A stretch of DNA of 47,154 nt from Nakamurella sp. (lineage in GTDB: Bacteria > Actinomycetota > Actinomycetes > Mycobacteriales > Nakamurellaceae), in NCBI GenBank assembly GCA_017882715.1, contig JADGOY010000009.1, forward strand, positions 1 to 47,154, given 5' to 3'. The notes below the pieces were generated by a model. It saw only the letters and a program-made list of their open reading frames with translations, did no database searches and was not told the DNA's origin. A program made the translations under genes and the position numbers. Shown here one piece after another: positions 1 through 47,154 of this stretch (position 1 is the stretch's first letter; the number at the start of each line of letters is the position of its first letter).

Positions 1-995
1 GAGCCGAGAGTCTCCACCGCGGAAAGGTTCTTCACGATCGCGTTCCGCTTGGCCAACCCCACCGCGCCCAGCGACAGGATCACCTGCACGACGGTGGGCA
101 GCGCCTCCGGGATCGACGCGATCGCCAGCGCGATCGCCGTCACGAACAGCGCCCTGCCCGACTCCCCGCGCCACAGACCCAGGGCGAACATCACGATCAT
201 CGTCACCAGTGCGGCCAACGCGATCCACTGCGTCATCCTGGTCAGCTGACGGGTCAGCGGGGTCTGCTCGCTGCCGGATGCCTTCAACAACCCGGAGATC
301 CTGCCGACCTGGGTGTCGGCGCCGGTGCCGGTCACCACCATCACGCCGCTGCCGTGGGTGACGGGCGTGTTCATGAACGCCATGTTCGTCTGGTCACCCG
401 CCGCCAGATCGTGTTTGCCCAACGCCGCCGCGCCCTTACCGGCCGGGGTGCTCTCGCCGGTCAACGCGGACTCGTCGATCTGCAACGCGTTGGCCTGGAC
501 GACGCGACCGTCGGCCGGTACCTGGTCCCCGGCGGTCAACAGCACCACGTCACCGACGACCACCTGATCGGCCGGAATCGCCGCCTCGACGCCGTCCCGG
601 CGAACCCGGGCGGTGGTCTTCATCATCGACTTCAGCGCGTTCATCGCGCTCTCGGCCTTGCCCTCTTCGCGCAGGCCGATCACCGCGTTCACCACGGTCA
701 GGATGAACAGCAGTGCGGCGGTGCTCCATTCCGCGATCAGCAGCGACACCACCCCGGCCGCCACCAGGATGATCTGCATGAAGGTGCGGTATTCGCCGAG
801 GAACCGCTGCCATTCCGGCTTGGGTTTCTCTTCGGGCAGCGCGTTCGGTCCGTTCTTCGCCAGCAATCGGTCCGCCTGATCGGCGCTCAACCCCGCGGTC
901 GGGTCGACGTGCAATTGGGTTTCTACCGCGTCCGCCGACAACCCGTACCACTCGGTTGACGCCCCCGCCGGACGAGGCTTAGCACTGATGGTCAT
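1..995 (-). CDS. P-type cation-transporting ATPase, N-terminal part (cut by window edge)
   Basis: Reading the minus strand from ATG 995 gives 331 codons open to the window edge. The product is the first third of a P2-type (Ca2+/Mn2+-like) ATPase, which uses ATP to move cations across the membrane. Visible parts are the cation ATPase N-terminal region (about residues 15-70), membrane helices near 72-110, the actuator motif TGES at 179-182, further helices near 255-305, and the ion-site motif IPEALP near 295-300. The frame leaves the window at NLSAVETLGS, just before where the phosphorylated DKTGT loop belongs. It starts 60 bp after ppk2 on the same strand, so the two are probably co-transcribed. 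A CtpF-like role is inferred from the dormancy-type neighbours. Ion specificity cannot be read from this part. Confidence 0.93.
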   Translation of the reverse strand, partial: MTISAKPRPAGASTEWYGLSADAVETQLHVDPTAGLSADQADRLLAKNGPNALPEEKPKPEWQRFLGEYRTFMQIILVAAGVVSLLIAEWSTAALLFILTVVNAVIGLREEGKAESAMNALKSMMKTTARVRRDGVEAAIPADQVVVGDVVLLTAGDQVPADGRVVQANALQIDESALTGESTPAGKGAAALGKHDLAAGDQTNMAFMNTPVTHGSGVMVVTGTGADTQVGRISGLLKASGSEQTPLTRQLTRMTQWIALAALVTMIVMFALGLWRGESGRALFVTAIALAIASIPEALPTVVQVILSLGAVGLAKRNAIVKNLSAVETLG

Positions 996-1055
996 CTCGG
1001 TAGGTCCTTTCCCCCGTTTTCATCCCCTGGTCGCGCCCGTCCACGACGGGCAAGT

Positions 1056-2048
1056 TCAGCTGTGATGACGCTTGTTGTCCGTGCGCGTCTGCGTTTCGGA
1101 GGCCTGCGCCACCAACTCGTCCTCGAACGGATCCGGAGACGCACCGGCGGGCGCCTCCCCCTCCAGCAGGGCCTTCACGTCCGTCAGATCCTTCAGCTTG
1201 GCGGCATCCACCGTCGGGTACTGCGGATCGATATCGGCCAGGGTGTGCGCGAGAATCGCCGACACACAGATGCGGGCGAACCACTTGCGGTCCGCCGGGA
1301 TCACGTACCACGGAGCCCATTCGGTGCTGGTGTGCGTCAGCATCTCGGAGAACGCGACCTGGTAGTCGTCCCAGAAGGCACGTTCCTTCGCGTCGTTCGG
1401 GGACAGCTTCCAATTCTTGTCCGGCAGGTCGACCCGCTTGAGGAACCGGATTCGTTGCTCCTCCTTGGACAAATTCAGGAACAGCTTGACGATCTTGAAA
1501 CCGTTCTCGGCCAGGAACCGTTCCCAATCATTGATCTCCCGGTACCGGCGGGCCCAGATGTCCTTGCCCTTCGTCCCCGGCGGAAGTTTCTGGCGATCCA
1601 GGACATCCGGATGAACGCGCACCACCAGTACCTCTTCGTAATGGGAGCGGTTGAAGATGCCGATATCCCCGCGGGCGGGCAATCGCTGCGCATATCGCCA
1701 CAGGTAGTCGTGGTCCAACTCTTCCGACGACGGGACCTTGAAGCTGGAGACGTGCACACCCTGCGGGTTCACCCCGCTCATCACGTGCCGGATGGTGCCG
1801 TCCTTGCCCGCAGCATCCAGCGCCTGCAGGCAGACCAGCATCCCCCAGGTGTCCTGCGCGGCCAGCTTGTCCTGATACTCGCAGAGCAGGCTCACCCCAG
1901 CCTGCAGCAGTTCCGTGCCGTCCTTCTTGTGCACGAAACGTGCCTTGTACCCCGGATCGAAATCCTTCCCCAGGGTGACCTTCGTGCCCGGCTTCACCCG
2001 CAACGGCTCGATCAGTTCGGCGACGAGCTTCGCCCTGTCCTGGACCAT
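1056..2048 (-). CDS. ppk2: Polyphosphate kinase 2 family protein
   Basis: This 330-residue protein is a PPK2-family polyphosphate:nucleotide phosphotransferase, moving phosphate between polyphosphate and nucleotides in the cytoplasm. The Walker A loop is DAAGKDGT (about 78-85). It is followed by the family signature FKVPSSEELDHDYLWR (about 103-118) and a Walker B region with FNRSHYEEVLVVRVHP (about 132-147). Length fits a one-domain PPK2. The acidic and polar last 40 residues are not part of the core fold. The ATG at 2048 has the purine-rich AGGGGGAG just upstream. It is followed after 60 bp by the P-type ATPase. The subclass (AMP, ADP or GDP as acceptor) is not decided from sequence. A DosR-like site lies about 350 bp upstream. 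Confidence 0.95.
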   Translation of the reverse strand: MVQDRAKLVAELIEPLRVKPGTKVTLGKDFDPGYKARFVHKKDGTELLQAGVSLLCEYQDKLAAQDTWGMLVCLQALDAAGKDGTIRHVMSGVNPQGVHVSSFKVPSSEELDHDYLWRYAQRLPARGDIGIFNRSHYEEVLVVRVHPDVLDRQKLPPGTKGKDIWARRYREINDWERFLAENGFKIVKLFLNLSKEEQRIRFLKRVDLPDKNWKLSPNDAKERAFWDDYQVAFSEMLTHTSTEWAPWYVIPADRKWFARICVSAILAHTLADIDPQYPTVDAAKLKDLTDVKALLEGEAPAGASPDPFEDELVAQASETQTRTDNKRHHS

Positions 2049-2440
2049 CTGTTCTCCCCCTGTTGCTTGCTTCCGGTGGCGATCGACCGTGTGCGGCCAC
2101 CAATATCTCGGCTGCGTTATCCCGAAGCTGTTCGGTCTTTCGCCGGCGGGTCGGCGGCCCGGAAACCACCGGCGCAGCGCTGGATCGGCAGGCGCACACG
2201 AGCGGGTCCGAGCATGGTCAGTGCGGAACGTTGCCGCGATCGGTCTGCTGGTCGAGCGGGACCCGAGCGTGGGATCCAGTCGCGCACAGGGGGCATCGGC
2301 GCGTCATGCCGGCCACTGAGCGCGCGCTTCATCGCGGCCTCCACTCCGATGAGGTAGGACCCGTCGTTACCACCTTCATCCGTCGGCGCCGTGGTGATCA
2401 GTGCCAAAGGTCCCGATCATGGTCCCCAAAATCCTGCGCG
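2049..2440. other. Leader/intergenic region upstream of ppk2
   Basis: About 390 bp with no convincing gene. A 96-codon minus-strand frame (2117-2407, TTG start) is open but arginine- and proline-rich without a recognisable fold. An internal ATG near 2332 could start a shorter peptide. Either the ppk2 mRNA has a long leader, or an unrecognised small gene lies here. A DosR-like box sits at the far end (2401-2414). Confidence 0.4.
2401..2414 (-). promoter_or_regulatory. DosR-like box upstream of ppk2
   Basis: The minus strand reads GGGACCTTTGGCAC, close to the mycobacterial DosR consensus GGGACYTWMGKCCC (two mismatches by eye). A second GGGAC half-site, in TTGGGGACCATG, lies just upstream on the same strand. 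The site is about 350 bp from the ppk2 start, which is long for a direct activator site, so the regulated start is uncertain. Confidence 0.45.
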
Positions 2441-2662
2441 TCAGCCGCGGGGGTAGTCCTCCTCGCCACCGACCGGTCGCTGCTGTTCCAGGACGTCGGC
2501 GGGTTCGGCCTCGGCAGTCAGTTCGCCGTTTTCCTCGCCGCCGACGTCGCTCGACGCGTCGGGGTCGACGCTCTGGCGCTGTTCGGCGACATCGGCGGGA
2601 TCGGCCTCGCCGAGAACATCATTGCGGAAAACGTCTTCGCCGCCATCGTTCCTGTCCGCCAT
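2441..2662 (-). CDS. Small acidic protein with duplicated EAxPADVxEQ motif
   Basis: This 73-residue, strongly acidic, soluble protein has no recognised domain. It contains two copies of one motif: EADPADVAEQRQSVDPD (about 19-35) and EAEPADVLEQQRPVGGE (about 51-67), which points to an internal duplication. Short acidic proteins with this motif are, as I recall, common and uncharacterised in Actinomycetes. The start MADRNDGG at 2662 is preferred over a longer open frame, because the added 133 residues have no protein-like character and run back into acg. Two DosR-like boxes lie within 100 bp upstream, shared with the divergent acg, so it may be a member of the same regulon. Function unknown. 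Confidence 0.75.
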   Translation of the reverse strand: MADRNDGGEDVFRNDVLGEADPADVAEQRQSVDPDASSDVGGEENGELTAEAEPADVLEQQRPVGGEEDYPRG

Positions 2663-2704
2663 CGTCGGCCTTTCTGTCGGTGCGGGTGCCATGCTCGTCG
2701 GGGT

Positions 2705-2718
2705 GGGCCCAAGGTACC
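2705..2718 (-). promoter_or_regulatory. DosR-like box facing the small acidic gene
   Basis: The minus strand reads GGTACCTTGGGCCC, 12 of 14 against GGGACYTWMGKCCC by eye. It lies 42 bp upstream of the gene starting at 2662 and 24 bp from the second box at 2743. Paired boxes are common at DosR promoters in mycobacteria. Confidence 0.5.
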
Positions 2719-2742
2719 CCGGGGCGTCGTGCCCGGGGTGGC

Positions 2743-2757
2743 GGGACGTTCGGCCCT
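2743..2757 (+). promoter_or_regulatory. DosR-like box upstream of the Acg-type gene
   Basis: The sequence GGGACGTTCGGCCCT matches the DosR consensus at every position but one (G for Y after GGGAC). It lies 50 bp upstream of the start at 2808, a normal activator distance. This is the best of the boxes in the island. Confidence 0.7.
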
Positions 2758-2807
2758 GTGAGGTCCGAGGCCCGAGGCCGACGATGTGGTGAACAGGGGA
2801 CGCGGAG

Positions 2808-3863
2808 GTGGATGGCATGAAGGACGCATTCCCGGAGCAGAGCACCATCCACGCCGCGCTCGAGATGGCCGTTCGTGCGCCCTCGCTGCACAACTCCCAG
2901 CCGTGGCGCTGGCGGATCGGCGAGCGCTCGATCCACCTTTTCGCCGACCATTCCCGGATGCTGCAGGCCACGGACCCCGAAGGTCGCGAGCTGATCATCA
3001 GCTGCGGCGCCGCGCTGCACCATCTGCGTGTCTCGCTGGCGGCCCTCGGCTGGTCATGCACGATTCACCGGCTGCCGGATCGTTCCGATCTGCGGCACCT
3101 GGCAGCGGTCGAGCTGGAACAGACCGAACCTCAGGCTGACGCGGTGGTGCTGGCCGCTCAGATCCCCCGCAGGCGGTCGGACCGGCGCCCGTACCGGTCA
3201 TCGGACCTGCCACCGTTCGCCGTCACGCAGATCAACCGGAATGCAGCCGCCTACGGGATGACCGTGCGACTCGTGACCGATCCACATTCTCGCCGGGAAT
3301 TGTCGCTGGCGGTGGCCGAGGCAGACGACATCGAGTCGGTCGACGTCGAGTACCGGAACGAGGTGGCGGCCTGGAGTGGCCAGCACTTCGGTGCCGATGA
3401 CGGTGTCCCGGCCAAGAGCGTGCCCCCTGATGCCGGATACGGCGGCGTCCGGCTGCGGCATTTCGCGCACCCGGAAATGCAGACGGGTCCGGGAACGGTT
3501 GCCCCCGACGGCGATGTCGGGACGCTGATCGTGTTGGGCACCGCGACCGACGACGTCTATGCCTGGCTGCTGACCGGTGAGGCGACGGGCACGATCCTGT
3601 TGACCGCCACCGGATTCGGGCTCGCCAGTTGCCCGTTGACCCAGCCGCTGGAACTGCCACGCACCCGCCGCCTGGTGCGCGATGCGGTGCTGGGCGGAAC
3701 GGTCCATCCGCAGATGATCTTGCGGGTCGGCTACCCGACCACGGATCGGGAATTGCCGGTTACCCCGCGACGGCCGGTATCCGACGTGCTGGACTCCTCC
3801 GACGGCACGACGGCCGGGGTGTGGGCGAGGCCGGGGCAGCGAGACCGGGTGCGGGGACTCTGA
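2808..3863 (+). CDS. Acg-family FMN-binding nitroreductase-like protein
   Basis: This 351-residue protein resembles Acg (Rv2032) and its relatives. These are nitroreductase-fold flavoproteins that bind FMN and are thought to hold rather than turn over the cofactor. The N-terminal motif RAPSLHNSQPWRW (about 23-35) is the family mark. The second half of the fold includes a WLLTGEATGTILLTATGFGL segment and an LRVGYP motif near the C-terminus. The start could be ATG 2808 or ATG 2817 (MKDAF); both are weakly supported by the upstream sequence GGACGCGGAGGTGG. It is divergent from the small acidic gene and shares its DosR-like boxes. In mycobacteria acg is a DosR regulon gene, which agrees with this setting. 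Confidence 0.92.
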   Translation: MDGMKDAFPEQSTIHAALEMAVRAPSLHNSQPWRWRIGERSIHLFADHSRMLQATDPEGRELIISCGAALHHLRVSLAALGWSCTIHRLPDRSDLRHLAAVELEQTEPQADAVVLAAQIPRRRSDRRPYRSSDLPPFAVTQINRNAAAYGMTVRLVTDPHSRRELSLAVAEADDIESVDVEYRNEVAAWSGQHFGADDGVPAKSVPPDAGYGGVRLRHFAHPEMQTGPGTVAPDGDVGTLIVLGTATDDVYAWLLTGEATGTILLTATGFGLASCPLTQPLELPRTRRLVRDAVLGGTVHPQMILRVGYPTTDRELPVTPRRPVSDVLDSSDGTTAGVWARPGQRDRVRGL

Positions 3864-3953
3864 TCTGAGGTCGCCCGGGTGGTGGTGACGATCGTCCTCA
3901 CGGTCGCGGCATTCCGGCCGGGAGCAGCGGGAGTCAGGGTTCCTGGACGCCGC

Positions 3954-4012
3954 GTTGCGCTGATTCCCCGGTTGTTGCGCTGATTCCCCGGTTGTTGCGC
4001 TGATTCCCGGTT
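3954..4012. repeat. Tandem repeat, 20-bp unit x3
   Basis: Three copies in a row of GTTGCGCTGATTCCCCGGTT; the third lacks one C. It lies in the 380-bp gap between acg and the hydrolase gene, about 90 bp after the acg stop. No gene is seen in this gap. Confidence 0.9.
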
Positions 4013-4073
4013 GGTGATCGCCGGCTGACGAAATGTGTCGCCGCTATGACCTCCGACCGCCTCGGGCGTCCAC

Positions 4074-4118
4074 CCCGAAGAGCGCTACCTCGAAGAGCGC
4101 TACCCCGAAGAGCGCTGC
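4074..4118. repeat. Tandem repeat, 15-bp unit x3
   Basis: Three copies of CCCGAAGAGCGCTAC with single-base changes, 60 bp after the 20-bp repeat in the same gap. Confidence 0.88.
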
Positions 4119-4149
4119 CGCGAACCGAATGCCGCCCGCGTCCGTATTG

Positions 4150-4181
4150 ATCGGTGTGACGGGCAAACAACCCGCACCGAT
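4150..4181. promoter_or_regulatory. Imperfect inverted repeat upstream of the hydrolase gene
   Basis: Outer arms ATCGGTG and CACCGAT are exact complements, with inner CGGG and CCCG also pairing around a CAAACAA loop and one small bulge. It lies 63-94 bp before the GTG at 4244. It could be an operator or an RNA hairpin; there is no T-run to support a terminator. Confidence 0.4.
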
Positions 4182-4243
4182 TTAGCGGATTCCCCGGGCC
4201 CAGCGGTATTGGGCACATCAGCCGACCCTTTCGGAGGTTTACT

Positions 4244-5011
4244 GTGCGCGCTCAAGTGGCTCAATCCGTGATCGCAACGCGGCTCGCGAAGGTGAATCGA
4301 TGGCGGACGATGGCGACCCGGTGCAGGGACAGCATGCTCAGCGGCGACCGGTCGACAGCGTCGATCCGCTATTGGGGGCACGGGGAACGCGGACGGGCAC
4401 CCGTGCTGTTCATCCACGGTTATTGCGGCAGCGAGCGCGTCTGGGCACCCCTGCGCTCCGCCCTGTCCGGCGCGGGTTTCAACTGCCTGATCTCGTTGTG
4501 CTACAACGCCTTCACCACGGATGTGCACGAGGTTGCCGGGAGGTTGGTCGACGAATCGATGCGCGCGATGGATGCCACCGGAGCGGGACGGGTTCATCTG
4601 ATCGGGCACAGCCTCGGCGGTCTGATCGTTCGGGAAGCCGTACAGCGCAGGGGCCTGGCGGCGTATACCGGCACCGCCGTCACCATTGCCACTCCGCACG
4701 CCGGAACGTGGCTGGCCCGTTTCGGTCTCGGACCCTGCGCACGCCAGATGCGGCCAGGATCGGCTTTGCTCACCGAACTCGGTCAAACGCGGCTGAGCAC
4801 GACCCCCCGCTGGGTGGTGCTGCACGGAGGCGCGGACCGCGTGGTCCCGGCAAGATCAGCGATTCTCGACTCGAAACAGACGCAGGTCGTGACCCTCCGA
4901 CACCCGGACGCCGGCCATCGGACGATCACCCGGCACGCCGGCGTCGTCCGGTCGATCGTCACCGAACTGCTGCATGCCGATCGGCCGCGACCCGCTCTGG
5001 TGGCCGCGTGA
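4244..5011 (+). CDS. Alpha/beta hydrolase, lipase-like
   Basis: This 255-residue protein has the alpha/beta-hydrolase pattern of a lipase or esterase. Features are the oxyanion motif LFIHGY (about 55-60), the nucleophile elbow GHSLGG with Ser123, Asp198 in GGADRVVP and His225 in AGHRTI, which together make a plausible triad. The N-terminal 40 residues are basic, without a clear signal peptide. GTG 4244 is chosen because GGAGGT lies 5 bases upstream. It ends 10 bp from the convergent gene that follows. The natural substrate is unknown; the dormancy-type neighbours suggest lipid or ester turnover, which is inference. Confidence 0.88.
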   Translation: MRAQVAQSVIATRLAKVNRWRTMATRCRDSMLSGDRSTASIRYWGHGERGRAPVLFIHGYCGSERVWAPLRSALSGAGFNCLISLCYNAFTTDVHEVAGRLVDESMRAMDATGAGRVHLIGHSLGGLIVREAVQRRGLAAYTGTAVTIATPHAGTWLARFGLGPCARQMRPGSALLTELGQTRLSTTPRWVVLHGGADRVVPARSAILDSKQTQVVTLRHPDAGHRTITRHAGVVRSIVTELLHADRPRPALVAA

Positions 5012-5021
5012 GATCGGTGGC

Positions 5022-5537
5022 TCACAAACCCTCGACATAGTTCTTGGCCCTGGACAGGTCCCAGCCGGTCCGTTCGCGGACCAGCTTGATCGCCTGGATC
5101 TTGTCTCCGTCGGCGACGAGCGACCGTGCGTCGAGCTCGGTGTCCAGGTCGACCGGCTCGCTGGACGGCGAGATGTCCGTGCTGGCGGGTGGTCTCGCAG
5201 GTTGCCTCGACGACGGTGAGGACTGCTGCGATCTGCGGGCGATCTTCTCGACCACCCTCACCGCGTCGGCCAGCGAGAGCCCGGTGCGCTCCTTGAGCAG
5301 CTTCACCGCGTCGAGTTTCTTGCCCTGCTGGTAGAGGTCGGCCACCGTTCCCGCCAGGGCCGGGTCGATCGTGACCTGGGTAGGGTCGACGCGCGAACGC
5401 CGAGTCCGGTTGGTCCACGTCAGCACGATGACCATGGCGATGACGGCCGCGATCAGGATCAACCACCAGTTCTCCACCTGTCCATGGTAGAGACCGCGAC
5501 CTTTCACGCGCGTTGCACCTCTGGACACCACGCTCAT
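5022..5537 (-). CDS. Membrane-anchored protein with two L7/L12-like C-terminal motifs
   Basis: This protein of up to 171 residues has one membrane helix (about 24-42, WWLILIAAVIAMVIVLTW). A cytosolic part follows with two copies of a short helical motif resembling the ribosomal L7/L12 C-terminal domain: KLDAVKLLKERTGLSLADAV (about 74-93) and a second, IQAIKLVRERTGWDLSRAK, near the C-terminus. A Ser/Pro-rich linker separates them. The true start may be a GTG just before the helix (VENWW), which would give about 150 residues. It is convergent with the hydrolase gene. Proteins of this kind are uncharacterised; binding to other proteins through the L7/L12-like motifs is a guess. Confidence 0.75.
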   Translation of the reverse strand: MSVVSRGATRVKGRGLYHGQVENWWLILIAAVIAMVIVLTWTNRTRRSRVDPTQVTIDPALAGTVADLYQQGKKLDAVKLLKERTGLSLADAVRVVEKIARRSQQSSPSSRQPARPPASTDISPSSEPVDLDTELDARSLVADGDKIQAIKLVRERTGWDLSRAKNYVEGL

Positions 5538-5551
5538 CGACGACGGCAGCT

Positions 5552-5682
5552 ATGGCGCCGCTGCCCGGGGTGCAGCTGTACCGGGCATTCGGGTTCGATG
5601 ACGTCGAACAGGTGGTGCTGACCTGCCGGACGACGTCACGATCGACGCCGTCGCCATGCAGCGCCCCATCCGGCCCGCCTGA
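5552..5682 (+). pseudogene. Remnant of a GNAT acetyltransferase C-terminus, frameshifted
   Basis: The plus strand reads APLPGVQLYRAFGFDDVEQ, then VVLT. After a one-base loss near 5622-5624 it continues as LPDDVTIDAVAMQRPIRPA and a stop at 5680-5682. This is the usual C-terminal end of a GNAT N-acetyltransferase (the GVxLYRxFGF helix followed by the last strands). Upstream sequence is taken by the opposite-strand gene, so only about 43 codons of the old gene survive. It is a decayed leftover of a gene lost from this spot. Confidence 0.7.
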
Positions 5683-5686
5683 AGTG

Positions 5687-6298
5687 TCATCCGGTGGTCA
5701 CGGTCGGTTCCGGAGCACCGACCGATGCCCGGATCACCCCTGGAACGGCTTCGGCGAGGAACTGGGCCACGGGGCGATCCGACGCCTCGTCGAACAGGTC
5801 GCGGACGACGACTTCACCGTCGGTCACCTGAACCGACCATCGCGCCTGACCGCCGAGAACCTGCAGGTGCTTGCGGACGTCAGCGGCGATCTCGGCATCC
5901 GTGCGGGACAGCACCCGGACCACATCCCGGCGGGTGACCACACCCACCAGCTTGGTCCCGTCGACGATCGGCACGCAGCGGCGATGCTCGGTGAGCATCA
6001 CCTTGGCCAGCACCGAGATGTCGGCATCGTGGCTGACCCCGACCGCCGGGGTGGTCATGACCTCTGCGACGGTCCGCCCGGGACCTTGCGTCGCGGCCGC
6101 CGGGTCACCCGACGACTCGCTGGGGAATCTGTTGCGGATCAGGTCCGCCTCGGTGACGATGCCGACCAGCGCGCCCTTGTCGTCGACCACGGGAAGGGCG
6201 CTGAATCCACGGTAGGTGAGCATTTCGGACGCCTTGCCGACGGTGGCGGTGGGCAGCACCGTCAACACCGATCTGGTCATGATCTCTCGTGCGCGCAT
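5687..6298 (-). CDS. CBS-CBS-BON domain protein
   Basis: This 203-residue cytosolic protein has two CBS domains (about 1-57 and 78-132) and a BON domain (about 134-196). The repeated pattern VVDDKGALVGIVTEADLI and IVDGTKLVGVVTRRDVV marks the CBS pair, which usually binds adenine nucleotides. ATG 6298 is chosen over a longer open frame because GGAGG sits 6 bases upstream and MRAREIMTRSVLTV is the standard CBS start. The mycobacterial relative Hrp1 (Rv2626c) is strongly DosR-controlled but has only the CBS pair. The gene is divergent from the dehydrogenase gene, and two weak DosR-like boxes lie between them. Confidence 0.92.
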   Translation of the reverse strand: MRAREIMTRSVLTVLPTATVGKASEMLTYRGFSALPVVDDKGALVGIVTEADLIRNRFPSESSGDPAAATQGPGRTVAEVMTTPAVGVSHDADISVLAKVMLTEHRRCVPIVDGTKLVGVVTRRDVVRVLSRTDAEIAADVRKHLQVLGGQARWSVQVTDGEVVVRDLFDEASDRPVAQFLAEAVPGVIRASVGAPEPTVTTG

Positions 6299-6361
6299 GG
6301 CGAACCTCCGTGGATAGTCGCTGGCACACCGACCGTAGGTCCGCGATGCCGGCGCGGGCTG

Positions 6362-6375
6362 CTGCCGGAGGTCCC
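6362..6375 (-). promoter_or_regulatory. Weak DosR-like box facing the CBS-BON gene
   Basis: The minus strand reads GGGACCTCCGGCAG, 11 of 14 against GGGACYTWMGKCCC, with a perfect first half. It is 64 bp upstream of the start at 6298. Confidence 0.35.
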
Positions 6376-6383
6376 CGCCGACC

Positions 6384-6397
6384 GGGGCTTTGGTCAC
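6384..6397 (+). promoter_or_regulatory. Weak DosR-like box facing the alcohol dehydrogenase gene
   Basis: The sequence GGGGCTTTGGTCAC is 11 of 14 against the DosR consensus. It lies 94 bp upstream of GTG 6492 and 22 bp from the box on the other strand. Support comes from the paired placement and gene content more than from the match alone. Confidence 0.35.
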
Positions 6398-6491
6398 CTG
6401 CGGCGGTCCGCCACGGCGCAGGAGGATGGTGCCAGGACGCCGGATGCCCATCGACCGTCCCGGCACCGCCCCGCAGCCATCGGAGGTCACC

Positions 6492-7541
6492 GTGACCAGC
6501 CCCGTCTCGTCCACGACCACAATTCCCGGCACCATGCGCGCCTGGTCGGTGCGGCAGCCCGGCCCGATGAGCGGGCACCCGCTGAACATCTCGGAAAAGC
6601 CTGTCCCCACTCTCGGACCAGCCGATCTGCTGGTCCGGGTCACCGTGTGCGCGGTGTGCCGGACCGACTTGCACGTCACCGAGGGCGACCTGCCCGTGCA
6701 TCGGCAGAACGTCACCCCGGGTCACGAGATCGTCGGCCGGGTAGCCGCTCTCGGCTCTGCTGTGGATGGCTTCGCCGTGGGGGATCAGATCGGCGTTGCC
6801 TGGTTGCGGCACACCTGCGGGTCATGTGCGTACTGCCGCCGAGGCGCGGAGAACCTGTGCCCGGACTCGACGTACACCGGCTGGGACGCCGACGGTGGCT
6901 ATGCCGAATACACGACGGTCCCGGCTGCTTTTGCCTACCGGCTTCCGCCCGGCTACCCCGACCGAGAGTTGGCGCCGCTGTTGTGCGCGGGGATCATCGG
7001 CTTCCGCGCCCTGCGGCGCAGCGGGCTCGCCCACGGCGGGCGGCTGGGCATCTACGGGTTCGGCGCCAGCGCGCATCTCACCGCTCAGGTGGCGCTCGCC
7101 GAATACGGCGCCCGCGTGCACGTCCTCACCAGGTCGGCGGCCGCCCGGCAACTGGCACTGGATCTGGGGGTCGATTCGTCGGCCGGAGCGTACGACCAGC
7201 CGCCGGAACCACTCGACGCAGCCATCATCTTCGCGCCGGTCGGCGAGCTGGTGCCGGTCGCCCTTCGCGCCCTGGACCGCGGCGGGATCCTCGCGGTCGC
7301 CGGCATCCACCTGTCCGACGTGCCCGCCCTCAACTACGAACGCGAGCTGTTCTACGAGCGCGAGCTGCGCAGCGTGACGGCAAACACCCGCCGCGACGGT
7401 CAGGACTTCCTGGCCCTCGCCGGGCAGCATCACCTTCAGGTGACCACGTCGGCGTACCCACTTGCCGACGCCGACCGGGCGTTGGCCGACCTTGCCGCCG
7501 ACCGGGTCAACGGCGCGGCGGTGCTGCTCTGCGAGACCTGA
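6492..7541 (+). CDS. Zinc-dependent alcohol dehydrogenase family protein
   Basis: This 349-residue medium-chain dehydrogenase/reductase oxidises alcohols or reduces aldehydes with NAD(P). Catalytic zinc ligands are Cys56 (CAVCRTDLH) and His78-Glu79 in GHEIVG. The four structural-zinc cysteines are C109, C112, C115 and C123 ([15 protein letters not shown]). The dinucleotide-binding loop is [11 protein letters not shown], about 180-190. GTG 6492 is preferred over an earlier in-frame start at 6390, since GGAGG lies 5 bases upstream and the extra 34 residues are not conserved-looking. It is divergent from the CBS-BON gene. Substrate is not known. Confidence 0.93.
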
Positions 7542-7601
7542 GAAGCCTCAGATATCCAGCGTGAGACCGGGCGGGACGGCAGGACAATTGCCTGTGCCGC
7601 T

Positions 7602-7615
7602 GGGTCCTTCGGCCC
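7602..7615 (+). promoter_or_regulatory. DosR-like box upstream of the universal stress gene
   Basis: The sequence GGGTCCTTCGGCCC matches the DosR consensus at 13 of 14 positions (T for A at position 4). It is 67 bp upstream of ATG 7683 and has the same core TTCGGCCCT as the acg box at 2743. Confidence 0.6.
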
Positions 7616-7682
7616 TGTCACTCCCGGCGGACGGGCGGGAAGGTGATGTCAGGCACATGGCCCAAGAGGAGAGGAGCGGACG

Positions 7683-8852
7683 ATGACCAGCAATGAAGGT
7701 CAACGCGCGGCCATGGAAGCGCGCCGAGCGGTCATCGGGAACACCGCACCCGTGTCGCGTCACGACGCGGCCCTGCAGCGGTATCTGGCGGCACTGGAAC
7801 ACGCCGATCACGTCACAGCGGCTTCGCACGGCGAGCTGCCCACCCAATCCGTACCCGTCCGGGTCGGGGTAGCCGCCGCCGCAGCAGCCTCGGTCGACGA
7901 ACAGATGGCACCCATCGGTACCCGCGAGACCTCCACCGACCCACAGCGCGTCGGCGAGAAGGTCAGCAGCCGAACCGATCTCGTCATCGTCGGGATCGAC
8001 ACTTCGTCGGGTTCGTACACCGCATACGGCTGGGCCGCAGAGGAAGCCGCCCGGCGGCACGCCGTCCTGCGGCTGGTGCATGCCTACACCGCGCCCGCTC
8101 GAGGATTCCCCGGTTACAACCCGATGTCACACGAGTCCCAGGCCGCGCTGCGGGCCGAGGGTGAGGAATTGCTGGAGGACACCGCGGCGACCCTGCGCCA
8201 GACGCACCCGACCCTGACCATCGACACCCGCCTGATCAACGGCGACCCGGTCGCGGCGCTGCAGGCACAATCCGAGCACGCCAGATTGACGGTCGTCGGA
8301 TCTCGCGGGAGCGGCAGGTTGACCGGTCTGGTGCTGGGCTCGGTCGCGATGGCGATCGCCTCCACCAACCCGGCTCCGGTGGCCGTCATCCATCCGCACC
8401 AGCGGGCCTACCCCAGCGGCCCGGTGGTGGTCGGCGTGGACGGCTCACCGACCAGCGAGGCGGCCATCGCCTTCGCCTTCGAGTCCGCCGCGTTGCGGCA
8501 CACGAAACTGGTTGCCGTGCATTCCTGGAACGACGCGGTCGTCGACGCGGCCTTCCCCGAACACCCGATTCTGATCGACCCGGCGGAGATCGACACCGAA
8601 GAACGCGCGCTGCTGTCCGAGCGACTCGCCGGGTGGCACGACAAATACCCCGACGTGGTCGTCGAGCAGACCGTCGTGCACGGCCGGCCGACGCCGGCTC
8701 TGCTCGAATATGGCGAGACCTCCGAACTGCTGGTGGTGGGCAGCCGTGGCCGCGGTGGGTTCAAGGGGATGCTGCTGGGTTCGACCAGCCACGCATTGAT
8801 CATGCACTGCCAATGCCCGGTCGTGGTGGTTCGGCCGAATGCCCTCAGCTGA
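7683..8852 (+). CDS. Tandem universal stress protein with N-terminal extension
   Basis: This 389-residue protein has two UspA domains (about 99-237 and 243-386). Each ends in a nucleotide-binding loop: GSRGSGRLTGLVLGS in the first and GSRGRGGFKGMLLGS in the second (G-2x-G-9x-G-S pattern), so ATP binding is likely. In front is an extension of about 98 residues, Ala-rich and partly helical, that is not part of the usual two-domain protein of about 290 residues. ATG 7683 has GAGGAGAGGAG upstream. Double-domain Usps such as Rv2623 are DosR regulon members in mycobacteria. The next gene starts 88 bp downstream on the same strand and may be co-transcribed. Confidence 0.93.
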   Translation: MTSNEGQRAAMEARRAVIGNTAPVSRHDAALQRYLAALEHADHVTAASHGELPTQSVPVRVGVAAAAAASVDEQMAPIGTRETSTDPQRVGEKVSSRTDLVIVGIDTSSGSYTAYGWAAEEAARRHAVLRLVHAYTAPARGFPGYNPMSHESQAALRAEGEELLEDTAATLRQTHPTLTIDTRLINGDPVAALQAQSEHARLTVVGSRGSGRLTGLVLGSVAMAIASTNPAPVAVIHPHQRAYPSGPVVVGVDGSPTSEAAIAFAFESAALRHTKLVAVHSWNDAVVDAAFPEHPILIDPAEIDTEERALLSERLAGWHDKYPDVVVEQTVVHGRPTPALLEYGETSELLVVGSRGRGGFKGMLLGSTSHALIMHCQCPVVVVRPNALS

Positions 8853-8879
8853 TTCACGCCGGTCTGATTCACACCGGTC
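8850..8879. repeat. Tandem repeat, 15-bp unit x2
   Basis: Two copies of TGATTCACGCCGGTC, one base different, starting exactly at the stop codon of the universal stress gene, so that the duplicated unit includes the TGA. Confidence 0.85.
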
Positions 8880-8940
8880 TGGGCTCACCGACGGCCACGA
8901 CCGGATTGCCGATATCGGCACCTGAAATGTGGAGGACGCA

Positions 8941-9561
8941 ATGCGATCGGCTGGATCGGCTCAGCCACAACCCGACAGTTGGGAACGGCCTCGACGGCTG
9001 ATGTTCACGGTCTGGCGCAACCCCATGGCGCGCTCCTGTGACCGTGTCCGGGCTGCGTTGGCGTTGTTGCTGATCGGCCTGTGGATCCTGGCAGTTCCGG
9101 TGGCAGCAACGGTCGGATCGATGATCTGGGTCAACGCATCCGCGACCGCTGCGCAGGAAAACGCCGAACGCACGAAGGTGACCGCCGAACTGCTGGCCGA
9201 TGCGCCACTGCCACAGATGAGTGCGCACGGGGTACCGATCAGCACCCCGACCATAGCGGCCGCGAGATGGCTGAGCAGCAATGGGATCGTGCAGACCGGG
9301 CTGGTCCAGGTCAGCTCGGGACAGCTTGCCGGAGACAAGATCTCGATCTGGCTCGACCGCTCGGGGGCCGTCACCGAAGCCCCGCTGAACCCCTCCGACG
9401 CGGCCGCCCGGGCGATTGCGATCGGGCTGGGCGGGTGGCTCGCCGTCGGCCTGGTCCTGGGATCGCTGTACTGCATGGTCCGCCGCCAGATCGACGTGCG
9501 AAGCCGGGCGCGCTGGGACGCGGAATGGCTGCTGGTGGAACCGTTGTGGAGCCACCGCTGA
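8941..9561 (+). CDS. Rv1733c-like two-helix membrane protein
   Basis: This 206-residue protein has two membrane helices (about 37-61 and 157-178). Between them is an extracytoplasmic segment of about 95 residues containing Ala-Glu-rich and GISTP-like stretches. The N-terminal part RLMFTVWRNPMARSCDRVR ahead of the first helix is typical of the Rv1733c family, whose founding member is a DosR-regulated membrane protein of unknown function. GGAGG lies just upstream of ATG 8941. It is probably expressed with the stress protein gene 88 bp upstream. It is convergent with the P55 gene. Confidence 0.85.
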   Translation: MRSAGSAQPQPDSWERPRRLMFTVWRNPMARSCDRVRAALALLLIGLWILAVPVAATVGSMIWVNASATAAQENAERTKVTAELLADAPLPQMSAHGVPISTPTIAAARWLSSNGIVQTGLVQVSSGQLAGDKISIWLDRSGAVTEAPLNPSDAAARAIAIGLGGWLAVGLVLGSLYCMVRRQIDVRSRARWDAEWLLVEPLWSHR

Positions 9562-9614
9562 ACGTCCCGCAGCCGAAAGGCCAATAGGAACACATGGCGG
9601 CGGCGCCGCGAGTC

Positions 9615-9704
9615 TTCCGGCGGCGCGGTGAATGTTCCGGCGGCGCGGTGAATGTTCCGGCGGCGCAGCGATCATCTACGTTGTCAACGACAATCTACGT
9701 TGTC
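9615..9704. repeat. Tandem repeat (20 bp x2.8) and a 12-bp direct repeat
   Basis: Unit TTCCGGCGGCGCGGTGAATG occurs at 9615-9634 and 9635-9654, with a diverged partial copy to 9670. Next to it, ATCTACGTTGTC occurs at 9674 and 9693; the second copy contains the stop codon of the P55 gene. The repeats fill the 133-bp gap between two convergent genes. Confidence 0.85.
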
Positions 9705-11236
9705 TTGGTCGCGGCGGGTACCCGGCCGGGTAACAGCAACGACAGCGCGGCACCGGCCGCGCAGATCACCGCGGTGATCAGGAAGACCTCCCGATACTGG
9801 GTCAGCAGCGCGACCGACAATGCCTGCCGGTAATGGTCGACCTGCCTGGCGAACTCGTCCTGCGAGACCCCGATCGGGAGCGGGGTGGCCAGGTCCGCGG
9901 TCAGCACGTTGAAGCGATGCAAACCCCATGCGGTCAGGGCGGCGACGCCGACGAGCATGCCGGTCATCCGGGCGATGACGACCGCGGCTGAGGCTATCCC
10001 GTGCCGGGCCGGTGGAACCACGCGCAGCACGACCGAGGACACCGGGGCGATCACCAGGCCGAGGCCGACACCGGCGACGGCCAGGTCGGTGTCCAGCACC
10101 GGCAGTCCGAGAACATACTCGGCGGACAGGACGTCCAGCGGCCACCGGGAGATCAGCAGGTAGCCGGCTGCCGCCAGCGCGAGCCCGGCCGCCGACACCC
10201 ATCGCTCCCCCACCCGCGTCGCGATCCAACCGCCGAGCACCGCTCCCACCGGCAACGCGATCAGGAACCTGCTGAGCATCGCAACCGCGGCGGCCGTATC
10301 CATGTCCAGCAGGGTCTGGGCAAACAGTTCGACATCGACCAGGGTGACCAGCAACGCGGCGCCCGCAGCGAAGCTGACGCCCAGGGTGGCCAGGAACGAG
10401 CCCATCCGGACGTCGGCGGGGTCGAACAACCGGGTGGCCGAATGACGTTCCCAGAGCACAAAGCAGATGACGACGACGGCCGCCGCAGCAAGGGTCACCG
10501 GCCCCCACGGCGGGAGCACGCTGCTCGCGGGGTCGGGGTTGTACAACGCCACCACGAGTAGACCCAAGGCAGCGGCCAGCAGCGCACCGCCGACCACGTC
10601 CACTGCGCCGGCCGGGTGCGCAGGCCGCCCCCCGGGCACCGACACATGGACGATCAGGATGGCCAGCAGGGTGAGCGGCAGATTGACCCAGAAGACCCAG
10701 CGCCAGCTCTCCGGTTGGATGTCCGCGAAGAATCGCCAGCCGCCGAAGGCGGCGGCAACGGCGACACCGTACAGGGTGCCCAGCACGCTGCCCAGTTCCT
10801 GTGCGGCTCCGACGACACCCAATGCGGTCGACCGCCGACGCTCGGTCCACAGATCGGCGACCAGAGCCATGGTGACCGGCAACAGCGCGCCGCCGGCGAT
10901 GCCCTGCAGCACCCGGCCACCGACCAGCACCGGCAGGCCGACCGCGATCGCCGTCACCGTGGAACCCGCCGCGAACCCCACCAGACACGCCTGCAGCACC
11001 AACCGTCGACCGAACCGGTCGGACAGTTGAGCCAGCAGCGGCATGCCCGCGACGTAGCCGAGCAGATAGCCGGTCACGATCGGGGTGGCGCGTTGCAATC
11101 GGTTCACCGGGATGCCCAGGTCACGGACCATGTCGATGAGCAGGCCCACCACCACGTAGGCATCCAGGGCGGCCAGCAGGACGGCGGCTCCGGCGGCTCC
11201 GATCGCCAGGCGGCGCCGGAGCGCTGGGTCGGTCAA
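9695..11236 (-). CDS. MFS drug/lipid exporter, P55-like
   Basis: This 513-residue major facilitator has about 14 membrane helices (DHA2 type). Motif A is [11 protein letters not shown] (about 68-78) and the first helix carries an acidic residue in ALDAYVVV. It starts 16 bp after the lprG stop on the same strand. That pair matches Rv1411c-Rv1410c of M. tuberculosis, in which the lipoprotein LprG carries lipids and P55 exports them across the inner membrane. Function as a lipid or drug exporter is therefore inferred from family and neighbour together. It ends within a short direct repeat. Confidence 0.9.
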
Positions 11237-11252
11237 GGGTCGCTCGCGCCGG

Positions 11253-11942
11253 TCAGGCGGGAGGGGTGATGGTGACGGGGTTGTTCAGCGCGGACAGTTG
11301 CACGTCCACGGAGGCGGGTTTGCCGTCCGCGCCGTCGAGCGCGAACTGGGCGGAGGTCAGCTCCGACGAGGGTTGTTGCACGGTGAAGGTGCCCTTCACG
11401 TCGGAGGCGATCCCCGGGACCAGTGAGGTGACCACGGCCTTCGGCACCGTCCCGGACACGACCGCGCTCTGCTCGTCGCTGCTGACCAGGGTCGGGCCGG
11501 TGACGCTGGACAGCACCGCGGGCACGCCCTTGTCGGGTTTCAGGATGGCCGACGGGTCGTACACCTGGCCTGCCAGCGCTGCGGGAATCTGCGCGTAACC
11601 CCCGGTGGGTCCCTTCAGGTACAACTTCGAATCGACCAGCACGAACTCGACCTCGACGAGTTGGCCGAACTCCTTGATGGTTGCGCTGCCCTGCGCGTCT
11701 CCGGCGGCGGTCAAGTCGCCATCGGCGTTCTGCACGGTGAGATCGGGCAATTCCCCGTCCACCGTGATGGTGAAATGGGCACTTGTCACCGACGACATTG
11801 CCTTCGCGGAGGCGGTCAGCAGTTCGGTCGGGTTCGGTGGCGCGGTCGTGGCGGGTGCCGGATCCGACGATCCGGACGTGCACCCGGCCATCAGCGCGAG
11901 CACCGCGGCGACCCCCACTGCCGTGGCGCGGCGGAAGAGCAT
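11253..11942 (-). CDS. lprG: LppX/LprAFG-family lipoprotein, LprG-like
   Basis: This 229-residue lipoprotein has a signal peptide ending in the lipobox LMAG-Cys21. The mature part follows the LppX_LprAFG pattern, which forms a half-barrel that binds lipids: [20 protein letters not shown] near 60-80, [15 protein letters not shown], and [23 protein letters not shown] 11942 is chosen because it gives a complete signal peptide; a longer frame adds residues with no role. It is followed by the P55-like exporter after 16 bp, the conserved lipid-transport pair. Confidence 0.93.
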
Positions 11943-11989
11943 AGGTGGATGGTATCCGTCGACCGTCGACCGGCCGCTGACGACGACCA

Positions 11990-12034
11990 ACGGGGTGCCG
12001 CCGCGCTGGGAAGTCCAGCGGAGCGGCACCCCGT
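11990..12034 (-). terminator. Hairpin terminator after the Rpf-like gene
   Basis: A 20-bp stem with two mismatches, arms starting ACGGGGTGCCGC and ending GCGGCACCCCGT, with a 5-base loop. It lies 58 bp past the stop of the transglycosylase gene and 48 bp before lprG. There is no clear T-run, which is common in high-GC terminators. Confidence 0.65.
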
Positions 12035-12041
12035 CCGTCAG

Positions 12042-12079
12042 TGCTTTGTTACTGAAGGGCTGCTTTGTTACCGAAGGGC
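12042..12079. repeat. Tandem repeat, 19-bp unit x2
   Basis: TGCTTTGTTACTGAAGGGC is repeated at once with a single T-to-C change, between the stop of the Rpf-like gene and its terminator hairpin. Confidence 0.85.
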
Positions 12080-12091
12080 TGCTGAACGACC

Positions 12092-13050
<959 letters not shown>

Positions 13051-13598
13051 CGAATGGGTCATGGGGATCGCCCGTCCGGCCGTCAGGCCGGATTAACCCC
13101 AAGGCAGCCGAAGCTGCCGGAGATGGGTTCCCCGCCGCTGTCCTGGCCTTTCTGTCGGTAGGTTCTCCTGGGCCGGATCGGACAGCGTTCGGCGCGGTTG
13201 GCCAGGAGGTGTGTGCAGGTCAGGCCGCAGAAACCCGCGACCGAAGCCGACCATACAAAGGCAAGATGAGAAGTCCAGGGTCGCGAATCCGACATAACGG
13301 ATTGATATCGATCACGCAATTGCCAGGCTATTTCGACGTTTCCGCAGATAGCCAGGCGTGTCTTGATGGTGGCTCCGTCGATTTTCCGGCAGCGGAAAGT
13401 CTCATGAATTTCACCCGTTCGGGGCATGGATTGACGGGTTGTGCTCCAACGCTGGGCTCAGCAGGCACACAGGCAGTGAGTGCCGGCGCCGGCTCCAACG
13501 GGCCGGTGGAGCCCGCCGGTTTCGATGACGGGAGAAACTCCATCGGCCCAGGCCGCCCTGCTGTTGCGGTCGTCACCGCGGGTCGGCACGGTGATCCG
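13051..13598. other. Divergent control region ahead of the SulP gene, locally AT-richer
   Basis: No convincing gene is seen. From about 13250 to 13410 the base composition drops in GC compared with the rest of the window. A small inverted repeat AATCCG-N6-CGGATT lies at 13286-13303 and a second dyad TGATATCGATCA at about 13304-13315. This is a likely promoter region for the SulP gene. An in-frame ATG at 13404 with GGAAAG upstream could be the true SulP start. Confidence 0.4.
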
Positions 13599-15377
13599 GT
13601 GACCCGTGCGCGCAACGCCCGGCGCAGCGCCCTGCTGCCCGGTCTTGCGCAGTTCCGCGGGTACCGGCGGGACTGGCTGCGCGGCGACCTGCTGGCCGGC
13701 GTCACCGTGGCCGCCTATCTGGTGCCGCAGGTCATGGCGTACGCGGAAGTGGCCGGCCTGCCACCGGTCACCGGGCTCTGGGCGATCATCGGCCCGCTCG
13801 CGGTCTACGCAGTGCTGGGCTCGTCCCGACAACTCTCGGTCGGCCCAGAGTCCACCACCGCGCTGATGACGGCCGTCGTGTTGATGCCGCTGGTCAGCGG
13901 CGATCCGGTCAGGTATGCGGTTCTTGCCGCTGCCCTGGCGATCCTGGTGGGCGGCATCTGTGTCGTCGGGGGGCTGGCGCGGCTGGGTTTCCTGGCCGAC
14001 CTGTTGTCCAAGCCCGTCCTCGTCGGATACATGGCCGGTGTCGCGGTCATCATGATGGTCAGCCAGCTCAGCAAGATCACCGGAGTGCCCATCGAGGGCG
14101 ACGGGTTCCTGTCCGAGATGGGGTCGTTCCTGAGCAACCTCGGCGCCGTCCACTGGCCCACGCTGCTCTTGGCGGCCGGGTTGCTGGTGCTGCTGTTCAT
14201 GCTCAGCTGGTTGGTCCCGCTCGCACCTGGGCCGCTCATCGTGGTGGTGCTGGGAGCTGTCGTGGTGGCGGTGTTCTCGTTGCAGGATCAGGGCATCGCG
14301 GTGGTCGGCGCGGTGCCGGTCGGGCTGCCCGTCCCGAAGATCCCGCAGGTCTCCGCGGCCGATGTCGCCGACCTGATCCTGCCGGCGCTGGGCGTCGCGA
14401 TCGTGGGCTACACGGACAACGTGCTGACCGCACGGGCTTTCGGTGCTCGCCATGGCCAACAGGTGGACGCCAACCAGGAGTGGTTCGCCCTGGGCGGCGC
14501 CAACATCGCTGCCGGGCTGTCCCAGGGATTCCCGGTGAGTTCCAGCGGCAGCCGCACCGCGCTGGGTGACGCGGTGGGCAGCAAGACCCAGCTGTACTCC
14601 TTGGTGAGCTTGGCTCTCGTGCTGGTGACCCTGGTTGTCGCCGGTCCCCTGCTGGCCGGGTTCCCCAAGGCCGCGCTGGGCGCCTTGGTGATTTACGCCG
14701 CCGTGCGGTTGATCGAGATCGGCGAGCTGCGGCGCATCGCGCGGTTTCGGTTCAGCGAGTTCCTGCTCGCGATCGTGACCACCCTGGCCGTCCTCGGGTT
14801 CGGCGTGTTGTACGGCGTGCTGGTGGCGGTGAGCCTGTCGGTCGTCGATCTGCTCCGTCGGCTCGCCCGTCCGCACGACGGGATCCTCGGCTACGTGCCG
14901 GGAGTTGCCGGGATGCACGACGTGGACGACTACCCGGGCGCGCGGCAACTCCCCGGGCTCGTGGTGTACCGGTACGACTCGCCGCTGTGCTTCGCCAACG
15001 CGGAGGACTTCCGGCACCGCGCGCTGAATGCTGTGGACAGCGCGGACGGTGAGGTCGAGTGGTTCGTGATGAATGCCGAGGCCAATGTCGAGGTCGACAT
15101 CACCGCAGTGGATTCGTTGGAGAAATTACGTCAGGAATTGCATGACCGCGGGATCACGTTCGCGATGGCGAGGGTGAAACAAGACTTGCGGCACGATCTG
15201 GACAGCGCCGGCCTGGTGGACAAGATCGGCGCGGATCTGATCTTCCCGACGCTGCCCACAGCGGTCGCCGGGTATCTCCGCGCCTACCTCGAACGACATG
15301 GCGGCCTACCGCCGGGGGTGCATCAGGTGGTCATTCCCCCCGATCCGTTGGAATTGGGTGACCCAGAGGAAACGTGA
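13599..15377 (+). CDS. SulP-family anion transporter with STAS domain
   Basis: This 592-residue inner-membrane transporter belongs to the SulP/SLC26 family (sulfate, bicarbonate or related anions). It has the family start DWLRGDLLAGVTVAAYLVPQ and MAYAEVAGLPPVTGLWA, about a dozen membrane helices, then a cytosolic STAS domain over the last 150 residues with VDITAVDSLEKL. GTG 13599 gives the usual family N-terminus. ATG 13404 is in the same frame, has a better ribosome site (GGAAAG), and would add 65 residues of no clear homology. The ion cannot be told from sequence. It is convergent with the Tat-exported gene. Confidence 0.9.
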   Translation: MTRARNARRSALLPGLAQFRGYRRDWLRGDLLAGVTVAAYLVPQVMAYAEVAGLPPVTGLWAIIGPLAVYAVLGSSRQLSVGPESTTALMTAVVLMPLVSGDPVRYAVLAAALAILVGGICVVGGLARLGFLADLLSKPVLVGYMAGVAVIMMVSQLSKITGVPIEGDGFLSEMGSFLSNLGAVHWPTLLLAAGLLVLLFMLSWLVPLAPGPLIVVVLGAVVVAVFSLQDQGIAVVGAVPVGLPVPKIPQVSAADVADLILPALGVAIVGYTDNVLTARAFGARHGQQVDANQEWFALGGANIAAGLSQGFPVSSSGSRTALGDAVGSKTQLYSLVSLALVLVTLVVAGPLLAGFPKAALGALVIYAAVRLIEIGELRRIARFRFSEFLLAIVTTLAVLGFGVLYGVLVAVSLSVVDLLRRLARPHDGILGYVPGVAGMHDVDDYPGARQLPGLVVYRYDSPLCFANAEDFRHRALNAVDSADGEVEWFVMNAEANVEVDITAVDSLEKLRQELHDRGITFAMARVKQDLRHDLDSAGLVDKIGADLIFPTLPTAVAGYLRAYLERHGGLPPGVHQVVIPPDPLELGDPEET

Positions 15378-15381
15378 CCGC

Positions 15382-15475
15382 ACTGGACCCCGCCGGACCC
15401 CGCCGGACCCCGCCGGACCCCGCAGGACCCCGCCGGACCCCGCCGGACCCCGCCGGACCCCGCCGGACCCCGCTC
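15382..15475. repeat. 10-bp tandem repeat, about nine copies
   Basis: The unit CGCCGGACCC is repeated with an exact 10-bp period from about 15382 to 15470; one copy has CGCAGGACCC and the last is degenerate. It begins right after the SulP stop codon (15375-15377) and lies in the gap between two convergent genes. No gene is seen in the gap. Confidence 0.95.
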
Positions 15476-15516
15476 GCCCAGACCCGAGCATCGGGGCAAG
15501 TCGCCGCACCGCCTCG

Positions 15517-17064
15517 CTACTCGTGCAGGCCGCCGTGCTGCATAGGATTGCATTTCTCGGCCGCCATCACGTACCAGCTCGTTGCTCCCACATGTTGAAC
15601 CTGGAAATAGCCGAATCCGAAGCCGGTGTCGATCAGGCTGGACGCCGCCACCACCCCACCGTCGGCCGCCAACGCGGTGTGGCCGAGGGTCTGCCCCGAA
15701 CCGACCTTGCTCTGCGCCGTGTGAATCTGGCACATCAGGCGCCGCGCCTTCGCTCGGTCGCCGCCACGGTTCCGGTCGGTCAGCGAGGTGGCCAGCTGCC
15801 CGGTGCCTTCCAACCACACACCGCCGGGATTGACGGTGCTGCCGTTGTACTGCGCCGTCGACGTCTCGCTGGCTGAGCTGAAGGTGACACCCGCGATCGT
15901 CGTTCCGTCGGGTAGTTGACTGTTCGGCGCGGACGGATCGTCGATGACGCGGAGCGCGCTTCCGGCCCATTCCAGGGCTCGGGCGTAACGCTTGTCCCGC
16001 AACGCCAGCCAGCTCCAGGTCTGCGGATCCAACGGCAGCGGGTCGGGATTGATGGTGATCCCATCGTTCGACCCGGCGTAGAAGGATCCCTTTGTCGGCT
16101 CCCACATCCTCTCGATGAATCCACGGGCATGGTCGCGTGCCTGCGTCCAGGAACGGTCTCCGGTCACCGACGCGAGCATTCCGAAGAATGACACGCAATC
16201 GATGTTGTGTTCGGTCGACACATTGGGCAGCGGCACATTGTCACCGTTCACCCCGAGGCAAAATCCACCGAGCGCCTTGTCGGAGTAGGCGTTGGCGATG
16301 ATCCACTGTCCGATGCGGGTCGCCGTTTCAAGATATCGTTCATCTGCGGTGTGGTGGTGCAGATGAACCAAAGCGATGCCGGGCCATGCCATATCGCCCA
16401 CCGCGGTGCCGGTGAATCCGAACTGCCCGCCAATGTTGGCGGTGCCGTCGGGCATCACGAAACCGTACGGTTGCGGATTGCCGTCGTAGAAGGTGTACGG
16501 TCCGACGTTGTACGCCTGCCGCAACCGGCCGTCGGTGTGGACCGGGTCGTGATCGACCGCGTACACGACGCCGTCCCCGAGGGTGCGGGCCAGGTCTTCG
16601 TACTGTGTCCCGCCGGCGAGGGCGGCACAAATCGCCAGCGCGTTGTCGTAGACGAAGGCCGTCGAGAAGAGCCCGAGCTGATCGGCATAGCTCTGCGCGA
16701 GCCGCGGTCCGGGGTTGGACATTGGGTAGGCGTTGCTGGCGATCCGCAGGAAGTCCAGCGCTCGACGGATCGATCGGGGCCCACGTTCACCGCTGAGCGA
16801 ATCGGTGGCGTTCGACTCGCCGTCATCGATGCTGGAGGTGTGGTCGGCGGTGTCGCCGCCGGTATCAACGGTGTCGCCGCCGGTGTCGGCGGTCCGCGCG
16901 AACGCGGCCGGTGCGGTGAGCACGGCCGATCCGATCGCGACCGCGGCGCAGGCCCCGGTCAGAAACAACCTGCGCGACAGCAGGCTGGCTTCGGATTGGT
17001 CCTGGCCTGTGGGCGCGAGGGTCGACACGGTGGCGGCCGGGCGGAAGCTGGACAGATCTGCCAT
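15517..17064 (-). CDS. Tat-exported six-hairpin glycosidase-like protein
   Basis: This 515-residue protein has a twin-arginine signal: SRRLFLTG (about 30-37), then a hydrophobic stretch ending in APAAFA (about 51-56). A short acidic repeat, TADTGGDTVDTGGDTAD (58-74), follows. The rest is helical, with repeated segments such as YADQLGLFSTAFVYDNALAI and DMAWPGIALVHLHHHT that suggest an alpha/alpha six-hairpin barrel, as in glycosidases and related enzymes. ATG 17064 is chosen because it places the signal near the start; a longer frame to 17160 is not needed. Enzyme activity and sugar target are unknown. It is convergent with SulP. Confidence 0.8.
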   Translation of the reverse strand: MADLSSFRPAATVSTLAPTGQDQSEASLLSRRLFLTGACAAVAIGSAVLTAPAAFARTADTGGDTVDTGGDTADHTSSIDDGESNATDSLSGERGPRSIRRALDFLRIASNAYPMSNPGPRLAQSYADQLGLFSTAFVYDNALAICAALAGGTQYEDLARTLGDGVVYAVDHDPVHTDGRLRQAYNVGPYTFYDGNPQPYGFVMPDGTANIGGQFGFTGTAVGDMAWPGIALVHLHHHTADERYLETATRIGQWIIANAYSDKALGGFCLGVNGDNVPLPNVSTEHNIDCVSFFGMLASVTGDRSWTQARDHARGFIERMWEPTKGSFYAGSNDGITINPDPLPLDPQTWSWLALRDKRYARALEWAGSALRVIDDPSAPNSQLPDGTTIAGVTFSSASETSTAQYNGSTVNPGGVWLEGTGQLATSLTDRNRGGDRAKARRLMCQIHTAQSKVGSGQTLGHTALAADGGVVAASSLIDTGFGFGYFQVQHVGATSWYVMAAEKCNPMQHGGLHE

Positions 17065-17177
17065 CAGGACTCCAGGACTCGGCGTATCGGCTCGTAATGT
17101 GGCGCGCACCCACCGTAGTGGAACCGGTTTCGGCAGGCGAGATGCGTGACTGGTTTGCACCTTTCTGCGTGGCCGAT

Positions 17178-17250
17178 GCGTGCTGATGTCCGGCTTGCGT
17201 GCTGATGTCCGGCTCGCGCGCTGATGTCCGGCTCGCGCGCTGATGTCCGG
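17178..17250. repeat. 19-bp tandem repeat, about four copies
   Basis: Unit GCGTGCTGATGTCCGGCTC occurs four times (copies at 17178, 17197, 17216 and a partial one at 17235) with T/C changes. It lies in the upstream region shared by two divergent genes, in a 540-bp stretch (17065-17604) where no gene is seen. Confidence 0.93.
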
Positions 17251-17360
17251 AGCGAGCCTGGCTCAACCGCTTGGGTGCCGGTGATCGCTCCCCGGCGGCG
17301 CCATTGCTGGTGTCGCTGACCGGAGAGGGCGGACCCCGGCAGGCCAAGGTGGATCGGACG

Positions 17361-17452
17361 GCGTGCGACGTTGGATCGGTACGGCGTGCGACGTTGGATC
17401 GGTACGGCGTGCGACGTTGGATCGGTACGGCGCGCGACGTTGGATCGGTACA
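17361..17452. repeat. 23-bp tandem repeat, four copies
   Basis: Four copies with an exact 23-bp period (starting 17361, 17384, 17407, 17430). Each contains GCGACGTTGGATCGGTAC; only the fourth copy differs, by two bases. It is 110 bp after the 19-bp array and 150 bp before the HNH gene. The remaining 17453-17604 is AT-richer and should hold the HNH gene's promoter. It includes TCGAAC, half of an actinobacterial LexA-type site. Confidence 0.94.
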
Positions 17453-17604
17453 GCCCACCTGCGCTCCGTTGCCGCGAGGCAGCTACCGAGGGCGCGAAAA
17501 AGGTGTCCACAATTTCCACGATGCTCACGTTTCAGCGCAGGCCACAGAGTAGAATCGAACACAGATACAGACACGTCAACGGCTAGCGATGCGGGGGTGA
17601 ACGG

Positions 17605-19974
17605 GTGACCGACCACAACGACCGTGACGCCTGCGGGTCGCGGTCTGCGTCCCGGGCCGGTGGCGATGGCTCCGTGCCCTGCAGGCCGCCGTGGCCGGAA
17701 CTGGCCGCCGGGCCGGGATGTGTCGAGTCGATGACCGCGGTCACCGCGGTGGACCCGACCGATCTCTCGGGTGCAGAACTGGTCGACGCGATCGTGGCGT
17801 CGGAGAAAGCGCTGTCACTGCTGGCCGCGACGCAGATGCAGTTGCTGACCGAGTTCGCCCGCCCCGGTCGTGCCGGTGACGTCTCCGAACTGGTTGCCCA
17901 GCTGATGGACAAGGGTGGTCAAGGCCGGCGCCCGAACGGCGAGATCGACCTGGACACCGTGGAGACCCTCGTTCAGGAGCGGGCTACGTCGCTGGCCGCC
18001 GCGGAAGTCGCCGCCGCGTTGCAGATCTCCCCGATCACCGCCGGTTCGCGAGTCCGCAAATCCCAGGATCTCTGTGACGGCCTGCCCGCCACCGTCGACG
18101 CTCTGGCTGCCGGCCGGATCGACCGCGGTCGGGCCTGGCTGATTGCCGAACGCACCGCCCCACTCGCCCCGTCGCTGCGCGAAGCAGTGCAGGACCGGAT
18201 CCTGCCCATCGCCGAAGACCGGTCCGCCGGGAACCTCCGCGGCCTGCTGGACCGCGCCGTGATCGCCGCCGACCCACACGCCGCCGAAAACCGGGAACGC
18301 AAAGCCAAACGAGACCGGGAACTGACCATGCGATCCCTTCCCGACGGTATGGCCACCGTCAAGGCCTACGCCCCCGCAGACGCCGCCGTGTCGATCTTCA
18401 CCCTGGCCGACCTACTCGCCGGCCGGACCGGTATCGACGACGACCGACCCGCCGCAGCCCGGCGCGTCGACGCTTGGCACGACATCGCGGAACAACTCCT
18501 CACCCAAGGACACATCGATCTCACCGACATTCTCGATACCCCCGACCCGCCGGACGAAACCGAAACCGAACCCGTTACCGCTCAGAGCGTCTCGGGTCCT
18601 CAGAGCGATGTGTACATCGAGCCGGCCACCGCCGTGGGCGCCCATCCGAATGACGCTGCTCAGCCGAATGACACGAACGATCACGACGGCGAATCGGCGT
18701 CGGCGAACAATGTCGGCAATGCTGCACCCGGCAGACTTGCACCCGCGGAGGTGGCCGGCGCGGACACCGCCACCGAAACTCCCGTGACATCCACCGCCGC
18801 CCCGTCGGTGTCGGCAGGCGCAGCCCCCACCGCCGGTGCCGCCGTCACATCCACCGCCGCCCCGTCGGTGTCGGCAGGCGCAGCCCCCACCGCCGGTGCC
18901 GCCGTGACATCCACCGCGGTGTCAAGGATGTCCTGCTCGACCTGCGGCCGGCAATTCACCGACACGACTGAGACCGCCGGCACGACTGAGACCGCCGGGA
19001 ACCGCCACCAGCGACGCAGCTCGCGCCGCGCCACCCGGCAAGGCCGCCGCCCACACCTGACCGTCACACTGTCCGCATCCACCCTGGCCGGACTCGACAA
19101 GCTCCCCGGACACCTGGAAGGGTACGGCGCCATCACCGCCGCCACCGCGCTGATGATCGCCCGGTCCGCCGCCTCCATCACCACCGTCCTGCTCGACGCC
19201 GCCACCGGCAGCATCACCGGCACCGGAACCCGCACCTACCGGCCCGCCCAAGCCACCCGCGATATCACCACCACCCTGGCCACCACCTGCCGGTTCCCGT
19301 CATGCCGACAACCCGCCTGGCGCTGCGACCTGGACCACCGCGACCCCTACAACCACGATCACCCCGGCCACGGCGGCCACACCGACCCCACCAATCTCGA
19401 CCCCCTGTGCCGCGCGCACCATTTGCTGAAACATCACGCCGGCTGGACCAGCACCCGCGGCGCCGGTCACACGCAGATCTGGACCAGCCCCACCCGACAC
19501 CACTACACCGATCCACCCCGCACCCTCACGCTGCCCGGCGAACTCCTCACCCCCACCCACGCACCGGCACCAGACCCGCAACCCGGCCGGCTCGCCAGCG
19601 AAAATGACCGCGATACCGCGGATGCCGACTGGGAAGGCCAACGACCCGACTTGCGCGACGCCGAATTCGGTGGCCCGTTCCCCGACACCATCCCCCTGAG
19701 GATCCTGGCCACCACCGCCCGCAGCCGCGTCCAACATGTCCGGGACATCCTCACCGCACCAAGACCAACGCCGCCCGACATCGACGAGCAAGACAGCGAG
19801 AAACAAGGCACCGAGAATCAAGACAGCAGCGGCAATTTCATCCCCGGCTCCGCCGACGACGACGCGGCCAGCAAGGGCCAACCCGGCGCCCCCCACGAAA
19901 CACCGAAAAACCCCGACGAAACACCGAAAGACTTCGATGAAACACCGAAAGACCCCGATGAACCTCCGTTCTGA
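17605..19974 (+). CDS. DUF222/HNH endonuclease-like protein (13E12 family)
   Basis: This 789-residue protein of the DUF222 plus HNH family is common in many copies in Actinomycetes (REP13E12 in M. tuberculosis). The DUF222 part covers about 30-300. A Ser/Ala/Thr/Pro-rich variable region (about 310-480) contains a recent 20-residue duplication. The HNH nuclease motif with zinc-type cysteines, CRFPSCRQP, then DLDHRDP and LCRAHHLLKHH, spans about 559-612. A charged tail with three ETPKxxD repeats closes the protein. GTG 17605 is the first start; ATG 17731 is another choice. Activity as a nuclease is inferred from the motif; its physiological role is not known. Confidence 0.9.
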   Translation: MTDHNDRDACGSRSASRAGGDGSVPCRPPWPELAAGPGCVESMTAVTAVDPTDLSGAELVDAIVASEKALSLLAATQMQLLTEFARPGRAGDVSELVAQLMDKGGQGRRPNGEIDLDTVETLVQERATSLAAAEVAAALQISPITAGSRVRKSQDLCDGLPATVDALAAGRIDRGRAWLIAERTAPLAPSLREAVQDRILPIAEDRSAGNLRGLLDRAVIAADPHAAENRERKAKRDRELTMRSLPDGMATVKAYAPADAAVSIFTLADLLAGRTGIDDDRPAAARRVDAWHDIAEQLLTQGHIDLTDILDTPDPPDETETEPVTAQSVSGPQSDVYIEPATAVGAHPNDAAQPNDTNDHDGESASANNVGNAAPGRLAPAEVAGADTATETPVTSTAAPSVSAGAAPTAGAAVTSTAAPSVSAGAAPTAGAAVTSTAVSRMSCSTCGRQFTDTTETAGTTETAGNRHQRRSSRRATRQGRRPHLTVTLSASTLAGLDKLPGHLEGYGAITAATALMIARSAASITTVLLDAATGSITGTGTRTYRPAQATRDITTTLATTCRFPSCRQPAWRCDLDHRDPYNHDHPGHGGHTDPTNLDPLCRAHHLLKHHAGWTSTRGAGHTQIWTSPTRHHYTDPPRTLTLPGELLTPTHAPAPDPQPGRLASENDRDTADADWEGQRPDLRDAEFGGPFPDTIPLRILATTARSRVQHVRDILTAPRPTPPDIDEQDSEKQGTENQDSSGNFIPGSADDDAASKGQPGAPHETPKNPDETPKDFDETPKDPDEPPF
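18786..18905. repeat. 60-bp in-frame tandem duplication inside the HNH gene
   Basis: Two nearly perfect copies (18786-18845 and 18846-18905) encode SAGAAPTAGAAVTSTAAPSV-type segments. The near-identity shows that the duplication is recent and neutral for the frame. Confidence 0.9.
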
Positions 19975-20248
19975 GGCGCATCGCCGGACACGTGTCGGCC
20001 GGGCCGTGCAGGGCGCCCGTCCCTGCCCCGCGGGTCGTGCCGATCAGCGGTCGCGCATACGCCCGTGCTCCTATCCGGTTCGCGGCCCCACCGGACGGGC
20101 GCTAGTGTCCGGTCCGCGTCCCCGCACAGGAAGGTCAGCCCAGTGATCGCAACCAGTGATCGGACACCGATGGAGCGGGGCGGCTCCGTCAGCGAGGCGC
20201 CTGCCGGACGAAGCCAGGACCCGCGAATGATGATGCCGGCCTGACTCG

Positions 20249-21670
20249 ATGACCCCCCAGGCCCCCACCAGCCATGTGGTCCTCGCGACCGCCGACAACG
20301 ACGCGTTTGGATCGCTACGTCGCCGACCAACCGCCCGTGAAGATCGCTACCGGATGGGACGCGAACTACGCCAGAAAGTCCCGCGGACATCGCTGGGAGA
20401 CTGGGTACCGCCGATCGGCCGGCCCGATCCCGTCCAGCAGATCATGGATTCGCACGAGGGGCGGCTGGACTGGCTGATCCCGATTCGGGTCGGGCGGATG
20501 ATCGCCACCCCCTATGGTTTTCTTCGGGGAACGGCGATCGTCATGGCCGAAGACGTGGCTCACCTCCCTGCGACCGGTATCACCCCGATCATTTGCGGTG
20601 ACTCGCATCTGGGCAATTTCGGGTTTTACGCCTCGCCGGAACGGGATCTGGTCATCGACCTGAACGACTTCGACGAGGCCCACCCAGGGAGCTGGGAATG
20701 GGACCTGCGCAGGCTGGTCGCCAGTATCTGGGTCGCCGGCCGGCAGAACGGTGACACCGAGACCGATTGCGAGGCAGCGGTTCTCGAATGCGTCGACGCG
20801 TACCGCACGGAGGTCCGTGAGCTGTCCGAGCAGCCGCTGCTGGCCAGGTCCTACCAACGACTGGACGTCGATCGGCTGACCGAGACCACCTCCCACGAAT
20901 CGCTGCGCGCGGAGATCGAACGCGCGGCCCGTCGTGCTCGCAACCGCACGAGCGACCGCGCGTTGCCGCGATTCACCGAGCAACACCAGGGCCGGCGCCG
21001 CATCGTCGAGGAGCCGCCCTTGATCACCCGGGTCAGTGACGCCGACGCGGACACGCTGGCCACCGCCCTGGACGAGTACCTGGGCACGTTGGCTCCGCAT
21101 TGGCGGCGGGCTTTGGGCGGGTACACGCTGGTCGACATCGCGCACAAGGTCGTCGGGGTTGGCAGCGTCGGGCTCCGTGCCTACGTCGCGTTGCTGGAGG
21201 GCAGCAGCCCGGACGACGTGGTGTTCCTGCAGCTCAAGCAGGCCAGGCGTTCGGTGCTGGCCAAATACGTACACGGCGACTCCGCCTGGCACGCGCATCA
21301 AGGCCAGCGGGTGGTCGAGTACCAGCAAGCCCTGCAGACCGTCAGCGATCCGCTCCTGGGATGGACCAGCGCGGACGGTCGGCAGTACTACGTGCGCCAA
21401 TTCCGCAACATGAAGGGCACGGTCGCGCTCGATTCGATCGACGGCTCGGCCCTCGTCGACTACGCCGGCATCGTCGGGCACCTGCTGGCCAAGGGCCACG
21501 CGAGAACCAGCGGCGCGTCGATGATCGCCGGTTACGTCGGGTCCTCCGACAAGTTGGACCGGGCGCTTGCCAGATTCGCCCGGTTGTACGCCGACCAGAC
21601 CGAGGCCGACCATGCCACGCTGGTCCGGGCGGTCGATCGCGGGGTGCTGCCGGTGGAACGCGGGATCTGA
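20249..21670 (+). CDS. DUF2252 family protein
   Basis: This 473-residue cytosolic protein is of the DUF2252 family, whose pattern resembles aminoglycoside-kinase-like folds: GDSHLGNFG (117-125) and DLNDFDEA (137-144) look like a catalytic loop and a metal-binding loop. PYGFLRGTA (about 88-96) and the LKQARRSV region are also family marks. The first 35 residues may not belong; ATG 20354, at MGRELRQK, is an alternative start. It stands alone between gaps on both sides. Substrate and function are unknown. Confidence 0.88.
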   Translation: MTPQAPTSHVVLATADNDAFGSLRRRPTAREDRYRMGRELRQKVPRTSLGDWVPPIGRPDPVQQIMDSHEGRLDWLIPIRVGRMIATPYGFLRGTAIVMAEDVAHLPATGITPIICGDSHLGNFGFYASPERDLVIDLNDFDEAHPGSWEWDLRRLVASIWVAGRQNGDTETDCEAAVLECVDAYRTEVRELSEQPLLARSYQRLDVDRLTETTSHESLRAEIERAARRARNRTSDRALPRFTEQHQGRRRIVEEPPLITRVSDADADTLATALDEYLGTLAPHWRRALGGYTLVDIAHKVVGVGSVGLRAYVALLEGSSPDDVVFLQLKQARRSVLAKYVHGDSAWHAHQGQRVVEYQQALQTVSDPLLGWTSADGRQYYVRQFRNMKGTVALDSIDGSALVDYAGIVGHLLAKGHARTSGASMIAGYVGSSDKLDRALARFARLYADQTEADHATLVRAVDRGVLPVERGI

Positions 21671-21785
21671 GGCGATCTGAGGCACGCTCCACACGATGGA
21701 CGGTTCTGGGATGGGCCGTGCTGCCCGGACGGGTTGAGAACGCGGACCCGGACAACCCCTTCCGAACGCGGACACGGACAACCCC
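21664..21785. repeat. Short duplications after the DUF2252 stop
   Basis: GATCTGAGGC is repeated in tandem at 21664-21683 and includes the TGA stop (21668-21670). A second pair, about 22 bp with GAACGCGGACCCGGACAACC at 21738 and a near copy at 21764, follows 55 bp later. Confidence 0.8.
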
Positions 21786-22214
21786 CGGGCTGCTCCGCAC
21801 GGAACGGATTATTCCGCGCGGGCCGACTGGACGAAGTTCGGCAGCCCGAGGGCCGGATGACTGTCCGGATTTCGCCTGACCGCCGCCCCGACGACCCGGA
21901 AGCGAACTTCCGCGGCCATCGTGCTCGGGCGAACATCCAAACCCTGTGTCGGGGAGGACGTTTGGTCCGACGGTGGGGATCGGCGGCCTAGCGGCCAGCC
22001 ACCTCACGAGTCCTGTACGTCTTCAACGTTGGACCACCTCCTTCCTCGTGTATCAGCGAACGTACGTCGTGTTCGGAAAGGTTCGCAACGGTTTTGGCCG
22101 GCAATTTTCTGTGAGCGAACAGCCCGAGCGCCGCTGCGCCGACGGCGATCCGTCGTAGCACAATGGTGTCGGCACGGCGCCGGCGCATCAGCACGGCGCG
22201 GACGGGAGTACGCG
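21671..22214. other. Long intergenic region before the MmcQ/YjbR gene
   Basis: About 540 bp in which no gene is convincing. It starts with the short duplications described separately. The part 22000-22130 is less GC-rich. A 68-codon minus-strand frame (21988-22194) encodes a short hydrophobic stretch (AVGAAALGLFA) and a hydrophilic tail. It lacks a ribosome site and is left as only a possibility. Confidence 0.4.
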
Positions 22215-22559
22215 ATGCCGACCTGGCCGGAGGTTGTCGAGATCGCTTGCGGGTTACCCGGCGTCGAAGAATCGACCTGGTACCGAACCCCGGGACTCAA
22301 GGTCGCAGGCAAGGGCTTCGCCCGCCTGCGTACCGAGGCCGAGGGTGGACTGGTGCTGATGTGCAGCCTGTCGGAGAAGGCCGCCCTGCTGGAATCCGGC
22401 GATCCGGCGTTTTACACCACGGCACACTACGAAGGCTACGGCGCGATTCTCGTCAACCTGGAGCGCATCGACCGCAGCCAGTTGACCGAGCTGGTCCAAG
22501 AGGCCTGGCGAGTGAAGGCACCCGTGCAGCTCCGCACCGCCCGTGAGAGAGAGCGCTGA
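22215..22559 (+). CDS. MmcQ/YjbR family protein
   Basis: This 114-residue protein of the MmcQ/YjbR family (a CyaY-like fold thought to bind DNA) has the typical start WPEVVEIACGLPGVEESTWY and the central KVAGKGFARL, followed by YEGYGAILVNL near 73-83. ATG 22215 is preferred over longer upstream frames because homology-type sequence begins there and GGGAG lies upstream. It is convergent with the DUF5709 gene across a short repeat-rich gap. Role unknown. Confidence 0.9.
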   Translation: MPTWPEVVEIACGLPGVEESTWYRTPGLKVAGKGFARLRTEAEGGLVLMCSLSEKAALLESGDPAFYTTAHYEGYGAILVNLERIDRSQLTELVQEAWRVKAPVQLRTARERER

Positions 22560-22570
22560 CGCGCTCTGAT

Positions 22571-22649
22571 CTGACGCCGACGTGCCCTGACGCCGACGGG
22601 CCCTGACGCCCGTGCTCTGAACCGGCCTGCCCTGACGCCCGTGCTCTGA
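22571..22649. repeat. Degenerate GCCCTGACGCC repeats
   Basis: The gap after the MmcQ/YjbR stop holds several copies of CTGACGCCGACG and of GCCCTGACGCCCGTGCTCTG, partly overlapping, with about 11- to 35-bp spacing. Confidence 0.8.
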
Positions 22650-22651
22650 CG

Positions 22652-23083
22652 CTACCGCTGGTCGTACTCGTCGATCACGTGCATCGCGGCTTCTTCGGCG
22701 CTGGCACCGGCACCATCGATGCCGACGTCACCGGCGTAGAGATGCTTCTCGTGGTCGGCGTACCCACCGCCGTCGGAGTCGACGAGGCGACCCGCGCGCC
22801 GGTCCCCGACCTCATCCCCGCTCTCGTCGAACACATTGGTCGACTCTTCAGTCCAGACGTCGGGCTCTTCGGCCGCCAACAGGTCGTTCAGGCTGGACCC
22901 TCGGGCCGCTTCGGACTCGGTGGGCACGCTGACCCCAGGTTCACGGTCCGGAGGGGAGTAACCCTCGTCGAGAAGGTCCTCGATGCCTCGGTCCATGAGG
23001 GTGTCCTCGAGCGACAACTGCTCGGCCACGCCGTCGGCTCCATCGGTCTCGGATCCGGGTTCGGTCTCATCGATCTGGCTCAT
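22652..23083 (-). CDS. DUF5709 domain protein
   Basis: This 143-residue acidic protein has the DUF5709 pattern: SLEDTLMDRGIEDLLDEGYS (about 24-43), PPDREPG, then a C-terminal GASAEEAAMHVIDE. ATG 23083 (MSQIDETEP) is chosen since GAGAGGA lies upstream and the longer frame adds unrelated basic residues. Function unknown. It stands alone on the minus strand, with a 125-bp gap to the membrane protein gene upstream of it. Confidence 0.88.
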   Translation of the reverse strand: MSQIDETEPGSETDGADGVAEQLSLEDTLMDRGIEDLLDEGYSPPDREPGVSVPTESEAARGSSLNDLLAAEEPDVWTEESTNVFDESGDEVGDRRAGRLVDSDGGGYADHEKHLYAGDVGIDGAGASAEEAAMHVIDEYDQR

Positions 23084-23208
23084 CAGGAGTCCTCTCCTTC
23101 CGGCGTCGCCTGGCGGCGCGGGAACCTGGTTCGTTCGATACCTCCACCGTAGACGCACCCGGCCGGGTACCGCGGAACCCGATGAAGATCGTTGACGTCG
23201 CCGCAGGA

Positions 23209-23898
23209 TCAGGCGCCCAGCACGAACAACAGGAACGCCAGGAAGATCGCGACACTGAGCACAATTCCTGCGATCAGGCAGGCCACCACGAGAATTCCGA
23301 TGCCGCGGAGCCGTCCGGGCATCAACGGGGCCAGCTCGTCGCGGTCAATGAGCTGTTGCAGGATTCCGGTCAGCTTGATGCCGCGCCACATGCCGCGGAG
23401 CAGCCGCAGCGGCCGCGACCTGCGCGGTCGGGCAGCGGCCGCGACGCGCCCGGCGGTGAGGTTCCGCGCCGCCCGTTCCCAGACGTCGCGCCCGGTGACC
23501 GCGGAGGCGAACGCGCCGGCCAGGGCGTCCGGCGCCGCAGCCACGGCCAGGAGCTGGTGTCGGCGCCACGCCAACCACGCGGCCAGGACGAGACCGATCA
23601 CCGCCACAGCGATCCAGAACGGGTCGTCCGGACCGGGGCGCAACAGCGCCAGGATGATCAGCAGCACGCTCGGCAGGGCGGCGGTCAGCACGACCAGCCG
23701 CAACGGCACGCGGGTGGCCCTGATCACCGGGACCAGCACCCTGACCAGGTGATCGATGGTCTTGTCGCGGGCCACCGCCGCCGAGGCGACGGCCCGGCGG
23801 GTGCGCGACGGAGCGGCAGCCGCGGCAGCCGACGCGCCGGGCGCCGGGTCGAGCGGCGCGTCGGGGGATGGCTCGGGTCCCGGCTCGACGGACGTCAT
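23209..23898 (-). CDS. Membrane protein of unknown function, coupled to marR
   Basis: This 229-residue protein has an Ala/Pro-rich N-terminus and two central hydrophobic helices (about 65-85 and 93-110: VVLTAALPSVLLIILALL, then IAVAVIGLVLAAWLAW). A basic cytosolic segment follows, then a C-terminal hydrophobic end (about 200-229). ATG 23898 overlaps the marR stop by 4 bp (ATGA), so translation is likely coupled. The family is not recognised. A target of, or a partner to, the MarR regulator is suggested by the overlap. Confidence 0.8.
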   Translation of the reverse strand: MTSVEPGPEPSPDAPLDPAPGASAAAAAAPSRTRRAVASAAVARDKTIDHLVRVLVPVIRATRVPLRLVVLTAALPSVLLIILALLRPGPDDPFWIAVAVIGLVLAAWLAWRRHQLLAVAAAPDALAGAFASAVTGRDVWERAARNLTAGRVAAAARPRRSRPLRLLRGMWRGIKLTGILQQLIDRDELAPLMPGRLRGIGILVVACLIAGIVLSVAIFLAFLLFVLGA

Positions 23899-24455
23899 CC
23901 GGCCGCGGACTCGGCGGGGCTGGTGTCGTCGTCGCTGCCGGCCGGACAGTCGGCGTCGTCCCCGGCCAGCGCCGCGCAATTCTCCGCGGCCAGGCGCGCG
24001 CCCACGGCCTCGCCGACCTCGGCCAGCACCTCGAGTTGGGCGGGGGTGAGCAGATCGATCACGTACTCCCGGACGGCTTCGACATGGCCCGGCGCGGCCC
24101 GCTCGATCGTGCTCTGCCCGTGCGGGGTGAGCGCCACCATCAGGCCGCGGCCGTCGGTGACGCAGCCGCGCCGTTCCACCAGTCCTCGGGCCACCATCCG
24201 TTTGATGTGGTGGGACAACCTGCTCTTCTCCCACCCGGTCGCCCGGCCCAGCTCACCGGCGCGCAGCACACCCGCGGGCGACTCGGACAGGACGACCAGC
24301 ACCTCGTAGTCGGCGGTGGACAGCGCCGAGTCACGGGTCAACTGCCGGTTCAACGCAGCGGCCAACGGCCACCCGAGTTGGTGCAGGGCGCGCCACGCGC
24401 GGGACTCGGGCGCGGTCAGCCACCGTGGCTGCGACGTCACACCCGCTCCGGACAT
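23895..24455 (-). CDS. MarR-family transcriptional regulator
   Basis: This 186-residue winged-helix regulator has the MarR pattern: STADYEVLVVLSESPAGVLR (about 46-65), the recognition helix GWEKSRLSHHIKRMVARGLV (about 73-92) and the wing RRGCVTDGRG. An acidic tail of about 30 residues, with two cysteines, is unusual for the family. It lies 54 bp downstream of ndh and overlaps the membrane protein gene. Ligand and targets are unknown. Confidence 0.92.
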   Translation of the reverse strand: MSGAGVTSQPRWLTAPESRAWRALHQLGWPLAAALNRQLTRDSALSTADYEVLVVLSESPAGVLRAGELGRATGWEKSRLSHHIKRMVARGLVERRGCVTDGRGLMVALTPHGQSTIERAAPGHVEAVREYVIDLLTPAQLEVLAEVGEAVGARLAAENCAALAGDDADCPAGSDDDTSPAESAAG

Positions 24456-24509
24456 GAGGACCAGTCTAGACCAAACGGTTGATATGTCATCCGGATGTCC
24501 GAGGAGACA

Positions 24510-25820
24510 TCACTCATCGGGACGATTCTGCGGTTCGAAGACCGGAACGTCACCGACGATCGGGTTCGTCCGCCGCGACGGCGCGAGATACTTGGTGGTC
24601 AGGTTGACCAAAGTGGCCAACCGGTTCCGGTTACCCAGCAGCATGACGATGTGCACGAACAGCCAGGCAAGCCACGCCAGTGACCCGGTCAACCGGAGCG
24701 ACCTGCCCCTGATCAAGGCGATGTCGGCGATGGCCGCCCGGCGCCCGACCGTGGCCATCGTGCCCTTGTCGCGGTAGTGGAATTCGCGGGTCGGACGGCC
24801 GCAGACGAGCGCCGCGATCTGCTTGCCGGCATGCTTGCCGCCCTGCAGCGCGGGCTGCGCCAGCTGCGGCAGCGGATTGGGGGACAGCGCGACGTCACCG
24901 ACGGCGAAGATGTTCTTGAAACCGGTGACCCGCAGATCGCTGTCGACCGTGATGCGGCCCCCGCGACCCTGCGGCAGGCCCCAGGTCCCGACGACCCTGG
25001 GGATGGCGACGCCTGTCGCCCAGATGACCACCCCGGCCTTGAGGAACTCGCCGCTGCCCAGCAGTACGCCGTGCTCGGTGACCTCGGACACCGAGGTGTT
25101 CAGCCGCAGTTCGACTCCGCGTTCGCGCAACGCCCTGGCTGCGTACTCCTGCAACGACGGGGGGAACGGTCCGAGCACCTTGTCGGCCATCTCGACCAGC
25201 ACGATGTGGGTGCGGCGCGGGTCCAACTCCGGGTAGATCGCGGCCATCGAATCGTTGCGGAGTTCGGCCAGCGCACCGGCCATCTCCACGCCGGTGGGAC
25301 CGGCACCGACCACGACGATCGCCATGTCCTCGTTGTTGTTGGACGCCGCCGCGTGCTCGAGGTTGGTGAAGATCTCGTCGCGCAGCTTCAATGCCTGCGC
25401 CCGGGTGTAGATGGCCCGCGAGTTCTCCTCGGCGCCCTTCGTGCCGAAGTAGTTGGTGGTCGCCCCGGAGGCGATCACCAGGTAGTCGTAGTGCAGGTTG
25501 CCGCCCTCACCGAAGGTCAGGATCTGCTCGTTCGGGTCGATGCCGACGACGTCACCCTGCCGAAAACTCACGTTCTGCTGCGACATGCGGGTGGCGCGCA
25601 GGAAGAACGTCACGTCTCCCGGGTTCAGCCCGGCGGTGGCGACCTGGTACAGCAAGGGCTGAAAAGTGTTGTAGGTGTGTCGATCCACCAGCGTCAGGTC
25701 CACGTCCGACTCGGCCAGGGCCCTGACCGCGGTGAGCCCGCCGAAGCCACCTCCCAGCACCACGACATGCGGGAGTCGACGGGCCGACGACGGACGAACT
25801 GAGGTGCTCGGTTCGGTCAT
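24510..25820 (-). CDS. ndh: Type II NADH dehydrogenase
   Basis: This 436-residue NDH-2 flavoprotein passes electrons from NADH to quinone at the inner membrane without pumping protons. The FAD-binding motif is VVVLGGGFGGLTA (about 19-31), followed by NTFQPLLYQVATAGL (51-65). The NADH-binding motif is IVVVGAGPTGVEMAG (168-182) and the second FAD contact is IFAVGDVA. A C-terminal amphipathic or membrane segment, LAWLAWLFVHIVMLLG, helps anchoring. ATG 25820 with GAGGGAACC upstream is chosen over a far longer frame. It is followed by marR after 54 bp. Confidence 0.96.
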   Translation of the reverse strand: MTEPSTSVRPSSARRLPHVVVLGGGFGGLTAVRALAESDVDLTLVDRHTYNTFQPLLYQVATAGLNPGDVTFFLRATRMSQQNVSFRQGDVVGIDPNEQILTFGEGGNLHYDYLVIASGATTNYFGTKGAEENSRAIYTRAQALKLRDEIFTNLEHAAASNNNEDMAIVVVGAGPTGVEMAGALAELRNDSMAAIYPELDPRRTHIVLVEMADKVLGPFPPSLQEYAARALRERGVELRLNTSVSEVTEHGVLLGSGEFLKAGVVIWATGVAIPRVVGTWGLPQGRGGRITVDSDLRVTGFKNIFAVGDVALSPNPLPQLAQPALQGGKHAGKQIAALVCGRPTREFHYRDKGTMATVGRRAAIADIALIRGRSLRLTGSLAWLAWLFVHIVMLLGNRNRLATLVNLTTKYLAPSRRTNPIVGDVPVFEPQNRPDE

Positions 25821-25980
25821 GGTGGTTCCCTCGTGATGAACTCCGACGGTTGGGGCGGTACTGCCTGGTAGAGGCGTCGGGTGCGCCGTGGTCACTGGAT
25901 GGCTGACTGTACCGGCGCCCCAGCCGCGGGACGACCGGTACCTGCATGCCGCACAAGCCATGGCCGTGCGCATCGCACAA

Positions 25981-26014
25981 CCGCGATACCCCGGCAACCG
26001 CAATACCCCGGCAA
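25981..26014. repeat. 17-bp tandem repeat x2
   Basis: CCGCGATACCCCGGCAA is repeated at once as CCGCAATACCCCGGCAA, just after the end of the gene at 26033-26620 as read on the minus strand. Confidence 0.8.
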
Positions 26015-26032
26015 CGGCCGGGCCAATCGTGG

Positions 26033-26620
26033 TCAGCCAGGGGCCACAGTCTCCACGGCGATCGCGTAGGCGCTCACCAGCATCATGTCGATCACGATCG
26101 ACACTCCTTGCCAGAACGCCCACGACGCCGCGGGCCCCATGCCTGCGGTGTCGAAACCGGCGGCGGCCAGCAGGACCGCGACGCCGCTCACCGTCGTCAT
26201 CGCGGCGAGCACCCAGGACACCCGGCGCCAGGCCGGAGCGGCGAACCACATCGCAGCGACCACGCCCAGCGGCAGCGCGACCATGGCCGGCACCGCGCCG
26301 ACCATGTGCACCTTGGCCTGGACAGACACCTGCGGTCCGCCTTCGTCCGTGCGCACCACGGCCATCAGCAGGCTGCCGGCATATCCGAGAGCCAGCAGCC
26401 ACCGGGCCGGACCCGGCACCGGCCGGTATCGCAGCAGCAACAGCGGCGCGGAGGCCAACACCACCACCCAGACCGAGAACAGCCAGCCGTGTGGTCCGAT
26501 CCCGTACTGGGACAACGAGATCTCCGGGGGAAACGGGTCGCCGGCGACGATCTGGACGAGAACCCACAGCACCCACGCCACCGCCGCGCACAGCTGTCCG
26601 GCGACCTTCCAGGCCTGCAT
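26033..26620 (-). CDS. DUF998 family membrane protein
   Basis: This 195-residue integral membrane protein has about six helices and the DUF998 pattern: QISLSQYG-like EISLSQYGIGPHGWLF near 38-53, then a periplasmic-side DEGG motif. ATG 26620 (MQAWKVAGQ) starts the first helix; a longer frame reaches into the next gene's coding region and is not used. Function unknown. It lies 56 bp from the upstream minus-strand gene. Confidence 0.85.
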   Translation of the reverse strand: MQAWKVAGQLCAAVAWVLWVLVQIVAGDPFPPEISLSQYGIGPHGWLFSVWVVVLASAPLLLLRYRPVPGPARWLLALGYAGSLLMAVVRTDEGGPQVSVQAKVHMVGAVPAMVALPLGVVAAMWFAAPAWRRVSWVLAAMTTVSGVAVLLAAAGFDTAGMGPAASWAFWQGVSIVIDMMLVSAYAIAVETVAPG

Positions 26621-26676
26621 CGACCCATGATGTCCGGCCCGGGAAGGGCTCGGCACCCAGGTCTGCGAAGCGCGCT

Positions 26677-27639
26677 TCAGCCGGACGATGTCCGCGGCGG
26701 TGCCACCCCATCGAGCTGATCCACGATCGACTGCACACACTCGTCGAGGCGGCTGACGTCGCTGGCGATCTCGTCCACCTCGGTCCTCGAGGTCAGCGGC
26801 ACCAGCAGCCGCCGGCGCAACTCCTCATGCTGGTTGGCGGCCCAGGTCAGATGCTCGACGATGTCCTCCCGCCCGGCCGTCTCGACCTGGGGTTCCAGCG
26901 CCTCCAGAACGGGACCCAGCTCGTCGAGCCGCTCGGCCAGCCCGCCCGTGAGGTCGGCGAACTCCGCCGGGTCCTGCGGTGTGCGTCGGCGACCCACCCT
27001 GATGCGGCCGACAACCCCGGCGGCGATCACCAGGATGATGGCGCCGATCAGCACGATCGACCACGGGAACGGTTTCTCGGTGGCCACATCGGTGTAGGCC
27101 CGGACCGCGGCGGGCGGGTCAGCAGCCTCCGCCGCAGCCGTCCGGGCCGCCTCGTCCGCCGAGTTCGACACGGTGGTGCTGCGCGACCCGATCGCGTCCG
27201 GGGACACCACGAGCACCGTCCCGCCCGTCTGGACCTGGACAGCGCCGGCGATCTCCATGGCCTGCTGCCCGGTCAGCGAACTGGCCACCGAGACGACGGA
27301 CAGCCCGAGACCGTCGGTGCGAGCCTCCGCAACGGCGTCGGCCAGGTCTGTTTCGGAACCGGACCCACCCAGCACCGCGACGTGATCGTCGCCCAGCGCC
27401 GCCACCGCCGCGTCGACGTCGACCCCACCGATCACCTCACCGCCGGGGGAGTCGATTGCCGTCCCATCGACCGACCCGACGACGAACGGTTCCGGCGCGG
27501 GCATTTCGTGCGGGTGCGACGCTGCGGGCACGATGACCGCAGCGGCGGCTGCTGGGGCAGATCCGGCGAGCAGTATCGAGGCGGCCACCGCGGCGCCGGC
27601 CACGATCGCCCGGGCGCGTGCTGTCATGTTGATCGCCAC
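26677..27639 (-). CDS. Rv1476-like membrane protein
   Basis: This 320-residue protein has an N-terminal signal or membrane helix (about 10-35). An outside domain with GGVDVDAAVAALGDDHVAVL and alternating beta-alpha segments follows (70-150). One membrane helix (about 193-213, WSIVLIGAIILVIAAGVVG) leads to a cytosolic helical part rich in Glu and Arg. The domain resembles the Rv1476-type membrane proteins. In M. tuberculosis Rv1476 lies next to ripA; here it is about 15 kb away from the RipA-like gene. GTG 27639 or ATG 27627 may be the start. Confidence 0.7.
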   Translation of the reverse strand: MAINMTARARAIVAGAAVAASILLAGSAPAAAAAVIVPAASHPHEMPAPEPFVVGSVDGTAIDSPGGEVIGGVDVDAAVAALGDDHVAVLGGSGSETDLADAVAEARTDGLGLSVVSVASSLTGQQAMEIAGAVQVQTGGTVLVVSPDAIGSRSTTVSNSADEAARTAAAEAADPPAAVRAYTDVATEKPFPWSIVLIGAIILVIAAGVVGRIRVGRRRTPQDPAEFADLTGGLAERLDELGPVLEALEPQVETAGREDIVEHLTWAANQHEELRRRLLVPLTSRTEVDEIASDVSRLDECVQSIVDQLDGVAPPRTSSG

Positions 27640-27753
27640 GCTACCCCGGGTGAGGTGACATGCACCGGTGAACGGCCGCGGAGGTCACCGCACCAGGATG
27701 ATCGCCACGCCGGACAGCGGTGCCCGGGTCAGGCGCTCGTCGCTCCGTGGACA

Positions 27754-28827
27754 TCACCCACCGACCACATCACCCCAGGACGGCCAGGTCCCACCCGGCG
27801 TGCTGGTGGTGCGGGCGGCCAGCAGCGCCCGGACGATCGCCCGGGTCACGACATCGGCCGCGGCCGTGAGGATCTGGTGGAATTCGAGCAGGTCAGGTTC
27901 GGGCGGGCTGGATCCTGACCCGCCGGTGGCCACGCCGAACACCACGTCACCGTCGACCATGGTGTGCACCGGGTTCAGCGCACGGGCCATCCCGTCGTGG
28001 GCGACGGTGGCCATCCTGCCGCAGCGGCTTTTCGTCAGGTTCGCGTTCGTCGCCACCACGGCAAGGGTGGTGTGCTCGATCGCCTCCTCCGGGCCGAACG
28101 AGAACACCGGGCCCCCAGGACGTCGGTACACGACCTCCGTCAGATCGGCCAGCCGCTCCGCAGATGCAACCGGCGGCGGCGGCCCGTCAACCGGCAGCAG
28201 CTGCCTGGCCCCCAGCAGGTCGCCGGTTCTGGGGTCGATCGGTGAACCCGCCGCGTTGCACACCACCAGCGCGGCAACGACAACCCCGCCGGCCAAGGTC
28301 ACCGAAGCCTGGCCCAGGCCGCCTTTGAGATTGCCGGCAACCGCACCTGTTCCGGCACCGATGCTGCCCACTGCGGCCGCGCCGGTGTCGTCGGAGAATT
28401 CGTCCTGCAGCGCGGCGCGCAATGCCGCCCGGCCGAATTCCGCCGTAGGACGGGCCCGGAAGTCACCTCCGCGGCCCAGATCGAAGATCACCGCACCTGG
28501 CACGATCGGCACCACCTCGCCGGGTCCGGTACCGACGGACAGGCCGATGCCGCGTTCGGCCAGGCCGTCCATCACGCCCGTGCACGTCCCCAGGCCGTAG
28601 GCGCTCCCGCCGCTGAACACCAGAGCGTGGACGGATTCGACCGCCGCGGTCGGGTTCAGCAGATCTGTCTCACGCGTGCCGGGCCCGCCGCCGCGCACCT
28701 CCACGCCCGCCGTCATGCCGCGGTCCGGCGCCAGCACGACCGTGGTCCCGGTGAGAAACCCGTCCCCGATGGCGGTGTGGTGGCCCACCCGGATTCCCGG
28801 GACGTCGACGAGAGCGTTGCGAGCCAT
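27754..28827 (-). CDS. P1-family (DmpA-type) aminopeptidase
   Basis: This 357-residue peptidase of the P1/S58 family self-cleaves to form two chains. Marks are VDVPGIRVGHHT (about 7-18), SGGSAYGLG (about 70-78) and the likely cleavage site EEAIEHTTLAVVATNANL, where the residue after His becomes the nucleophile. ATG 28827 overlaps the stop of the upstream M20 gene by one base (TGATG), so the two are translated together. The natural substrate (a beta-peptide, an amide of the pantothenate type or another) is unknown. Confidence 0.92.
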   Translation of the reverse strand: MARNALVDVPGIRVGHHTAIGDGFLTGTTVVLAPDRGMTAGVEVRGGGPGTRETDLLNPTAAVESVHALVFSGGSAYGLGTCTGVMDGLAERGIGLSVGTGPGEVVPIVPGAVIFDLGRGGDFRARPTAEFGRAALRAALQDEFSDDTGAAAVGSIGAGTGAVAGNLKGGLGQASVTLAGGVVVAALVVCNAAGSPIDPRTGDLLGARQLLPVDGPPPPVASAERLADLTEVVYRRPGGPVFSFGPEEAIEHTTLAVVATNANLTKSRCGRMATVAHDGMARALNPVHTMVDGDVVFGVATGGSGSSPPEPDLLEFHQILTAAADVVTRAIVRALLAARTTSTPGGTWPSWGDVVGG

Positions 28828-30074
28828 CAGCCTGCGCCCGACAGAAAATGCCGGGCGGCCGCGATGTAGGCGCGGGTGCTGATCAGGATGTCGTCCACCT
28901 CGACGAACTCGTCGGCCTGATGAGCGATCCATTTGCCGCCCGGTCCGTAGACCACCGTCGGCAGTCCCGCGTCACGGGACAGTATCGTGCCGTCCGTGGT
29001 GCCGGGAACCCCGCCGAGGACCGCCGGCCGGCCGGTCGCCGCATGGTGACCCGCGAACATCGCCTGCACCACGGGCGCATCGACCGGGGTGTCCACCGGC
29101 GGGCGGTCGTCGATGACCGTCAACCGGGACTGCAGATCGGCTTCCGCGGCGAGGGTGTCGGCCAGTCGCGTGATCAGCTCGATCAACAGTCGATGATCCA
29201 CACCGGGCACGGTGCGGATGTCCAGCGCGAGCGTCGCGGTGGCTGGGATGACGTTGATCTGGCCATGGGAACCCGCCGAGAGCACCGTCGGGGTCAGCGA
29301 GAACTCGCCCAGCAACGGGTGCGTGCCGGTCTGCGCCCTGATCGCATGCTGGATCTGGTCCAGCCCGAGCAGCAACGACCCCACGGCCGGCACCGGGTTG
29401 CGGCCCATCTGCGGCATGGCGCCGTGGGCCATCGACCCGATCAACTCCACCTGCAGACGGATGGCACCCTTCGCGACCGGGCAGACCTCACCGCCTTCCG
29501 GCTCGCAGACGATCACGCCGTCGATGACGCCCCACAGGTCGGCGTTCACGTCGCCGGCAAAGTACTTGGCGCCGAGCATCATGCCTTCCTCGTCGGCCAG
29601 CGCACCGAGCAGGATCCGGCCGTTGAACCCGCCGAGTTGCACCGCTCGAGCAGCGTGAATCATGGCGGCCACACCGGATTTCATGTCCGCCGACCCTCTG
29701 CCGCGGAGCCGGCCGTCCACCACGTCACCGCCGAAGGGGTCGAAGGACCAGAGGCCCGGATCGGCCTCGGTGACGACGTCAAGATGGCCTTCGAACATCA
29801 GCGTGCGGCCGGCCCGGGCGCCGTGGATGACCGCGATGACGTTGGGTCGCCCCGGCGCCACCTCGGTGACGGTGACGTCCCAGCCGAACCCGCGCATCGT
29901 CCGGGCGATGAGTTCGGCGGCCGGGGTTTCCACCAGCTGCGCCTCGGGTCGGTGCACGGTCCGCAACTGGACCAGGGCAGAGGTCAGCGAGGTGACTGCT
30001 TCGAGGTCGAACTCCTCGGTGAAGGACTGGTCTCCGCGGAATTCGCCATTCGCGGCGCCCTGCCCTGGTGTCAC
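28827..30074 (-). CDS. M20-family zinc metallopeptidase (ArgE/DapE type)
   Basis: This 415-residue amidohydrolase of the M20 family has metal ligands in EGHLDVV (about 94-100), the bridging Asp in RGRGSADMKSG (about 125-135), the catalytic pair LADEEG (about 158-163), CEPEGG (about 190-195) and the C-terminal His in IAHQADEF (near 388). The dimerisation domain lies between. GTG 30074 overlaps the panB stop by 4 bp and the P1 peptidase follows with a one-base overlap. The substrate is unknown; deacylation or hydrolysis of a peptide-like amide is expected. Confidence 0.9.
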   Translation of the reverse strand: MTPGQGAANGEFRGDQSFTEEFDLEAVTSLTSALVQLRTVHRPEAQLVETPAAELIARTMRGFGWDVTVTEVAPGRPNVIAVIHGARAGRTLMFEGHLDVVTEADPGLWSFDPFGGDVVDGRLRGRGSADMKSGVAAMIHAARAVQLGGFNGRILLGALADEEGMMLGAKYFAGDVNADLWGVIDGVIVCEPEGGEVCPVAKGAIRLQVELIGSMAHGAMPQMGRNPVPAVGSLLLGLDQIQHAIRAQTGTHPLLGEFSLTPTVLSAGSHGQINVIPATATLALDIRTVPGVDHRLLIELITRLADTLAAEADLQSRLTVIDDRPPVDTPVDAPVVQAMFAGHHAATGRPAVLGGVPGTTDGTILSRDAGLPTVVYGPGGKWIAHQADEFVEVDDILISTRAYIAAARHFLSGAG

Positions 30075-30988
30075 CGCAGCAGCTGCGCGAGATCATCTGC
30101 CACCGTGGCGATCTCACCTCGACGGGCTTGGTAACGGGCCAGCTCGGCGGGGTCCATGCCATAGCCGTGCTCGGCCGTCGGGAACGCCCGCGAGCGGACG
30201 TCTTCGGCGTATCTGGCCACACCCTCGTTCATGGCGTCCTGCAGGTCGGCGTAGCGCCGGACGAACTTCGCACCTGCGCCGTCCCGAATTCCCAGCAAGT
30301 CGTGGAACACGAGTACCTGCCCGTCCGCCGCCGGACCGGCGCCGATCCCGATCACCGGGATCCGTAGCAGCGGCACCAGGTCGTCGGTCAGCACGCTGGG
30401 TACTGCCTCGAACACGATGCTGAAGCAGCCTGCGGCCTGCAGATCCAGGGCACCCCGGGCGATGGCGAGCGCCGACTCGACACTGCGGCCCTGAGCGCGG
30501 TAGCCGCCCAGCGCGGTGGCCGTCTGCGGCGTCAGACCGACGTGGCCGATGACCGGCACGCCGGCACCGACGATCGCTCTGGCCCTGCTGACCGACGCCG
30601 GACCGCCACCCTCCAACTTGACACCGTCGGCACCGGCCTCCTTGACGAAACGCACCGCGGTCGCGACGGCCTGCTCGTCGCTCACCTCGTACGAGCCGAA
30701 CGGCAGATCGGCTATCAGCAAACCAATCTCGGTGCCGCGCCGGGCCGCTTTGGTCAGCATGATCATCTCGTCGACCGTGACGGCCACGGTGCTCGGATAC
30801 CCGAGAACCGTCATGGCTCCGGAATCACCCACGAGCACCACGTCGACACCCGCGGCCTCCGCGGCTCGCGCACTCGGATAGTCGTAGGCCGTCACCATGA
30901 CGATCGGCCTGCCGGATCGTTTCTGCTCGAGCAAACCGGGAATGGTCACCGGCCGCCGCCCGTTGTCGGCGGATGGACGAGTGGACAT
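30071..30988 (-). CDS. panB: 3-methyl-2-oxobutanoate hydroxymethyltransferase
   Basis: This 305-residue enzyme makes ketopantoate from 2-ketoisovalerate and methylene-tetrahydrofolate in pantothenate synthesis. The motifs are AYDYPSARAAEAAGVDVVLV (about 34-53), GDSGAMTVLGYPSTV (about 54-68), KLEGG and GHVGLTPQ, and the catalytic Glu in FEAVP. Its third residue block GDSGAMTV differs slightly from the more common GDSLGMVV. ATG 30988 has AAAGGAGCAGCC upstream. It is 137 bp after panC and runs into the M20 gene. Confidence 0.96.
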   Translation of the reverse strand: MSTRPSADNGRRPVTIPGLLEQKRSGRPIVMVTAYDYPSARAAEAAGVDVVLVGDSGAMTVLGYPSTVAVTVDEMIMLTKAARRGTEIGLLIADLPFGSYEVSDEQAVATAVRFVKEAGADGVKLEGGGPASVSRARAIVGAGVPVIGHVGLTPQTATALGGYRAQGRSVESALAIARGALDLQAAGCFSIVFEAVPSVLTDDLVPLLRIPVIGIGAGPAADGQVLVFHDLLGIRDGAGAKFVRRYADLQDAMNEGVARYAEDVRSRAFPTAEHGYGMDPAELARYQARRGEIATVADDLAQLLR

Positions 30989-31125
30989 CGGCTGCTCCTT
31001 TGCTGGCCTGTCGCTGAAGTCGCGCGTATTCAAGTCAAACCGCCGCGACGGCAGCGATGTTCCATTGCACCACCGGAAGAGCCTGGCGGGCTGCCAGGTG
31101 TGACCCACCACACCAGTCGCGGAGG

Positions 31126-31992
31126 TCACCGCACCGACGGCGGGGCCTCCAGCCGCACATTGTCGATCAGCCTGGTGTCGCCGATCTGGGCCGCGACCAG
31201 CAGCAACGCGGACCGTGCGCCGACGGTGCCGGCCGGCAGGAAGGTGTCCGCGTCGACCAGGGCGAGGTACTCCGGGGCGATCCGGTGCTCGGCGAGGATC
31301 CGGCCGGCCTCGACCAAGATCACCTCCGCGCGCCGTTCACCGCCGGAGGTCATCTGCTGCGCGCGGCGCAACGCGGCGAACAGACCCACCGCCCGGGCGC
31401 GCTCGGCCGGATCGAGCCGGCGGTTGCGGCTGGACATCGCCAGGCCATCGGGTTCGCGGACGGTGGGCACGGTGACGATCTCGGTGTCGATGTTGAGGTC
31501 GGCGACCAGCGCCCGGACCACCCGTGCCTGCTGAGCATCCTTGGCGCCGAAGTAGGCCCGGTGCGGGGCCGCCATGCCGAGCAGCTTCGTCACCACCGTG
31601 GTCACTCCGCGGAAGTGCCCGACGCCGCGTTGCGCGCCCTCCAGGCTCAGCACGATCGGCCCGTCCAGTTGCACCCAGGCGCTGAACCCCGGTGGGTACA
31701 CCTCTTCGGCAGGCGGTGCGAACAGCAGATCGACCCCCACCCCGACGGCCAGTTCCGCGTCGGCAGCTTCCTCCCGGGGATACGCGGCCAGATCGGCCGG
31801 GTCGTCGAACTGCGCCGGGTTGACGAAGACCGACATGACAACGACGTCGTTCTCCGCCCGGGCACGCCTGGCCAGCTCGAGGTGCCCGTCGTGCAGGGCG
31901 CCCATGGTGGGCACCAGCGCTACCGAGGCCCCCGCCGAGCGCTGCGTCGACAATGCAGCGCGCAGATCGCGCACGGTGCGGACGGTCTTCAT
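31126..31992 (-). CDS. panC: Pantothenate synthetase
   Basis: This 288-residue enzyme joins pantoate and beta-alanine with ATP. The nucleotide site is PTMGALHDGHL (about 27-37), an HIGH-like element, and MSSRNRRL plays the KMSKS-like part. VFVNPAQFDDPADLAAYPR (about 56-74) is the usual pantoate-site region. ATG 31992 overlaps the DUF2520 gene end by 4 bp, so it is coupled to it. panB follows on the same strand. Confidence 0.97.
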   Translation of the reverse strand: MKTVRTVRDLRAALSTQRSAGASVALVPTMGALHDGHLELARRARAENDVVVMSVFVNPAQFDDPADLAAYPREEAADAELAVGVGVDLLFAPPAEEVYPPGFSAWVQLDGPIVLSLEGAQRGVGHFRGVTTVVTKLLGMAAPHRAYFGAKDAQQARVVRALVADLNIDTEIVTVPTVREPDGLAMSSRNRRLDPAERARAVGLFAALRRAQQMTSGGERRAEVILVEAGRILAEHRIAPEYLALVDADTFLPAGTVGARSALLLVAAQIGDTRLIDNVRLEAPPSVR

Positions 31993-32786
31993 GGGCTGGT
32001 CGTCTCCGATGCGCGAGATGCGGGGGGATCGCCGGACACTGTCTCATCGAGAGTGCCGTTCCGCACCGCCGGGCGCACCTCGGCCCGGGTTCCGTCCCGC
32101 TCGGCCAGCATTTCCGTCGCCGACACCAGCGCATCGAACAGCGCCAGCAGGTCGGGGGTCCGGGTGGCGACGGCGTCTCGGTGCAGGTTCACCGTGCGCG
32201 TGTCACCCCGGGCGACCGGGCCGGTGAGCGCGGCCGGACCTGCTGCCCCCCAGTTCTCCAAGGCGGCTCGGGCCAACGGCACGAGGACGTCTCGGTCCAG
32301 GCCCGCGGTGGCCATCAGTTCGGCCGCCGCGTCCTGCACGGTGATCAGGAAATTGGCGGCGATGGCGGCGGCGGCGTGATAGGCCGCCCGATCGGAGTCG
32401 GCGACCTGCACCGCGCGCAGGCCCAGCGCCCCGGCCAGTGCGCGGGCGGCGGCCAACGCCCGCGGGGTGCGGCCGGCCACCGCGGCGGTGACCCCGCGGA
32501 AGTCGGCGCCGTCCCGGGTGACCGTCATCAGCGGGTGCAGGCTGAACCCCTCGTGGTCGCCCAGGACGTCCAGCCGCGACGCCCCCGAGCAGTGACCGAC
32601 CAGCACACGCTCGGCGGTGATCGCGCGGGCAGCCGCGGCGATCGCGTCATCCGGCACGCACAACAGCACGATGCCCGCGCCGCCGCCGGTGTAGCCACGC
32701 CCGTGCGGCCCCGTCACCGGCACCCCGGCATCGCCCAGGGCAGCGGTCAGCGCGGTGCCCAACCGGCCGGCGCCCACGATCGCCAC
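31989..32786 (-). CDS. Rossmann-like plus DUF2520 protein
   Basis: This 265-residue protein has an N-terminal NAD(P)-binding motif IVGAGRLGTAL (about 3-13) and a C-terminal DUF2520 helical half. Such proteins sit beside panC in many Actinobacteria (Rv3603c next to panC in M. tuberculosis). They look like dehydrogenases of the ketopantoate-reductase superfamily; no panE-like gene is seen in the window, so a role as the ketopantoate reductase is possible. GTG 32786 is the likely start; no better one was found upstream. Confidence 0.85.
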   Translation of the reverse strand: MAIVGAGRLGTALTAALGDAGVPVTGPHGRGYTGGGAGIVLLCVPDDAIAAAARAITAERVLVGHCSGASRLDVLGDHEGFSLHPLMTVTRDGADFRGVTAAVAGRTPRALAAARALAGALGLRAVQVADSDRAAYHAAAAIAANFLITVQDAAAELMATAGLDRDVLVPLARAALENWGAAGPAALTGPVARGDTRTVNLHRDAVATRTPDLLALFDALVSATEMLAERDGTRAEVRPAVRNGTLDETVSGDPPASRASETTSP

Positions 32787-32845
32787 CGGCGCGGGCAGCT
32801 CGGCGGCCGAAGCGGACCGTGTCGACGTCAGCGTTGTCCGGCCCC

Positions 32846-34129
32846 TTACTGTGCGGGTTCGTCCGCGTCGTCCCGGCCCGGATAGGCCTGGTTGGGGTAA
32901 CCACCGGCCTCCGGGTACTCCTGTTCGGGTGCCTGGACCTGCGGAAGTTGTTGCGGCACAGCGGGTTGGATCTCGGCGCGGTCGCGGTAGGCAGCCGCCC
33001 GCGCTGCGTCCTGGTCGGCGATCGTCACCGCGGCCTCCCGCTCGACGGCCCTGACGGCCTCGGCCACCTCCTGCGCCGACGTGCCCTCGAACCAGTCCGC
33101 GACGTCGTCGTCGATGTCCCCCGGCCGGGACTTCGGCCGGTCGGGATCGACCGGTTCATCCGCGGGGGGCTCGTACCGGAAGACCCCGTCATCGCCCTTG
33201 GTGCCGAGCATCCGGGCGAACCCCTCGAGCGACTTGGAGAAGTCGCTGGGGATCATCCACACCTTGTTCGCGTCGCCCTGCGCCATCTGCGGCAACGTCT
33301 GCAGGTACTGGTAGGCCAGGAGTTCAGGGGTCGGCTTGCCGGCCTTGACGGCGGCGAAGACCTTCTCGATGGCCTTCGCCTGGCCCTGGGCCTGCAGGTA
33401 ACGGGCGGCGCGCTCACCCTGGGCGCGCAGGATGCGGGACTGCCGCTCGCCCTCGGCCGCCAGGATCGAGGACTGTTTGGCACCCTCGGCGGTGAGCACA
33501 GCGGCCTGCTTCTGGCCCTCGGCGGTCTTGATCGACGACTCCCGCAGGCCCTCGGAATTCAGGATCATGGCCCGCTTGTCGCGGTCGGCGCGCATCTGCT
33601 TCTCCATCGCCTCCTGGATGGAGGGGGGCGGATCGATCGCCTTCAGTTCCACCCGGGCGACCCTGATCCCCCACTTTCCGGTCGCCTCGTCCAGCACCCC
33701 GCGGAGTTGACCGTTGATGGAGTCGCGGCTGGTCAGCGTCTGTTCCAGGTTCATGCCGCCGACCACGTTGCGCAATGTGGTGGTGGTGAGCTGTTCGACC
33801 GCGACGATGTAGTTCGCGATCTCGTACACGGCCGCCCGCGGGTCCGTCACCTGGAAGTAGACGACCGTGTCGATCGAGACGGTCAGGTTGTCCTCGGTGA
33901 TCACCGGCTGCGGCGGGAACGACACCACCTGTTCGCGAAGGTCGATCCGGGCCCGGATGCGGTCGACGAAGGGCATCAGCCACACCAGGCCCGCCCCGCT
34001 GGCCTTGTTGAACCGGCCCAGGCGTTCGATCACGGCGGCCTGTGCCTGCGGGATGACCTTGACCGAACGAATCAGGACCACGACGACGAGCACAACGATG
34101 ATGATGGCGACGATCAGAACCGGATCCAT
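32846..34129 (-). CDS. SPFH/stomatin-like membrane protein
   Basis: This 427-residue protein (Rv1488 relative) has an N-terminal membrane helix (about 4-24), the SPFH domain (about 25-190, VIPQAQAAVIERLGRFNK and GKWGIRVARVELKAIDPP) and a long helical segment with Ala/Glu/Gln repeats (ILAAEGERQSRILRAQGER). The acidic tail ends in a Pro/Gln/Tyr-rich region. It should form large oligomers at the membrane. ATG 34129 is 5 bp from the NfeD stop; TTG 34147 is an alternative that would overlap it. It forms an operon with the NfeD gene. Confidence 0.93.
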   Translation of the reverse strand: MDPVLIVAIIIVVLVVVVLIRSVKVIPQAQAAVIERLGRFNKASGAGLVWLMPFVDRIRARIDLREQVVSFPPQPVITEDNLTVSIDTVVYFQVTDPRAAVYEIANYIVAVEQLTTTTLRNVVGGMNLEQTLTSRDSINGQLRGVLDEATGKWGIRVARVELKAIDPPPSIQEAMEKQMRADRDKRAMILNSEGLRESSIKTAEGQKQAAVLTAEGAKQSSILAAEGERQSRILRAQGERAARYLQAQGQAKAIEKVFAAVKAGKPTPELLAYQYLQTLPQMAQGDANKVWMIPSDFSKSLEGFARMLGTKGDDGVFRYEPPADEPVDPDRPKSRPGDIDDDVADWFEGTSAQEVAEAVRAVEREAAVTIADQDAARAAAYRDRAEIQPAVPQQLPQVQAPEQEYPEAGGYPNQAYPGRDDADEPAQ

Positions 34130-34134
34130 GCTGG

Positions 34135-34566
34135 TTAAGGCCCCCAAATCACGACCGCGGTGGCGCCGCGGACCTCGACGACAGTGACAGACGTACCTGG
34201 CGGCAGCGGGCGATGTCCGTCCATGCCGACCGCAGACCAGACCTCACCGCCGATCTTGACCTGGCCACCGTCGGAGTCGACGGTGGATGTCACGGTTGCC
34301 TTGGATCCGATCAGCGCCTCGATGCCGCTGCGGATCTGTGCGGGCTGGTAGTACTTGCGCAGCAGCATCGGCCGCAGTCCCACCACCAGCGCCACCGAGG
34401 ACAGCGCAAAGACCAGGAGCTGCAACCACAACGACCCCGGGAAGAGCAGCGCCACGCCCGCCGTCACCAGGGCGCCGCCGCCCAACATGAGCAGCACGAA
34501 TTCGGCACCGAGCACCTCGGCGATCGACAGCAGTACCGCGCCGGCGAACCAGACCCATGCGGACAT
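34135..34566 (-). CDS. NfeD-like membrane protein
   Basis: This 143-residue protein has two or three membrane helices in the first 70 residues (WVWFAGAVLLSIAEVLGAEF, then the LLFPGSLWLQLLVFALSS region). An OB-fold end (about 85-143, ALIGSKATVTSTV and GTSVTVVEVRG) follows. NfeD proteins pair with SPFH proteins, as here, to organise membrane microdomains or guard proteins there. ATG 34566 is chosen over a longer frame that adds 14 polar residues. Confidence 0.92.
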   Translation of the reverse strand: MSAWVWFAGAVLLSIAEVLGAEFVLLMLGGGALVTAGVALLFPGSLWLQLLVFALSSVALVVGLRPMLLRKYYQPAQIRSGIEALIGSKATVTSTVDSDGGQVKIGGEVWSAVGMDGHRPLPPGTSVTVVEVRGATAVVIWGP

Positions 34567-34612
34567 GAATTCATCCTGCCAGAGCGAAGACACCTGCCTC
34601 TGGTTCATGTCG

Positions 34613-35434
34613 TCAGGGCTCGGCGACGAAGTCGATCAACCGCTCCATCGCGGTGATCAACGGGGTGTCCAGATCCCGGTAGCTGCAGACCGCGCCGTTC
34701 ACCCGGCCCCACATCGTGCGGGTGTCCGTGATGCCCAACGCGGCGCACACGCCGGTCTTCCAGTCGGTGCCGCGCGGCACCGTCGGCCACGCCGCGATCC
34801 CGACCGCGGCGGGCCGCACCGCCTGCCAGATGTCTATGTAGGGATGACCGGCGATCAACACCGACGGACCGGCCGACGCGCGCACCGACTCGGCGATCCG
34901 ATGCTCCTTCGAACCGGGCACCAAATGGTCGACCAGCACGCCGAGGCGGCGCCCGGGACCGGGACCGAAAGCGCCGACCACGGCCGCCAGGTGATCCAGC
35001 CCCTCCAGGGGCTCCACCACGATGCCCTCGACCCGCAGGTCGTGGCCCCAGACCCGTTCGACGAGGGCTGCGTCGTGGACTCCCTCCACCCAGATCCGGG
35101 CCGCCTTGGCGGTTCTCGCGCGGCCCAGGGCCACGGCGCGGGATCCGGACGCGGACTGCCGGGGCCGGGCCGGTCGGGTGGCGGCGGGGCGCACCAGGGT
35201 GGCGGGCGCGCCGTCGACCAGGAACGCCCCCGCGGCGAGCGGGAAGACCCGGCGGCGGCCTTCGCGGTCCTCCAGCGTCACCGCGGTCGACGTGCAGGCC
35301 ACCACCGCGCCGCAGAAGCCGGAGAGCGGGTCCTCGGCCACGACGTCCGCGGTGGCGGCGATCTCGGCGGCGACCCCGGCCTTGCGTGGTGCCGAGAGCA
35401 CGTCAGGGCCGTAACGGTCAGGGCTGTTGGGCAC
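34613..35434 (-). CDS. DUF3097 family protein
   Basis: This 273-residue cytosolic protein is of the DUF3097 family (Rv1486c relative in M. tuberculosis, likewise near NfeD and SPFH genes). Its typical parts are RIWVEGVHDAALVERVWGHD (about 112-131), VLVDHLVPGSKEHRIAE (about 164-180) and PYIDIWQAVRP. GTG 35434 is chosen because the family start (MPNSPDRYGPDVL) begins there. The region with WVEGVHDAAL suggests a toprim-like fold, though this is not certain. Function unknown. Confidence 0.88.
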   Translation of the reverse strand: MPNSPDRYGPDVLSAPRKAGVAAEIAATADVVAEDPLSGFCGAVVACTSTAVTLEDREGRRRVFPLAAGAFLVDGAPATLVRPAATRPARPRQSASGSRAVALGRARTAKAARIWVEGVHDAALVERVWGHDLRVEGIVVEPLEGLDHLAAVVGAFGPGPGRRLGVLVDHLVPGSKEHRIAESVRASAGPSVLIAGHPYIDIWQAVRPAAVGIAAWPTVPRGTDWKTGVCAALGITDTRTMWGRVNGAVCSYRDLDTPLITAMERLIDFVAEP

Positions 35435-35585
35435 GGAGCGCCACGCTACCCGGCTCGAAGGTCGGGGCGGCTGAGCCGAACCCGCGTGTCGATTCCGACC
35501 GTGGCTGCGGTGAGTGTGGCGGCGGGATGTACCCGGAATGTGCACGGCCGGGTCGCCGGACCGAGCGTGACGTACGGTAGCCCTC

Positions 35586-36407
35586 ATGTCCGGAATCGGC
35601 GCCCTTCGCGCGGCCACCACCGTGGCCCTGTGGGCCGCGGCGTGGCAGGGCGGGGCCAGCGCGGACGAGGTGCTGGCCGCCGTCGACGATGCCGGGCACC
35701 GCGCCGGTGTGCGTGCCGCGTCCGGCGAGATCGCCGACGTCACCGGCCTTCCCGGGCCCGGATGGCCCAGTGCCGGGTCGTCGTCGCTGCTGCCGCTGTT
35801 GCGGCGCGGTGGCCGGGCCGAACTGCTGTTACCGCGGCCCGGCGACATGCGAGGTCTTCCGGTCGGGGGCGACATCGCCGTGGCTGCATTGGATGCGGGC
35901 GCGGTGGTTCGGCTCCCGGCCATCGACATCGGCCTGGTGCCCAGCGACGGTCAGTGGCGCGCGTTCCGCTGCACGGGTGAGCACCCGGCGCCGAGCCTGG
36001 GCGAGGCGCACGATCTGCTGGACGTCGCGGTCGGGCAGGCAACCATGTCGCTCACCGCGCTGGACGTCGCCCGTGGTTCCGCGCACGCCAGGGAGATGGT
36101 GCGGCAGATGATGCTGGCCGAGGCCGTCAGCTGCCCGCCGGGCACCCCTGCCGGCGCGTCGGCGTTGCTGGCGACGTCCATCTCGTTGCACGCACTGCTG
36201 AACGTGGCCAACGGCCAGGAGACCGGCGCCGTCAGCTCCCACGAACTGGCGGTGGTCGACGACGCCCTCCGGCCGCTGGCGGCCGCGGTGGGTGAAGCCC
36301 GCCGGGCTGCGGTCGCCGCTGCCGTCGCTGTGCTGAGCGACCAGGGCACCGATCGGGTCCGTTCCGCGCGGATCCCACGTCAGGTCAGCCGCCGCCGATC
36401 CGGCTGA
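35586..36407 (+). CDS. Conserved actinobacterial protein of unknown function
   Basis: This 273-residue protein is Ala-rich and without a family I recognise. A few segments look globular: LLPLLRRGGRAELLLPRPGD (about 67-86), and a helical end with a repeated ARREAV-like pattern. No signal peptide or membrane helix is seen. Codon use is that of real genes (G/C at the third position throughout). It is convergent with inhA and their coding ends overlap by 28 bp. It starts 151 bp from the divergent DUF3097 gene. Confidence 0.72.
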   Translation: MSGIGALRAATTVALWAAAWQGGASADEVLAAVDDAGHRAGVRAASGEIADVTGLPGPGWPSAGSSSLLPLLRRGGRAELLLPRPGDMRGLPVGGDIAVAALDAGAVVRLPAIDIGLVPSDGQWRAFRCTGEHPAPSLGEAHDLLDVAVGQATMSLTALDVARGSAHAREMVRQMMLAEAVSCPPGTPAGASALLATSISLHALLNVANGQETGAVSSHELAVVDDALRPLAAAVGEARRAAVAAAVAVLSDQGTDRVRSARIPRQVSRRRSG

Positions 36408-37219
36408 TCGGCCGGCTGGCGCCGCACCTCGGAGATGCCGAAACCCAGCGCATGGAATCCGCCGTCGACCATCACCATCGACCCGCTGGTCGCCGGGAAC
36501 AGGTCGGACAGCAGGGCAACCGCGGCCCGGGCCACCGGGGTGGGATCGGACGTGTCCCAGCCCAGCGGCGCGCGCCCGGTCCACCCGTTCTCCAGGTCGG
36601 CGAACCCTGGGATCGACTTGGCGGCCATCGTCTTGATCGGGCCGGCACACACCAGGTTGACCCTGATGCCCTGCGGGCCGAGATCGCGTGCCAGATACCG
36701 TGTCACGGATTCCAGCGCGGCCTTGGCCACCCCCATCCAGTCGTACGCCGGCCACGCCTGGCGGGCGTCGAAATCGAGCCCGACGATCGAACCGCCCGCT
36801 GACATCAGCGGCAGGCACGCCACCGCGAGCGCCTTGAGCGAATAGGCCGACGTGTGCACCGTGGTCGCCACGTCCTCCCACGGACAATCCAGAAAGCTCC
36901 CGCCGAGCGCGGCGGCCGGCGCGAAACCGATCGAATGCAGGACCCCGTCCAGGCCGTCGACGTGCCCGCCCGCCCGCTCGGCCAACGAATCCAGCTGCGC
37001 CTTGTCGGTGACGTCCAGCTCGATCACCGGGGCCGGCTGCGGCAACCGTTTGGCGATGCGCTCGACCAGCGACAGCCGGCCGTAGCCGGTCAGCACCACG
37101 GTGGCGCCCTGCTCCTGGGCCAGCCGCGCCGTGTGGAAGGCCATCGACGCCTCGGTGATCACTCCGGTGATGAGCAGGTTCTTCCCGGACAGGAGTCCGG
37201 TGCCGAGCTGATCGGTCAT
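36380..37219 (-). CDS. inhA: NADH-dependent enoyl-ACP reductase, InhA-like
   Basis: This 279-residue short-chain reductase carries out the last reduction of each fatty-acid elongation round. Marks are LLITGVITEASMAFHTARLA (cofactor loop, about 15-34), LHSIGFAP (about 94-101) and the catalytic Tyr159 and Lys166 in YDWMGVAKA. It follows fabG by 55 bp on the same strand, the same order as in mycobacteria. It is the FabI type with the InhA-like GVITEAS loop. Whether it serves mycolic acids or only ordinary fatty acids cannot be told. Confidence 0.96.
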   Translation of the reverse strand: MTDQLGTGLLSGKNLLITGVITEASMAFHTARLAQEQGATVVLTGYGRLSLVERIAKRLPQPAPVIELDVTDKAQLDSLAERAGGHVDGLDGVLHSIGFAPAAALGGSFLDCPWEDVATTVHTSAYSLKALAVACLPLMSAGGSIVGLDFDARQAWPAYDWMGVAKAALESVTRYLARDLGPQGIRVNLVCAGPIKTMAAKSIPGFADLENGWTGRAPLGWDTSDPTPVARAAVALLSDLFPATSGSMVMVDGGFHALGFGISEVRRQPADQPDRRRLT

Positions 37220-37274
37220 GGGCTGGTCCTCATCGTGTCACTCGTGGGCGGGGCGGGCAGGCGGGCGCGGTCGG

Positions 37275-38006
37275 TCAGTGTCCCATGCCCAGTCCACCGT
37301 CGACGGGAAGCACGGCGCCGGTGATGTATCCCGCGCCCTCCGAGGCGAGAAACACCACGGCAGAAGCGATCTCGGACGGGTCGGCATAACGGCGCAGTGG
37401 CACCTGGGCGATGATCTGGGCGCGTCTGGGCTCCGGCAGTGCCCGCGTCATATCCGTGTCCACGAAGCCGGGTGCGATGACGTTCGCGGTGATGTTGCGG
37501 GAACCCAGCTCCCGCGCGACCGACCTGGCCAGCCCGACCAGCCCGGCCTTGGACGACGAGTAGTTGGCCTGGCCGGCGCCACCGGACAGACCGACCACCG
37601 ATGAGATGAAGATCATCCGGCCCCAGCGTTTGCGCAGCATGCCGGTCGCGGCCCGCTTCGCGACCCGGTACGACCCGGTCAGGTTGGCGTCCAGCACCCG
37701 GGTGAAGGCGTCGTCGCTCATCCGCAGCAGCAGGGTGTCGTCGGTGATGCCCGCGTTGGAGACAAGCACCTCGATCGGACCCTGGGACTTCTCGACCTCA
37801 CCGAACGCCGTGTCGATGCTGGCGGGGTCAGTGACGTCGCACAGCACGCCGGCAAGGCCCTCCGGCGGCTCGCCCGAGCGGTGGGTGACGGTGACCCGGT
37901 GGCCCGCCTCGGCCAGCGCACGGGCGATGGCCAGCCCGATCCCGCGGTTGCCGCCCGTCACCAGCACCGAACGGCCGGCCGGGGTGTCTGGGACGGGTGC
38001 GGTCAC
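37275..38006 (-). CDS. fabG: 3-oxoacyl-ACP reductase, MabA-like
   Basis: This 243-residue short-chain dehydrogenase reduces beta-ketoacyl-ACP with NADPH. The cofactor loop GGNRGIG is at 18-24, NAG at 84-86, the catalytic Ser at about 136 (FISSVVG), Tyr149 and Lys153 (YSSSK), and the end LPVDGGLGMGH is the family standard. The gene is the first of the fabG-inhA pair. Upstream lies the VWA gene, 119 bp away, so this may be a separate transcription unit. Confidence 0.96.
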   Translation of the reverse strand: MTAPVPDTPAGRSVLVTGGNRGIGLAIARALAEAGHRVTVTHRSGEPPEGLAGVLCDVTDPASIDTAFGEVEKSQGPIEVLVSNAGITDDTLLLRMSDDAFTRVLDANLTGSYRVAKRAATGMLRKRWGRMIFISSVVGLSGGAGQANYSSSKAGLVGLARSVARELGSRNITANVIAPGFVDTDMTRALPEPRRAQIIAQVPLRRYADPSEIASAVVFLASEGAGYITGAVLPVDGGLGMGH

Positions 38007-38125
38007 GGGGGTGCCTCCAGGCGGGGGTGTCAGTGCGTGGGTGCCGGGACGACCCTATCGGCCGTCGGCGGATCCGGCCGTCCAGCGCGCGGCCCGGTGA
38101 CCGGCGCGGCGGGGCGCCCGGCCGG

Positions 38126-39094
38126 TCAGGGGATCCTGGCCGACATGCCCAGCGCTGCCGCGGCACCGAGGATGACCAGGGCTGTCCCGGCGATCATCCA
38201 CGGGCGGGAGACGTCGCGTTGCTTGACCTCGTAGCCGATCTGCTCGCCGAGCTGCGCATACACGGACTTCAGTTCCTGCGAGGTGGCGGCGGTGTGGAAG
38301 TCGCCGCCGGAGATCTGCGCGATCTGCTGCATCGCCGCGGTGTCGAGCGGGACTTCCACCTGCTCGTTGTTCACCACGATGGACCCGCGATCGGTGCCGA
38401 AAGCGATCACCGAGACCGGCACCTTCGCGTCGGCCGCCCGCTGCGCGGCGTCCTGCTCGGTGCGTCCGACGGTTCGTTTGCCGTCCGTCATCAACACGAT
38501 CCGGGCCGGCGGCGCCGCCGGCTCACCGGCTTCGGTGGGCCCCGCGATGGTCTTGGAGAACAGGTCGATGGTCTGCAGGCAGGACACGATCGCCTCGCCG
38601 GTCGCGGTCCGCTCGTCCAGCGTCAGCCCCTGGATCGCCTGTTTCGCAGCGCCCCGGTCCGTCGTGGGGGTGACCAGCACCGTCGCGATTCCGGCGAAGG
38701 AAACAATGCCCAGGTTGACACCGGGGGTGAGGTCGTCGACGAACTGACCTGCGGCCTCCTGCGCGGCGGCCAGCCGGTTGGGCGCGACGTCGGTGGCCTG
38801 CATGGAGAGCGAGACGTCGATGGCGAGCATCACCGTCGCCCGGTTACGGGGCTCTTTGGCGTCCGCGGTGGGGCCGGCCAGCGCAACCGTGAGCAGCACC
38901 AGGCCGGTGAGCACCAGGGCGGTGGGCACGTGCCGCCATCGGCCGGGCCGCCGCGGCGCCACCCGTTCCAGCAACTCGAGGTTGGCGAAACGCAGCGTGT
39001 GGCGTCGGGTGCGCCGCTGCGCCAGCAGGTAACCCACCCCCAGTGCCACGACCACGACACCGACAGCGAGCCACCAGGGGTAGGCGAAGTTCAC
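38126..39094 (-). CDS. VWA-domain membrane protein (Rv1481-like)
   Basis: This 322-residue protein has an N-terminal helix pair (about 7-25 and 58-75), an outside von Willebrand A domain (about 85-285) with the metal site DVSLS at 93-97 and the later Asp in VLMTDGKRT, and a C-terminal membrane helix (about 300-320). It belongs to the MoxR-DUF58-VWA set, thought to act as a chaperone for metal or cofactor insertion, or for envelope stress. It overlaps the DUF58 gene by 4 bp. Confidence 0.93.
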   Translation of the reverse strand: MNFAYPWWLAVGVVVVALGVGYLLAQRRTRRHTLRFANLELLERVAPRRPGRWRHVPTALVLTGLVLLTVALAGPTADAKEPRNRATVMLAIDVSLSMQATDVAPNRLAAAQEAAGQFVDDLTPGVNLGIVSFAGIATVLVTPTTDRGAAKQAIQGLTLDERTATGEAIVSCLQTIDLFSKTIAGPTEAGEPAAPPARIVLMTDGKRTVGRTEQDAAQRAADAKVPVSVIAFGTDRGSIVVNNEQVEVPLDTAAMQQIAQISGGDFHTAATSQELKSVYAQLGEQIGYEVKQRDVSRPWMIAGTALVILGAAAALGMSARIP

Positions 39095-40056
39095 CAGGCC
39101 TCCCCGGCCCGGGCGACCGGTGGGCTGGTGGCCGCACCGGTCCAGCCGCGTTTGCGTCCCATCACGAACCGCAGGACGTCGGCGATCCAGTCCCGGTCGG
39201 TGCGCAGCACCAGGTGGGCGGCGCCGGCCCGGCGGAGCGCCAGGCTGACCTGCGCGCGGTGGTCGGCGGCGGCGGCCGCGAATGCCGACCGCAGCGCAGC
39301 GGTGGTGGAAACCTCTTTGGTGCGGCCGGTTTCCGGGTCCAGCAGGGTTACCAACCCGACGTCCGGCAGTTCCAGATCGCGGGGGTCGAGCACCTCGACG
39401 GCCAGCAGATCGTGCCGCCCGGACAGCGCACGCAGCGGTCGTTCCCAGTTCAGCGGGCCGATGAAGTCCGACAGCACCACCGCCAACCCGCGGCGCCGCG
39501 GTGGCCGGCGCAGTTGTTCGAGCGCGACGGCAAGGTCACCGCGGTCACCGGGCCCGGTCCGCGGGGTGGCGGCCAGAGCGCGCAGCAGGTGCTGCAGGGC
39601 AGGGCGGCCGCCGCGCGCCGGGATGCGGGTGATACCCGCGCCGGTCGCCACCACCGCCCCGATCCGGTTCCCGCCGCCGTGGGTCAGATGACCGACCGCG
39701 GCCGCCGCGGCCACCACCAGGTCACGCTTCTCGCAGCCGGTGGTGCCGAAATCCAGTGACGCCGACAGGTCGGCGACCAGCCAGGTCTCCAACTCGCGGT
39801 CGGCGACGGTCTGCCGGATGTGCGGCTCGGTGGTCCTGGCAGTCACCGACCAGTCCATCCGGCGGACATCGTCACCGGGGTTGTAGACCCGGGCGTCGCC
39901 CGGTTCGGTGCCCGGCCCCGGTACCAGGCCCAGGTGGTTGCCCTGCAACAGACCGTCCAGCCTGCGCCGGACCGTCAGTTCCAGGGTGGCGAGCGCGGCG
40001 TCCAGCCTGGCCGGATCCGACGTGCTCAGCACCCCGGGTTGCACGGTGTCAGCCAT
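39091..40056 (-). CDS. DUF58 domain protein (Rv1480-like)
   Basis: This 321-residue protein has the DUF58 pattern: VYNPGDDVRRMDWSVTART (about 56-74), LVADLSASLDFGT (about 94-106) and a VWA-like core that lacks full metal-site residues. It forms a trio with MoxR (4-bp gap) and the VWA protein (4-bp overlap). No membrane helix is clear. It probably interacts with both partners; the substrate of the system is unknown. Confidence 0.93.
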   Translation of the reverse strand: MADTVQPGVLSTSDPARLDAALATLELTVRRRLDGLLQGNHLGLVPGPGTEPGDARVYNPGDDVRRMDWSVTARTTEPHIRQTVADRELETWLVADLSASLDFGTTGCEKRDLVVAAAAAVGHLTHGGGNRIGAVVATGAGITRIPARGGRPALQHLLRALAATPRTGPGDRGDLAVALEQLRRPPRRRGLAVVLSDFIGPLNWERPLRALSGRHDLLAVEVLDPRDLELPDVGLVTLLDPETGRTKEVSTTAALRSAFAAAAADHRAQVSLALRRAGAAHLVLRTDRDWIADVLRFVMGRKRGWTGAATSPPVARAGEAW

Positions 40057-40060
40057 GGCG

Positions 40061-41104
40061 TCAGGCAGCGCCGGGATGCGTGTACGGGCTCACCTGAGGC
40101 AGCGGAATGGCCTGCAACAGGCGCCCGAGGATCACCTCCACCGGGATGCCGTCGGCCAGGGCGTCGTAGGACAACACCAACCGGTGCCGCAGCACGTCCG
40201 CCGAGACGTCGATGACGTCCTGCGGCACCACGAAGTCGCGGCCCCGCACCAGCGCCAGGGCGCGGGCCGCCGCGATGATGCCGAGCGAGGCACGCGGAGA
40301 GGCGCCGTAGGACAGCCATCCGGCTACCTCGGTGAGGCCGTGCTCGGCTGGGGTCCTGGTGGCGAAGACCAGCCGGATCACGTAGTCCACCAGCGCGTGA
40401 TGTACGAAGACGTTGGACGCGACCTGCTGCAGCCTGACCAGTTCGCCGGCCGGCAGGACCTGCGAGGCGACCGGCGGGACAACGCCCATCCGGTAGACGA
40501 TCTCGCGTTCCTCGTCCGGTTCGGGATAGCCGACGAGCAGTTTGAACAGGAACCGGTCGCGCTGCGCCTCGGGCAGCGGGTACACGCCCTCGTTCTCGAT
40601 CGGGTTCTGGGTGGCCAGCACCAGGAACGGATCGGGCATCGGGAAGGTCTTCCCACCGATCGACACGTGACGTTCGGCCATGACCTCCAGCAGTGCCGAC
40701 TGCACCTTGGCCGGCGCCCGGTTGATCTCGTCGGTGAGCACGAAGTTCGCGACCACCGGGCCGAGTTCGATGTCGAACTGTTCGCGCCCCACCCGGTAGA
40801 TCCGGGTACCCACCAGGTCGGACGGCACCAGGTCGGGGGTGAACTGGATGCGCGAGAAGGTCCCGCCGACCACCCGCGCGAAGGTTTCGGCCGCCAGCGT
40901 CTTGGCCACCCCGGGCACGCCCTCGATCAGCAGGTGCCCCTTGGCGAGCAGGCCGACGAGCATCCGTTCGACCAGCCGGTCCTGCCCGACGATGACGCGC
41001 TTGACCTCGAACACCGTGCGTTCCAGGAGGGCGGCGTCCCCAGCCGGGGTGTGCACCGTCGGCGCCCGCCCGCCGGTCGCCCCGCTGATTGACTCTGTCG
41101 TCAC
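40061..41104 (-). CDS. moxR: MoxR-family AAA+ ATPase
   Basis: This 347-residue AAA+ ATPase of the MoxR family has Walker A GVPGVAKT (62-69), Walker B FVLTDEINRAP (121-131) with the typical NRAP signature, sensor motif VLATQNPIE and the arginine-finger region EAQRDRF. GTG 41104 is chosen because AGGAGGAG lies just upstream; longer frames add no homology. It is the first gene of the MoxR-DUF58-VWA set, as in Rv1479-1481. Confidence 0.95.
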   Translation of the reverse strand: MTTESISGATGGRAPTVHTPAGDAALLERTVFEVKRVIVGQDRLVERMLVGLLAKGHLLIEGVPGVAKTLAAETFARVVGGTFSRIQFTPDLVPSDLVGTRIYRVGREQFDIELGPVVANFVLTDEINRAPAKVQSALLEVMAERHVSIGGKTFPMPDPFLVLATQNPIENEGVYPLPEAQRDRFLFKLLVGYPEPDEEREIVYRMGVVPPVASQVLPAGELVRLQQVASNVFVHHALVDYVIRLVFATRTPAEHGLTEVAGWLSYGASPRASLGIIAAARALALVRGRDFVVPQDVIDVSADVLRHRLVLSYDALADGIPVEVILGRLLQAIPLPQVSPYTHPGAA

Positions 41105-41230
41105 CGGCTCCTCCTCGTCCTGTCCATCACGCTGACCATTGTCCAGTCCGCGCGCGGGTGACTGGTGCGATCTCCTCCGACCGGGTGGCCGGCAGCCGGT
41201 CACCGGGGGAAGGACCGGTGCCGCTCGGCG

Positions 41231-41812
41231 TCACGGCTCGAGCCATCTGTGCAGGTCGGCCGGTGTGTCGACGTCGGCGGCCTCGTCACCGAGCGCCATC
41301 AGCTCGATGACCGGGATCCGCGCCAGCAGGCCGGATAGTGACGCGCCGTGCCAGCTCCCACGGTGCGCGATCGCGGCGGACAGGGCGTCACGACGCCAGA
41401 CACCCAGCAGGTGCTGACGACGTCCGTCCGGGTCGACGAGCACGGCGCCACCGGCGTCGGGGTGGCGGTCCACGGCCCGGCGCAGCCGCTCGACGGTCGC
41501 CGCGGTCACGAACGGCAGGTCCGCGGCCAGCACCGCGACCAGGCCGTCCGCCGGTAGATCGGTCAGCGCGTGGTAGCCCGCGGCGACGGCCGCCGCGGGG
41601 CCGCCACCGGGCGGGTCCTCGCGCACCGAGACGATTCCCGGGGCAAGCTCCCGCGTCGGGCCGACCACCACTACGATCACGCCGGGCACGGCGGCCAGCA
41701 CGCCGTCGAGCAGCGAGCGGCCGTCGCGGGCAGGCAGCCCGGGTTTGTCGACTCCGCCGAGCCGCCGGCCACGGCCGCCGGCCAGCACGATGGCCGCGAC
41801 CAGGCGCGTCAT
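41231..41812 (-). CDS. MobA-like nucleotidyltransferase
   Basis: This 193-residue protein has a nucleotidyltransferase fold of the MobA type (molybdenum cofactor guanylyltransferase and relatives). The motif is LAGGRGRRLGGVDKP (about 10-24), and LAADLPFVT (about 94-102) is the metal-binding loop. It is short, as in MobA. No other molybdenum genes are seen here, so the real nucleotide and acceptor are open. It lies between the RipA-like gene (21 bp) and moxR (126 bp). Confidence 0.82.
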   Translation of the reverse strand: MTRLVAAIVLAGGRGRRLGGVDKPGLPARDGRSLLDGVLAAVPGVIVVVVGPTRELAPGIVSVREDPPGGGPAAAVAAGYHALTDLPADGLVAVLAADLPFVTAATVERLRRAVDRHPDAGGAVLVDPDGRRQHLLGVWRRDALSAAIAHRGSWHGASLSGLLARIPVIELMALGDEAADVDTPADLHRWLEP

Positions 41813-41833
41813 CCGGCCCCCCGTTACGACTGC

Positions 41834-43753
41834 TCAGCCGCCGGGCCGAGAGGCCCCGATGAACCCGTTCCAGTACATGGTGGAGATCTTCACGTCGGAG
41901 CCGGAGTTGGGCGCCTCGATGATCTGGTTGTTGCCGATCCAGATGGCCACATGGTGGATGGTGCTGGGATCGGACGTGTCGTAGGCGTAGAACACCAGGT
42001 CACCGGGTTGGAGATCGCTGCGGGAGACCTGCGGCTGGCCCGTGTACTGGTAGCCGGAGTAGTGCGGCAGGTACGCACCGACCTGCGCCCAGGCGTACAA
42101 GGCCAGTCCCGAGCAGTCGAACCCGATCTTGTTGTAGTCGCCGTACTGGTCGGCCACGCCGCCGTCGTGGATGCCCTGCGACGGGCCCGAATAGTCACCG
42201 CCGCCCCAGGCGTACGTCGTGCCCAGGTAGGCCATCGCCGCATCGACCACCTGTTGCCCACGCGACGACGAACTGGACGACGTCGAGACGCTGACGTTCT
42301 GCACAGCGGACGAGACCGAGGTCGTGGCCGCGGTGCCCTCGCACGCGATCCCGTTGTTGTTCGGATCAAGGGCCGCCCGGTAGCCGGGCTCGCCGCGCGC
42401 GATCGGGCCCTGCCCCGCCGCGCGCGCCGCGTCGCAACTGTCGTAGTACACGCTGTCCGACGCCGCCGTGGCGTCCGCGACGGCCACGGTGCCCTCGCAG
42501 GCGATGCCGTTGCCGTTGGGATCAAGGGCGGCGCGGTAGCCGGGCTCACCCTGGGCGATCGGTCCGCGCCCCGCCGCCCGCGCCGCGTCGCAACTGTCGT
42601 AGAAGGGCTCGGAGCTCGCGGCCGCATCCTGGGCTGCGCGCGCCGCCTGGTTGCCGGCCTCTTGTTGGGCTGACGCCTTTTCGGCTGCCGCCTCGGCCTC
42701 GGCGGCGGACTGCTGCTCGGCGGCTTGCTCGGCGGCCTGTTGTGCGGCCTGTTGTGCGGCTTGCTGAGCGGCCGCTTGCCCCGCCACGGCGGCCTGGGCT
42801 GCAGCCTGCGCAGCGGCGGCTTCGGCAGCTTGGCGGGCAGCTTGGCGGGCTGCTTGCTCGGCGGCCTGTCGCGCGGCCGCCTCCGCGGCCAGCCGCGCCG
42901 CTTCCTCGGCGGCCTTGCGGGCCGCCTCTTCCTCGGCCTGTTTCTGGGCCAGCCACTGGTTGTACTGGTCGCGCTGTTGCTGCAGACCTGCCACCGTCGA
43001 CAGGGCCGTCTGATAGTCGTTCTGTTGCTGGGTCAGTTGGCCGTCCAGGGCCGTGAGCTGGTCCTGGCCCGCGGCAAGCGAGTCCGCGGCCTGCTGTCGA
43101 GCGCTGTCCGCGTCCGTCTTGGCCTGATCCGCGCGGGCCTGCGCCACGTTGGCCGCGTCCAACGCGGCTCGGGCGGCCGAGTCCAGGTTGGCCTTGTGGT
43201 TGCGGTTGCTCTCCAGGTTGCTGATCGCGTTGAGCTCGGTGCCGGAAACCTGATCGAGCAGCTCCCGCCGCTGCAGCAGTTCTGTGGCGGTGCTGGAGTC
43301 GAGTAACGCGCTCATGGACCCGAGCACGGACCCCTGCCGGAACGACGCAGCCGCGAACGCGGCGGCCCTGGCCTTCGCGTCCTCGATGGCCTTGCCGGCT
43401 GCGTCGGCGTCGGATTGCGCCTGACTCGCCGCGGTAGACGCCGCCGCGGCGTCCGACTGGGCCACCTGCAGGTCGACGGCCGCCTTGTTGGCCAGCTCCG
43501 CCTTGAGCTCCATGTCGTTCTTCAGGCGCTCGATGTCGCCCTCGGTCTTGCTCACCAGCCCGGACAGCCGCCCGACCTCGGCCGCCGACGCTGCCGCCTG
43601 GCTCTGGCCGGCCTGGATCTGATCGTCAGACGGGTTGTTCGGCGGGGGTGGCACAGCGCCCGCCGGCACCGCGGTGCCAACCACCACGACCCAGGCCAAT
43701 ACGGCGCCGCCCAGCATCGACGCGATGCCGCGCGGACGCGTGCGGACAGGCAC
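41834..43753 (-). CDS. RipA-like NlpC/P60 peptidoglycan hydrolase with two excalibur domains
   Basis: This 639-residue secreted protein is a peptidoglycan endopeptidase. Its parts are a signal peptide (about 1-33), a long coiled coil (about 45-280), an Ala/Gln/Glu-rich helix (to about 380), two excalibur calcium-binding domains (383-421 and 435-473, each ending DPNxNGIACEG), a Ser-rich linker, and the NlpC/P60 domain (about 500-635). Catalytic residues are Cys547 (DCSG), His601 (HHVAIW) and Glu613 (IIEAP). GTG 43753 has GGGGGGAG 6 bases upstream. The excalibur pair is not present in mycobacterial RipA. Confidence 0.93.
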   Translation of the reverse strand: MPVRTRPRGIASMLGGAVLAWVVVVGTAVPAGAVPPPPNNPSDDQIQAGQSQAAASAAEVGRLSGLVSKTEGDIERLKNDMELKAELANKAAVDLQVAQSDAAAASTAASQAQSDADAAGKAIEDAKARAAAFAAASFRQGSVLGSMSALLDSSTATELLQRRELLDQVSGTELNAISNLESNRNHKANLDSAARAALDAANVAQARADQAKTDADSARQQAADSLAAGQDQLTALDGQLTQQQNDYQTALSTVAGLQQQRDQYNQWLAQKQAEEEAARKAAEEAARLAAEAAARQAAEQAARQAARQAAEAAAAQAAAQAAVAGQAAAQQAAQQAAQQAAEQAAEQQSAAEAEAAAEKASAQQEAGNQAARAAQDAAASSEPFYDSCDAARAAGRGPIAQGEPGYRAALDPNGNGIACEGTVAVADATAASDSVYYDSCDAARAAGQGPIARGEPGYRAALDPNNNGIACEGTAATTSVSSAVQNVSVSTSSSSSSRGQQVVDAAMAYLGTTYAWGGGDYSGPSQGIHDGGVADQYGDYNKIGFDCSGLALYAWAQVGAYLPHYSGYQYTGQPQVSRSDLQPGDLVFYAYDTSDPSTIHHVAIWIGNNQIIEAPNSGSDVKISTMYWNGFIGASRPGG

Positions 43754-43865
43754 TCGAGACTCCCCCCCGGCGACCGTTCTCGCGAAATGACCGGTCCAAG
43801 CACAGACCGTGACGCTGTCAACACGATACGTCATGGAGAACCTTGCCACTTTGGTCCCCCTATTT

Positions 43866-43892
43866 ACCAGTGGTCACGACAAACCCACTGGT
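43866..43892. promoter_or_regulatory. Inverted repeat between the RipA-like gene and its divergent neighbour
   Basis: ACCAGTGG and CCACTGGT are exact complements 11 bases apart. It lies 113 bp upstream of the RipA-like start and 72 bp upstream of the GTG at 43964. It could be an operator for either gene; no known regulator is matched. Confidence 0.4.
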
Positions 43893-43963
43893 CCCAAATC
43901 GGACATAGATGACGAAGCTCACCAGATTTCTGATGAAGGCCACCATTCCTCGACACTGAAGCG

Positions 43964-44455
43964 GTGATCGGCCGCGCAACGACCCCTCCCGCCAGCCGTG
44001 CGGGCAGGGTGGCCGCGGTGCTGTTCGCCGGATCGGGTCTGGTGCTGGCGCTGGTCGGGTCGTTCCTGCCATGGGTCATCTCGGGCCAGGTCCGGCGGTC
44101 CAGCTACGCGGTGGCCGGAATGATCGACCGGCTCGGGGTCGCCGGCAACGGAGTGCTCGGCGCCCTCGCGGCGGGCTGGCCGCTGGTGGGCCTGCTCTGC
44201 TCCGCGCCGGTGATTGCCGCGGTGCTGCGGCGATGGGGTACGGCGGGCGCGCTGTGCATCATCCTGGGTCTGACCATGGCCGCGGTATCCATCGCCATGC
44301 TGGTGTTCAGCGGTCAAGGGGCGATCGGTGTGCGAGTGGATCCCATAGGGCCATCGGTGACGGTCGCCGGTGCGACGTTGCTCACCGTAGGCGGGATGGT
44401 GTTGTTCAGTACCTCTATTGGGCACAAGCATCGAAGCCAAGGACCAAACGGTTGA
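43964..44455 (+). CDS. Four-helix membrane protein of unknown function
   Basis: This 163-residue protein has four hydrophobic segments (about 16-38, 58-85, 90-112, 128-150) and a VGSFLPWVISG motif after the first helix, common in short actinobacterial membrane proteins. GTG 43964 is chosen; the start is uncertain. No known family could be named. It reads toward the next plus-strand gene across a 140-bp gap. Confidence 0.75.
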   Translation: MIGRATTPPASRAGRVAAVLFAGSGLVLALVGSFLPWVISGQVRRSSYAVAGMIDRLGVAGNGVLGALAAGWPLVGLLCSAPVIAAVLRRWGTAGALCIILGLTMAAVSIAMLVFSGQGAIGVRVDPIGPSVTVAGATLLTVGGMVLFSTSIGHKHRSQGPNG

Positions 44456-44481
44456 GGTAAGCGTCACAATAGGGGTGGGCC

Positions 44482-44499
44482 ACCCGGATGTATCCGGGT
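44482..44499. promoter_or_regulatory. Perfect 8+8 inverted repeat before the Pro-rich membrane protein
   Basis: The sequence ACCCGGAT-GT-ATCCGGGT is a perfect dyad with a 2-base spacer. It lies about 100 bp upstream of the likely start at 44596. It looks like an operator for a dimeric regulator; no hairpin terminator is expected with a 2-base loop. Confidence 0.5.
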
Positions 44500-44595
44500 C
44501 TGCGGGGGTTGCTTCTGGGCAGGCCTCGACGGCGGGGCCGACACATGCCCCGCGGACGACCCGTGACCGGGACCAAGGAAGGGACGGCAGTTTCA

Positions 44596-46311
44596 GTGAG
44601 TGATCAAGGTGGGCGTGATCAGGCCAGGCGTGATCAGGGCGGGAACGGTCCAGCCTGGCCGGAAGGACCCGACACGCCCGGGGCGCCGGGACCGCCGGAA
44701 CCGCAAGGCTGGCGCCCGGCGGGCCCGCCCGCCGGACCCCAGGGCTGGCAGCAACCCGGCCAACCCGCCGGACCACCCACCGGACCCCAGGGCTGGCAGC
44801 AACCCGGCCAACCCGCCGGACCACCAACCGGACCCCAGGGCTGGCAGCAACCCGGCCAACCCGCCGGACCACCAACCGGACCCCAGGGCTGGCAGCAACC
44901 CGGCCAACCCACCGGACCCCAGGGCTGGCAGCAACCCGGCCAACCCACCGGACCCCAGGCTTGGCAGCAATATCAGCCGCCGCCGACCCAATCCTTCCCC
45001 GTATCAGGACCGGGCGGCCCCGGGCAGAATTGGCCGGGCCAGAACCCGGCCACCGGTCAACCGCAGGCCCCGAAGAACCGCACCCCGATCATCGTCACCG
45101 CTATCGCCGTCGTGGTCGCGCTGCTGGCCGGCGCCGGCGTCTGGTTCTTCGCGATCAGGGATACCCGGTCGGCATCGGGACAGGCCAGCCCGCAGGCGGC
45201 AGTCAGCGCGCTGTTCACCTCGCTGAGCAACTCCGATCCGATCGGGCTGGCCGGCCAACTCGATCCGGTGGAAGCCTCACTGTTCGCGGATCTGAATGCC
45301 GATGTTCTGACCGAACTGAAGCGATTGGACGTGCTCGGGCCCTCGGCGTCGGCCAATTCCCTCACCGGAACGTCGATCACCGTGTCGGGTCTCACGGTCG
45401 ACCCGACCGACGAGACGATCAACGAGAACCTCAGGGTGGTCAAGCTGACCGGCGGGACCATCACCCTCGCGAGCAACCCGGACCAGCTGCCGCTCAGCGA
45501 CAAGATCAAGAGCAAGTTCGCCGACCAGATCAGCCAGGCGCAGCCGCAGAGCCAGACCGTCAACATCGCCGACGCGGTCGCCAGGAGCGGCGGACCGATC
45601 CGCATTGCGACCGTCCAGCGCGGCGGCGAGTGGTACGTCAGCCTGTTCTATTCGATCGCCGACAATGCCGCCCACCAGGCCGGGCTGCCCAACCCGACCG
45701 CGGCGGACAAGATCCCAGCAGTCGGGTCGCCGTCACCGGAAGCCGCGGTCGACGCGTTCGTCAAGAAGGCATCGACCGGTGACCTGGAGGGTCTCATCGC
45801 GCTCACCGCGCCGGACGAGATGGGTGTCCTGCACGACTACGGCAAGTTGTTGATCGCCGATGTCGACACCTCCGACATGACCTCGAGCCTCAATGATCTG
45901 GGATTCTCGATCGACAACGCGAGCTGGACGGTCAGTGACGTGACCAGCGGCAAGAAGGTTTCCTTGGCCTCGCTGACCCTGACGGCCAACGGCCAGACCG
46001 CGACGATCACCCGGGACCCGGCCGCCGGATCGCTCACCGTCGAGATTGACGGGCAGACGGAGACCCTGGACGAGTCGACCATCGACAGCTACATCGCCCA
46101 GGCCGCCGGCAGCCAGAACCTCGACCCGACGATGGTCGACATCATCAAGCGCGAGTTCAAACAGGTCGTCGGTCTGGGCATCGTGACGGTGCAGGTGGAC
46201 GGTCAGTGGTACGTCAGCCCGGTCCGGTCGTTCTCGGACATCTTCGTGTCGCTGCTCAAGGGCCTGCAGCCGGCCGACGTCGACTACCTGATCAGCCTGG
46301 CAGGCAACTGA
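44596..46311 (+). CDS. Membrane-anchored protein with a Pro/Gly/Gln repeat region and a two-part outside domain
   Basis: This 571-residue protein has a cytosolic N-terminal part of repeated PQGWQQPGQPAGPPTG units (about 45-125), a membrane helix (about 163-187, IIVTAIAVVVALLAGAGVWF), and an outside part of about 380 residues. The outside part holds two similar domains, each starting with SPxAAVxAxF (SPQAAVSALFTSL and SPEAAVDAFVKKA) and each ending in GGEWYVS or GQWYVS, like DUF4878-type folds. GTG 44596 is one choice; GTG 44562 and ATG 44545 are further upstream. Function unknown; a wall- or membrane-linked role is a guess. Confidence 0.8.
   Translation: MSDQGGRDQARRDQGGNGPAWPEGPDTPGAPGPPEPQGWRPAGPPAGPQGWQQPGQPAGPPTGPQGWQQPGQPAGPPTGPQGWQQPGQPAGPPTGPQGWQQPGQPTGPQGWQQPGQPTGPQAWQQYQPPPTQSFPVSGPGGPGQNWPGQNPATGQPQAPKNRTPIIVTAIAVVVALLAGAGVWFFAIRDTRSASGQASPQAAVSALFTSLSNSDPIGLAGQLDPVEASLFADLNADVLTELKRLDVLGPSASANSLTGTSITVSGLTVDPTDETINENLRVVKLTGGTITLASNPDQLPLSDKIKSKFADQISQAQPQSQTVNIADAVARSGGPIRIATVQRGGEWYVSLFYSIADNAAHQAGLPNPTAADKIPAVGSPSPEAAVDAFVKKASTGDLEGLIALTAPDEMGVLHDYGKLLIADVDTSDMTSSLNDLGFSIDNASWTVSDVTSGKKVSLASLTLTANGQTATITRDPAAGSLTVEIDGQTETLDESTIDSYIAQAAGSQNLDPTMVDIIKREFKQVVGLGIVTVQVDGQWYVSPVRSFSDIFVSLLKGLQPADVDYLISLAGN
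44734..44963. repeat. 48-bp and 36-bp coding repeats in the Pro-rich gene
   Basis: Three units of 48 bp (from 44734, 44782 and 44830), then a fourth unit without its last 12 bp, then another 36-bp unit, each encoding PQGWQQPGQP followed by A/T-G-PP. The bases are nearly identical from copy to copy, which shows recent growth or gene conversion. Confidence 0.92.
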
Positions 46312-46378
46312 GCTCAAGAAACCCCGGTTCGCGCCTCGGCCTCGGAACACGGAGCCGCTGCGGAATCAGGATCACTTG

Positions 46379-46444
46379 GTCCCCGCGTCTGTGAGGGCTT
46401 CCTGTCGTGCCAGTGTCCCCGCGTCTGTGAGGACTTCCTGTCGT
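46379..46444. repeat. 36-bp-period direct repeat x2 before a terminator
   Basis: GTCCCCGCGTCTGTGAGGGC and the ten bases after it recur 36 bp later with a single change (G to A). It lies between the stop of the Pro-rich gene and the terminator hairpin. Confidence 0.88.
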
Positions 46445-46449
46445 CCGAA

Positions 46450-46482
46450 CGCCCACCGCCTCGGCGGTGGGCGTTGGTGTTG
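46450..46482 (+). terminator. Strong hairpin terminator
   Basis: Perfect 11-bp arms CGCCCACCGCC and GGCGGTGGGCG separated by two bases, followed by a T/G-rich stretch (TTGGTGTTGTGG). It is well placed to end transcription of the Pro-rich gene before the permease gene. No gene is seen between 46312 and 46653. Confidence 0.8.
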
Positions 46483-46653
46483 TGGTAGCCGGACGCAAGC
46501 ACCACACTCGGCATCAGGCACCGTGCGCGAAGGGGCAACGCGAAGGGGTGACCTCCCGGTTATTCGTCGGCCCCTGCCGAATGGCATCCCCGACCGAACC
46601 GTGGCAGGTGACGATCGAGGTCCGTGCGGCCGGCGGGGTCGATTGGAGTCGCG

Positions 46654-47154
46654 ATGACGGGCAAGACGGGGAATTCGAACATCGGCCTTGTTGCCGCGAT
46701 CAGTATCGGTGTCGGCGGGATGATCGGCGCGGGAATCTTCTCCATACTCGGCGTCGTCGCCGGCATCTCCGGGTCCGCGATGCCGTTGTCCTTTGCGATC
46801 GGCGGGGCTGTCGCCGGCCTGGCGGCCTACAGCTACGTTGCCCTGGGCAAGGCGTTCCCCAGCGTCGGTGGCGCCGTCACATTCATCGTTCGTGGATACG
46901 GAGAGGGCGTGGTGTCCGGCGCGCTCAACATCTTTCAATACCTGGCGTACATCATCTCCATTGCCTTGTACGCAACTGGATTTGCCGCATATGCGGCCAC
47001 TTTCATCGACCTGCCGACGAAGGTGTGGGCGATCGGTGTCGTGCTCGTTTTCACGCTGGTGAATTTCCTCGGCAGCCGCGTGATGGGTCGTGCGGAATCC
47101 GTGATCGTGATCATCAAGGTGGGAATCCTCATCGTGTTCATCGCGGCCGCGTTC
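46654..47154 (+). CDS. APC-family amino acid permease, N-terminal part (cut by window edge)
   Basis: Reading from ATG 46654 gives 167 codons with no stop before the right edge. The motif IGVGGMIGAGIFSILGVVAG (about 18-37) is the classic first helix of APC permeases, followed by a GGAVAGLAAYSYVALGKAFP segment (about 50-69) and four more hydrophobic stretches. These carriers take up amino acids or polyamines by proton or sodium symport. GGAG lies upstream of the ATG. The substrate cannot be told from the visible part. Confidence 0.93.
   Translation, partial: MTGKTGNSNIGLVAAISIGVGGMIGAGIFSILGVVAGISGSAMPLSFAIGGAVAGLAAYSYVALGKAFPSVGGAVTFIVRGYGEGVVSGALNIFQYLAYIISIALYATGFAAYAATFIDLPTKVWAIGVVLVFTLVNFLGSRVMGRAESVIVIIKVGILIVFIAAAF

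Follow-up and report, generated by a model that had tools for sequence, protein, structure and literature searches.

The first 9.6 kb of the window (the whole 47,154-nucleotide stretch analyzed) carry ten neighboring genes, and all ten reading frames claimed in a preliminary description exist. At the contig end lies the N-terminal part of a gene for a P-type cation ATPase (3..995, minus strand; 331 aa), truncated by the contig end; it scored over the cut-off of the general P-type model (TIGR01494) and below those of the specific P-type models. Sixty base pairs upstream of it is the gene for a PPK2-type polyphosphate kinase (1056..2048, minus; PF03976 and TIGR03709), followed by one for a small acidic protein of 73 aa (2441..2662, minus), to which family-model searches assigned no family. 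Divergent to the latter is the gene of an Acg family FMN-binding nitroreductase-like protein (2808..3863, plus), which scored 327.5 bits against NF047509 (cut-off, 199) and with which the solved Acg protein 2ymv aligns. Then come genes for an alpha/beta hydrolase (4244..5011, plus; PF00561), a protein with an L7/L12 C-terminal-domain-like segment (PF00542) and, by eye, a hydrophobic N-terminal stretch (5022..5537, minus), a double CBS-domain protein (5687..6298, minus; two stretches of PF00571), and a zinc-type alcohol dehydrogenase (ADH; 6534..7541, plus; start set by where the family model TIGR02822 begins). The last two encode a double USP protein (7683..8852, plus; PF00582) and, downstream of usp, an Rv1733c family protein (8929..9561, plus; 134.6 bits against NF050032; cut-off, 80). 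Both USP domains aligned with Mycobacterium tuberculosis TB31.7 (2jax; 2.4e-45), and the approximately 98 additional N-terminal residues are also present in a paralogue on contig C17. The island thus holds target families typical of the DosR regulon (Acg, USP, and the Rv1733c family, all over cut-off). The family names first given to PPK2, Acg, the double CBS protein, ADH, USP, Rv1733c, the hydrolase, and the L7/L12-like protein were retained; "CtpF" cannot be fixed for an ATPase gene cut by the contig end, and "Hrp1-like" is a loose label for a CBS protein that matched Rv2626c weakly (4e-7, among 38 CBS-type sequences).

DosR-like boxes were scored with three matrices, all built without sites from this genome (4.65 Mb, 403 contigs, 88.6% complete) and scanned over 401,316 bases of it, a nonrandom sample made up of the window and 354 kb around histidine-kinase contigs and acg paralogues. 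The published-site matrix consisted of 14 OsdR sites hand-picked from a published table (PMC5069765, Table 1). For the acg-upstream matrix, 24 distinct sites came from 32 of 80 rows in other genera (the remaining 48 fell out on score or position), and the joint matrix combined both sets and gave 387 sites above 4 bits in the 401 kb. As a pattern, the core of the published DosR consensus, GGGHCNWWNGNCCCB, was used (PMC2947987, excerpt).

The leading box, CGGGACGTTCGGCCCT (2742..2757, unstranded), lies between two divergent genes, 80 bp from the start of the acidic gene and 51 bp from that of acg. In the 401 kb it ranked first with the OsdR matrix, third with the acg-upstream matrix, and first with the joint matrix (16.7 bits), and on these scores it stands clearly above chance. 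A sequence-only model search placed it fourth of four at an E value of ≤10; because that model scored 150 of 2,387 candidates, the genome-wide claim was based on pattern counts instead. The box TGGGTCCTTCGGCCCT (7601..7616, plus), 67 bp before usp and the Rv1733c-like gene beyond it, ranked 18th (acg-upstream) and 21st (joint), has one mismatch to GGGACNTTCGGCCC, and is probably above chance, although some 20 sites of the 401-kb sample score as high or higher. A palindromic GGGAC..GNCCC promoter box of high genome rank was found for acg and the acidic gene and, less strongly, for usp. Further sites are graded lower. The box AGTGCCAAAGGTCCCG (2400..2415, unstranded), about 350 bp upstream of ppk2, is a possible DosR-type site: it ranked 10th (acg-upstream) and 16th (joint), reached only 6.1 bits with the published-site matrix, and has, by eye, one mismatch to the published consensus. 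Adjoining the strong box, TGGGCCCAAGGTACCC (2704..2719, unstranded) is a weak candidate (ranks 23 and 39, acg-upstream and joint). A site at 3884..3899 (unstranded), between acg and the hydrolase gene and about 345 bp from the start of the latter, had been overlooked; it ranked 14th with the joint matrix in the 401 kb, has two mismatches to the consensus by eye, and is doubtful as a DosR-type box. The preliminary description had also placed boxes before the CBS/ADH pair; with ranks of 46 and 159 (6383) and of 445 and 257 (6361) by the acg-upstream and joint matrices, these were unsupported and were rejected, while its boxes at 2743 and 7602 stood, that at 2401 being possible and that at 2705 weak.

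The boxes at 2743 and 7602 fit the consensus exactly. Genome-wide, the consensus gave 73 strand hits, which fall on 44 distinct places; 2 of these are in the island (0.2% of the genome; approximately 0.09 expected). A reversed control pattern gave 43 strand hits, and a consensus match taken singly therefore proves no site. Many one-mismatch sites fall within genes. In the intergenic DNA of the island (1,501 bp, with gene limits from a simple G+C-at-third-position gene caller), 5 sites reached at least 9 bits, where the density in other non-coding DNA would predict 0.24. Exact GGGACNTTCGGCCC occurs at only five places in the 4.65 Mb, four of them outside the island and on four other contigs. 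It lies upstream of the island acg, a second acg (C346; 65 bp to the start codon), a usp gene (C240; 81 bp), an L-lactate dehydrogenase gene (C215; 34 bp; 342.7 against TIGR01771, cut-off 303.55), and the usp paralogue on C17, where it is far from the gene (397 bp to the start codon) and a second consensus site lies 73 bp before the start. High-ranking sites were also found upstream of cydA (cytochrome bd) and the gene for pyruvate phosphate dikinase (PPDK).

In many actinobacteria, acg was seen clustered with usp, CBS, Rv1733c, ATPase, and DosR genes. Stretches of up to 10 kb per side were taken around 80 named acg loci (60 at full length), with gene starts in the relatives extrapolated from tblastn matches. 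At least one of six companion families lay near acg in 58 loci and at least two in 19, and a DosR-type regulator was present in the fetched stretch of 38. All six were found in none of the 80 (the best locus had five); the island has six within 9.6 kb, a high local density. Relatives of the hydrolase, L7/L12-like, and acidic genes were not found in these loci. A site of at least 8 bits stood upstream of acg in 33 of the 80, compared with 4.8% of 3,200 random windows. In 100 other loci, such sites preceded usp (33/89), Rv1733c (10/18), and P-type ATPase (7/14) genes, with controls at 8%. The Acg row of this count is partly circular, 6 of the 8 CBS rows listed concern a site located between CBS and acg (in five cases the acg box), and PPK2, L7/L12-like, and hydrolase genes gave no scorable row. 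Boxes were lacking at ADH genes in other loci (2/14), and DosR (6/50) and DosS (0/6) genes showed no clear enrichment of upstream sites there.

These counts bear on whether the stress genes are merely neighbors and their GC-rich palindromes background. At middling scores, site density in real DNA is no higher than in simulated DNA, which, like the frequent hits of the reversed pattern, is as chance would have it; nonetheless, the top rank of the box at 2742, the genes adjoining the five exact sites, the excess of sites in 1,501 bp, and the recurrence of the box upstream of acg across genera leave this already disfavored reading hardly credible. Of the matrix scoring that had been suggested as a check, the outcome was divided: equal-scoring sites were rare for the box at 2742, and about 20 sites of the 401-kb sample ranked above that at 7601.

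A dosS/dosR homologue, also suggested as a check, was sought and found, in several copies and on other contigs. NCBIfam gave no DosR-specific model for the regulators, and the nearest, MadR, scored below cut-off; the regulators were therefore assigned by comparison with the solved DevR and by a tree. Three response regulators (C171, C314, and C207) fell inside the DosR clade (fork, 100/99) in a tree whose rows were picked by likeness to the C171 regulator, with five long rows flagged, the order among the genome's own paralogues unsettled, and its other NarL-type regulators left out. The C171 regulator scored 304 bits against M. tuberculosis DevR (3c3w; next best, 136). GAF domains of the C171 and C314 kinases match DosT/DevS, and the DosS/DosT-type GAF signature GFPxxHPxM...LYL is conserved in each of the five kinases examined, which are putative DosS/DosT-type haem-GAF sensors. 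All of these regulators and kinases are encoded on contigs other than that of the island; within the window, DosR and DosS gave no match (best E value, 1.9), the flank beyond contig base 1 being missing.

That distribution decided against a "ready-made dormancy cassette", as the island had been called, if this means a self-contained, mobile unit gained as a whole. Six companion families in 9.6 kb, denser than at any of the 80 named acg loci, would suit such a unit, as would a slightly low G+C content (0.675, versus 0.694 in the rest of the window), but that value lies inside the spread of 27 pieces of the same genome (mean, 0.690; standard deviation, 0.015; range, 0.649 to 0.716). The window is without a tRNA gene, with one flank hidden by the contig end, and no integrase or transposase is among the ten island genes under the family assignments given above. 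With its own DosR/DosS regulator not found in the window and the other exact boxes scattered, a self-contained unit was rejected, and acquisition of a mobile cassette is very improbable. Since the regulators are encoded elsewhere in the genome and the four other exact boxes lie on four further contigs, the island would be one target locus of a distributed regulon.

It is quite unlikely that the boxes are real but serve a different NarL/LuxR-type regulator, for instance the DosR-like C176 paralogue, that responds to something other than oxygen or NO: the co-targets cydA, lactate dehydrogenase, PPDK, acg, and usp are hypoxia-type genes, and the haem-GAF signature is kept in the kinases. Such a reading could draw on the recognition-helix segment AEKTVKNYVS, common to four of the genome's own regulators, and on Streptomyces coelicolor OsdR, which recognizes DevR sites although the genes under its control are those of development and stress (PMC5069765, excerpt).

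We favor the view that a DosR/OsdR-type hypoxia regulon has one of its target loci in the island (probability, about 0.82, judged from sequence). Low oxygen or NO would be sensed by haem-GAF DosS/DosT-type kinases encoded elsewhere, which would phosphorylate a DosR-type regulator, presumably one of the paralogues above. Bound at 2742..2757, the regulator would induce acg together with the divergent acidic gene, and at 7601 usp with the Rv1733c-like gene; the box at 2400 may act on ppk2 and the P-type ATPase gene. The products would help cells endure a non-growing, low-energy state. A rather unlikely, tentative extension is that the duplicated network (three DosR-clade regulators and five DosS-like kinases) recruited PPK2, along with a P-type cation pump, to the core hypoxia regulon, with paralogues dividing the targets; if true, polyphosphate and ion handling would be tied directly to oxygen-sensed dormancy. 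The genes for cytochrome bd (cydA), lactate dehydrogenase, and PPDK appear to be under one switch with acg and usp, and genome-wide box ranking extends a tuberculosis-type dormancy circuit, beyond gene names alone, to an actinobacterium apparently outside the mycobacteria (regulator tree).

Among the closest known systems is the OsdR (SCO0204) regulon of S. coelicolor with the SCO0167-SCO0219 region, where stress genes, among them members of the usp, nitroreductase, and zinc-type dehydrogenase families, likewise form one contiguous cluster; the likeness to acg is at the level of the nitroreductase family. For a contiguous Streptomyces region, 20 of 22 genes are predicted targets of OsdR boxes (PMC5069765, excerpt). 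The box class is the same, the predicted SCO5979 site CGGGACCTTCGGCCCT being one base off the box at 2742, and PPDK is a predicted OsdR target there too (PMC5069765, excerpt). The Streptomyces cluster includes osdRK and nitrate reductase genes (PMC5069765, excerpt), whereas the present island has its regulators encoded on other contigs and contains no nitrate reductase gene among its ten. Given this cluster and the recurrence of companion families (58/80 and 19/80 loci), the proposal that such a contiguous set is unusual in kind is not supported. Clusters of acg, usp, Rv1733c, CBS, ATPase, and ppk2 in Lentzea (L089, L101, and L108) have four or five of the six companion families near acg, and in L089 and L108 roughly 0.7 kb separates usp from Rv1733c; they differ in extent (up to 20 kb) and gene order, and DosR is absent from the fetched stretch. 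PPK2 was not found named as a DosR target in the literature surveyed at listing level, which is weak evidence. The island shares with the M. tuberculosis DosR/DevR regulon Acg, USP (TB31.7-like), the Rv1733c family, CBS, and P-type ATPase, together with a DosR-type regulator and GAF kinases in the genome; M. tuberculosis DosR targets are more spread. The island has PPK2, the L7/L12-like protein, ADH, and the hydrolase in addition, none of which is known as a DosR target in M. tuberculosis. The circuit in this further actinobacterium provides a reference for judging which DosR targets are ancestral, and the island looks like an ordinary part of the response known from tuberculosis bacteria and Streptomyces rather than a new type of cassette.

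The island at window positions 1 to 9561 is well supported as a target island of a DosR/OsdR-type regulator, and we infer that it functions under low oxygen. The draft genome consists of 403 contigs (4.65 Mb, 88.6% complete), and the window is one entire contig (C313, 47,154 bases). All ten genes named in the preliminary description were present in its first 9.6 kb, and Pfam and NCBIfam confirmed the families of PPK2, Acg, the hydrolase, the L7/L12-like protein, the double CBS protein, the zinc-type alcohol dehydrogenase (ADH), the double universal stress protein (USP) and the Rv1733c-like protein. The small acidic gene matched no family in either database. The P-type ATPase gene is cut by the contig end at base 1, so CtpF is a candidate identity only. 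Two short stretches of the protein at 5022-5537 resembled part of the L7/L12 C-terminal domain (one found by Pfam, the second by eye); this protein had no relative near acg in the 80 named acg loci searched. The USP had ~98 additional N-terminal residues (7683-7977), common to a paralogue on contig C17 (locus L219, 8142-8440; 55% identity overall); a USP match beginning within the first 60 residues occurred in only 1 of the 80 named loci. Short tandem repeats (units of 20, 15 and 20 bp; 3954-4124 and 9598-9671) lay in the gaps behind acg and the Rv1733c-like gene, and 2.5 kb past the island a resuscitation-factor type protein (12092-13015) carried both LysM (PF01476) and a transglycosylase-like domain of the Rpf type (PF06737).

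A strong DosR-type box (2742-2757), 51 bp upstream of the acg start and 80 bp upstream of the divergent acidic gene, was the top site in 401,316 bases of the genome under a matrix of 14 published OsdR sites (Table 1 of PMC5069765), third under a matrix of acg-upstream sites from other genera, and first under the joint matrix. By pattern search, GGGACNTTCGGCCC occurred exactly in five places genome-wide: this box, a second acg (C346), a usp gene (C240), L-lactate dehydrogenase (C215) and C17, 397 bp upstream of the usp paralogue, which had an additional consensus site 73 bp upstream of its start. Allowing one mismatch gave 38 strand hits in the whole genome versus 11 for the reversed pattern; many were intragenic among the 30 of 38 fetched and inspected. 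Genes downstream of one-mismatch sites included a CBS gene and two whose family scores stayed below cut-off, one flavohaemoprotein-like (245.8 bits versus 432) and one PPOX-like (26.3 versus 84.9); more high-scoring matrix sites stood upstream of cydA and PPDK. From what is established about their pathways, the genes next to these boxes are low-oxygen or stress genes. Those with a candidate box on C8, C298, C215 and C47 (cydA, PPDK, L-lactate dehydrogenase and the flavohaemoprotein-like gene) may belong to a wider regulon.

Within the island, the box at 7602, 67 bp upstream of usp, matched exactly GGGHCNWWNGNCCCB, the core of the consensus as PMC2947987 quotes it, and ranked 21st in 401 kb (joint matrix). 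The Rv1733c-like gene lies 76 bp downstream of usp, so a single promoter may drive both. The DosR-like boxes proposed earlier held for acg/acidic gene and, less strongly, for usp; the site at 2400 is a possible box and that at 2704 a weak candidate, whereas the CBS/ADH boxes (6361 and 6383) ranked 257th and 159th by the joint matrix and were rejected. A site at 3884 scored well, yet was distant from any gene start. In the island's 1501 intergenic bp, five sites reached or exceeded 9 bits, versus 0.24 expected.

Sites of at least 8 bits lay in the 340-base stretch at the acg start in 33/80 named acg loci, versus 4.8% of 3200 random windows. A wider survey of 100 loci (80 named, 20 of relatives) found such sites upstream of usp (33/89), Rv1733c (10/18), ATPase (7/14) and CBS (9/30, mostly reflecting the acg box shared with CBS), versus 8% of controls, and upstream of only 2/14 ADH, 6/50 DosR and 0/6 DosS genes.

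The search for DosR and DosS homologues gave no match inside the window and several outside it. NarL-type regulators adjoined GAF kinases on four contigs (C171, C314, C207, C176), with one more kinase on C98. In a 55-row tree, the C171, C314 and C207 regulators fell inside the group with mycobacterial DosR proteins (fork 100/99) and the C176 regulator outside it; the C171 regulator matched DevR at 304 bits (next relative, 136). The C171 and C314 kinases had GAF domains that matched DosT and DevS, and all five kinases kept a GFPxxHPxM...LYL segment, which we take to contain the haem-binding histidine. Between regulator and kinase on C171 lay an Acg-like gene (168.8 bits, below the family cut-off of 199). 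On C264, a large PAS kinase with a DosR-type box ~32 bp upstream was followed by a frame (L026, 5358-6137) in which a receiver-like part is joined to a truncated HisKA_3 part that is DosS-like.

Acg matches occurred in 40/61 genomes searched (11/17 within the genus). Six named loci (L090, L096, L098, L099, L112, L116), mostly Mycolicibacterium or Mycobacterium, with L099 labelled an Acidobacteria MAG, had an ADH ~1 kb from acg that shared 64-69% identity with that of the window. A contiguous set was previously called unusual, but clustering of this kind proved common: of the 80 named loci, 58 carried one or more of six companion families near acg, 19 two or more, 4 four or more and 0 all six, with a DosR-type gene in 38 and a DosS-type gene in 29. 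Any companion family appeared in 1/15 comparison regions of the same genome. Acg and Rv1733c were at most 25 kb apart in 9 of 14 genomes with both (Rv1733c above cut-off; read from place lists). The island is best read not as the "ready-made dormancy cassette" first suggested but as a single locus of a scattered regulon. According to PMC5069765, predicted control by OsdR through eight sites covers 20 of the 22 genes SCO0198-SCO0219 of Streptomyces coelicolor; with the companion counts, this region indicates that clustering is common and that the island copy is merely unusually dense.
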